This document shows positions 1-38,321 of a DNA stretch of 38,321 nt, piece by piece (position 1 is the first letter of the stretch; each line of letters begins with the position of its first letter). Position numbers and translations under genes: made by a program. The notes under the pieces were generated by a model. That model did not search any database and had not been told where the DNA came from. It worked only from the letters and a program-made list of their open reading frames with translations. The stretch is from Candidatus Segetimicrobium genomatis (lineage in GTDB: Bacteria > Sysuimicrobiota > Sysuimicrobiia > Sysuimicrobiales > Kaftiobacteriaceae): assembly GCA_005882295.1 (NCBI GenBank), contig VBAI01000009.1, forward strand, positions 1 to 38,321, read 5' to 3'.

Positions 1-303
1 CTCTACGCGCACCAGACGCGGCAGGAACTGGCGCTGAAGGTGCGCATCCCGCGTGACGATCCGCACGTGCCCTCGGTCACAGGGGTGTGGGACGGCGCCA
101 ACTGGCACGAGCGCGAGGCCTACGATCTGCTGGGGATCATCTTCGACGGGCACCCCAATCTGCGCCGCATCATGATGACCGACGACTGGGTCGGGCATCC
201 CCTCCGCAAAGACTACGTTTACCAGGACCCACCCTGGCTGGTCGAGGTGGCCAGGGAGCGACAGAAGGACGCCGAAGGCCTCGGGCTGGGAGAACGATCC
301 TAG
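1..303 (+). CDS. nuoC: NADH-quinone oxidoreductase subunit C (30 kDa subunit), C-terminal part
   Basis: This is the last 100 codons of a gene that begins before the window; the reading frame is open from base 1 to the TAG at 301-303. It carries the complex I 30-kDa signature ([11 protein letters not shown] at about residues 37-47 of the visible part), followed by GHPNLRRI and a C-terminal GHPLRKDY stretch typical of NuoC. NuoC forms part of the peripheral arm of respiratory complex I, on the cytoplasmic side, and binds next to NuoD. A NuoC-like subunit of a related membrane hydrogenase cannot be excluded because the N-terminus and neighbours are missing. No nuoD follows, so the rest of a nuo operon, if present, lies upstream or elsewhere. 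Confidence 0.9.
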
Positions 304-345
304 CCCCGCTTCCATTCGTTGGCTTCCCGGTCGCTGGTTTACCGG

Positions 346-374
346 ACTTTTACACAACCCTCGTACCGTATGAT
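346..374 (+). promoter_or_regulatory. possible promoter for the molybdoenzyme genes
   Basis: A TATGAT hexamer at 369-374 matches the -10 consensus at five of six positions and lies 20 bases before the ATG at 395. There is no good -35: ACTTTT (346-351) has 17-bp spacing but is a poor match, and TTTACA (349-354) has only 14-bp spacing. A GGGAGGGG Shine-Dalgarno follows at 384-391. Weak prediction. Confidence 0.25.
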
Positions 375-394
375 CAGAGCCACGGGAGGGGTCC

Positions 395-991
395 ATGAAG
401 GAACGCATCGCGCGCCAGGATGTGAAAGACAGATTGCCCCCCGGGCAGTATCTGACTGAGAAGTGGCCGGTGCTGCATGCGGGCAGCATCCCGCGCTTCG
501 ACGCGGCACAGTGGGACTTCAAGGTCTGGGGGCTGGTGGAGCAGCCGGTGCGCCTGACCCACGCGGAGTTTGCCGCCCTGCCGAAAACCACGCTGCGCTG
601 CGACATCCACTGCGTGACCGCGTGGAGCAAACTAGGCGTCACCTTTGAGGGCGTGCCGGCCAAGGCGGTGCTGGCGCTGGCGAAGCCCAAGCCGGACGCG
701 AAGTTTGTGATGGTCCACGCCGAGCAGGGCTATGAAGCGAATCTCCCGCTGGAATACTTGCTGGCCGATGACGCCCTCTTCGCGTCCCGGGCCGACGGGC
801 AGGACCTGACTCCCGAGCACGGCTGGCCGCTGCGGCTGGTGGTGCCGCGGCTGTACTTCTGGAAGAGCGCCAAGTGGGTGCGCGGCGTGGAGCTGCTGCC
901 AAAAGATCGCCGCGGCTTCTGGGAACGGAACGGCTACCACAATCACGCCGATCCGTGGAAGGAGGAACGCTACTCCTCTCCCTGGGAGTAG
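395..991 (+). CDS. sulfite oxidase-like molybdopterin oxidoreductase (YuiH type)
   Basis: A 198-residue cytoplasmic protein with a single oxidoreductase molybdopterin-binding domain of the sulfite oxidase fold. The segment CDIHCVTAWSK (about residues 69-79) holds the cysteine expected to ligate molybdenum. The C-terminal block (PRLYFWKSAKWVRGVELL, then a Trp-Glu-Arg-Asn-Gly-Tyr-His-rich tail) is typical of the short 'sulfite oxidase-like' proteins. No signal peptide or membrane segment is visible, unlike the next two genes. The start is ATG 395, with GGGAGGGG just upstream. The substrate is unknown; members of this family are rarely characterised. The following gene starts only 8 bases after its stop, so the three molybdoenzymes look co-transcribed. 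Confidence 0.85.
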   Translation: MKERIARQDVKDRLPPGQYLTEKWPVLHAGSIPRFDAAQWDFKVWGLVEQPVRLTHAEFAALPKTTLRCDIHCVTAWSKLGVTFEGVPAKAVLALAKPKPDAKFVMVHAEQGYEANLPLEYLLADDALFASRADGQDLTPEHGWPLRLVVPRLYFWKSAKWVRGVELLPKDRRGFWERNGYHNHADPWKEERYSSPWE

Positions 992-998
992 CGCAGGG

Positions 999-2045
999 GT
1001 GTCCAGCCGCCCGCGGCACCACGGACCCGAGCTCACCCGGCGCGAACTCCTGAGGCGGTCCGCGGTGCTCGCCGCAGGTGCTCTCGCGGGCCCGGCACTG
1101 GCCCAGTGGGTGCGCGGCACGCGGCAGAATCTCGCTGCGGCCCAGGGCGTGGAGGTGCGCGGGCTGCCGGCGGAGGTCACCCCCACCGGCGAGTTCTACA
1201 TCGTCAGCAAGAACCCGCCGGGGTTCGATCCGGATCTGGACGCGTCGCTCTGGCGGCTGGAGGTCGCCGGCCGCACCCAGCCTCTGCGACTCAGTTATCG
1301 CGAGCTCCTCGCGCTGCCGTCGATGGAGCGGTCCCACACCCTGGAGTGCATCAGCAACGAAGTGGGTGGGAATCTCATCAGCAATGCGAAGTGGCGCGGG
1401 GTGCCCCTGCGCATGATTCTGGAGATGGCTGGGGCGGACACCACCGTGAGGAAGGTGGCGTTCCGGTGCGCGGACGGGTACACGACGGCGATCCCCATGA
1501 GCGATGCCCTGCACCCGGACACGCTGCTGGCGTATGAGATGAACGGAGAGCGGCTGCCATCCAAGCATGGGTTTCCTGCTCGGCTGCTGGTCGGCGGGTT
1601 GTATGGCATGAAGAATCCCAAGTGGATCACGCGCATCGAGCCGGCCGACCACTTCCTGGGCTACTGGGAGCAGCGGGGCTGGAGCCAGGAGGCTGTGGTG
1701 AAGACGATGTCCAAATTCACCACGCCGAACTCTGGAGCCACCCTGCCCGCCGGCCGGCCGGCGCAGCTGGGTGGTGTGGCCTACGCCGGCAATCGTGGAA
1801 TTCGCGCGGTCGAATGTTCCATCGATGACGGCCGCAGCTGGCTACCGGCCGCGATCAAGTCCGTGCCCGGGCCCGACACCTGGGTGCTGTGGGCGATGGA
1901 CTGGACACCGCCTGGGCCCGGGTCGTATCTGCTCCGGGTCAGGGCTGCGGACGGCACCGGACAGTGGCAGACAGCGGATGAAGCGCCGACGCTGCCGGAC
2001 GGCGCCTCTGGTCTGCACCGCGTTCGAGTATACACGCGGGCGTAA
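999..2045 (+). CDS. Tat-exported molybdopterin-dependent oxidoreductase (sulfite oxidase family)
   Basis: A 348-residue enzyme with a twin-arginine leader (TRRELLRRSAVLAAGALAG, about residues 13-31), predicting folded export to the periplasm. The molybdopterin domain spans about residues 65-230. The putative Mo-ligand cysteine is in LECISNEVGG (about 122-131), and KHGFPARLLVGGLYGMKNPKWI is the family's conserved late motif. The C-terminal 90 residues, with a GGVAYAGNRGIRAVECSIDDGRSW stretch in two parts, match the Mo-co dimerisation (Ig-like) domain of sulfite oxidases. The start is GTG 999, 8 bases after the previous stop; the Tat motif supports it. It is a close paralogue of the next gene. 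The electron acceptor and substrate cannot be told from sequence. Confidence 0.88.
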   Translation: MSSRPRHHGPELTRRELLRRSAVLAAGALAGPALAQWVRGTRQNLAAAQGVEVRGLPAEVTPTGEFYIVSKNPPGFDPDLDASLWRLEVAGRTQPLRLSYRELLALPSMERSHTLECISNEVGGNLISNAKWRGVPLRMILEMAGADTTVRKVAFRCADGYTTAIPMSDALHPDTLLAYEMNGERLPSKHGFPARLLVGGLYGMKNPKWITRIEPADHFLGYWEQRGWSQEAVVKTMSKFTTPNSGATLPAGRPAQLGGVAYAGNRGIRAVECSIDDGRSWLPAAIKSVPGPDTWVLWAMDWTPPGPGSYLLRVRAADGTGQWQTADEAPTLPDGASGLHRVRVYTRA

Positions 2046-2063
2046 TCGGGGAGTCTGATTGCC

Positions 2064-3605
2064 ATGATGACATCTGTCACGCGGGTAGGGTTTTGGGCCG
2101 GTCTGGCCGCAGGACTCCTGGTGGTCATCGCCATGTACTTCGGCTGGTTTACGGGGCACGTCCCCGCGGTCGCCCTGGCATTGTGGGAACGGCAGATGCG
2201 GCTCATCCCGCTGCAGGTGTTTTCCTTCCTAATCGTACGCCTCAAGTTCGCTGCCAAACCGGCGGCGTTTTGGGGCATGCTGGCAGCGCTGGTCGTGCTG
2301 CTGGGCCTGATTGGCGCGCTGCTGGCGCGGTGGATTGGACGGCGGCCGGGGCGGCTGCTGGTGGCCTCCTGGGTCGTCGTCACCGGCCTCCTGACCGCGC
2401 TGGCGTTTGGTCCCGCATCCCGCTATCTGGCGGAGCGTCTGGCCGCGGAGGGCCGGGCCAGCAGCGGCTCCACGGTGCCGCTGGCTCTGGCCGCCTACGG
2501 CGTCTTGTTTGCGGTGGTCTACACCGCGCTGATCGTGATGCAATCACGCCGGACCGCGACCGGCACGCCGGCCTCTGGAGGTGTGACCCGTCGCGAGGTC
2601 CTCTCCCGAACGGTGACGATTCTAATCGCGTCAGCTGCCGGCATCTCCGCGGCCCAGTGGGTGCTAACGGCAGTGCACCGTGCCACCGCGGCGGTGCAGA
2701 GTGCGTTCGCCCGCGTCCGCGGGCTTCCCCCGGAGATCACGGTCAATGAGCAGTTCTATGTCGTCAGCAAGAACCCGCCAGGATTTGATCCCGTGGTGGA
2801 GGTCGCCCGATGGGCGCTGGACATCGGCGGCCTGGTCGGCACGCCTGTCCGGCTCAGCCTTGGTGAACTGCGGGCGATGCCGGCGGTCGAGCAGCTGCAG
2901 ACGCTGGAGTGTATCAGCAATGAGGTGGGCGGGGATCTGATCAGCAACGCGAAGTGGAAGGGCGTGCCGTTGCGCGACGTCCTCATGCGCGCCGGAGGCC
3001 CGGCCGCCACGGCGGTGAAGGTGGCGTTCCGCTGCGCCGACGGCTACTCGGAGTCGATCCCGCTCACCGATGCGATGCATCCCAGCACGCTCCTGGTCTA
3101 TGAGATGAACGGCGAGCCATTGCCGGCCAAGCACGGCTTCCCGGTCCGCCTGCTGGTCCCGGGATTGTTCGGGATGAAAAATCCCAAGTGGATCACCAAG
3201 ATTGAGGTCGTGAACTACGACTTCCGCGGATATTGGGAGGCGTCCGGGTGGAGCGAGGAAGCCGTCGCGAAGACGATGTCCGAGTTCATCACGGCGCCAC
3301 GCTCCGCAGCCGTCGGGGACATCGGGCTGGGCGGTGTCGCCTACGGCGGTGACCGCGGGATCAAGGCTGTCGAATACAGCTCCGACGGCGGGGCGACGTG
3401 GGTAGTGGCGGAGGTCAAGCCGCCGCTGGGGCCATTCACCTGGGTGCTGTGGGCGGCGCTGTGGACGCCGACGGCACCAGGCGAGTACACCCTGAAAGTT
3501 CGCGCGAAGGATGGCCTCGGTGTCGTGCAGACGGCCCGGGAGGTTCCGACGCTGCCGGATGGCGCGTCGGGGTACCACGCGGTCCGCATTCGCGTCACGA
3601 AGTAA
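2064..3605 (+). CDS. membrane-anchored molybdopterin-dependent oxidoreductase
   Basis: A 513-residue protein. The first 200 residues hold about five hydrophobic helices (roughly 8-26, 67-88, 99-117, 137-158, 180-200), and the TRREVLSR motif precedes the last one, like an internal Tat-type signal anchor. The rest (about 215-513) aligns with the preceding enzyme: EQFYVVSKNPPGFDP, LECISNEVGGDLISNAKW with the putative Mo-ligand Cys, KHGFPVRLLVPGLFGMKNPK, then the dimerisation domain ending in LPDGASGYHAVRI. The periplasmic catalytic domain would therefore be tethered to the inner membrane. The membrane part may pass electrons or only anchor; no paired heme-binding histidines are obvious. The start is ATG 2064 (ATG 2067 is also possible). 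It probably arose by tandem duplication plus gain or loss of the membrane domain. Confidence 0.87.
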   Translation: MMTSVTRVGFWAGLAAGLLVVIAMYFGWFTGHVPAVALALWERQMRLIPLQVFSFLIVRLKFAAKPAAFWGMLAALVVLLGLIGALLARWIGRRPGRLLVASWVVVTGLLTALAFGPASRYLAERLAAEGRASSGSTVPLALAAYGVLFAVVYTALIVMQSRRTATGTPASGGVTRREVLSRTVTILIASAAGISAAQWVLTAVHRATAAVQSAFARVRGLPPEITVNEQFYVVSKNPPGFDPVVEVARWALDIGGLVGTPVRLSLGELRAMPAVEQLQTLECISNEVGGDLISNAKWKGVPLRDVLMRAGGPAATAVKVAFRCADGYSESIPLTDAMHPSTLLVYEMNGEPLPAKHGFPVRLLVPGLFGMKNPKWITKIEVVNYDFRGYWEASGWSEEAVAKTMSEFITAPRSAAVGDIGLGGVAYGGDRGIKAVEYSSDGGATWVVAEVKPPLGPFTWVLWAALWTPTAPGEYTLKVRAKDGLGVVQTAREVPTLPDGASGYHAVRIRVTK

Positions 3606-3641
3606 CCGCGCACTGTTCTCGATGGAGCGGGGAAGGTTTGC

Positions 3642-3670
3642 TTGACGCCTCCGGCGTCGGACCCTATAGT
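3642..3670 (+). promoter_or_regulatory. sigma70-type promoter upstream of DUF2203/lpd operon
   Basis: TTGACG (3642-3647) and TATAGT (3665-3670) are separated by exactly 17 bp, five-of-six matches to both consensus boxes. The predicted transcription start (about 3677) is only about 8 bases before GTG 3685 and 14 before ATG 3691, so the leader is very short. It would drive DUF2203, lpd and the dehydrogenase genes. Confidence 0.65.
3644..3658. promoter_or_regulatory. operator-like inverted repeat inside the promoter
   Basis: GACGCC-TCC-GGCGTC is a perfect 6-bp inverted repeat with a 3-bp centre. It overlaps the end of the -35 box and most of the -35/-10 spacer, the usual place for a repressor operator. 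It could also be chance in GC-rich DNA. No regulator gene is adjacent. Confidence 0.35.
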
Positions 3671-3684
3671 GGGAACGGGACCCG

Positions 3685-4113
3685 GTGCCGATGCGGCCCT
3701 TTCGCCATTTTTCCCTCGACGAGGCCAATCGGACGCTTGAACAGGCAGCGCCGTTGCTGGCCCGCCTCAAAGACCTGCACGCCTCTGCCATGTCGTTGAA
3801 AGAGCGCCTGGACATTCTCTGGCAGCGCCTGGACGCCGGGGATCGTGTGCTCGACGAGATCGCCACGCGCCAGCAAGGACTCGACACGCAGGCGCGGGAG
3901 ATTACAGAGCTGCTGGGGCGTCTGCAGGAGATCGGTTGCGTCGTCCGTGATCCGCAGACGGGGCTGATCGACTTCCCGGCACAGGCCGGCGGCACAGAGT
4001 TCTATCTGTGCTGGCGCCTGGGGGAAGATGCCGTCCACTACTGGCATGGGGTGCAGGAGGGGTTTGCCGGGCGGAAGCCGCTGAGCACGATGCCCGGGCG
4101 CCTGATTCACTAG
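3685..4113 (+). CDS. DUF2203 family protein
   Basis: A 142-residue soluble protein. The N-terminal two thirds are predicted helical and heptad-like (FSLDEANRTLEQAAPLLARL, then a long coil to about residue 85). The C-terminal third carries the DUF2203 hallmark: GCVVRDPQTGLIDFPA, EFYLCWRLGE, then a YWHGVQEGFAGRKPL block. The function is unknown. GTG 3685 is given as the start; ATG 3691, two codons later, is equally plausible (GGGA at 3677-3680). The gene lies directly behind the strong promoter and ends 20 bases before the lipoamide dehydrogenase start, so it is probably the first gene of the 2-oxoacid dehydrogenase operon. A role in that metabolism is inference only. Confidence 0.85.
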   Translation: MPMRPFRHFSLDEANRTLEQAAPLLARLKDLHASAMSLKERLDILWQRLDAGDRVLDEIATRQQGLDTQAREITELLGRLQEIGCVVRDPQTGLIDFPAQAGGTEFYLCWRLGEDAVHYWHGVQEGFAGRKPLSTMPGRLIH

Positions 4114-4133
4114 GCACGGAGGACCTGTTGGCG

Positions 4134-5537
4134 ATGCCTGATCCGTACGATCTCATCGTCATCGGCGGTGGTCCCGGCGGGTATGTGGGTGCCATCCGCG
4201 CCGCACAGCTCGGGCTCAGAGTGGCGCTGGTGGAGCGGGAAAAGGTCGGCGGGACCTGCCTGCACATCGGCTGCATTCCCACCAAGGCCATGCTGCACAC
4301 CGCCGAACTGCTCGAACACCTCAAAGATCCCCGGGAACTGGGCCTGTCCGTGGACAGCGTGGCCGTCGATCTGCTCGCGGTGCAGCGCCGCAAGGCCCGC
4401 GTCGTCGATCAACTGCACAAGGGCGTCCAGTCGCTGATGCGCAAGAATAAAATCGATGTCTTCATCGGCGAAGGACGTTTTCTCAGCACCACGAAGATCG
4501 GCGCCGCGCTGGCCGACGGGTCGGAGACCGAACTGACCGGCAAGCACCTCCTTGTGGCCACCGGCTCGGCGCCCCGCACAGTCCCCGGCATCGCCTTCGA
4601 TCACACCCGTATCATTGACAGCACCGACGCCCTCAATTTGGAGGCGGTGCCGCGGTCGATCGCCATTCTCGGGGCCGGCCCGGTGGGCGTGGAGTTTGCC
4701 AGCCTGTTTCGCGCCTTCGGCAGCGAGGTCACGGTGATTGAGCTGCTGCCAACGTTGGTGCCGCTGGAAGACGAGGAGATCGGGCAGGCGCTGGAGCGGG
4801 GATTCTCACGGCGGGGGATCAAAGTGCTCACCCAGGCCACGGCCAAGTCGGCGGAGGTGGCCAGCAACCGGGTCAAAATTACAGTGGGACGGGGAGACCA
4901 GCTTTCCGCCCTGGAGGCAGAGTACCTGCTGGTCGCGGTGGGACGCGCGCCGGTGACCGATGGACTGGCGGTGGCCGAGGCAGGTGTCTCGCTCGAGAAG
5001 GGTGCCGTGAAGGTGGACGGACAGTTCCGCACGACGGCCGCGAACATTTATGCCATCGGCGACGTCCTGACCGGACAGGCGCCCTTCCGGCTCGCCCATG
5101 TCGCCAGCGACGAGGCGATCGCTGCGGTGGAGACGATCGCCGGCCAGCGCACGCATACGCCCAACTACGATACGGTCCCGCGGCCCACGTTCTGCATTCC
5201 GCAGGTGGCCACGGTCGGGCTGAGCGAGCGGCAGGCCAAAGAGCGCGGGCGTGACGTGAAGGTAGGGCGGTTCAGTTTCCAGGCGAACAGCAAGGCGACC
5301 ATCGAGGGGTCCCGCGAGGGACTGGTCAAGGTCGTGACCGACGCCAAGATCGGCGAGCTCCTGGGCATTCACATGATCGGGCCGGGGGTGACCGAGTTGC
5401 TGGCCGAAGGTGTGGCGGCCAAATACCTGGAAGCGACGGTGGCCGAACTCGGTATGGCGGTCCACTCGCATCCTACGCTGTCTGAAGCGCTGAAGGAAGC
5501 GGCGCTCGACGCGATGGGGCGAGTCATTCACATGTGA
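4134..5537 (+). CDS. lpdA: dihydrolipoyl dehydrogenase (E3)
   Basis: A 467-residue FAD flavoprotein that reoxidises dihydrolipoamide on the E2 component with NAD+. Visible motifs are the FAD-binding GGGPGG near residue 11, the redox-active disulfide in GGTCLHIGCIPTKA (Cys-x4-Cys), the NAD-binding GAGPVGVEFAS near 178, AIGDVL (second FAD site, about 308) and the C-terminal HSHPTLSEA with the catalytic His-Glu pair. ATG 4134 is chosen; TTG 4128, two codons upstream, is closer to the GGAGG at 4118-4122. A longer open frame to 4008 overlaps DUF2203 and has no homology, so it is rejected. The gene is the first enzyme gene of the E3-E1-E2 operon and overlaps the upstream frame extension of the E1 alpha gene by only a few bases. 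Confidence 0.93.
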   Translation: MPDPYDLIVIGGGPGGYVGAIRAAQLGLRVALVEREKVGGTCLHIGCIPTKAMLHTAELLEHLKDPRELGLSVDSVAVDLLAVQRRKARVVDQLHKGVQSLMRKNKIDVFIGEGRFLSTTKIGAALADGSETELTGKHLLVATGSAPRTVPGIAFDHTRIIDSTDALNLEAVPRSIAILGAGPVGVEFASLFRAFGSEVTVIELLPTLVPLEDEEIGQALERGFSRRGIKVLTQATAKSAEVASNRVKITVGRGDQLSALEAEYLLVAVGRAPVTDGLAVAEAGVSLEKGAVKVDGQFRTTAANIYAIGDVLTGQAPFRLAHVASDEAIAAVETIAGQRTHTPNYDTVPRPTFCIPQVATVGLSERQAKERGRDVKVGRFSFQANSKATIEGSREGLVKVVTDAKIGELLGIHMIGPGVTELLAEGVAAKYLEATVAELGMAVHSHPTLSEALKEAALDAMGRVIHM

Positions 5538-5560
5538 CGCGTAGGGGGAGGGGGCGGCGG

Positions 5561-6577
5561 GTGAGCGCTGAGGCCAAAACGGTCCAAGCCCGGCACCGGG
5601 TCCTGGGATTGTCCGATCAGGACGTCCTGGAGATGTACTACTATGTCGCCCTGGCCCGCGCGCTGGACGAGCGGATGTGGGTCTTGCAGCGGGCGGGCAA
5701 AGCGATGTTCGTGATCTCCGGGGCGGGCCATGAAGGCTGCCAGGTCGCGGCGATGTGGCCGATGGACAAGAAGCTGGACTGGTTTGTTCCCTACTACCGC
5801 TCGGTGGCCGCCTGTCTGGTCAAAGGCATGACGGCGACCGACATGCTGTTGGGATTGTTTGCCCGCGCCACCGATCCCAGCAGCGGCGGCCGGCAGATGC
5901 CGGGGCATTACGGCCACCCGCGATTCAAGATCCTGTCGACGAGCAGCCCCGTCGGGACACAGTACCCGCATGCGGTCGGAATCGCCTACGCGAGTAGGCT
6001 CCGCCGGACCGGCGAGGTCACCATGGTCAGCATCGGCGAAGGCGGCACCAGCCAGGGGGACTGGCATGAAGCCCTGAACTTTGCCGCCATTCACAAGTGT
6101 CCTGTCCTCCTGATTGTCGAGAACAATGAGCTGGCGATCTCGGTGCCCCTGCGCAAGCAGATGGCGGTGAGCAGCGTGGCCGTGCGGGCCGCCGGGTACG
6201 GCATGCCAGGCGTGACCGCGGATGGAAGCGACGTCTTGGAGTGCTTCCGCGTCACCAGGGAGGCGTACGATCGGGCCAAGCGCGGCGAAGGGCCCACGTT
6301 GATCGAATTCGCCGTCCCACGCCTGGGATCGCACAGCAGCGATGATCAGCAGGAGCGGTATCGCTCTCGAGAGGAGTTGGAACAGGTCCGGAAACGCGAT
6401 CCCCTCTTGACGTTTCGGGCCTACCTGGAGCGCGTGGGTTTGCTCACGCAGGGGACGCTGCAGGACATGACCGACCGCGTCCGGCGTGAGATCGACCTGT
6501 CCACCGATGAAGCCGACCGCGCCCCGCTGCCGCAGCCGGATACCGCGACGCGGCACGTGTTCTACGAGGGGGAGTAG
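5561..6577 (+). CDS. 2-oxoacid dehydrogenase E1 component, alpha subunit
   Basis: A 338-residue thiamine diphosphate enzyme subunit that decarboxylates a 2-oxoacid and passes the acyl group to lipoyl-E2. The TPP-binding stretch runs from GEGGTSQGDW through NFAAIHKCPVLLIVENN (about residues 160-192), with the usual acidic-Gly start and Asn-Asn end. SHSSDDQQERYR (about 264-275) resembles the phosphorylation-loop region of branched-chain 2-oxoacid dehydrogenase E1 alpha (HSTSDD), so branched-chain 2-oxoacids are as likely a substrate as pyruvate. GTG 5561 is chosen because a strong GGGGGAGGGGG purine tract (5544-5554) lies just upstream; an earlier GTG at 5534 overlaps the lpd stop and lacks a ribosome site. 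It is followed by E1 beta after 7 bases. Confidence 0.9.
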   Translation: MSAEAKTVQARHRVLGLSDQDVLEMYYYVALARALDERMWVLQRAGKAMFVISGAGHEGCQVAAMWPMDKKLDWFVPYYRSVAACLVKGMTATDMLLGLFARATDPSSGGRQMPGHYGHPRFKILSTSSPVGTQYPHAVGIAYASRLRRTGEVTMVSIGEGGTSQGDWHEALNFAAIHKCPVLLIVENNELAISVPLRKQMAVSSVAVRAAGYGMPGVTADGSDVLECFRVTREAYDRAKRGEGPTLIEFAVPRLGSHSSDDQQERYRSREELEQVRKRDPLLTFRAYLERVGLLTQGTLQDMTDRVRREIDLSTDEADRAPLPQPDTATRHVFYEGE

Positions 6578-6584
6578 GCGCCCC

Positions 6585-7568
6585 ATGGCGGAGATCCGGT
6601 ACATCGACGCGATCAACCAGGCCCACCACGAGGAGATGGCGCGCGATGCGCGTGTGCTCGTCCTGGGTGAAGACGTCGGCCGCAAGGGCGGCGTCTTCGG
6701 GGCGACGATGGGGCTGGTCGAGAAGTTTGGGGAGGATCGGGTCATCGATACTCCCCTGGCGGAGTCGTCGATCGCCGGTGTGGCCATTGGCATGGCTGCC
6801 AATGGCTTGCTGCCGATCGCCGAGTTTCAGTTTGCCGACTTCATCCACCCGGCCTTCAACCAGATTGTCAGCGAGGCGGCACGGATGCGATACCGGTCCA
6901 ACGGCCTCTACGGTTGTCCGGTGGTGTTCCGCGCCCCCTACGGCGGATCGCACGGCACCGCCCTGTACCACTCGCAGTCGATCGAGGCCTTTTATGCCCA
7001 CGTCCCAGGCCTGAAGGTCGTGGCCCCCTCCACCCCGTACGATGCCAAGGGCATGCTGAAGGCCGCCATCCGGGATCCCGACCCCGTGATGTTTCTGGAG
7101 CACAAGCGGATGTATCGGATCGTGCGCGGCGAGGTTCCGGACGGCGACTATACGGTGCCGATTGGCCCGGCGGTGGTGCGCCGGCAGGGCAGGGATCTCT
7201 CGCTGTTCGCCTACGGCTGGATGTTGAACGAATCGCTGGCAGCGGCCGAAAGCGTGGCCGCTGAAGGGATCGACGTCGAGGTCACAGACGTCCGGACCCT
7301 GGCCCCGCTGGACACGGATACGATCCTCACCTCGGTGGCGAAGACCAACCGCGCGTTGATTGTATATGAGGATAACCTGTTCCTGGGCTACGGCGCCGAG
7401 ATCGCCGCGCGCATCGCGGAGGCGGCATTCTTCGATCTGGATGCGCCGGTGACGCGGTTGGCCGGACCCGATGTCCCCGGCATCCCGTTCGCCAAGCCAC
7501 TCGAGGAATGGTTCTCCATCACCAAGGACAAGATTGCCACGGCCATACGCAAATTGGCAGCGTACTAA
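6585..7568 (+). CDS. 2-oxoacid dehydrogenase E1 component, beta subunit
   Basis: A 327-residue transketolase-like subunit that pairs with E1 alpha to form the alpha2-beta2 decarboxylase. Conserved blocks include VLVLGEDVGRKGGVFGAT, DTPLAESSIAGVAIGMA, EFQFADFIHPAFNQI, RAPYGGSHG with the family's Gly-rich loop, and a C-terminal domain ending with the motif RLAGPDVPGIPFAKPLE. The length is normal for PdhB/BkdB-type subunits. The start at ATG 6585 is supported by GAGGGGGAG just upstream (6566-6574). Its stop at 7566-7568 is followed by an inverted 9-nt tandem array that separates it from E2, the only sizable gap inside this operon. The exact 2-oxoacid (pyruvate, branched-chain or acetoin) cannot be decided. 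Confidence 0.92.
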   Translation: MAEIRYIDAINQAHHEEMARDARVLVLGEDVGRKGGVFGATMGLVEKFGEDRVIDTPLAESSIAGVAIGMAANGLLPIAEFQFADFIHPAFNQIVSEAARMRYRSNGLYGCPVVFRAPYGGSHGTALYHSQSIEAFYAHVPGLKVVAPSTPYDAKGMLKAAIRDPDPVMFLEHKRMYRIVRGEVPDGDYTVPIGPAVVRRQGRDLSLFAYGWMLNESLAAAESVAAEGIDVEVTDVRTLAPLDTDTILTSVAKTNRALIVYEDNLFLGYGAEIAARIAEAAFFDLDAPVTRLAGPDVPGIPFAKPLEEWFSITKDKIATAIRKLAAY

Positions 7569-7571
7569 GAA

Positions 7572-7683
7572 GTCTACCCAGTCGTCCCTGTCTACCCGGT
7601 CTCCCCAGTCCACTGCCGGTGTGATCCGCAGCGTCAGTAGACTGGGAAGACTGGGACGACTGAGGAGACTGGGAAGATTCGGG
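7572..7683. repeat. inverted pair of 9-nt tandem arrays
   Basis: Left arm 7572-7611 consists of four 9-nt units (gtctaccca, gtcgtccct, gtctacccg, gtctcccca) plus a partial. Right arm 7639-7683 has the complementary 9-nt units (agactggga twice, cgactgagg, agactggga, a degenerate agattcggg). The two arms could fold into a long imperfect hairpin with a loop of about 27 nt, directly between the E1 beta stop and the E2 ribosome site. No T-tract follows, so it is not a classic terminator. It shares its architecture with three other intergenic loci in the window. Confidence 0.75.
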
Positions 7684-7691
7684 GAGGCTCG

Positions 7692-8936
7692 ATGCCCGTC
7701 GACGTGACACTTCCACAATTGGGTGAAAGTACATACGAGGGCACGATCGGGAAGTGGCTCAAGCATCCTGGGGATCGCATCGAGCGATTCGAGCCGCTCG
7801 TCGAGATCATCACCGACAAGGTCAACGTGGAGATGCCCGCCCCGTACGGCGGCGTGCTCAGCGCGATCCTGATTCCCGAGGGCCAGACGGTGCCGGTAGG
7901 CACACCCATTGCGGTGATGGAAACGCCGGAGATGGCGGCGGAGCGGCCCGCGGCAGGCATGCCGTCCACCGGGACCGGCGTTGATATCCCACAGGACCGG
8001 TCGCGATCCCCGGAGGCGGAGCGGCTGCGGCTCTCGCCAGTCGTACGGAAGCTCGCCGACGAGCATGGCCTGCCGCTGGAGGAAGTGGCGCGGCTCCCGG
8101 GCAGCGGCGCTGGCGGCCGGGTGACAAAAGAGGACGTCCTCAAGTATGTGGAGACCCGGCATGCGACAGGACCGGGCGCCCCGGCCGTAGCCGCGCCCCG
8201 GGCCACCCCAGCACCTCCAGGGCTCCATCCTGGTGACCAGCTGGTCAAGTTGACGCCCCTGCGCCGTTCGATTGCCCAGCGCATGGCGCAGTCCAAGCGA
8301 GAGATCCCCCACGCGTACGGCGTCATCGAGGTCGACATGACGGCTCTGGTGCGGTGGCGCGACGCGCACAAGGAGGAATGGCGCGGCCGGGAGGGCGTGA
8401 ACATTACCTACACGGCCTTCTTCGTCCGGGCCGCTGTCGAGGCGCTGCGGGCGTTCCCGCTGGTCAACTCCAGCTGGAGCGAGGATGGAATCATCATGCG
8501 CCAGGCTGTCAATACCGGCATCGGCATCGCCTTAGATGACGGGCTCATCGTGGCCGTCATCAAACAGGCGGACCGGAAGCCGCTGGTCGAGATCGCCAGG
8601 GAGCTTGAAGCACTCGGGCGCAGGGCCCGCGAGGGGACTCTGACGCTCGACGAGGTGCAAGGGGGGACGTTTACCATCACCAACCCCGGCGTGTTCGGCT
8701 CGATCTGGTCGATGCCGATCATCGTGCCGGGCCAGGCGGCGATGCTGGTGACCGACGCGATCGTGAAACGGCCGGTGGCGCGCGACGACGCCATCGTCCT
8801 CCGCGAGATCATGCACCTAGGTCTGTCGTTCGACCATCGCATCTTCGATGGTGCCGTGGCGGACCGGTTTCTGACCCACATCAGGCAGAAGCTGGAGAGC
8901 GCTCCAGGCGGAGACGCAGCGCCGAATGACTTCTGA
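7692..8936 (+). CDS. 2-oxoacid dehydrogenase E2 (dihydrolipoamide acyltransferase)
   Basis: A 414-residue protein with the classic E2 order. A lipoyl domain comes first (residues about 1-77; lipoylated Lys in EIITDKVNVEMPAP), then a short linker, the peripheral subunit-binding domain (LSPVVRKLADEHG to GGRVTKEDVLKYVE, about 115-155), an Ala/Pro-rich linker, and the catalytic acyltransferase domain (about 185-410) ending with the active-site LSFDHRIFDGAVADRFL (His and Asp). Only one lipoyl domain is present, as in branched-chain and many simple pyruvate complexes. ATG 7692 follows GGGGAGG at 7681-7687. It forms the core of the complex with the upstream E1 and E3; lipoyl synthase downstream supplies its cofactor. 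Confidence 0.93.
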   Translation: MPVDVTLPQLGESTYEGTIGKWLKHPGDRIERFEPLVEIITDKVNVEMPAPYGGVLSAILIPEGQTVPVGTPIAVMETPEMAAERPAAGMPSTGTGVDIPQDRSRSPEAERLRLSPVVRKLADEHGLPLEEVARLPGSGAGGRVTKEDVLKYVETRHATGPGAPAVAAPRATPAPPGLHPGDQLVKLTPLRRSIAQRMAQSKREIPHAYGVIEVDMTALVRWRDAHKEEWRGREGVNITYTAFFVRAAVEALRAFPLVNSSWSEDGIIMRQAVNTGIGIALDDGLIVAVIKQADRKPLVEIARELEALGRRAREGTLTLDEVQGGTFTITNPGVFGSIWSMPIIVPGQAAMLVTDAIVKRPVARDDAIVLREIMHLGLSFDHRIFDGAVADRFLTHIRQKLESAPGGDAAPNDF

Positions 8937-8940
8937 ATAC

Positions 8941-8960
8941 CGGGAACGCGGGAACGCGGA
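8941..8960. repeat. short 8-nt tandem array (single arm)
   Basis: CGGGAACG is repeated twice plus a partial copy between the E2 stop and lipA. Its period and GGAAC-type content resemble the arms of the paired arrays elsewhere, but no complementary arm is seen. The remaining 34 bases to lipA show only a GAGG at 8979-8982. Confidence 0.45.
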
Positions 8961-8994
8961 CAAACACTAAAGAGCAGTGAGGTCTTCGTGATCC

Positions 8995-9906
8995 ATGGGA
9001 TTGAATGAGCAACCTCTAAAGCGGCCGGAGTGGCTGAAAGCGAAGTTGCCGGCCGGACCTAACTACGCCGACCTCGTGCAGATCATGCGCACACAGGGTC
9101 TGCACACCGTGTGTGAGGAAGCGCGCTGCCCGAATCTGGGGGAGTGCTGGGGCCGGCGCACGGCCACCTTCCTGGCCTTGGGGAATCTGTGCACGCGCCA
9201 CTGCGCGTACTGTGCGATTGCGCACGGGCTGCCGACGGAACTCGACCTGGCGGAACCGGAACGGGTGGCGCGCGCGGTGCAGGCCATGGGACTCCGTCAC
9301 GCGGTGATCACGTCGGTGAACCGCGACGACCTCGCCGACGGCGGCGCCGGGATCTTTGCCGCCATCATCACGAAGATTCACCAGTACCTGCCGGAGTGCA
9401 CGGTGGAGGTGCTCATTCCAGATTTCAAGGGAGATGCCGCTGCGTTGCAGACGGTGCTGGACGCTGCTCCGGAGATCCTCGGGCATAACATCGAGAGTGT
9501 GCCCCGCGTGTTCACGGTCGTCCGTCACGGCGGCAGCTACGAGCGGTCGCTGAATCTGCTGCGGCGGGCGAAGGAGTGGGGGTATACCTCCTTCACCAAG
9601 AGCGGCATCATTGCGGGCATGGGTGAGACGTGGAGCGAGCTGCTGGACACCATGGCCGACCTGCGCGCGGTGGACTGCGATGTCTTGACCGTCGGCCAGT
9701 ATCTGCGTCCCGGTCCCGACTATCATCCCATCGACCGCTACTACACCCCCCAGGAGTTCGCGGAGGTGAAGCGGATCGGCCTGGAGATGGGGTTCAAGTA
9801 TGTGGAGTCCGGTCCGCTGGTGCGATCCTCCTACCACGCGGATGAGCAAGCCCGAGCCGTCCGCGCCATCCAGGCCCGGATCCCGCCTGCCGCCGCGTCC
9901 GCCTAG
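8995..9906 (+). CDS. lipA: lipoyl synthase
   Basis: A 303-residue radical SAM enzyme that inserts two sulfurs into protein-bound octanoate to make the lipoyl group of E2. Both iron-sulfur sites are visible: the auxiliary cluster cysteines in CEEARCPNLGEC (about 40-51) and the radical SAM CxxxCxxC in CTRHCAYC (about 66-73). The late RSSY motif (VRSSYHADEQ), whose Ser ligates the auxiliary cluster, is also present. The length is normal. ATG 8995 is taken as the start; a GAGG at 8979-8982 is rather far (12 bases). No lipB is nearby, so octanoyl transfer must be encoded elsewhere or use lipoate ligase. The TAG stop (9904-9906) lies inside the target duplication of the small mobile element that follows. 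Confidence 0.95.
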   Translation: MGLNEQPLKRPEWLKAKLPAGPNYADLVQIMRTQGLHTVCEEARCPNLGECWGRRTATFLALGNLCTRHCAYCAIAHGLPTELDLAEPERVARAVQAMGLRHAVITSVNRDDLADGGAGIFAAIITKIHQYLPECTVEVLIPDFKGDAAALQTVLDAAPEILGHNIESVPRVFTVVRHGGSYERSLNLLRRAKEWGYTSFTKSGIIAGMGETWSELLDTMADLRAVDCDVLTVGQYLRPGPDYHPIDRYYTPQEFAEVKRIGLEMGFKYVESGPLVRSSYHADEQARAVRAIQARIPPAAASA

Positions 9907-9999
9907 TGCCGTACCAACTTGATTGCCACATGTGCCTTTCTTAGTAACCTTCGAACCGCTCAGAAGCCGGGACTGACTATCAAGTTGGTACGGCACTAG
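9903..9999. mobile_element. MITE-like element with 4-bp target duplication (CTAG)
   Basis: An 89-bp gene-less sequence (9907-9995) lies between two CTAG copies (9903-9906 and 9996-9999). Its ends are perfect inverted repeats: TGCCGTACCAACTTGAT at 9907-9923, with the complement at 9979-9995. Counting the palindromic CTAG, the symmetry covers 21 bp per side. The terminal motif GCCGTWCCAACTTGAT is shared with the GIY-YIG element at 37530-37828. Its left end (GATTGCCACRTG) matches the right end of that element read in reverse, and its right end matches the other's left end (GATAG). It therefore looks like an internally deleted, inverted derivative. The interior codes for nothing visible. The stop codon of lipA is preserved. 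Confidence 0.75.
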
Positions 10000-10126
10000 C
10001 TCCTCTCACCGGCCCAAGGCATCCAGTGGTACCCCGCCGTACGCCGGCTGGCGCCCGGGGGCAGACGAGCGTGCCCCTGGGCACGATACTGGGCTGGCGC
10101 AAGAGTCCGCATCCGGAGGTCACGTG

Positions 10127-10507
10127 GTGTCGGTCGCCGCTCCGTCCCATCGCGATCTGCCCGTCTGGCAGCGGGCGGATGACCTGGCCCAGATGGTCTA
10201 CCGGCTGACCTGGAAGTTCATGCAGGCCGACCCTGGCCTGGCGCAACGCATGCGCGCCGCGGCCATCAGCGTGGCGGCCGGGATTGCAGCCTCACAGCGG
10301 TCCGCGCGGTGGCAGGCCCGCCGGACGCTGCTCGCGGTGTCGCTCGCGCTGGCCGAGCTAGAATACTGCATGCACTTTGCACGCCGGGCCGGGTTCATCG
10401 GCGACGCAGACTTGCACAGGCTGACCTCCTTGGAAGGGGAAGTGAGCCATCATCTGGCGCCCCTGATGAGCGCAAACGTGGAGACGCGCGGGCCGGCGCT
10501 CCCGTGA
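10127..10507 (+). CDS. four-helix bundle protein (S23/IVP family)
   Basis: About 126 residues, all helical. Hallmarks of the 23S rRNA intervening-sequence/four-helix-bundle family are visible: LPVWQRADDLAQMVYRLTWKF, then QRMRAAAISVAAGIA (usually SIPSNIAEG here), then SLALAELEYCMHFARRAGFI. The biochemical function of the free-standing proteins is unknown; they form pentamers and recur in many copies in accessory DNA. GTG 10127 is preferred over GTG 10124 because GGAGG at 10115-10119 is then 7 bases away. The degenerate SNIAEG motif hints at divergence. The 124-bp gap before it (from the MITE end to here) holds nothing else I can recognise. Confidence 0.78.
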   Translation: MSVAAPSHRDLPVWQRADDLAQMVYRLTWKFMQADPGLAQRMRAAAISVAAGIAASQRSARWQARRTLLAVSLALAELEYCMHFARRAGFIGDADLHRLTSLEGEVSHHLAPLMSANVETRGPALP

Positions 10508-10560
10508 TGCAGCGCAGGATTCCCGCCGATGTGCCGAAGTCCGGGAACTATCTCATACGG

Positions 10561-10579
10561 ACGCCGGCGAGACCGGCGT
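10561..10579 (+). promoter_or_regulatory. hairpin in the ridA leader
   Basis: ACGCCGG-CGAGA-CCGGCGT is a perfect 7-bp stem with a 5-base loop ending 19 bases before the ridA start and just ahead of its GGGAGGGAG ribosome site. No T-run follows. It could be a leader structure or a weak terminator for the upstream gene. Confidence 0.35.
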
Positions 10580-10598
10580 CGCGTCGGGAGGGAGACCT

Positions 10599-10979
10599 GT
10601 GGCTCGGGAGATCATCAAATCGGACGAGGCCCCTGCGGCGATTGGCCCGTACTCGCAGGCGGTCAAGGCCAACGGATTTGTCTTCCTGTCCGGTCAGCTC
10701 GCCCTGGATCCGCGTACGGGGCAGATGGTCGGGCAGGACATCAAGACCCAAACCCGCCGGGTGCTGGACAACATCAAGGTCGTGCTCAAAGCGGCGGGGT
10801 CTTCGCTGGACAAGGTCGTGCGCTGCGGCGTCTTTCTCAAGGACATGAACGATTTTGGCCCGATGAACGAGGAGTACGGGAGCTACTTTCGCGAACTCCC
10901 TCCGGCCCGCACCACGGTGCAGGTAGCCAAGTTGCCACGAGACGGGCTCATTGAGATCGATGTGATTGCGATGCTCTAA
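10599..10979 (+). CDS. ridA: RidA family reactive intermediate deaminase
   Basis: A 126-residue protein of the YjgF/YER057c/UK114 family, a trimeric enzyme that hydrolyses reactive enamines and imines released by PLP enzymes. Typical features are the N-terminal SDEAPAAIGPYSQAV, FLSGQLALDP, TQTRRVLDNIKVVL, and the C-terminal PARTTVQVAKLPRDGLIEID with the substrate carboxylate-binding Arg. The length is exactly typical. The start is GTG 10599, preceded by GGGAGGGAG at 10586-10594; the next codons (ARE, IIKSDEAP) fit RidA starts. It stands alone between accessory genes. Confidence 0.95.
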   Translation: MAREIIKSDEAPAAIGPYSQAVKANGFVFLSGQLALDPRTGQMVGQDIKTQTRRVLDNIKVVLKAAGSSLDKVVRCGVFLKDMNDFGPMNEEYGSYFRELPPARTTVQVAKLPRDGLIEIDVIAML

Positions 10980-11070
10980 GGGGCGGTAGCTTACCATTGT
11001 CAGCGTGGGACCCTTCACGCTCGCATAGACTCCTCCTACAGGTCCAGGTTCTCCTGTTGGCCCTTCTTTG

Positions 11071-11099
11071 CTGACAGCAGTCGTGATTTCCGCGATACT
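11071..11099 (+). promoter_or_regulatory. possible promoter of the small zinc-ribbon gene
   Basis: CTGACA (11071-11076) and GATACT (11094-11099) are spaced by 17 bp, matching five and four positions of the sigma70 boxes. The predicted start is about 55 bases before ATG 11160. Together with the rest of 10980-11159 this is non-coding; a short hairpin (AGCGTG/CACGCT, 11002-11021) is the only other structure seen. Confidence 0.4.
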
Positions 11100-11159
11100 G
11101 CACCTACGCAGGTTGTTTCAAACGGGTAACCCAGCCCTCTTCAGGTGAGGACAAGTCAC

Positions 11160-11453
11160 ATGCATCGTCTACGAGACGGCCGACCGCCCGGATGCGATCA
11201 CCTACCGAAAGATATTTTCGCCGAGCCATTTTTCGCCAACCTTGAATCGTCAGTCGAGTGCATCCACTGCGAGAGTGTTTTCAAGTTGGGCGACGCGGTC
11301 TGGGTCGATGGCCTCTGGAGTTGCCCACACCACTTGGAGTGCGGTGGGTCGTTGATCGACTTCGTGCCGGCCAGACGGCAGAAAGCGGCACGCGTCACCG
11401 CTGCTCCAGTGACCAATCAGCGACGCAGACGAAGCAGCCCTGCGATGCGTTGA
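11160..11453 (+). CDS. small zinc-ribbon-like hypothetical protein
   Basis: A 97-residue protein. Its middle holds a probable metal site: CIHCESVFKLGDAVWVDG, then LWSCPHHLECGGSLIDFVP, i.e. Cys-x2-Cys followed about 20 residues later by Cys-Pro-His-His-x2-Cys. Proteins with this 'CxxC ... CxxxxxC-x-GSLID' layout are common as uncharacterised small ORFs. The C-terminal 30 residues are basic and low-complexity. ATG 11160 is chosen for the AGGTGAGG at 11143-11150; GTG 11145 would overlap that ribosome site. It lies in an accessory stretch between ridA and tRNA-Gln. The function is unknown; nucleic-acid binding is only a guess from the zinc ribbon and basic tail. Confidence 0.6.
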   Translation: MHRLRDGRPPGCDHLPKDIFAEPFFANLESSVECIHCESVFKLGDAVWVDGLWSCPHHLECGGSLIDFVPARRQKAARVTAAPVTNQRRRRSSPAMR

Positions 11454-11467
11454 TGGAACCTTCCATA

Positions 11468-12157
11468 ATGGCCAAGCCAGTTGAGCGAGAACGTGCGATT
11501 GAGCTGAGACGACACGGTCTTTCATACCGGGAGATCCGCGCGCAGGTTCCGGTGGCCAAGTCAACGTTGTCGCTCTGGCTGCGGCAAGTTGGGCTGGCGA
11601 AAGCTCAGCGTCAGCGCCTGACGGAGCGCAGGCTGGCCGCGGCGCATCGCGGGAGCCAAAAACGTCACATCGAGTGTCTGGCACGTGTCGCAGCTATTCA
11701 CAATTCCGCAATTCAGGAGGCGCAGGGGCTGATCCAAGCGAGCGATGTAATGTGGGCGGTCGGAACGACCCTCTATTGGGCCGAAGGAGCGAAGACGAAA
11801 CCGTGGAGATCGCATGCGCGATTTCAGTTCACCAACACAGATCCCTTAGCAATTGATCTAGTCCGATGCTGGCTGCGCAGGTACTGTAACGTCGATGAAT
11901 CGGATATCCTATTTGATATCTACATTCATGAGAATGCCGATGTAGAGTCAGCCCGGATGCATTGGATGCGGCATTTACACATCCCCGAGAGCCGCCTCCG
12001 AACGTATTTCAAAAAGCATAATGCCAAGCCCAAGAGATACAATGTAGGTAGGACCTACTGTGGTACCGTCAGGATAACTGTCCGGAAGAGCACGGCTCTC
12101 AGTCGTCGCATCGAAGGCTGGATTAAAGCTATTGCTGAACACTGCGGGGTGGTCTAA
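11468..12157 (+). CDS. HTH-domain protein, possibly with a LAGLIDADG-like C-terminal domain
   Basis: A 229-residue protein. Residues about 5-40 form a resolvase/homeodomain-like helix-turn-helix (ELRRHGLSYREIRAQVPVAK, then STLSLWLRQVGL). After a basic linker, the region from VGTTLYWAEGAKTK through FTNTDPLAIDLVRCWLR and GTVRITVRKS recalls a group of uncharacterised HTH proteins whose 'LYWAEG ... FTN(S/T)DP' core looks like a LAGLIDADG endonuclease fold. That assignment is from memory and uncertain. By eye the second half is clearly richer in A and T than the flanking genes, suggesting transfer. The start is ATG 11468; ATG 11453 is an alternative. The last 15 bases, including the stop, lie inside tRNA-Gln, so the C-terminal HCGVV is encoded by tRNA sequence. 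Confidence 0.6.
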   Translation: MAKPVERERAIELRRHGLSYREIRAQVPVAKSTLSLWLRQVGLAKAQRQRLTERRLAAAHRGSQKRHIECLARVAAIHNSAIQEAQGLIQASDVMWAVGTTLYWAEGAKTKPWRSHARFQFTNTDPLAIDLVRCWLRRYCNVDESDILFDIYIHENADVESARMHWMRHLHIPESRLRTYFKKHNAKPKRYNVGRTYCGTVRITVRKSTALSRRIEGWIKAIAEHCGVV

Positions 12158-12217
12158 GGGAATGACGCCCGGCTTTGGACCGGGAAACTCCAGGTTCGAG
12201 TCCTGGCCCCGCAGCCA
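12143..12217 (+). tRNA. tRNA-Gln (anticodon UUG)
   Basis: A full cloverleaf can be drawn: acceptor TGCGGGG/CCCCGCA, a 3-bp D stem (GTC/GAC), anticodon stem CCCGG/CCGGG with loop CTTTGGA giving TTG at positions 34-36, a 5-base variable loop, and T stem CCAGG/CCTGG with TTCGAGT. The discriminator is G and CCA is encoded (12215-12217). The 5' end overlaps the preceding reading frame by 15 bases. Confidence 0.95.
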
Positions 12218-12225
12218 CTCGACTC

Positions 12226-12243
12226 GTCCGCCTCTCGGCGGAC
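12226..12243 (+). terminator. hairpin downstream of tRNA-Gln
   Basis: GTCCGCC-TCTC-GGCGGAC is a perfect 7-bp stem with a 4-base loop, beginning 9 bases after the tRNA CCA. No T-tract follows, so it may be a terminator only in part, or a processing signal. The remaining 105 bases to glmU show only a T5 run (12302-12306) and the glmU ribosome site. Confidence 0.4.
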
Positions 12244-12348
12244 TCGCTCGTGAGGAGATCTCACTCCGGCGAATCGGTCAGGAATCGTAGGGCAGGAGTC
12301 GTTTTTGCTGCTACGGAATATCGGATAGGAGCACCTCTGGAGGGGTGA

Positions 12349-13710
12349 ATGGAACAAGTGCACGCCGTGGTGCTGGCGGCGGGGAAGGGGAAGCGGATGC
12401 GCTCCGACCTTCCCAAAGTTCTGCACCCCGTGTGCGGTCAGCCCCTCATCTTCTACGTCCTTGACGCGCTCCATCACGCCGGTATCTCCTCTTCCATTGT
12501 GGTCGTCGGACATGGCGCCGACCGCGTCCGCGAGGCCGTCGGCGCCCAGGCGCGATACGTCGAACAGGCGGAGCCGCGGGGCACCGGTCACGCCGTCTTG
12601 ATGGCCCTCCCGCACCTGCCCGACGACGGGAATCCAGTGTTGGTGCTGTACGGCGATACGCCGCTCTTGACCGCCGAGACCATCCACGCGCTGACGGCCC
12701 TGCACCGCACGAGTGGATCGGCCGCCACGCTGCTGAGCGCGCGGGTGCCGGATCCCAGCGGGTACGGCCGGGTGATCAGGGACGGCGACGGCCGCGTGCG
12801 GAAGATTGTGGAAGAGGCGGATTGCTCGAGCGAAGAACGCCAGGTCATGGAGATCAACGCCGGGACGTACATGTTTCGCCAGCAGGCCCTGCGTGAGGCA
12901 TTGCGCGCGCTCACGCCCGGCAACGCCCAGGGGGAGTACTACCTCACGGATACGATCGGCTGGCTGCTTGGACGGGAGCAGCAGGTATCGGCGCTGGTGG
13001 CGAGCGCGGAGGAGACGGTCGGCGTCAACTCGCGGCAGGAGCTGGCCGCGGCGGAGTCGCTGATGCGGCGCCGCCTGCTCGACCGCCTCATGGAGGGCGG
13101 CGTCACGATCATCGATCCCGTGACGACTTACGTGCATGCGGGTGTGCAGGTGGGACCGGACACGGTCATCCACCCGCAGTCGTACCTGGAGGGGGCCACC
13201 GCGGTGGGGGCACGCTGCACCATCGGGCCGCAGGCCCGGCTGGTCGACGCCACGGTGGGCGACGGCGTCACGATCGTGGCCTCGTCAGTGGAGCGGGGGG
13301 CGGTCGGCGAAGGGTCGACGGTGGGGCCCTACAGCCGCCTGCGCCCGGGGACGCGCGTAGGCCGTTTCGTCGAGATCGGGAACTTCGCCGAACTGAAGAA
13401 TGCCGAGGTCGGCGACCACACCAAGGTCCACCACATGAGCTATCTCGGCGATGTCACCGTCGGTGCCCGCGTCAACATCGGCGCCGGCACGGTCACCTGC
13501 AACTACGACGGGACCCGCAAGCATCACACGGACATCGAGGATGAGGCCTTCATCGGCAGCGACACCATGCTCATCGCGCCGATTCGCATCGGCAAGGGAG
13601 CCGTGACCGGTGCAGGATCGGTCGTCAACAAGGACGTCCCTCCAGGCGGGGTGGCCGTGGGCGTGCCGGCCCGGGTGATCCGATATGTCACAGCAGAGCG
13701 CCGGCGTTAA
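12349..13710 (+). CDS. glmU: bifunctional GlmU (GlcN-1-P acetyltransferase / GlcNAc-1-P uridyltransferase)
   Basis: A 453-residue cytoplasmic enzyme making UDP-GlcNAc, precursor for peptidoglycan, lipid A and the wecA/wecB products encoded next door. The N-terminal uridyltransferase has LAAGKGKRMRSDLPKVLHPV (about 9-28), then GTGHAVL and the YGDTPL metal-site motif. The C-terminal left-handed beta helix (about 250-453) shows hexapeptide repeats, then KVHHMSYLGD with the catalytic His, then NIGAGTVTCNYDG. The length matches characterised GlmU (about 456). ATG 12349 is preceded by TGGAGGGGTGA. The gene overlaps the start of prs by 26 bases, the common glmU-prs arrangement. Confidence 0.96.
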   Translation: MEQVHAVVLAAGKGKRMRSDLPKVLHPVCGQPLIFYVLDALHHAGISSSIVVVGHGADRVREAVGAQARYVEQAEPRGTGHAVLMALPHLPDDGNPVLVLYGDTPLLTAETIHALTALHRTSGSAATLLSARVPDPSGYGRVIRDGDGRVRKIVEEADCSSEERQVMEINAGTYMFRQQALREALRALTPGNAQGEYYLTDTIGWLLGREQQVSALVASAEETVGVNSRQELAAAESLMRRRLLDRLMEGGVTIIDPVTTYVHAGVQVGPDTVIHPQSYLEGATAVGARCTIGPQARLVDATVGDGVTIVASSVERGAVGEGSTVGPYSRLRPGTRVGRFVEIGNFAELKNAEVGDHTKVHHMSYLGDVTVGARVNIGAGTVTCNYDGTRKHHTDIEDEAFIGSDTMLIAPIRIGKGAVTGAGSVVNKDVPPGGVAVGVPARVIRYVTAERRR

Positions 13711-14719
13711 GACCGTGTCGTCCATGCAGCGGACACCGTTGGTCGAGACGCAGCGAGCGGTCCCGCGTGATCCCTCCCAGGGGCCACGCCTGAAGCTGTT
13801 CGGCGGCCAGGGCAACCCGGCCTTGGCGCAGGAGATCGCCGCCGGGCTCGACGTGCCGGTGTCGGAGATGAGCATCTTCCGATTCGCTGATGGCGAGATC
13901 GGGGTGCGCATCGAAGAGAGTGTCCGGGGCGAGGATGTCTTCGTGATCCAGCCGACCAGCCCGCCGGTGAACGAGAACCTGATGGAGCTGCTGGTGATGA
14001 CCGACGCGTTGCGCCGGGCGTCCGCCGACCGGATCACGGCCGTCATTCCCTACTTCGGGTACGCGCGCCAGGATCGAAAGATGCGACCACGGGAACCGAT
14101 CTCCGCGAAGCTGGTGGCCAACCTGCTCACCGCCGCGGGCTGTCACCGCATCCTCACGATGGATCTGCATGCCGGCCAGATCTGGGGATTTTTCGATATT
14201 CCGCTGGATCATCTGCCGTCCCGCATGATCTTGGGCGACTATATGGCGCGCAAGGGACTGGACAACATCGTCATCGTCTCCCCGGATGTGGGGGGAGTGC
14301 CGCGGGCGCGGGAGTTCGCCAAGCAGCTCGGCGCGCCGATCGCCATCATCGACAAGCGCCGCGACCGGCCGAACCAGGTGAAAGAGGTCGTGCACGTGAT
14401 CGGCAAAGTGCACCGCAAGACGGCGATCATCGTGGACGACATCGTGGACACCGCCGGCACCCTCACGGTCGGCGCGCAGGCGCTCGTCAAGCGCGGCGTG
14501 ACGGCGGTGTACGCCTGCGCCACGCACGCGCTGCTGTCGGGTCCGGCTGTGCAGCGGATCAGCGGAAGCGCCATCCAGGAGCTCGTGGTCACCAACACCA
14601 TTCCATTACCCCCGGAGAAGCGCGTCGACAAGATCACGGTGCTCTCGGTCGCGCCCCTGCTGGCCGAGGCCATCCGGCGTGTGCATGAGGATCGGTCGGT
14701 GAGCCAGTTGTTTGACTGA
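13685..14719 (+). CDS. prs: ribose-phosphate pyrophosphokinase (PRPP synthetase)
   Basis: A 344-residue enzyme making PRPP from ribose 5-phosphate and ATP, for nucleotide, His and Trp synthesis. Family motifs are LKLFGGQGNPALAQEI (start of the usual domain, about residue 36), FADGEIGVRIEESVRG, PYFGYARQDRK (ATP site), TMDLHAGQIWGFFDIP, and the PRPP-binding VDDIVDTAGT (about 251-260). Typical Prs is about 315 residues, so the first 30 residues are extra if translation starts at ATG 13685 inside glmU. ATG 13724, just after the glmU stop, would give 331 residues and is a fair alternative. Neither has a strong ribosome site, which fits translational coupling to glmU. Confidence 0.95.
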   Translation: MSQQSAGVKTVSSMQRTPLVETQRAVPRDPSQGPRLKLFGGQGNPALAQEIAAGLDVPVSEMSIFRFADGEIGVRIEESVRGEDVFVIQPTSPPVNENLMELLVMTDALRRASADRITAVIPYFGYARQDRKMRPREPISAKLVANLLTAAGCHRILTMDLHAGQIWGFFDIPLDHLPSRMILGDYMARKGLDNIVIVSPDVGGVPRAREFAKQLGAPIAIIDKRRDRPNQVKEVVHVIGKVHRKTAIIVDDIVDTAGTLTVGAQALVKRGVTAVYACATHALLSGPAVQRISGSAIQELVVTNTIPLPPEKRVDKITVLSVAPLLAEAIRRVHEDRSVSQLFD

Positions 14720-14742
14720 CGGGGCAGAGCAGCGGGCTGGCG

Positions 14743-14771
14743 TTGATACTCCGCGGGCATAACACTAGAAT
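14743..14771 (+). promoter_or_regulatory. sigma70-type promoter of the wecA-like gene
   Basis: TTGATA (14743-14748) and TAGAAT (14766-14771) lie 17 bp apart, each a five-of-six match. Transcription would begin near 14778, two or three bases before ATG 14781, so the mRNA would be almost leaderless and would exclude the GGTGA at 14772-14776. Confidence 0.6.
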
Positions 14772-14780
14772 GGTGAAGCC

Positions 14781-15908
14781 ATGCACATTCCCCCCTTCCT
14801 GATCGCGGGGCTCCTGGCGCTGTTGTTCACCTACGCCATCGCGTATGAGATGCGGTGGGTGGCGCAGGGGTTGGGCGCGATGGCTCCGCCTGGGGGCCGG
14901 CACATCCATACCCATCCGGTTCCGCGGCTCGGCGGCCTCGCCATCTTCGGGGGCGCGCTGCTGGCACTGCTCGTCACGCTGCCGATCGACCAGCCGGTCG
15001 CCCTGGTACGGGAAACTCGCTATGTGGTGCTCGCCGTCCCGTATAAGCCGCCGCCGCTGCCGGTGGTGGGCATCTTGCTCGGCGCGGCCGCGATCACCGC
15101 CCTGGGGGCGTTTGACGATGTGCGCTCGCTTCCGGGGCGGGTGAAATTCCCTCTGATCTATGCCATCGCCACCATTCCGGTGTGGTTCGGCATGACGACC
15201 GACTTCATGACGCACCCGGTCACCGGCGCGGTCGTGCCGCTGGGGATGGCCGGCAAGGTGTTCACCGTGGTGTGGCTGGGCTCCATGGCCATCGCCATGA
15301 ACTCCATCGACGGTGTGGACGGACTGGCTGCCGGTGTGTCGGTGATCACCGGCATGACGCTCCTCAGCGCCGCCGCCTACCGTCACGACGTGCTGGCTAT
15401 GACGCTGGCCGCCGCCGCGGCCGGTTCGGCGCTGGGCTTCCTGCGCCACAACTTTAATCCGGCCCAATCGTTCATGGGCGACTCCGGGTCGATGCTGTTG
15501 GGATTTCTGCTGGGCGCCGCCGCAGTGCAGGGGCTGGCGAAGGCGGCCACCGCCCTGAGCCTCGCGGTGCCGGTGCTCGCGCTGGCTCTGCCCATTCTGG
15601 ACACAGGCTATGCCATCGTCCGGCGGTACCGGAACGGCGTCTCCATCTTTGTTCCGGACCGGGGCCACCTGCACCATCGCTTACTGGATCGCGGACTGTC
15701 GCAGCGGCAGGTCGTGTTCACGCTGTGGCTGCTGTCGGCCATCCTCGGACTAGGTGGTCTGGCCGCCGCCGGAATCAACCGGATGCTGTCGCTGGTGTTG
15801 CTGACGGTGATCGCCGTCTTTCTGGTGGTGCTGGGGTGGCGCCTCGGCCTGGCTCACCTGCACCGGCCACACGCCGCCGAACTCCCGGGTCCTGCCAACC
15901 TCCCCTGA
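14781..15908 (+). CDS. undecaprenyl-phosphate GlcNAc-1-phosphate transferase-like (WecA/TagO family)
   Basis: A 375-residue polytopic inner-membrane protein of the polyprenyl-phosphate HexNAc-1-P transferase family, about ten hydrophobic helices. Diagnostic cytoplasmic loops are HPVPRLGGLAIF (about 46-57), GAFDDVRSLPGRVKF (Asp-Asp), NSIDGVDGLAAGVS, FNPAQSFMGDSGSM, and the RGHLHHRLLDRGLSQRQ loop found in WecA/TagO members using UDP-GlcNAc. It would start a surface or linkage glycan on undecaprenyl phosphate. MraY is less likely because of the HLHHRL loop and the wecB neighbour. ATG 14781 lies right behind a good promoter. The C-terminus (GLAHLHRPHAAELPGP) is cytoplasmic or disordered. Confidence 0.9.
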   Translation: MHIPPFLIAGLLALLFTYAIAYEMRWVAQGLGAMAPPGGRHIHTHPVPRLGGLAIFGGALLALLVTLPIDQPVALVRETRYVVLAVPYKPPPLPVVGILLGAAAITALGAFDDVRSLPGRVKFPLIYAIATIPVWFGMTTDFMTHPVTGAVVPLGMAGKVFTVVWLGSMAIAMNSIDGVDGLAAGVSVITGMTLLSAAAYRHDVLAMTLAAAAAGSALGFLRHNFNPAQSFMGDSGSMLLGFLLGAAAVQGLAKAATALSLAVPVLALALPILDTGYAIVRRYRNGVSIFVPDRGHLHHRLLDRGLSQRQVVFTLWLLSAILGLGGLAAAGINRMLSLVLLTVIAVFLVVLGWRLGLAHLHRPHAAELPGPANLP

Positions 15909-15958
15909 CACGCGTGCGGCGGCACGCACATCTTAGGGCGTCCCGGTTCCTACAGTAG

Positions 15959-17155
15959 ATGGTCACGCTGACCGAACCCAAGCCGCTGGCTGCCCGCCAG
16001 GCCGCGTCGGCGGGGCGGGTGTCCGTCATGACAATCTTCGGGACGCGGCCGGAGGCCGTGAAGATGGCGCCGGTCGTGCAACGGTTGCGCGCCAGCGCGG
16101 AGTTCGCCCCCGTCGTGGTCACCACCGGCCAGCACCGGGAGATGCTGGATCAGGTCACGCGGCTGTTTGGAATTACCCCGGACGTGGATCTGGACATCAT
16201 GCGGCCGGAGCAGTCGCTGGTCGACATCAGCACCCGCGCGCTGACCGGGCTGCACCGGGTCTTGGACGAGCTGCGGCCGGAGATGGTCCTGGTGCAGGGT
16301 GACGCCCACACGACATTCATCGGCGCGCTGGCCGCCTACTACCACCGGATTCCGGTCGGACACGTCGAGGCCGGGTTGCGCACCTACGACAGGTACCAGC
16401 CGTTCCCCGAGGAGATGAACCGCCGGATGACCTCGGCCCTCGCCGAGCTGCAGTTTGCGCCGACCCCCCGTGCGAAGCGCAACCTGCTGGCGGAGGGGAT
16501 CCCGGAGCAGTCGATCTTCGTCACGGGCAACACGGTGATCGATGCGTTGCAGACGGTGCAGCATTTGCCGGCCGTCCCGGCCGTCCCTGGGATTCCTCCA
16601 CTCGCGGGCCGCCGGCTGCTGCTGGCCACGACGCATCGCCGGGAAAACTGGGGCGAACCCCTGCGGGAGATTTACCTGGCGCTGCGGGAGTTGCTGGACC
16701 GCTTCCCCGACGTGCTGCTGATCTTCTCGGTGCACCCGAACCCGGCGGTGCGCCGGATTGTGCACGACGTCTTGCACGAGCATCCGCGGGCCCACCTGAT
16801 CGAGCCGCCGGAGTACCCGGTCTGGGTGCGCCTGATGCAGCAGGCCACCCTGATCCTCACCGATTCCGGCGGTATTCAAGAGGAAGCCACGGCCCTGGGA
16901 CGGCCTGCCCTGGTGCTGCGCTGGGTGACCGAGCGCCCCGAAGGCGTCGAGGCCGGGACCATGTCGCTGGTGGGTACCGACCGTATCGCCATCGTCCGAG
17001 AGGCGGCCCGCCTGCTCACCGATCCGGCGGCATACCAGGCGATGGCCCGCGCCCACAATCCGTTCGGTGACGGCCGGGCGTCAGAACGAATCGTGCAGGC
17101 GCTGCGTTTCTACTTTACGAGGAGTGCGGACCGCCCCGAGGAGTTTGCGGGGTAG
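15959..17155 (+). CDS. wecB: UDP-N-acetylglucosamine 2-epimerase (non-hydrolysing)
   Basis: A cytoplasmic enzyme interconverting UDP-GlcNAc and UDP-ManNAc, a GT-B fold member; 398 residues from ATG 15959. Motifs are TIFGTRPEAVKMAPVVQRL, VQGDAHTTFIGALAAYYHRI then VGHVEAGLRTYD, PFPEEMNRRM, TTHRRENWG, and the UDP-binding DSGGIQEEATALGRPALVLR, then TERPEGVEAGT. ATG 15959 has no ribosome site and gives about 20 extra residues; GTG 16019 or ATG 16028 would start exactly at the conserved domain. A TACAGT at 15951-15956 lacks a partner -35. It follows the wecA-like gene by 50 bases, and the pair suggests a ManNAc-containing glycan or linkage unit. Confidence 0.93.
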   Translation: MVTLTEPKPLAARQAASAGRVSVMTIFGTRPEAVKMAPVVQRLRASAEFAPVVVTTGQHREMLDQVTRLFGITPDVDLDIMRPEQSLVDISTRALTGLHRVLDELRPEMVLVQGDAHTTFIGALAAYYHRIPVGHVEAGLRTYDRYQPFPEEMNRRMTSALAELQFAPTPRAKRNLLAEGIPEQSIFVTGNTVIDALQTVQHLPAVPAVPGIPPLAGRRLLLATTHRRENWGEPLREIYLALRELLDRFPDVLLIFSVHPNPAVRRIVHDVLHEHPRAHLIEPPEYPVWVRLMQQATLILTDSGGIQEEATALGRPALVLRWVTERPEGVEAGTMSLVGTDRIAIVREAARLLTDPAAYQAMARAHNPFGDGRASERIVQALRFYFTRSADRPEEFAG

Positions 17156-17163
17156 GGGGGCTG

Positions 17164-17538
17164 ATGCGCACGCTGGCGGTCCTGCTCGTCATGTTCACCG
17201 CTGCTGCAGCGGCCGTCTTCGCCCCGTTCCAACTCGACTGGTTGACGAGGCACAGTGAGACACTTGCGCCGAGTCGAGTTGGGACGGGGTTCGCCACGCC
17301 CGCGGATCTGCTCGAGGTGAAGAGCACCCTGGCGGGCGTGGTGCTGGAGGACCGTCTGGTGAAAGCCGGCGATCAGGTAGACGACGCTCAGCCGCTGGTG
17401 TACGTCCGCACGCCGCTGACCGGCACGATCGGGGTCGCGGCGCGCGCCCCCCGCGACGGCGTGATTGGGGAGGTCCTGGTGCAGCCGGGCCAGCGGATCG
17501 AACGAGGCGACATCGTCATCCGGCTGCAGCCCCGATAG
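17164..17538 (+). CDS. small single-pass protein with biotinyl/lipoyl-like domain
   Basis: A 124-residue protein with an N-terminal hydrophobic segment (LAVLLVMFTAAAAAVFAPF, about 4-22) acting as signal or anchor. Two half-motifs of a barrel-sandwich hybrid follow: TLAGVVLEDRLVKAGDQVDDAQPLVYV (in two parts, about 54-80) and APRDGVIGEVLVQPGQRIERGDIVIRL. The target lysine of true biotin or lipoyl carriers is absent (RAPRDG replaces the Lys hairpin), so it is unlikely to be modified. Such folds occur in membrane-fusion adaptors and in peptidase- or glycan-associated proteins. It starts 8 bases after wecB and is probably in the same transcript. The function is unknown; a periplasmic adaptor is a guess. 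Confidence 0.65.
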   Translation: MRTLAVLLVMFTAAAAAVFAPFQLDWLTRHSETLAPSRVGTGFATPADLLEVKSTLAGVVLEDRLVKAGDQVDDAQPLVYVRTPLTGTIGVAARAPRDGVIGEVLVQPGQRIERGDIVIRLQPR

Positions 17539-17545
17539 CCCCGGT

Positions 17546-17692
17546 GTTCACAATCTACAATTGGCAATCTTTCATGTGCGTCATCATGGGGGATTTATAG
17601 GCGCGGTGCGGAATCACCACCACAGACGCCGGTGCCGTTCCACCCAATTTCCCTCTCTGGTGGGAAAGGGTAGGGTGAGGGTCAGGTGAGGG
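17546..17692. repeat. intergenic CCCTCACC-type repeat with hairpin and G-quadruplex-like tract
   Basis: The 183-base gap before the S55 gene holds an AT-rich stretch with CAATCT twice (17551-17556 and 17565-17570), then a hairpin TTTCCC/GGGAAA (17648-17667). Four GGG runs follow (17668, 17673, 17679 and 17690) with loops of 2, 3 and 8 bases. Read on the minus strand it resembles the widespread CCCTCACC-CTACCC-type intergenic repeat seen in many high-GC bacteria. The G-tract ends about 30 bases before the S55 start codon. Confidence 0.5.
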
Positions 17693-17721
17693 CGCGGCGT
17701 CAGGGCGAGGGAGGCAGGAGC

Positions 17722-19527
17722 GTGGTCAGGCGCGTCGTGGTGGTGGGGATAGTGCTGGCGGTCGTGCTGACGCCGCTCATGGGCTGGGCGCAATCCAAGG
17801 CTGTGCTGCCGCCGATCATGCCGCTGCGCGACATCAAGCCCGGCATGCGTGGCATCGGGCGCACTGTCATCCAGGGCCAAAAAATCGAGGAGTTCGATAT
17901 TGAAATCATGGGCATTCTGCAGGGCGGCGGGGACGTGATCCCGGTCCGCCACCTGATCCTGTTTCGCGCGTCCGGACCGGTCACCGATCGCTCCGGCGGG
18001 ACCGCGGCGGGGATGAGCGGGAGCCCGCTGTTTATCAACGGTAAGCTGATCGGCGCCCTGTCGGCCGGCTACCTCTGGCAGCCCGGAAAACGGGAACTGG
18101 CGCTGGGCACCCCGATCGAAGACATGCTCACTGTGCTCGACCTCCCGAATGGGACTGCGCAGACCCCCTGGCCGCGGACATTCGCCGCCTCCGAACCGTT
18201 TCACATCGGCAGGCGCGCGATCACCCGCGTCGTGGTCACCGACACCCTGGCGCAGGCCCAGCGGGTGGATGAGGCCGGTCTGCCCGGCATGACCGCGTTC
18301 ATCCCGGCCACGTTTCCGGTCATGGTGTCGGGATTATCACCGCGCGCGATGGGATTCCTGCGGCAGGCGCTGGGCGCCGCGCAGCCTCTGTTGCAGTATG
18401 ACCAGGAGGGGGCGACGTTCGTCGCATCGCCGATCACCGGTGGGAGTTCCGTGGGGATCTTGCAGGTGCGGGGGGATGTGAGCTACGGCGGGATGTGCAC
18501 CGTCACCCTGCGGGTGGGGGACAGGCTGCTCATCTGCGGGCACCCCTGGGATCAGATGGGCGAGGTGGAGTACGCCCTGACCACCTCCGACATCGTCACC
18601 GTCGTACGCACCCTGCAGGAACCATTCAAAGAAGGGAACCTCGGCGACCTGATTGGGAAGATCGACCAGGATCGCGGGCCGGCGATTCGCGGCGTGATCG
18701 GCCGGATGCCCCGCATGCTGGCAGTGCGCGTGGCGGTGACCGATCTGGACGCTGGGACGCGGATCGAGAAGGGGGTGCAGGTCGTGCGCCGGCGCGATCT
18801 GGCCAAGACCTTCGCTGCGGCCATGGCGCTTACCGCTGTCGACCGGGCTCGCGGACAAATCTTGGGTGGCGGCACCGCCAGCGTGAAGATCACATTGCGG
18901 GCGAAGGGGCTGCCCCGGGTGATCAGCCGCGAGAATGTCTTCTATAACAGCCGCGACGTGGCCCTCGCCTCGTTGCTGGATCTCCCGGACGCTTTGAACT
19001 TTCTCCTCTATAACGATCTCGCCCCCCTCGATCCAGTGGACATGAATATCGAGATCAGTGTGACCGGCAAACGCCAGACAGCAGCCATCGCTGAGACCAC
19101 GGTGGAGCGGCGCGAAGTGGCTCCAGGCGAGCGCCTGCGTGTGCACATGACCCTGCGGCCGTTTCAGGAACAGACGGTGCCGTCGCGCGTGATTGAGATT
19201 TCGATTCCCCGGGACTTCCCGCGCGGCCCGGCGGTGCTTGTCGTCGGTTCGGCGGGCAGGCAAGTATCCTTGGAATCTGCTCCGGAGCAGGGCCTGGCGC
19301 AGTTGCTGCAGCAGGAACCTCAGCCCAGCCCGGCGGCCACGCTGGACGGGGCGATCCAGTTGTTTGAGGACTACGGGAAGAACACCGACATCTTACTGCA
19401 ACTCATTCCCTTCGGGCTGCCTCCGGAAGGCAGCGAGTTCGTGAAGTTTGACGTCTTCGCCGGTGAAGTGGTCCGCACCGATTGGGTAGTGCAAGGCGAG
19501 ATCCAGATTCCCATCCTCATCCGCTGA
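17722..19527 (+). CDS. SpoIVB-type peptidase S55 domain protein
   Basis: A 601-residue exported protein with an N-terminal signal peptide (MVRRVVVVGIVLAVVLTPLMGWAQS). The S55 hallmark GTAAGMSGSPLFINGKLIGAL (in two parts, about residues 93-113) carries the predicted nucleophile Ser, preceded by DIKPGMRGIGRTV. A second conserved block, LICGHPWDQMGEVEYAL (about 272-288), supplies a likely catalytic His. In Bacillus SpoIVB the His precedes the Ser; here the order is Ser then His, as in other long non-sporulation relatives I recall. The C-terminal half is beta-rich and unassigned. GTG 17722 is chosen for GAGGGAGG at 17708-17714 and a clean signal peptide; upstream codons extend into the repeat. 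Its place before tamB suggests a periplasmic envelope role. Confidence 0.8.
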   Translation: MVRRVVVVGIVLAVVLTPLMGWAQSKAVLPPIMPLRDIKPGMRGIGRTVIQGQKIEEFDIEIMGILQGGGDVIPVRHLILFRASGPVTDRSGGTAAGMSGSPLFINGKLIGALSAGYLWQPGKRELALGTPIEDMLTVLDLPNGTAQTPWPRTFAASEPFHIGRRAITRVVVTDTLAQAQRVDEAGLPGMTAFIPATFPVMVSGLSPRAMGFLRQALGAAQPLLQYDQEGATFVASPITGGSSVGILQVRGDVSYGGMCTVTLRVGDRLLICGHPWDQMGEVEYALTTSDIVTVVRTLQEPFKEGNLGDLIGKIDQDRGPAIRGVIGRMPRMLAVRVAVTDLDAGTRIEKGVQVVRRRDLAKTFAAAMALTAVDRARGQILGGGTASVKITLRAKGLPRVISRENVFYNSRDVALASLLDLPDALNFLLYNDLAPLDPVDMNIEISVTGKRQTAAIAETTVERREVAPGERLRVHMTLRPFQEQTVPSRVIEISIPRDFPRGPAVLVVGSAGRQVSLESAPEQGLAQLLQQEPQPSPAATLDGAIQLFEDYGKNTDILLQLIPFGLPPEGSEFVKFDVFAGEVVRTDWVVQGEIQIPILIR

Positions 19528-19576
19528 TCTGCCCCGCACCCCTGGCGGAGGGGAATACCGCGGCAGAACCGCGGGA

Positions 19577-22500
19577 ATGTCTGTAGTGAGGAGAGTGGCG
19601 ACCCAACACCCCGCGGCAATGCGCCTCACGATTGCGGTCCTCATCCTGATCGCGCTCCTGGGCGCCGGGCTGGCGTGGTTGGCCGGGTCCGGTGCCCTGG
19701 CGGCATCGGTGCGCGCCGCCGCGGTGGCCCAGGTCTCGCAGGCGCTGGGACGCGAGGTCCGCGTCTCACGTATGGCCGGTGATCCCCTGCGTGGAATCGT
19801 CCTCGACGGCGTGCGGATCGCCGCGCCCCCTGGCGAGCGTGGGACCTTCGTGGATGTGACCCGCATCGTCCTGCGGTTCCGTCCCCTTGCCCTGCTGGTC
19901 GATCTGCTGCGCGGTCGAGGCCCAGCCACCAGCCTGGCCACCATCGAGCTGAACCGCCCCGTCCTGACGCTCTCGCGTGATGCCGCGGGCCAGTGGAACA
20001 TCCCCCGCCTTCCCCAGCGGCGGAAGGGCGGCGGGGGGCTTGCTGCGTTCACGGGCACGGTGGAGGTCCGCGAGGGGACGCTGCTCGTCCTTGACGCCTG
20101 GAACAGGCCGGTGCCCTTTGGCGCGCATTTCGAACGGGTGACCGGGAGTGTGTCCTGGAGCGATTCCCCGCGCCTGCGCCTGGAAGTGGACGCGGTTGAC
20201 ACCTCCGGCCGCACCCCTGCGTTGCTGCACGTCGCTGCGACGGTCCTCCCAGCAGACGCCGTTGTGGATCTTGTGTTCACGACACGCGGCGCGTCGGCTG
20301 CGCACTGGGGGCCGTATCTGGCGCATCTGGACTGGTTGCGGTGGACCGGCGGCACCGTGGATGGGACTGCCCGTCTGCTGGTGTCACGCCGGGGAGCGGC
20401 GATGGCCTTCGACTATCGTGCCACCTTCCAGCTGCACGAAGGCCGCGCGGTTTTGGTCCCATCCCAGGTGGCGCTGACTGACATCGAGGGGCCGCTGGTG
20501 CTGGACAACCGTCGCGTGACCAGCGATGGACTGACGATGATGGTGGAGTCGTCCCCGGTCTGGGTGAGAGGCGAGATCGCGTACCTGGCCGACGCCCATC
20601 TCGACCTCGCCATCCGGTCGGCGTCGCTGGATCTGGCCACCCTGAAACGCCTGTTCTTCCCCAGCACGGGGCTGCAGATCTCGGGCCGCACCGGGGGGGA
20701 AGCGCGGGTGGTCGGGCCGCTGGACGCGCTCCTCGTTGATGGGGATGTGACCAGCGGGGCCGGCCATATCCAGGGACAAACATTTTCGGATCTCTCCACC
20801 CACCTGCAACTCTACGGCGGCGTGTTGGTCTTTGACGACCTGGACGCGACCGTCGATGATGGTCGAGCGCGCGGGTACGCGCGACTCACCCTGCCCACCC
20901 TGGAGTTCTTCGTCCTGGCCGATCTCGAGCGCGTCGATGCCAGGGGGCTGACGTCTCTGGACCTGCTGCCGCTCCCGGTGAAGGGCAAGGCCACCGGATT
21001 CATCGCCGCCGCCGGGAGGCCGGGTGCCGTCATCGGGCAGGCCCGCCTGGGCCTCGCAAGCGGGGACGTCGCCGGCATGGTGATCGACCGTGCGGATGTG
21101 GTGCTTGGATTCGAGCGAGGCATCGTGGAAGTCGACCGGTTCGAGGCTCACCGCGGTCCGGCCGTGGCGCACGCCACCGGCACAATTGGCCTGGGCGGGT
21201 CGCTGGACTTGGCGCTCGTGGCAACCGATGTAAACCTCCAGGCCGTGGGGCGCTTGGTGGGACCCGGGCAGTGGCTGGCCGGGACTGCGGATCTGGCCGG
21301 GCGCGTCGCCGGTACGGTGCTGGTTCCTGTGGTATCCGGCCGCCTCGACGCGCGCGAGGGCCGGCTGGGCCCATTCCCCTTCGATCAGGCCACGGGATCG
21401 CTTACGCTCGGGACGACCGGGCTCGTGACGCCGGGGCTGCTGTTGCGCGATGGCGAGGGCGTCTACGAAGCTGTGGGCGAGGTCAGGTGGGGGGCGCCGG
21501 AATCGGTGGACCTCGCCATCCGGGCGCATCGCATACCCGCGCAACGACTGCTTGATGTGGCCAAGGTGCCGCTCGATGCGGAGGGCACCGTGTCCGGGAC
21601 GGTGAGGCTGACCGGCACGTTCACCGATCCACAGGCCGATGGCGCATTGACGCTCAGCGATGGCATTGTCGCCGGCCAGCCCGTGGATCGACTGATTGCC
21701 GCGTTCCGCTGGGCGCGGGGGGCACTGTCCCTCGACGATGCCGCGCTGGAAGTGAATGCGTCGCGCATCTCGATCCACGGCAGCGTGGATCCGCGTGGCC
21801 AGCTGGCGCTATCCTTTGCTGCCCCGGCCTTCGACCTCCACGACGTCGCGGCCCTCCGCAACGGCGCGGTGCACGCCGACGGGATCATCATCCTGGAAGG
21901 GACCCTGGGTGGCTCGTTGACCGCGCCCACCGTCACCGCGGCCCTGTCATCCTCGACGGTCCGGCTCAACGGGCAGCCGATAGACCGCGTCGAGGGTACC
22001 GCGCATTATCAACGGGGCCGGCTGATCCTGGCCCCGCTGTCCTTCCTCCACGAGGGGGGAACGCTCCAGCTGGCCGGCAGCACGCTGCTGGGCGAAGATC
22101 CGGTGCTGGATTGGCATGCCTCCGCGCAGCAGGTGCGGATCCGGACGTTGCTGGGACTCCTTCGGATCCAGCCGCGGTTTGCGCTGGATGGCCTGGTGGA
22201 CGGTGAGATCGCCGTGAGCGGGAGGGCCAGCGATCCTGCCGCCGTTCTGGTCGCCCAACTCACCGACGGCGTGGCGGGAGACCATGCCATCCGCCATGCC
22301 GCCGTCAACGCCACGCTGGCCGGGCATGCGATCACGCTGCGGACGCTGTCTGTCACGCCCGAGCAGGGCACCATGATCGGCGCAGGGCGTATTGATCTCA
22401 GTGGGACCAGTGACCTGGAGCTCAACGGCCAGGGGCTCAGCCTCAGCCTGCTGCAGTCGGTGGCCGGCGGGCGGCGCTCGTTGGAGGGTGAGCTGGAGTT

Positions 22501-23986
22501 CACCCTGCAAATTAGCGGCAATCTCGCCGATCCGCTGGTGGGTCTCTCAGCGGCTGTCACCAACGGTATGGTAGGCGGTACCCCGTTCGATCGAATGCTG
22601 CTGCAGGCGTACTACCGGGACGGCCAGTTCTCGATCGAGCAGGGACTCGTCCAGCAGGACCGGCACAAGGTCAAACTGACTGGAACGGTGCCGGTCGATC
22701 CGCTGGGGCTGCGGCTCGACGAGGCTCGGCCCGTGGACGTGCATGTCGCGCTGGTCGACGCCGACCTCTCAATGGTCTCGCTGCTCACAGAACGCATCGA
22801 GGAGGGGCGAGGCCCGCTCGCCGGAGAGCTGCACCTGACCGGCACGCTGGCCCAGCCGCACCTGCAGGGGGCGCTGGCGGGCAGCGGCGGCGTTCTGCGA
22901 TTGCGCGGGTTGGAACCAAGCCTGACGGACCTGGAGGGTCGTCTCGAATTCGCGGACGGCGAAATCCGGGTCGCGGAGCTGCGGGCGAGGGCTGGAGATG
23001 GAGCAGTGGCCATCTCCGGTCTTATCGGGCTGCAGCGGTTCAAGCCCAATCGAGTGGCGTTGGCCATGGAAGCGGTCGGGGCGCGCCTGCAGTATGCTCC
23101 GTACTTTGACGGAGTCGCCGATGGCATCCTGCGGCTGGAAGGACCAGTGGACGGGCTGTCGGTCAGCGGGTCGTTGACCCTCAGACGCGGAGATCTCTTC
23201 GTGCTTCCGGTCCATACGTTGGAGCGGACGTCGGGCACCGACTTCGACCCCGTCCTACACCTTGAAGTGACTGCCGGCGATGAGCTGTGGGTGAACCTCG
23301 GACAGTTGCGCCTCCAGGTCCAGGGAACCGTTCGGGCACAGGGGACGTTGCTTCATCCGCGGCTGGCGGGTGAGGTGCAGTCTACGCGCGGGACGTTTAC
23401 GGCGTTCAACTCGGCATTTGCCCTGACCGAGGGCCAGGCAACCTTCGCGGAATTCCGCGGCACCACCCCGTTCGTCGATGCCAGAGCTGAGACCGATGTG
23501 CAACTGGTGAGTCCCCCCGGATCCGAAAACCGCTTCGAAACAGTGCACGTCTTTCTGCACATCACCGGCACACCGGATGATCTCGCCGTCGAGGTGACCT
23601 CCGATCCACCGCTGACGCGCGGGGAGATCCTCGCCGCGCTGGCCGAGCGTGTCGGGGTGACCAGGCTCCTGCGGGGCGAAAGTGTGGAGACCATGTTGCA
23701 GGCGGAAATGAGCGCCGCGGTCTTTGGATCGGTCAGCCGCGCCATGGCACAGGCGTTTGGGCTCGAAGAGCTCACCATCGCCTACGATGTCGAGCGGCCG
23801 CTGACGCTGCGCGTCGGGAAATTGATTGTGCGCAATCTGTACGTCACGCTGACGTCTGCGTTTGGGGTTGACCCGCGATCCGTGTGGTCCATGGAGTATC
23901 GCCTGACACCCTCCACGATGTTCAGTTTCTCGGTCGATAATTTGGGCACGTACGACGTCCTCTGGCGGATCACGCACCGCTTCTAG
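19577..23986 (+). CDS. tamB: TamB/AsmA-like translocation and assembly protein
   Basis: A 1469-residue protein with an N-terminal membrane anchor (LTIAVLILIALLGAGLAWLAG, in two parts, about 16-36) and a very long repetitive beta body. Repeated blocks of the type 'LTGTFTDPQADGALTLSDG', 'ISGNLADPLVGLSA' and 'LTGTLAQPHLQGALAG' mark the beta-taco lipid-conduit fold of AsmA-like proteins. The C-terminal about 350 residues match the TamB (DUF490) domain and end in SVDNLGTYDVLWRITHRF. TamB-like proteins bridge inner and outer membrane and are linked to phospholipid transport and to assembly with TamA/BamA. No separate tamA is visible; BamA encoded downstream is the likely partner. ATG 19577 is given; GTG 19595 or ATG 19619 are possible. 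No gap or frameshift is seen. Confidence 0.88.
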   Translation: MSVVRRVATQHPAAMRLTIAVLILIALLGAGLAWLAGSGALAASVRAAAVAQVSQALGREVRVSRMAGDPLRGIVLDGVRIAAPPGERGTFVDVTRIVLRFRPLALLVDLLRGRGPATSLATIELNRPVLTLSRDAAGQWNIPRLPQRRKGGGGLAAFTGTVEVREGTLLVLDAWNRPVPFGAHFERVTGSVSWSDSPRLRLEVDAVDTSGRTPALLHVAATVLPADAVVDLVFTTRGASAAHWGPYLAHLDWLRWTGGTVDGTARLLVSRRGAAMAFDYRATFQLHEGRAVLVPSQVALTDIEGPLVLDNRRVTSDGLTMMVESSPVWVRGEIAYLADAHLDLAIRSASLDLATLKRLFFPSTGLQISGRTGGEARVVGPLDALLVDGDVTSGAGHIQGQTFSDLSTHLQLYGGVLVFDDLDATVDDGRARGYARLTLPTLEFFVLADLERVDARGLTSLDLLPLPVKGKATGFIAAAGRPGAVIGQARLGLASGDVAGMVIDRADVVLGFERGIVEVDRFEAHRGPAVAHATGTIGLGGSLDLALVATDVNLQAVGRLVGPGQWLAGTADLAGRVAGTVLVPVVSGRLDAREGRLGPFPFDQATGSLTLGTTGLVTPGLLLRDGEGVYEAVGEVRWGAPESVDLAIRAHRIPAQRLLDVAKVPLDAEGTVSGTVRLTGTFTDPQADGALTLSDGIVAGQPVDRLIAAFRWARGALSLDDAALEVNASRISIHGSVDPRGQLALSFAAPAFDLHDVAALRNGAVHADGIIILEGTLGGSLTAPTVTAALSSSTVRLNGQPIDRVEGTAHYQRGRLILAPLSFLHEGGTLQLAGSTLLGEDPVLDWHASAQQVRIRTLLGLLRIQPRFALDGLVDGEIAVSGRASDPAAVLVAQLTDGVAGDHAIRHAAVNATLAGHAITLRTLSVTPEQGTMIGAGRIDLSGTSDLELNGQGLSLSLLQSVAGGRRSLEGELEFTLQISGNLADPLVGLSAAVTNGMVGGTPFDRMLLQAYYRDGQFSIEQGLVQQDRHKVKLTGTVPVDPLGLRLDEARPVDVHVALVDADLSMVSLLTERIEEGRGPLAGELHLTGTLAQPHLQGALAGSGGVLRLRGLEPSLTDLEGRLEFADGEIRVAELRARAGDGAVAISGLIGLQRFKPNRVALAMEAVGARLQYAPYFDGVADGILRLEGPVDGLSVSGSLTLRRGDLFVLPVHTLERTSGTDFDPVLHLEVTAGDELWVNLGQLRLQVQGTVRAQGTLLHPRLAGEVQSTRGTFTAFNSAFALTEGQATFAEFRGTTPFVDARAETDVQLVSPPGSENRFETVHVFLHITGTPDDLAVEVTSDPPLTRGEILAALAERVGVTRLLRGESVETMLQAEMSAAVFGSVSRAMAQAFGLEELTIAYDVERPLTLRVGKLIVRNLYVTLTSAFGVDPRSVWSMEYRLTPSTMFSFSVDNLGTYDVLWRITHRF

Positions 23987-24041
23987 AAATCCCGCATTTC
24001 TCCGGGCAGGACTTCCCCATCGGCTTTGCGAAACTTCGGTC

Positions 24042-24689
24042 GTGCTGACTGCGTATCTGAAAGAACTGCAGAAAATCGCGCTGCTGCGGCCCGAGGACGA
24101 GCAGCAGTTGTGGTATCAGTACCGCATCCAGAAAGACGCCGAGAGCCGCCTGCGGCTCATCGAAGCGTACCAGCCGTTGGTGTTTAAGCTCGTCATGCAA
24201 ATCCGCCCCCCAGACGTCGTGTTGATGGACATGCTGCAGGAGGGGACGGTCGGGCTGATTGAGGCCGTGGAGCGTTTCGACCCCTCCCGAGGGGTGCGGT
24301 TCTCTACCTTTGCCGCCTATCGGGTCCGCGGGCGCGTGCTGAACTCGTTGCGACGGATCCGGCCTGTGGAGTACTCGCTGGAACAGGATGGCCAGAGCGA
24401 GATGGCGCTGGCCACACGCCTCGCCGATCCAGAATCCGATCATGCCCTCCTTGACGTCGAGGATGACGCCATGGTGGCGCAGGTCTGGCGGGCGGTGCGG
24501 GAGCTCCCGGAGCGTGAGCGTGCGATCCTGTGGGCCACCTACGCGGAATCGCGCGATCCGCGGCGCATTGCCGCGGAGCTACGAATTAGTCTGTCGCACT
24601 TCTACCGCCTGCACAAACAGGCCCTGTCGCACATGCGGCAGCTGGTGCTCGACGACGTGCAGCGGCCCAAGAATGCTCCTGGATACTAA
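24042..24689 (+). CDS. sigma-70 family RNA polymerase sigma factor
   Basis: A 215-residue sigma factor with regions 2 and 4. Region 2 contains LIEAYQPLVFKLVMQI, DMLQEGTVGLIEAVERFDPSRG and the -10 recognition/melting block RFSTFAAYRVRGRVLNSLRR (about 86-105). Region 4 ends with the helix-turn-helix RRIAAELRISLSHFYRLHKQAL. A FliA/WhiG-like or general sigma-70-like layout with a short region 3 fits better than ECF, since region 2 resembles DxFxxxRG-type motile/sporulation sigmas. The start is GTG 24042, 55 bases after tamB, with no obvious ribosome site. It sits inside the envelope cluster between tamB and bamA, so envelope gene control is a reasonable inference but untested. Confidence 0.85.
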   Translation: MLTAYLKELQKIALLRPEDEQQLWYQYRIQKDAESRLRLIEAYQPLVFKLVMQIRPPDVVLMDMLQEGTVGLIEAVERFDPSRGVRFSTFAAYRVRGRVLNSLRRIRPVEYSLEQDGQSEMALATRLADPESDHALLDVEDDAMVAQVWRAVRELPERERAILWATYAESRDPRRIAAELRISLSHFYRLHKQALSHMRQLVLDDVQRPKNAPGY

Positions 24690-24722
24690 ATACGTGTGCT
24701 CGGGATGGTGAGGAGGACCGCG

Positions 24723-25328
24723 ATGGCCGGAACAGGAGACACGCAGGTACTGACGAGGATCGGCTTTGCGCAGCGGTGGCTGGACCGGGCGAAACGCCAG
24801 TGCACCGAAGGCAACCTGACCCGGACCGCTCTGACGCTGGTGCTGGCCGGCGCGGAAGTCCACCATGCGATCGAAGCGACAGGCGCTCCGGCGGGTGTGG
24901 GGACGCGTCGGTCGACGCCGTTCGCATTCGTGCTCGTCAGTGCGGTTGTGGCTTCGGCCCTCCTCCTCGCGTCGCGGTGGCCAGTGACATCCGGGGCGGC
25001 GTCGTCGCCACCGCCGCGCCTGGTCAGGCTGTCATCGTCATCTGGCGCACTGCTTGAGGCCGTGGGGACGGCGGGGTCTGCATCAAGGCCGGCGTCGCCC
25101 TCCGCCGCCGCCGGCGGTCCCAGATCTGGACGCGTCGTGGACGCACAGGTCGCATCTCCTTCCGCCACACTCCTCGGAACGGGACACGAGCTGCCCCTTG
25201 ACCGTACAAGCGGCACTGCTCCCATCGTCGTCGGATCGTCCCATATCTCCATGTCTGAACTCATCGATCTGGTATTGACCGCCGAGCGGGCGCTGCGGCA
25301 AGAACCCGCCGGGACATCTTCCCCGTAA
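24723..25328 (+). CDS. single-pass membrane protein following the sigma factor gene
   Basis: A 201-residue protein of unknown family. Residues 1-65 are predicted cytoplasmic and helical (IGFAQRWLDRAKRQCTEGNL, then TRTALTLVLAGAEVHHAIEA). One membrane helix follows (FAFVLVSAVVASALLLAS, about 67-84), then about 115 residues rich in Ser, Pro, Ala and Gly ending with a short helix (MSELIDLVLTAERALRQEP). This topology, directly behind a sigma gene (33-base gap), is that of an anti-sigma factor, but no zinc-binding HxxxCxxC motif is present and the resemblance is only topological. ATG 24723 is chosen for GAGGAGG at 24710-24716. It could equally be an unrelated envelope protein. Confidence 0.6.
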   Translation: MAGTGDTQVLTRIGFAQRWLDRAKRQCTEGNLTRTALTLVLAGAEVHHAIEATGAPAGVGTRRSTPFAFVLVSAVVASALLLASRWPVTSGAASSPPPRLVRLSSSSGALLEAVGTAGSASRPASPSAAAGGPRSGRVVDAQVASPSATLLGTGHELPLDRTSGTAPIVVGSSHISMSELIDLVLTAERALRQEPAGTSSP

Positions 25329-25355
25329 CATCGAGTGATGCCGGTGCGCGGATCC

Positions 25356-25376
25356 GGCCGCGGTCCACGAGCGGCC
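25356..25376 (+). other. hairpin between the membrane protein gene and bamA
   Basis: GGCCGC (25356-25361) and GCGGCC (25371-25376) can pair around a 9-base loop. No T-run follows. The rest of the 80-base gap contains only the bamA ribosome site GGAGGAGAGG. Confidence 0.3.
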
Positions 25377-25408
25377 TCCGGCCGGAGTTTGTGCGTGGAG
25401 GAGAGGCG

Positions 25409-27253
25409 ATGAGCCGTCCAGCGTTCCGGCTTCTGGTGGCCCCCGTGGTGGTGGCCTGCATCGCGCTGCTCTCAGCGCCGGGGTTGACGCAGTCACCGGC
25501 GCCGCAGCCGTCTCCCGCCGCTCCCCAGCAACCCTCGCCGCCTCCCGCCTCCCCGCCGCCCCCGATCGTCAAGAGGATCGAAGTCTCGGGCAATGTGAAG
25601 ATCGCCAGCGAGCAGATTCTGGCCGTGGTCACACAGACAAAGGCGGGCGAGCTTCTCAACGACGAGAAGTTGCGGGCTGATGTGCGCGCCATCAACGATC
25701 TGGGTTGGTTCGCCGATGTATCCGCCCGGTTCGAGCCAGAGCAGGGCGGTGTCGCGGTGATTTTCCTTGTGACAGAGAATCCGACGGTCGTTGATATCGT
25801 CATCGAGGGGAATACCGCCGTCACGGCCGGCGAGATTCGCGCCGCGCTGGGGGTGCCGGTCGGCGAAGTCTTGAACCTCACCAAAATGCGCGAAGGCGCC
25901 CGTTCCGTGCAGAAGCTGTACGCGGACAAGGGGTTTGGACTGGCACGCGTCGCCGACCTGAGCCTCCTGCCTATGGAGCGTCTGAACGAAGCGCGGCTGC
26001 GGGTACGTATCGCCGAAGGGGTCGTGGAGGCGGTCCGCTTTGAGGGACTGAGGAAAACTCTGCCGGTGGTGGCGGCGCGCTATGTGCGGGAGACGAAACC
26101 CGGGGTCGTTTTCAATCTGAACGTCCTGCAGCGCGATTTACAGCGGCTGTTTGATACCGGATTGTTCGAATCCATTCGAGCTCGGCCGGAACCGGGTGCT
26201 GCTCCGGACTCCACCGTCATCACCATCGAGGTGAAGGAAGCTCGCACGGCGTCGGCCTCCTTTGGACTGGGGTATAGCTCGAGCGAAGGGTTGTTGGGAT
26301 TTATCGAGTACCGGGATCGAAACTGGCAGGGCCTGGGGCAATCCGTTGCCGTCCGCGCGGAGCGAGCCGTGCAGGAGGGCACTGCCGAGCAACTCAACTA
26401 CGAAGTGAGCCTCAACGAACCGTTTCTCGACCCGCTGGGGACCGGTCTCGATCTGAGTCTCTTTTCCCGAAATTCTGTGGAGCAGGAGTACGCCCTCCTC
26501 AGCGGGCAGGCCACATCCCGCTTTAGCCTCCGGCGGGACGGGGCGACCCTAGGGCTCAGTCGGCCGCTGGATGGCGTCACGACCGGACTGATCAGACTCC
26601 GAAGCGAGTTCACCAACTTCAGTGCCCTCCCGCTCGACCCCAGTGATCCTGTTCCGTGTGGACCGGCGCCGGATCCCCGCTGTCCCCCGCCTTCGCTGCT
26701 GACGCCGGGTCGGGTTGTCAGCTTCCAGCTCTCAGCCATCCGCGACACACGGAACTCCCGATTTGCGCCCACCTCAGGGGACCGGATTCTCGCATCCGCC
26801 GAACTGGCGCCGCTGTGGCTCGGCGGGGAATTTGACTTCACGAAACTGAACCTCGACTATCAGCGCCTGTTCCCGACAGGTGGCGGCGCGGCATTCGTCG
26901 TCCGGCTGCTCGGAGGTCTCGCCAACGGGACGGTGCCGCTGCAGGACCAGTTTGTCCTCGGGGGCCCCAGCACCGTGCGCGGGCTGCCGTCGGGCTTCAA
27001 GCGCGACACGAGCATTCTCGTCGGCAACCTGGAGTACCGGTTCCCAATGAGCGCGCTCATCCCGTCGTTTACAGATGTGAGCTTGGTGCTCTTCGCCGAC
27101 AGTGGAGCCGCCCCACTGGACAGTACTCCCGAGACAGGATATGGCGTCGGCATCGCCATTAACACGCCGCTGGGCCCGATCCGCATCGACCTGGCGTGGC
27201 GCGGGCTCGATGGGAGCCGGCAGACGTGGCTGTCCCTTGGGGCACCCTTCTAA
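25409..27253 (+). CDS. bamA: outer membrane protein assembly factor BamA
   Basis: A 614-residue Omp85 protein: signal peptide (about 1-28), a Pro/Ala/Gln-rich linker (about 29-52), then three POTRA domains (about 53-290), the first starting IVKRIEVSGNVKIASEQIL, the second VVDIVIEGNTAVTAGEI, the third VVEAVRFEGLRKTLPVV. The 16-strand barrel runs from about 300, with the conserved QFVLGGPSTVRGLPSGF (VRG motif of loop 6) and the terminal LAWRGLDGSRQTWLSLGAPF, ending in Phe as barrel proteins do. Three POTRAs instead of five is usual outside Proteobacteria. ATG 25409 follows GGAGGAGAGG. It inserts beta-barrel proteins into the outer membrane and probably works with the TamB and Skp-like neighbours. 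Confidence 0.94.
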   Translation: MSRPAFRLLVAPVVVACIALLSAPGLTQSPAPQPSPAAPQQPSPPPASPPPPIVKRIEVSGNVKIASEQILAVVTQTKAGELLNDEKLRADVRAINDLGWFADVSARFEPEQGGVAVIFLVTENPTVVDIVIEGNTAVTAGEIRAALGVPVGEVLNLTKMREGARSVQKLYADKGFGLARVADLSLLPMERLNEARLRVRIAEGVVEAVRFEGLRKTLPVVAARYVRETKPGVVFNLNVLQRDLQRLFDTGLFESIRARPEPGAAPDSTVITIEVKEARTASASFGLGYSSSEGLLGFIEYRDRNWQGLGQSVAVRAERAVQEGTAEQLNYEVSLNEPFLDPLGTGLDLSLFSRNSVEQEYALLSGQATSRFSLRRDGATLGLSRPLDGVTTGLIRLRSEFTNFSALPLDPSDPVPCGPAPDPRCPPPSLLTPGRVVSFQLSAIRDTRNSRFAPTSGDRILASAELAPLWLGGEFDFTKLNLDYQRLFPTGGGAAFVVRLLGGLANGTVPLQDQFVLGGPSTVRGLPSGFKRDTSILVGNLEYRFPMSALIPSFTDVSLVLFADSGAAPLDSTPETGYGVGIAINTPLGPIRIDLAWRGLDGSRQTWLSLGAPF

Positions 27254-27263
27254 CAGGAAACGA

Positions 27264-27354
27264 CGTTGGAACGTTGGAGCGTTGGAAAGGTGAAGAGTTA
27301 CGACCAGCGTCCCCAGGAAGAACTCTCCAACTTTCCAACTTTCCAACTCTTCAA
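27264..27354. repeat. inverted pair of 8-nt tandem arrays behind bamA
   Basis: Left arm 27264-27299 reads cgttggaa, cgttggag, cgttggaa, aggtgaag and a partial. Right arm 27323-27354 reads ctctccaa, ctttccaa, ctttccaa, ctcttcaa. Both keep an 8-nt period, and they are complementary around a 23-base loop. It lies between the bamA stop and the next gene and is in frame with that gene. The unit is nearly the same as at 32803-32894. Confidence 0.8.
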
Positions 27355-28669
27355 CTCCGCGGAGCCGAGGTTTCCCGCGACGCGGACGATTCGCTCGAGC
27401 GTCGCCCCGCTTATCGGCTTGCTGATGCTCGCCGCCGGCGTCGCGCCTGCCTGGGGCCAGACGGCGGTCCAGCAGGTGGTGGTCGAACTCAGCTTTGACG
27501 GCGCCACGCCTCACCGGATCATCCGGGACCGCCTCGAGGCGACGGTGAGCAGCGTCGCCGAGCGCCTGCTGCTTGGCCGCCCTTTGGAGCAGGTCGCGGC
27601 CTTGCTGCCCAGGCCAGAAGAGGCGATTGCCAGCGTGATCGAACGCGTCGCCGTCGGCTACGCTGTTGCCGACGCGGCGGTGCGTCCCAGCGCAACCACG
27701 GTGGTCAGCATCCGCATGCGGCCGGTCCGTCCCGTCGTGCGCGAGATCACCGTGATCCCCGACCTGCGCGCGCTGCACCAGCGCGTCCAGCCCCTCCTGA
27801 CCGGGCTACTGTCGGGACCGGCGGCGGAGATCCAGGTGTTGATGACCGGGCTGCCGGTGGCGTCACTGCAGTGGGCGGACTCGCTGATCGAGCTTCGGGT
27901 CCGCGACGTCGTGGAGGCGGCGCTGCCAGGATTCACCGCCACGATCCGGATCCATCCCGCGGAAGCCGCGCAGCTCGACCTGACGATCGTGCCCAAAGAC
28001 TCACGCGTCATCCGCAACATCGGCGTGCGGTTCCGGTCCACATCAATTCCCATCGTGCTGTTGGACCAGCATGGTCCGCAGGTCGCCTCCATGGCGGAAC
28101 CGTTACGCGGCCTCCCGGTCGCCTTTGCCGGGACTGTGCGGCGCGCCCTGGAGCGAATGCTCAACGAGCAGCTGGCGGCGTACCCTCCTGCCGCGGATTA
28201 CAATATCGTGGCCACCTCCCGGATCGAGGCCGCTGAGACCACCTACGTGACCGTCTCCGCGGAATCGCTGGTGTACCGGGCACGGGTCGAAGCCCGCCTC
28301 AATATCGGGCCCAGCGCGCCCGGCCCGGAAGTCGTGGTCCACTTGGGCCGGCTGGTTGCCCCGCCGCTGGAGCCGTTCCTCGAGGTCCGCCTGGTGCCGA
28401 CCCCTCTCTCGCTCACGGCAGACCTGGGCTTTCGCTACGAGGTGTCCCCGGTCTCGTCGCTGGGGGTGACCTATGCGCCGTCGACGCAGGAGACCATGCT
28501 GTGGACGACCGTGCAGGTCAGCCCCGATCTCGGCCTGCGCGGGGAGTGGGCGGTGCCCACCCAGGTGTTTGAAGGGACGCTGACCTACCGCCTCAACGAG
28601 TTCCTGGCGTGGGAACTCGTCGGCACATCACGCGGCGACGTGTGGCTGCGGCTGACCAGCAACCTGTGA
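27266..28669 (+). CDS. exported protein of unknown function, between bamA and the skp-like genes
   Basis: I do not recognise this family. The open frame from TTG 27266 has 467 codons, but the first about 45 translate the inverted array. A hydrophobic signal-peptide-like segment, VAPLIGLLMLAAGVAPAWGQ, starts near codon 46, so the true start probably lies later; no ATG or GTG is available before it (ATT 27389 would give a perfect signal peptide, and TTG 27419 is too late). TTG 27266 itself has an AGGA 7 bases upstream. The mature part has a helical middle and a beta-rich C-terminal 130 residues ending WLRLTSNL, possibly a small barrel or barrel-associated domain. The position suggests a periplasmic or outer-membrane role with BamA. 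Confidence 0.6.
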   Translation: MERWSVGKVKSYDQRPQEELSNFPTFQLFNSAEPRFPATRTIRSSVAPLIGLLMLAAGVAPAWGQTAVQQVVVELSFDGATPHRIIRDRLEATVSSVAERLLLGRPLEQVAALLPRPEEAIASVIERVAVGYAVADAAVRPSATTVVSIRMRPVRPVVREITVIPDLRALHQRVQPLLTGLLSGPAAEIQVLMTGLPVASLQWADSLIELRVRDVVEAALPGFTATIRIHPAEAAQLDLTIVPKDSRVIRNIGVRFRSTSIPIVLLDQHGPQVASMAEPLRGLPVAFAGTVRRALERMLNEQLAAYPPAADYNIVATSRIEAAETTYVTVSAESLVYRARVEARLNIGPSAPGPEVVVHLGRLVAPPLEPFLEVRLVPTPLSLTADLGFRYEVSPVSSLGVTYAPSTQETMLWTTVQVSPDLGLRGEWAVPTQVFEGTLTYRLNEFLAWELVGTSRGDVWLRLTSNL

Positions 28670-28679
28670 AACAGGAAAA

Positions 28680-28962
28680 GGGAAGAGGGATAAGGGAAGA
28701 GGGAAGACGGAAAGCACGCGGTGTTGGGTATGGTGAGGTACAATTGTGTGAGCGATTTGGCATGAGGTGAGGAAGCGGGTAGTAGTTCCTTCTTCCCTCT
28801 TCCTTCTTCCATTTTCCCTAGAGGAGGCTTGTGATGCAGATTCGAGGGAAGACAATTCGCACGCGGTGTTGGGTATGGTGAGGTACAATTGTGTGAGCGA
28901 TTTGGCATGAGGTGAGGAAGCGGGTAGTAGTTCCTTCTTCCCTCTTCCTTCTTCCATTTTCC
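28680..28962. repeat. inverted 7-nt tandem arrays, right arm duplicated
   Basis: Left arm 28680-28714 has 7-nt units gggaaga, gggataa, gggaaga, gggaaga, cggaaag. The pyrimidine right arm (ttcttcc, ctcttcc, ttcttcc, attttcc) occurs twice, at 28790-28817 and 28935-28962, because of the 145-bp duplication. One strand is almost pure purine. Either right arm could pair with the left arm. Confidence 0.75.
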
Positions 28963-29003
28963 CTAGAGGAGGCTTGTGATGCAGATTCGAGGGAAGACAA
29001 TTC
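28714..29003 (+). repeat. perfect 145-bp tandem duplication
   Basis: Copy 1 (28714-28858) and copy 2 (28859-29003) are identical over all 145 bases. Each contains a TACAAT hexamer (28739 and 28884), the pyrimidine array, the ribosome site GAGGAGG and the first eight codons of the skp-like gene. Only copy 2 continues into the gene. Perfect identity means the duplication is recent, kept identical, or an assembly error. Confidence 0.95.
28834..28881 (+). CDS. 15-codon leader reading frame created by the duplication
   Basis: The first copy of the duplicated ribosome site and start codon (GAGGAGG, 6 bases, ATG 28834) opens a frame of the same first eight codons as the skp-like gene (MQIRGKTI), then RTRCWVW and TGA at 28879-28881. 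It should be translated as well as the real gene because the initiation region is identical. It is probably a by-product, but it could affect translation of the downstream gene. Confidence 0.5.
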   Translation: MQIRGKTIRTRCWVW

Positions 29004-29440
29004 CCACGCTCTGGCTCGGCGGTGCGGCCGTTGTCGCTCTGCTGGTCCTGATCGGCCTGGTGGCGTGGCAGAGCGGCCCGGTCCTGGGGCAGTCGTTTAC
29101 CATCGGGTATGTGGACATGCAGCGCGCCCTGGATAACCACCCGCGCAAGGCCTCGTCAGAACGCGCCCTGCAGGAGTTCTTTCAGGCCAAGCAACGCGAG
29201 TTCCAGCAACGGGTCAAGAGCCTGGGGCCGGTGCAGCGCCAGGAGCTGGACCGTCAGCTCCAGCAGGAGTTCGTGCAGAAACGCGAGGAGCTGCTGAGCG
29301 GGCTGGACAAAGACATCCGCGTGGCCGTCGAGAAGGTCGGCCGCGACCACGGCATGAGCATCGTACTCGACCGCACCGTCGTGCTGTACGGCGGGGTGGA
29401 CCTGACCGACGCGGTGATCGCCCAGTTGACTGCGAAGTAG
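28979..29440 (+). CDS. Skp/OmpH-like periplasmic chaperone 1
   Basis: A 153-residue OmpH-family protein. A signal peptide or anchor (LWLGGAAVVALLVLIGLVAW, about 11-30) is followed by GYVDMQRALDNHPRKASSE, a Gln/Glu/Arg-rich coiled coil (about 62-115) and the closing strands DHGMSIVLDRTVVLYGGVDLT, given here in two parts. This is the usual Skp fold, a trimer that holds unfolded outer-membrane proteins for BamA. ATG 28979 is chosen with GAGGAGG 6 bases upstream; GTG 28976 is in frame just before it. First of three tandem paralogues sharing a C-terminal (G/A)G-(V/I)-D-(L/I)-T motif. Confidence 0.85.
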   Translation: MQIRGKTIPTLWLGGAAVVALLVLIGLVAWQSGPVLGQSFTIGYVDMQRALDNHPRKASSERALQEFFQAKQREFQQRVKSLGPVQRQELDRQLQQEFVQKREELLSGLDKDIRVAVEKVGRDHGMSIVLDRTVVLYGGVDLTDAVIAQLTAK

Positions 29441-29456
29441 GGTTCCCGTCTCCGAC

Positions 29457-30575
29457 ATGTGGCAGGGACATGCGGCGCGGACCACGGTGCGGGCCGGGTT
29501 TCTCCTGGTCCTCGCGGTGGTATTGGCGGGAGGTTGCCGGGGACGGGTCCGCAGCACCTCCGCCCCGGTGGCAGAGACCCGTGTGGGCGTCGTCGACTTG
29601 CAGGTTGTGACCCGCGCGCACCCTCACTGGCAGGAGCTCAATGCCGTGGTCCAGCAGGTGGCGGACGTGCAGGCGCAACTGGCCCTGCTCCCGGGGGCGC
29701 CGGTCATGCCTGAGGTCGATGTGCAGCGCGCGCTCGACCTGGAAGCACGCCAGCTGCAGGGCGAGCTAGACAAGGAGCTGGCCTTCGTCAAACAAGACAC
29801 CGAGCGGCGCCTGGAGGCCTTCGCGGACGGGTTGCGCACCGAGCAGGCGGCCAAGATCGATCAGGTCCGTCAGGACCTGGAGGCCCAGGGGGGTCGGGCG
29901 ATCCTGGCCAAGCGCGACGAGTTGCGTGCGCAGTTGCGCGAGGCCGAGCAATCCATCCGTGATGAGTACCGCTATCCTCTGCTGAACCTTCGCCTGCGGG
30001 CCGAGGTGGCAGGCCTCACCTCAGAAGAAGAGGCGAAGCAACTGCAGCAGCAAGTCCAGGCCCTGCAGGATGAGCGCGCACAGCGCATCGCCGCCAAGGC
30101 GGACGAGACGCAAAAAGCGTTTACGGCGTTTCAGAAGGCCAAAGAGGATGAGATCAACGCGAAGCTGTTGACCGCGGAGCAGGCGGCGCAGGCAGAGGCG
30201 CAGCAGCGGCTGCTGGTCCGCCAGCAGGAACTGCAAGAAGAACTGAGACACACCGCAGCCGGCATGGAAGAGACATTCCGCGCCCGCCTGGACCGGCGCC
30301 GCAAGGAACTCCTGGCCGCGGCCCAGGGGCCGGTGCCAGGACGGCAGGGCACATATACGGAGAGTCTGGGCGAACGCACCCGGCGGCTGCGGGCGGAACT
30401 GGCGTCCCTGCAAGAGCAGCGGGTCCGGCTCGAGGACGGCATCCTGGCCGAGGTGAAAATCGAGGTCGCGGCCATCGCGCAGGACCGCAGACTCGATGTG
30501 GTCCTGACCCGATTCGTCAGCAATGTGGCCGGGATCGACATTACCACCGACGTGGTCGAGAAGCTGAAGCGATGA
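29457..30575 (+). CDS. Skp/OmpH-like lipoprotein 2 with long coiled coil
   Basis: A 372-residue protein with a lipoprotein-type signal (AGFLLVLAVVLAGGC, lipidation Cys about residue 27). An OmpH-like start (GVVDLQVVTRAHPHWQEL) is followed by a very long coiled coil rich in Gln, Glu, Ala and Arg (about 75-330). The OmpH closing segment comes last ([33 protein letters not shown] in two parts). It is more than twice normal Skp length, so the helical tentacles would be much longer. Membrane anchoring would hold the chaperone at one membrane. ATG 29457 has no clear ribosome site; it begins 16 bases after the previous stop. The stop overlaps the next start (ATGA). Confidence 0.8.
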   Translation: MWQGHAARTTVRAGFLLVLAVVLAGGCRGRVRSTSAPVAETRVGVVDLQVVTRAHPHWQELNAVVQQVADVQAQLALLPGAPVMPEVDVQRALDLEARQLQGELDKELAFVKQDTERRLEAFADGLRTEQAAKIDQVRQDLEAQGGRAILAKRDELRAQLREAEQSIRDEYRYPLLNLRLRAEVAGLTSEEEAKQLQQQVQALQDERAQRIAAKADETQKAFTAFQKAKEDEINAKLLTAEQAAQAEAQQRLLVRQQELQEELRHTAAGMEETFRARLDRRRKELLAAAQGPVPGRQGTYTESLGERTRRLRAELASLQEQRVRLEDGILAEVKIEVAAIAQDRRLDVVLTRFVSNVAGIDITTDVVEKLKR

Positions 30576-30982
30576 ACGCCGCGGGAACGCGAGGATGGGT
30601 TCCGCTCGTTGTCGGTGTGCTTCTCGTGGCGACCGGATGCGGACCGCGGATCGGGGTGGTGGACTCCAAGCGGATCATCAACGAGAGTGTGCTGGGGCTC
30701 TCCTACCAGAAGCAGCTCGATGACCGGGAGAAGGCTATGGTGGCGGATCTGCGTCTGCTCACCGGGCAACTCAGTAAAGAGGACCTGGAAGGCCGCCGGC
30801 AGACGTATCTGAAGGAACTCGCTGCGCTGCGTCGTGATCTCGAAGAGCAGCTCAATGAACGTGTCCACGCCGCGGTGGCGGATGAAGCACGCCGGCGGCG
30901 GCTGCGGGTGGTCCTGGTCAAGCAGGCCATCAGATTCGGCGGCATCGATATCACAGACGTGGTGCTGGCCAGACTCAAATGA
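30572..30982 (+). CDS. Skp/OmpH-like lipoprotein 3
   Basis: A 136-residue protein with lipoprotein signal [12 protein letters not shown] (Cys about 23). [20 protein letters not shown] follows, then a coiled coil (about 48-105) and the closing [20 protein letters not shown]. The start ATG 30572 overlaps the previous stop as ATGA, so it is translationally coupled. Shorter than most Skp (about 140 mature). Likely a membrane-tethered relative of the two preceding proteins; what it binds is unknown. It ends 16 bases before lpxD. Confidence 0.8.
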
Positions 30983-30998
30983 TGGGCGTGGGGGCAGC

Positions 30999-31994
30999 AT
31001 GAAGCTCCGCGAGCTGGCTGTGGCGATTGGCGGAGAACTCGTGGGGGACGGCGAGGTCGTGGTCACAAGCGTCACCGAGGTCGGGCGTGCGGTTCCTGGG
31101 GCGCTGGTGATGGTGCGCGAGGCGCACCTGCTCTCACTCGCGGAGGCGAGCACGGCCTCCGCGCTGCTCCTTTCGCAAGACCTGCGGGCCATGGTCAAAC
31201 CCGCGGTTCGGGTCAAGGATGCGCGGCTGGCGTTGGCGCGGGCGATCGCGTTGCTGTATCCTGCGCCGCCCGCCCCTCCCGGGGTGCATCCCACGGCGGT
31301 CATCGGCGGGCAGACCATTGTTGGCACGGGGGGATTCGTTGGTCCATACGTCGTGATCGGCGAGGGGTCGCGGATCAGCGACGGCGTGACCATCATGGCC
31401 GGGTGCGTGCTGGGTCGCCAGGTGACCGTTGGCGAGGGCACCGTCATCTATCCCCGCGTGGCCGTGTACGATCGCACCGAGATCGGCCGGCGGGTCATCC
31501 TGCACAGCGGTGCGGTGGTTGGCAGCGATGGTTTCGGCTATGCGGTCAGTGCGGGCGAGCACGTGAAGATTCCGCATATCGGTCGTGTGGTGATTGAAGA
31601 CGATGTGGAGATCGGCGCCAACACGACAATCGACCGGGCGACGCTCGGCGAGACCCGCATTGGCGCCGGCACGAAAATTGACAATCTCGTGCAGGTGGCC
31701 CACAACGTCACCGTTGGGCGAGGGGTCGTGATCGTGGCCCAGTGCGGTATCGCCGGGAGTGTCATCATCGGGGACGGCGCGGTGTTGGCCGGACAGATTG
31801 GGGTGAAGGACCACGTCCACATCGGCGCACGCGCGACGATTCTGGCTAAGTCCGCCGTGACCAAGGACGTGCCGGAGGGAGCGGTGTTTTCCGGGAATCC
31901 CGCCCGCCCCCACCGTGAAGGCCTCAAGCAGCAGGCCGCGCTGCACCGGATGCTGCACACAGATTCCCCACCGCGCCATCGCAACGCGGGATGA
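30999..31994 (+). CDS. lpxD: UDP-3-O-acylglucosamine N-acyltransferase
   Basis: A 331-residue enzyme adding the second (N-linked) acyl chain in lipid A synthesis, using acyl-ACP. The N-terminal uridine-binding domain ([20 protein letters not shown] to about 95) is followed by the left-handed beta helix with hexapeptide repeats. Conserved blocks are [28 protein letters not shown], and QVAHNVTVG with the catalytic His. A helical tail ends the protein. The length is normal. ATG 30999 has GGGGG just upstream; a longer frame into the previous gene is rejected. Its stop overlaps the lpxC start (ATGA at 31991). Confidence 0.95.
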
Positions 31995-32824
31995 TCTCGG
32001 TTCCGCAACGGACGATCCGCCGGCCGGTGACATGCTCGGGCATCGGCATCCACACCGGAGATCCCGCGACGGTGGTGTGCCAGCCGGCCCCGCTCGGCAC
32101 CGGCATCGTGTTTGTGCGCGTGGACCGTCCCGCCTCCCCCGCGGTCAAAGCGGCCGCCAGCATGGTGAGCGACACGCAGCGCGGTATCACTCTGGGGCAG
32201 CGCACACCTGTGCGCACGGTGGAGCATCTGCTCGCCGCCGCGGCCGGCGTGGGCGTGAGCAACCTGCGCGTCGAGGTGCGCGGAGAGGAACTGCCCATCC
32301 TGGACGGGAGTGCCGCGCCGTACGTCGAGGCGCTCACCTCCGCGGGGATCATCGAGCAAGCGGGGCGGCGGCCGGTGCGGACGGTGCACAGTCCTCTCTG
32401 GGTGAGTCAGGACGCGGCGTGGATCCTGGCCGTCCCGGCCGATCGCTTGCGGGTCACCTACATCGTGTCGCTACGGGCAGGCGGGCTTGGTACTCAGGTC
32501 GTGGACTTCGATCCGAGCAGGCATCAGTTTGTAGACGAGATTGCACCGTCGCGCACCTGGGGATTCGCTGACGAGCTGCAGACGCTGCAGCGGGCCGGCC
32601 TGGCGCGCGGCGCGTCCGCCAGCAACGCGCTGGGCATCGGGGCGGAGGGGTATCTCTCCCCGCCTCGGTTTCCCGACGAGCCGGCGCGGCACAAGGTGCT
32701 CGACCTGCTCGGAGATCTGATGCTCGCCGAAACTGTGGTGCACGCGCATATCATCGCCTGCGGGGCCGGCCATGACTTACACGTCGAACTCGCCCGTAGA
32801 ATCGTTGAAACGGTGCAGCGTTGA
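31991..32824 (+). CDS. lpxC: UDP-3-O-acyl-N-acetylglucosamine deacetylase
   Basis: A 277-residue zinc amidase, the committed step of lipid A synthesis. Zinc ligands are visible: the His in RTVEHLLAA (about residue 78) and the His and Asp in [12 protein letters not shown] (about 236-247). Other hallmarks are [25 protein letters not shown] and [13 protein letters not shown], and a catalytic His in [13 protein letters not shown]. The length is slightly short (E. coli 305) at the C-terminus, where the last codons (ETVQR) and the TGA stop lie inside the left arm of the 8-nt array at 32803-32834. The array may thus have replaced the original end of the gene. It is separate from fabZ, not fused as in some phyla. 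Confidence 0.95.
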
Positions 32825-32894
32825 AGCGTTGGAGTGTCGAATAATGAATTGCCGGAGAGCATCGTTCCAACGTTTCAACGTTCCAACGCTTCAA
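32803..32894. repeat. inverted pair of 8-nt tandem arrays between lpxC and fabZ
   Basis: Left arm 32803-32834: cgttgaaa, cggtgcag, cgttgaag, cgttggag. Right arm 32863-32894: cgttccaa, cgtttcaa, cgttccaa, cgcttcaa. A 14-bp perfect complement (GTTGAAGCGTTGGA, 32820-32833, with 32882-32895) forms the base of the hairpin, with a 28-base spacer between the arrays. It covers the lpxC stop codon and ends 6 bases before the fabZ ribosome site. No T-tract follows. Confidence 0.8.
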
Positions 32895-32914
32895 CATCCA
32901 GGTGGAGGTCGGCA

Positions 32915-33358
32915 ATGATCATCGATCGCGAGGGCATTCAGAAGATTATCCCCCACCGCCCGCCGTTTCTCTTTGTCGACCGGATCACCGAGATCAATGA
33001 CACTCGCATTGTGGGGGAAAAGGACGTCACGGGGGATGAGTGGTTCTTTGCCGGTCACTTTCCCGGGACGCCGGTGATGCCGGGTGTGCTGATTGTGGAA
33101 GCCATCGCGCAGACCGGGGCGTGCCTGGCGCTGAACGCGCGTGGATTTGCGGGCCAGATTCCCTACTTCGCCGCGCTGGACAAAGTCCGCTTCCGCCGGC
33201 CGGTGACGCCCGGCGCCCGGCTGGTGATGGAGTGCACGGTGAAGTGGGTGCGTGGCCGCGTCGGCCGGGTGGAAGGGCGGGCCATGGTGGACGGCGAGGT
33301 GGTCGCGGAAGGAGAGTTCACGTTTGCGATGGCTCAGGCGCGGGCGGAGGCGACGTGA
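32915..33358 (+). CDS. fabZ: 3-hydroxyacyl-ACP dehydratase
   Basis: A 147-residue hot-dog-fold enzyme dehydrating 3-hydroxyacyl-ACP in fatty acid elongation; it competes with LpxA/LpxD for the same acyl-ACP, which explains its usual place in lpx clusters. Conserved blocks are IIPHRPPFLFVDRITEI, AGHFPGTPVMPGVLIVEAIA with the catalytic His and Glu, ALDKVRFRRPVTPG, and GEVVAEGEFTFAM. The length is typical. ATG 32915 is chosen with GGTGGAGG at 32901-32908; the frame stays open upstream to 32834 only through the inverted array. The stop overlaps a possible GTG start of lpxA. Confidence 0.96.
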   Translation: MIIDREGIQKIIPHRPPFLFVDRITEINDTRIVGEKDVTGDEWFFAGHFPGTPVMPGVLIVEAIAQTGACLALNARGFAGQIPYFAALDKVRFRRPVTPGARLVMECTVKWVRGRVGRVEGRAMVDGEVVAEGEFTFAMAQARAEAT

Positions 33359-33360
33359 CG

Positions 33361-34191
33361 ATGGCGGGTGACCGCGTCCCGAGCCCGGCCGCGACGTCCA
33401 TCCATCCGTCGGCCGTCGTCCATGCCGAGGCCCGCCTCGGCCGGGGGGTGGTGGTGGGACCCTATGCGGTCATCGAGGCCGGCGTGATCATCGGCGATGA
33501 CACGATCATCGGACCGCATAGCGTGGTGAAATCCGGCGTGACCCTCGGGCAGAGCAACCGTCTCAGCGTCGGCGTGGTCCTGGGGGAAGAACCCCAGCAC
33601 CGCCGGTTCGCAGGCGAGCGAAGCTTCGTGCGCATCGGCAGCGAGAATACGTTCCGCGAATACGTCACGGTGAACCGGGGCTACGGAGAAGGGGAGATCA
33701 CGGAGATCGGGGATGACAACTACCTGATGTCCTACGTGCACATCGGCCACAACTGCCGCATCACCACTGGCGTCACGATCACCAGCGGCGCGAAGCTGGC
33801 CGGCCACGTGCTCGTTCATGAGCAGGCGAATCTCGGCGGGCAGGTCGGCGTGCATCAGTTTGTGCGCGTCGGCCGGCTGGTGATGGTGGGCGGCGGATCA
33901 GTGCTGCGGCAGGATGTCCCCCCGTTTGTCCTGGCCTTTGGGGTGCCGGCGCACGCCTACGGCCTCAACTCCGTCGGTCTGACCCGTGCCGGAATCCCGC
34001 CGGTCCACCGCACGATGCTCAAGCGCGCGTTCATGCTGCTGTATCGGTCCCGGCTTGGTGTCTCCACGGCGCTTGCCCGCATGGACGCCGAACTGGGGAG
34101 CGATCCCTATGTGCGCGAGATGATCGAGTTCATCCGCGGCGGCCAGGAGCGGGGGATTATCCGCTGGACCAAAGAACGCGATGAGGAGTGA
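33361..34191 (+). CDS. lpxA: UDP-N-acetylglucosamine acyltransferase
   Basis: A 276-residue left-handed beta-helix enzyme, first step of lipid A synthesis, acylating UDP-GlcNAc at O3. Landmarks are IHPSAVVHAEARLGRGVVVG, GEEPQHRRFAG, REYVTVNRG, YVHIGHNCRI with the catalytic His, GGQVGVHQFVRVG, and the helical C-terminal part beginning LNSVGLTRAGI. The length fits (E. coli 262). ATG 33361 is used; GTG 33355, overlapping the fabZ stop, is also possible with GGAGG at 33346-33350. The stop lies within lpxI (11-base overlap), so the genes are tightly coupled. Confidence 0.95.
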   Translation: MAGDRVPSPAATSIHPSAVVHAEARLGRGVVVGPYAVIEAGVIIGDDTIIGPHSVVKSGVTLGQSNRLSVGVVLGEEPQHRRFAGERSFVRIGSENTFREYVTVNRGYGEGEITEIGDDNYLMSYVHIGHNCRITTGVTITSGAKLAGHVLVHEQANLGGQVGVHQFVRVGRLVMVGGGSVLRQDVPPFVLAFGVPAHAYGLNSVGLTRAGIPPVHRTMLKRAFMLLYRSRLGVSTALARMDAELGSDPYVREMIEFIRGGQERGIIRWTKERDEE

Positions 34192-35017
34192 CACCGCCTC
34201 GCCCGCCCGCGACGCGATCGGGCTCATCGCGGGCGGGGGCACCCTGCCGCTGGTGCTGGCCAAGGCGGTGAAGGCCCGCGGGCATCCGCTGGTGTGCCTC
34301 GCCCTGGACGATGCCGACGCCTCGCTCGTCTCACTTGCCGATCACACCTACCACGTGCGATTCGGACAGGTGGAAGACGTCATTGCCGCGCTGCGACGGC
34401 ATGGTGCCCGGCGCGTCCTCATGGTCGGCCGAGTGTCCCGAACTGATCTGGTGGACCGTGGGGATGCCCTGTTCCGCCGCTGGCTCGGTGAGGCCCCCGA
34501 CCGGCGGGATCAGACCGTGTTTCGGCGAGGCGTGCAGCGCCTGCATGACCTGGGGGTGGACGTGGCGAGCCCCTTGGAGTTTGCGCCTGAACTCGCGGTT
34601 CCCGCTGACGTGCTCACGCGCCGCGTCCCGACGGAACCCGAGTGGCACGACATCCGGCTAGGACTATCCGTGGCCCGGGCGGTGGCCGCACTTGACGCCG
34701 GCCAAACCGTGGTGCTGAAGCGAGGCGTGATTCTTGCGGTGGAGGCGGCTGAAGGGACCGACGCCGCCATCCGCCGGGGCGGGGGACTCGCGGCAGGCAC
34801 CGTCGTGGTCAAGGCGGCGCGGCCGGATCAGGATCCTCGGTTCGATCTGCCGACGATCGGCGCGCAGACCGTCGCACTACTGCAAGACGTTGGTGCCGCC
34901 GTGCTGGCGGTTGAAGCCGGCAAGACGCTGCTGCTCGACCGGCACGAGGCGGTAGCGGTTGCCGACCAGGCTGGCATTGCGCTGGTCGGGGTGGACGTGG
35001 CTGAGGCCGGCCGATAG
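34181..35017 (+). CDS. lpxI: UDP-2,3-diacylglucosamine pyrophosphatase LpxI
   Basis: A 278-residue enzyme that hydrolyses UDP-2,3-diacylglucosamine to lipid X. It is the LpxI type, used in place of LpxH in alphaproteobacteria and many diderm lineages. Typical features are the N-terminal IGLIAGGGTLPLVLAKAV, VGRVSRTDL, a middle domain with RGVQRLHDLGVDV, and the C-terminal VILAVEAAEGTDAAIRRGG and VVVKAARPDQDPRFDLPTIG motifs. ATG 34181 overlaps lpxA. It is followed by lpxB, the next enzyme in the pathway, which uses lipid X; lpxB translation probably starts inside lpxI. Confidence 0.93.
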   Translation: MRSDTASPARDAIGLIAGGGTLPLVLAKAVKARGHPLVCLALDDADASLVSLADHTYHVRFGQVEDVIAALRRHGARRVLMVGRVSRTDLVDRGDALFRRWLGEAPDRRDQTVFRRGVQRLHDLGVDVASPLEFAPELAVPADVLTRRVPTEPEWHDIRLGLSVARAVAALDAGQTVVLKRGVILAVEAAEGTDAAIRRGGGLAAGTVVVKAARPDQDPRFDLPTIGAQTVALLQDVGAAVLAVEAGKTLLLDRHEAVAVADQAGIALVGVDVAEAGR

Positions 35018-36152
35018 GGGCAACAACATCTTCATCGTCGCCGGAGAAGTCTCCGGCGACATGGCCGCCGCCTCGCTCGCCGCCGAGATTATCCGGCTCG
35101 ATCCCGCCGCCACGCTGCGCGGGATCGGCGGCCCGCGGATGGCCGCCGCCGGTGTGACGATCCTGGCTGAAAGCTCCACCTGGAGCGTGATCGGGCATGT
35201 AGATCCGCTGCTCCGGCTGCGGACGCATCTCCGCCGGTTGCGGCAGGTGGAGGAGATGATCCGACGCTCTGCCCCCGCACTGCTCGTGCTGGTCGATTTT
35301 GCCGCATTCAATCTCCGGCTGGCGGAGCTCCTCCGCGGTGCGTTCCCCGTGGTGTACTACTTCCCGCCGATGGTGTCGGTGCGGCGGGGAAATCGTGCGG
35401 CCAAGGTGGCCAGGCTGCGCATGCGGCTCCTGGCTACCCTGCGACGGGAGGCAGAAGCCTATCGCGCTGTGGGTGCCGACGTGGAATTTGTGGGACACCC
35501 CGCCGTCGACGTGGTGCACCCGACGATGGATGTGCCGGCGGCGCGCCGGCGGTTTGGGGTGCCGGTGGACGGCCCGATCGTGGGGCTGATGCCAGGCAGC
35601 CGGCCCCAGGAGATCCGCGCGCACCTGCCGGTCATGCTGGATGCCGCGCGGGCACTGCGCGCGGCCCGGCCCGAGCTCTGGTTCCTCCTGCCCGTCCCCA
35701 CCGAGTACCTGGCGCGCCTGGTCGAGCCGCCAGTAATGGCATCGGGCCTGCCGGTGCGGGTCGTGCCGGAGATCTACGATGCGATGGCCGCGTCGGACGT
35801 GCTCGTCGCAGCCACCGGGACGGCAACACTGGAAGCGGCCGTGCTGGGCATCCCGATGGTGGCCGTATACCACCTGCCCTGGCTGAGCTGGAGGATTGCC
35901 AAGCGGATCGCCAGTGTACCGTATGCCGCGCTGCCGAATATCCTGGCCGGCCGCGAAATTGTCCCGGAACTGCTCCAAGACCAGATGCGTGGCGACGCGA
36001 TCGCGCACATCGTGCAGATGCTCCTGACTGACGCGCAGCAACGGGCCGCGATGCGCGCAGCGTTGCGGGAGGTGGCGGCGGATCTTGGTCCGCCCGGTGT
36101 GGCCGCGCGTGCCGCCCAGCATGTCCTCATGCGGTTGTCGAGGGCCCGGTAG
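34977..36152 (+). CDS. lpxB: lipid-A-disaccharide synthase
   Basis: A GT19 glycosyltransferase joining lipid X to UDP-diacylglucosamine, on the inner face of the inner membrane. Family blocks are NIFIVAGEVSGDMAAASLA, GGPRMAAAGV, VLVDFAAFNLRLA, YYFPPMV, VEFVGHPAVDV, GLMPGSRPQEI, and ATGTATLEAAVLGIPMV with YHLPWLSW. The start is unclear: no ATG or GTG lies in frame near the homology start (about 35025). TTG 34977 (AGG six bases upstream) is given; TTG 34959 and CTG 35001 (GGGGTGG upstream) are alternatives, all overlapping lpxI. The usual KIFIVAGE start suggests only a few extra residues are needed, which favours CTG 35001. Confidence 0.9.
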   Translation: MRWSGWTWLRPADRGNNIFIVAGEVSGDMAAASLAAEIIRLDPAATLRGIGGPRMAAAGVTILAESSTWSVIGHVDPLLRLRTHLRRLRQVEEMIRRSAPALLVLVDFAAFNLRLAELLRGAFPVVYYFPPMVSVRRGNRAAKVARLRMRLLATLRREAEAYRAVGADVEFVGHPAVDVVHPTMDVPAARRRFGVPVDGPIVGLMPGSRPQEIRAHLPVMLDAARALRAARPELWFLLPVPTEYLARLVEPPVMASGLPVRVVPEIYDAMAASDVLVAATGTATLEAAVLGIPMVAVYHLPWLSWRIAKRIASVPYAALPNILAGREIVPELLQDQMRGDAIAHIVQMLLTDAQQRAAMRAALREVAADLGPPGVAARAAQHVLMRLSRAR

Positions 36153-36170
36153 GGCAAACCTTAGGGTAAG

Positions 36171-36722
36171 ATGGGAACGATCATGGGCACACCCTGGCGG
36201 CTGATCCTGGCGAGTGGCGCGGCTGCGCTTGCCGCGTCGTCCTGGGGCTCTCCCGGGCCCCTCGCCGTGGTGGCTGGCGCCGTGGAACCTGTCCCGGCTC
36301 CATTTGTGGACATCCAGGGAACGCGGCTGACCGGCGCCGATGACGCCGGCCGCAAGCAGTGGGAACTACAGGCGGCGTCGGTGCAGATCGATCGAGAACG
36401 GAACACGCTCACGCTGGCTGATGTCACCGGCTGGCTCTATCGGGGCGGCGCCCGCCAGCTGCAACTGCATGCTCCCCGGGCCACGTATCAGAGCCAGACC
36501 GGGACTGTGGAGCTTGCTGGCGGAGTTACGGCGAGCGCGCCTGATGGGCGGAGGATCATCGCGGAACGGGTGCGGTGGACAGGGGCGCACCTCACGGCGG
36601 CCGGCGGAATCGTGCTGACCCAGCCCGGCATGACGGTCCGCGCCGATCAGATGTCCGGCGATGTCGCGTTCGACTGGGTCACCTTCGAAGGACATGTGGC
36701 GATTACGTTCACTCCGCAATAG
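36171..36722 (+). CDS. lptC: LPS export ABC transporter periplasmic protein LptC
   Basis: A 183-residue protein with an N-terminal membrane anchor (about 8-30, WRLILASGAAALAASSWG) and a periplasmic beta-jellyroll of the OstA/LptC type. Visible features are IQGTRLTGADDAGRKQWELQAASVQID (in two parts), LADVTGWLYRGGARQLQLHA, then GTVELAGGVTASAPDG and MTVRADQMSGDVAFDWVTFEGHV. LptC links the LptB2FG pump to LptA. ATG 36171 is used; ATG 36183, with GGGA six bases upstream, is equally good. It overlaps lptA by 29 bases. Confidence 0.87.
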   Translation: MGTIMGTPWRLILASGAAALAASSWGSPGPLAVVAGAVEPVPAPFVDIQGTRLTGADDAGRKQWELQAASVQIDRERNTLTLADVTGWLYRGGARQLQLHAPRATYQSQTGTVELAGGVTASAPDGRRIIAERVRWTGAHLTAAGGIVLTQPGMTVRADQMSGDVAFDWVTFEGHVAITFTPQ

Positions 36723-37530
36723 GTTTGAGGTCGCGCTCGTCACCCTGGCCTGGGCGCTGGTTGCCGCTGCGGCGACGGGGCCGGCGACGGCCCAGCAGCC
36801 CCTGCAGCTGGACGTGACGGGCGCAACTCGCGTGGAATTCAACGACAGCGTCGGAGTATGGGAGCTATACGGGAATCCGGTGACTGTAAGGCGAGGGCTG
36901 GTGGTGCTGAAAGCCCCGGCGGTCCGATACAATGCCAAAGACCAGATCGTCATCGCGTCAAGCGGAGTGTCCTACGGCGACCAGATGCTCATCGCGTCCG
37001 CCGGTACCGTAACCGTCTGGTTGCGGGAAGGGCGCGCGGTGGCCGAGAACGATGTGCAGGTGGCTTACCGGGGGGTGGACCCCGTCGACCTGCGCGCCGC
37101 CCGCGTGGAACTGTTGCAGGAGCAACGGTCCCTCATCGCCTCCGGTGCCGCCCGGCTGGCCCGAGGGTCGTCGGCGATCACCGCCGACCAGATCGAGTAC
37201 GACCACGCGGCGAGGCGCGCCGTGGCGGCGGGTGCCGTCCAGGCCCGCACGCCCGATGGCAGGCTGGGTGCCGATCGCGTCGAGGCGCGGCTGGCGACAG
37301 AGGAGTTCATCGCCGACGGTCACGTCGTCGTCACTCGCGATACTGTGGAGGGCCACGCCGCCCATGCGGTTTTCCGGCAGCAGGCGGGTCAGGTAGAACT
37401 GTCCGGCGACGCACTGGTACATCTCGGGCGCAACATGGTGCAGGCCCAGGTCATCACCATCGACCTCCGGGCCAGACGCGTGACGGCGACCGGCCGGCCG
37501 CACCTGGTCGGGTATCCAGCCGCGCCGTAG
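36694..37530 (+). CDS. lptA: LPS transport periplasmic protein LptA (OstA-like)
   Basis: A 278-residue periplasmic protein with a clear signal peptide (RFEVALVTLAWALVAAAATG, about 10-29, cut after ATA). An OstA-type beta-jellyroll repeats the 'AxxVxYxxxxxxxxAxGxV' pattern (APAVRYNAKDQIVIASSGVS, ADQIEYDHAARRAVAAGAVQ, GADRVEARLATEEFIADGHV). It forms the bridge carrying LPS from LptC to the outer membrane. It is longer than E. coli LptA (185), as in many non-proteobacteria. ATG 36694 gives the signal peptide; a longer frame to 36661 adds nothing. The TAG stop is formed by two native bases plus the first G of the inserted GIY-YIG element; without the insertion the stop would be TAA. Confidence 0.87.
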   Translation: MWRLRSLRNRFEVALVTLAWALVAAAATGPATAQQPLQLDVTGATRVEFNDSVGVWELYGNPVTVRRGLVVLKAPAVRYNAKDQIVIASSGVSYGDQMLIASAGTVTVWLREGRAVAENDVQVAYRGVDPVDLRAARVELLQEQRSLIASGAARLARGSSAITADQIEYDHAARRAVAAGAVQARTPDGRLGADRVEARLATEEFIADGHVVVTRDTVEGHAAHAVFRQQAGQVELSGDALVHLGRNMVQAQVITIDLRARRVTATGRPHLVGYPAAP

Positions 37531-37828
37531 GCCGTTCCAACTTGATAGCTCATGGTCTACACATACGTACTCTACAGTCACAAGGATGGTCGGTGGTACA
37601 CGGGAGTTACGAAGGACCTAAGAGCGAGGATGCGAGAGCACCGCGGAGGCAGAGTGTTATCCACGAAGTCCAGACGCCCGCTTACCCTCGTATACTACGA
37701 GGCCTCCCTGGATGAGGACGACGCCTGGAGGCGGGAGCGCTACCTTAAGACCGGGCGAGGGAAGCGCTATCTCCGTCAACGCCTACGCGTCGCAATGAGC
37801 ACCACGTGGCAATCAAGTTGGAACGGCC
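37530..37828. mobile_element. 299-bp GIY-YIG mobile element with terminal inverted repeats
   Basis: The ends are perfect 17-bp inverted repeats: GGCCGTTCCAACTTGAT at 37530-37546 and its complement at 37812-37828, extended by GC after one mismatch. Both flanks carry CGTA (37526-37529 and 37829-37832), a 4-bp target duplication. Removing the element and one CGTA restores lptA with stop TAA and lptB 4 bases later, so the insertion landed in the stop codon of lptA without harming it. The only gene is the GIY-YIG nuclease, filling the element from end to end. The related gene-less element at 9907-9995 has nearly the same ends. Confidence 0.8.
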
Positions 37829-37833
37829 CGTAA
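37552..37833 (+). CDS. GIY-YIG nuclease family protein (COG2827/UPF0213-like)
   Basis: A 93-residue single-domain GIY-YIG nuclease: YTYVLYSHKDGRWYTGVTKD (GIY replaced by YVL, YIG by YTG), the catalytic Arg in LRARMREHRGG, and the Glu in LVYYEASLDEDDAWRRERYL, then KTGRGKRYL. These small stand-alone proteins are common, multi-copy and poorly understood. ATG 37552 lies just inside the left terminal repeat; no ribosome site is present, so translation may rely on coupling to lptA, whose stop is 21 bases upstream. The last seven residues (QSSWNGP) come from the right terminal repeat, and the TAA stop is supplied by host DNA at the target duplication. It could drive movement by cutting DNA, or be cargo of a TIR element moved by another enzyme. 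Confidence 0.85.
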   Translation: MVYTYVLYSHKDGRWYTGVTKDLRARMREHRGGRVLSTKSRRPLTLVYYEASLDEDDAWRRERYLKTGRGKRYLRQRLRVAMSTTWQSSWNGP

Positions 37834-37837
37834 CCCG

Positions 37838-38321
37838 ATGCTGGCCGCGACAGGGCTCGTCAAACGCTACGGACCGCGCACGGTCGTGAACGGCGTGGCC
37901 GTGCAGGTCGAACGCGGCGAGACCGTTGGGCTCCTCGGTCCCAACGGCGCGGGCAAGACCACGACGTTCTACATGATGGTGGGACTGGTGCGGCCCGATG
38001 CCGGGGAGGTGCTCCTGGATGGGGCGTCCCTGACGGCGATGCCGGTGCACGAGCGGGCCCGGCGCGGCATCGGGTATCTGGCGCAGGATCCCTCGGTCTT
38101 TCGCGGGCTCACTGTTGAAGAAAACATCCTCATGATCCTGCAGGCGAATGGGGCCGCGAAGGCGGCGCAGCACGAGGTGCTGGAACGACTGCTTCGCGAG
38201 TTTGGCCTGCTCACCGTCCGCAAGCAGCGCGGGGTGACGCTCTCAGGAGGCGAACGGCGCCGCGTCGAAATCGCGCGCGTCCTGGCGATGAATCCCTCCT
38301 ATGTGCTGCTCGACGAGCCGT
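37838..38321 (+). CDS. lptB: LPS export ABC transporter ATP-binding protein LptB, N-terminal part
   Basis: The first 161 codons of the ATPase that powers LPS extraction; the gene runs off the window. Walker A is LLGPNGAGKTTTFYMMVG (about 31-48), the Q-loop is YLAQDPSVFRGLTVEEN, the ABC signature is LSGGERRRVEIAR, and Walker B is YVLLDEP at the very end. The FRGLTVEENI stretch is typical of LptB. ATG 37838 follows 5 bases after the TAA of the GIY-YIG gene. Before the insertion it would have followed the lptA stop by 4 bases, the usual lptA-lptB coupling. Confidence 0.92.
   Translation, partial: MLAATGLVKRYGPRTVVNGVAVQVERGETVGLLGPNGAGKTTTFYMMVGLVRPDAGEVLLDGASLTAMPVHERARRGIGYLAQDPSVFRGLTVEENILMILQANGAAKAAQHEVLERLLREFGLLTVRKQRGVTLSGGERRRVEIARVLAMNPSYVLLDEP

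Follow-up and report, generated by a model that had tools for sequence, protein, structure and literature searches.

A perfect 145-bp tandem duplication across the start of a skp-like gene, most likely a recent copying slip

The window analysed here is the whole stretch of 38,321 nucleotides from contig VBAI01000009.1 of Candidatus Segetimicrobium genomatis. It belongs to a draft genome (G000) of 2,863,072 bases, and contains no N or other ambiguous base at any position, the duplication junction included. Within it lies a skp-like gene (Table 1) whose protein exceeds the Pfam OmpH curated cut-off (63.9 bits versus 32.4) and is 86% identical to its counterpart in each of two same-genus genomes, G001 and G002. 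The skp/OmpH name, and the putative chaperone role that goes with it, follow from this family membership. The gene sits in a BamA/Skp/LpxD/LpxC-like cluster, preceded by an Omp85/POTRA protein and a 467-aa open reading frame without a Pfam or NCBIfam match, and followed by two more OmpH-related reading frames (one of which, 29457-30575, scores below the Pfam cut-off), an LpxD-like hexapeptide protein and LpxC. At the far end of the window, parts of 37922-38321 weakly match 13 other genome places at 70-89% identity.

Table 1. Positions of the features discussed, numbered from the first base of the window
Feature	Position	Strand	Details
Omp85/POTRA protein, before the skp-like gene	25391-27253		
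Purine heptamer arm, single	28679..28712	+	inverted repeat I1/I2, 34 nt, 82% complementary
Upstream partner of imperfect 21-bp homology	28699..28719	+	10 matches, 6 mismatches, 5 matches
Copy 1 of 145-bp unit	28714..28858	+	145/145 identical to copy 2
Short-spaced element, degenerate	28724-28744, 28869-28889		
TACAAT, -10-like box, copy 1	28739..28744	+	putative promoter function
Pyrimidine arm, copy 1	28786..28819	+	inverted repeat, 34 nt, 82% complementary
Shine-Dalgarno and start region, copy 1	28821..28836	+	GAGGAGGCTTGTGATG
15-residue reading frame with stop	28834..28881	+	from translation; copy 1 reading into copy 2
Copy 1/copy 2 junction	28855-28866		reads ATTC, then GCACGCGG
Copy 2 of 145-bp unit	28859..29003	+	identical to copy 1; joined to the functional gene
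TACAAT, -10-like box, copy 2	28884..28889	+	putative promoter function
Pyrimidine arm, copy 2	28931..28964	+	inverted repeat, 34 nt, 82% complementary
Shine-Dalgarno and start region, copy 2	28966..28981	+	GAGGAGGCTTGTGATG
skp/OmpH-like gene	28979..29440	+	153 aa from ATG; Pfam PF03938 OmpH, E 2.5e-17
Downstream partner of imperfect 21-bp homology	28989..29009	+	10 matches, 6 mismatches, 5 matches
Short-spaced element, other loci	L007-L011, L014-L016, L018-L020, L022, L023		

The gene is entered through two head-to-tail copies of a 145-bp unit that agree at every base, as a preliminary description of this DNA had claimed. The period of 145 is exact and its limits are sharp, as 28713 differs from 28858 and 29004 from 28859; Tandem Repeats Finder reports the period-145 repeat at 28714-29009. 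At 50% G+C, compared with 66% for the window, the unit contains a TACAAT box, a pyrimidine arm, GAGGAGG, GTGATG and the first codons of the skp-like gene. We sampled 654,617 bases, made up of 20 stretches of the duplication-bearing genome (254,617 bases) and 20 of another genome, G023 (400,000 bases), and found exact repeats of at least 40 bp within 1 kb at three places. One is the 145-bp duplication, which is more than chance would produce, and another is a 61-bp repeat 929 bases apart (L078). The third is a 128-bp repeat in G023 (L096, 15679-15905) that flanks 98 Ns and is probably a scaffold join with an unmerged overlap, an error type described in PMC7111523.

Both copies carry the same initiation region, again as first described. 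The accompanying claim of an ATG and eight codons per copy stands only if the ATG is itself counted, the actual content being ATG, seven further codons and one base. From 28834, the upstream ATG translates to MQIRGKTIRTRCWVW followed by TGA, giving the 15-residue peptide that had been predicted, and its stop lies 97 bases from the real start. In the closest relatives GTGATG forms the start region of the skp-like gene, and thus the GTG at 28976 may serve as an alternative start.

Comparison with relatives points to a young duplication. Of 61 genomes, 43 gave a match to the skp-like gene; a locus was available for 30 of these, and the upstream region was read in every one. In G001 and G002, the two same-genus genomes compared, the 145-bp unit is single-copy, and a BLAST search with the gene leader finds one match in each (79% and 75% identical). 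This comparison of one copy with two, proposed earlier for sibling strains, could thus be made at the level of sister species, and it lends support to the preliminary suggestion of a recent slippage event. Compared with the sister sequences, 102 of 140 aligned sites of the unit are identical in one case, with 11 gap columns, and 99 of 142 in the other, with 7; for the skp-like gene the identical bases number 390 and 391 out of 462. The two copies, by contrast, differ from each other at 0 of 145 positions (95% upper bound, 2.04% divergence). Thus, we consider the duplication recent, although gene conversion between the copies could also have kept them identical. Where the unit begins, both sisters lack 13 aligned columns, though a similar CACGCGG occurs there in G003, so the ancestral upstream end can be reconstructed only tentatively.

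The breakpoints fall on sequences that resemble each other. When the two ends of the unit are aligned in the one-copy form they match at 15 of 21 positions, with the crossover between the fifth and sixth mismatch; the present sequence has no perfect microhomology at the exact crossover, which has five mismatched bases before it and one after. If 29004 were G, as in G001 and G002, rather than C, a 6-bp match (GCACGC) would span the crossover, but G003 has C, and the ancestral base is therefore ambiguous. We compared 54,000 pairs of positions across the one-copy region, at separations of 80-259 bases. Counting the observed pair, 17 of them have at least 18 of 32 bases matching, and 8 have a run score (the summed squares of run lengths) as high as the one observed. 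On the offset-145 diagonal itself, 8 of 280 positions reach that score. In the rest of the genome sample, at the same offset, the level of 18 of 32 is attained at 77 of 249,003 positions and the observed run score at none. These figures are a guide rather than a pre-fixed test, as we settled on the run score, and on a half-width of 16 bases, once the junction had been seen. Additionally, the duplication starts one base past the end of the purine arm. A junction match beside a hairpin fits slippage better than it fits a chance overlap of contig ends.

We therefore favour, at a probability of roughly two in three, the view that this lineage recently underwent a genuine tandem duplication through slippage or template switching, probably aided by the hairpin. 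Replication would have slipped, or switched template, between the imperfect 21-bp ends, whose spacing in the one-copy form is 145 bp, and stalling at the purine/pyrimidine inverted repeat probably assisted. Both the slippage mechanism and the hairpin's part in it are what we infer from the arrangement. Since the gene would still have a complete leader, Shine-Dalgarno site and start of its own, little change in expression would be expected; the duplication would have added no more than one further -10-like box and a short reading frame upstream.

The second copy could instead have been made in assembly, from overlapping contig ends set side by side unmerged or from a wrongly counted repeat, with the true genome holding one copy. 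We regard this as the less likely case and allow it about a quarter of the probability. The contig is one of 317 in a draft that has runs of Ns elsewhere, both kinds of local error are described for metagenome assemblies, and wrong repeat numbers are named as common (PMC7111523). The same intergenic region is probably hard to assemble, because in G005 (L008) a run of Ns interrupts the leader of the skp-like gene, with purine heptamer tracts on either side. In our sample just one further exact repeat within 1 kb reaches 100 bp, namely the one lying round 98 Ns in G023, but that N-gap duplicate differs in form from the 145-bp duplication, whose junction is free of Ns. Had contig ends simply been joined, it would also be unexpected for both breakpoints to coincide with the two short sequences that match best in this region, and the 10-bp and 5-bp junction matches are shorter than usual assembler k-mers. 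We looked for end overlaps from which the assembler's word length might be inferred, and found none between the window ends and other contigs, nor among 15 whole contigs except that of an all-N contig with itself.

A real duplication need not be a neutral one, as the second box and initiation region might tune or raise chaperone expression, or a leader peptide might be made from the upstream reading frame. The -10-like box, Shine-Dalgarno site and start codon were duplicated as a block in a unit that ends just inside the gene, and leader genes have been proposed to raise expression by reinitiation (PMC4833913). At 18 of the 30 loci examined, the skp-like gene is preceded by a TA(C/G)AAT box; two such boxes within 250 bases upstream occur in the window only, one occurs at 17 other loci, and 12 have none. 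However, a selected change seems improbable. The two-copy form is found in one genome only, the 0/145 differences leave no time for selection to show, and the upstream reading frame ends 97 bases short of the real start. Predicted exposure of the Shine-Dalgarno site is as it was before the duplication, and no sigma-70 site of standard spacing was found in 28600-29100, a region where intrinsic terminators likewise numbered zero.

The boxes upstream of the skp-like gene also form part of a short-spaced arrangement at some loci. At 13 of the 30, a TTGA(C)-N7/8-TA(C/G)AAT element, with its hexamers spaced by 7 or 8 bases and not 17, lies upstream of the gene (5 of 9 loci in family f1, 8 of 9 in f5 and 0 of 12 in f4, f6 and f7 together). 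Over 43 genomes the strict pattern matches 19 places, 11 of them at the skp-like gene, compared with 8 for the reversed control. We rejected it as a promoter form in general use, as TTGAC-TANAAT spacings in the G000 and G023 stretches are about 17-20, with 0 at 7-9, and the element stays particular to the skp-like gene in two families. Near the Omp85 gene, 24042-24689 encodes a sigma-70-type factor with matches to regions 2 and 4 and no region 3 match listed; its best NCBIfam row is sigma70-ECF, and region 2 also resembles WhiG/FliA and RpoH. As an explanation of the short-spaced element this gene is unsupported, being present in 35 of the 43 genomes, families without the element among them.

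A single purine arm faces two identical pyrimidine arms, as had been pointed out, and the preliminary description saw in this a potential switch, the purine arm choosing between its two partners. Folding predictions do not support that proposal, and we give it almost no credence. In the predicted ensemble of a read-through RNA, pairing is one-sided, the purine arm having a value of 0.83 with the distal pyrimidine arm and 0.03 with the near one, and the real Shine-Dalgarno site is predicted to be unpaired at 0.571 with two copies versus 0.580 with one. Exposure thus being nearly equal with one copy or two, any effect is expected to be small. With transcription assumed to begin directly downstream of the TACAAT boxes, the corresponding values are 0.372 versus 0.379, and transcripts from the boxes inside the unit, their start sites again being assumed, would lack the purine arm altogether. 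The whole region folds better than shuffled sequences (z -2.45, 3 of 100 as good), and the copy-2 leader alone is unremarkable against shuffles (z -1.16, 24 of 200 as good). A search of Rfam at E up to 1 over 28500-29200 gave 7 rows, six of them microRNA families, and all scored so far below the gathering scores that we took them as chance matches to the inverted repeat.

The arms belong to what looks like a dispersed repeat, which in relatives occurs without a duplicated arm, a further point against the switch. They are built of heptamer purine tandem units of the GGAAGAG / GGAAGAA type, with tandem periods of 14, and purine heptamer tracts facing pyrimidine arms recur in relatives as intergenic-looking hairpins (L133-L140). 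A 20-base arm pattern, allowing up to 2 mismatches and counting overlapping registers, matches 5 of the 43 genomes of the order (G000 8, G001 50, G002 56, G005 155, G007 7; controls 0 to 5 per genome) and gives 0 matches in the other 38. The 8 matches in G000 overlap and lie on 4 contigs, half of them (4) within the window. The hairpin pattern matches four of the 43 genomes (G001, G002, G005 and G007; controls 0) and has no match in G000, whose arms at the present locus are 73 bases apart.

An exact repeat of 145 bp may also expand and contract, such that copy number per cell would become a reversible setting of outer-membrane assembly. If so, cells would differ in how many -10-like boxes, ribosome sites and starts (one, two or more) precede the skp/lpx genes, but we see only a very slight chance of this, and an ordinary recent copying slip is most likely. 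If the duplication is real, it offers a fresh example of the onset of tandem duplication, with its matching ends and adjoining inverted repeat still in place, and a natural test of how an outer-membrane gene set responds to a doubled initiation region. Should it be an assembly error, it stands as a warning against inferring leader peptides and switches from draft genomes.

The nearest published counterpart of the arms that we encountered is the family of heptameric G-rich repeats, GGGAATC in Xanthomonas and GGGGA(T/C)T in Nostoc, which often form convergent inverted pairs, with 70 cases in one Xanthomonas genome and 75 in another (PMC4692102). The repeats at our locus resemble them in being purine-rich heptamer tandem units that are intergenic, apparently dispersed and found in inverted pairs, but the units here are GGAAGAG / GGAAGAA, and 'GGGAAGA' is absent from the main text of that paper. 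With the scaffold-join duplicates treated in PMC7111523 the locus shares a perfect short-range duplicate in a metagenome-type draft, and it differs in having 0 Ns between the copies and ends that lie on matching sequence. It is well established that slippage occurs at hairpins with short direct repeats on either side (PMC4134008), and the system presented there is similar in its short imperfect direct repeats, an inverted repeat by the breakpoint and a perfect recent copy. Whereas that system consists of archaeal polymerases in vitro, the duplication reported here lies in a natural environmental genome, with its crossover within a mismatched part of the homology.
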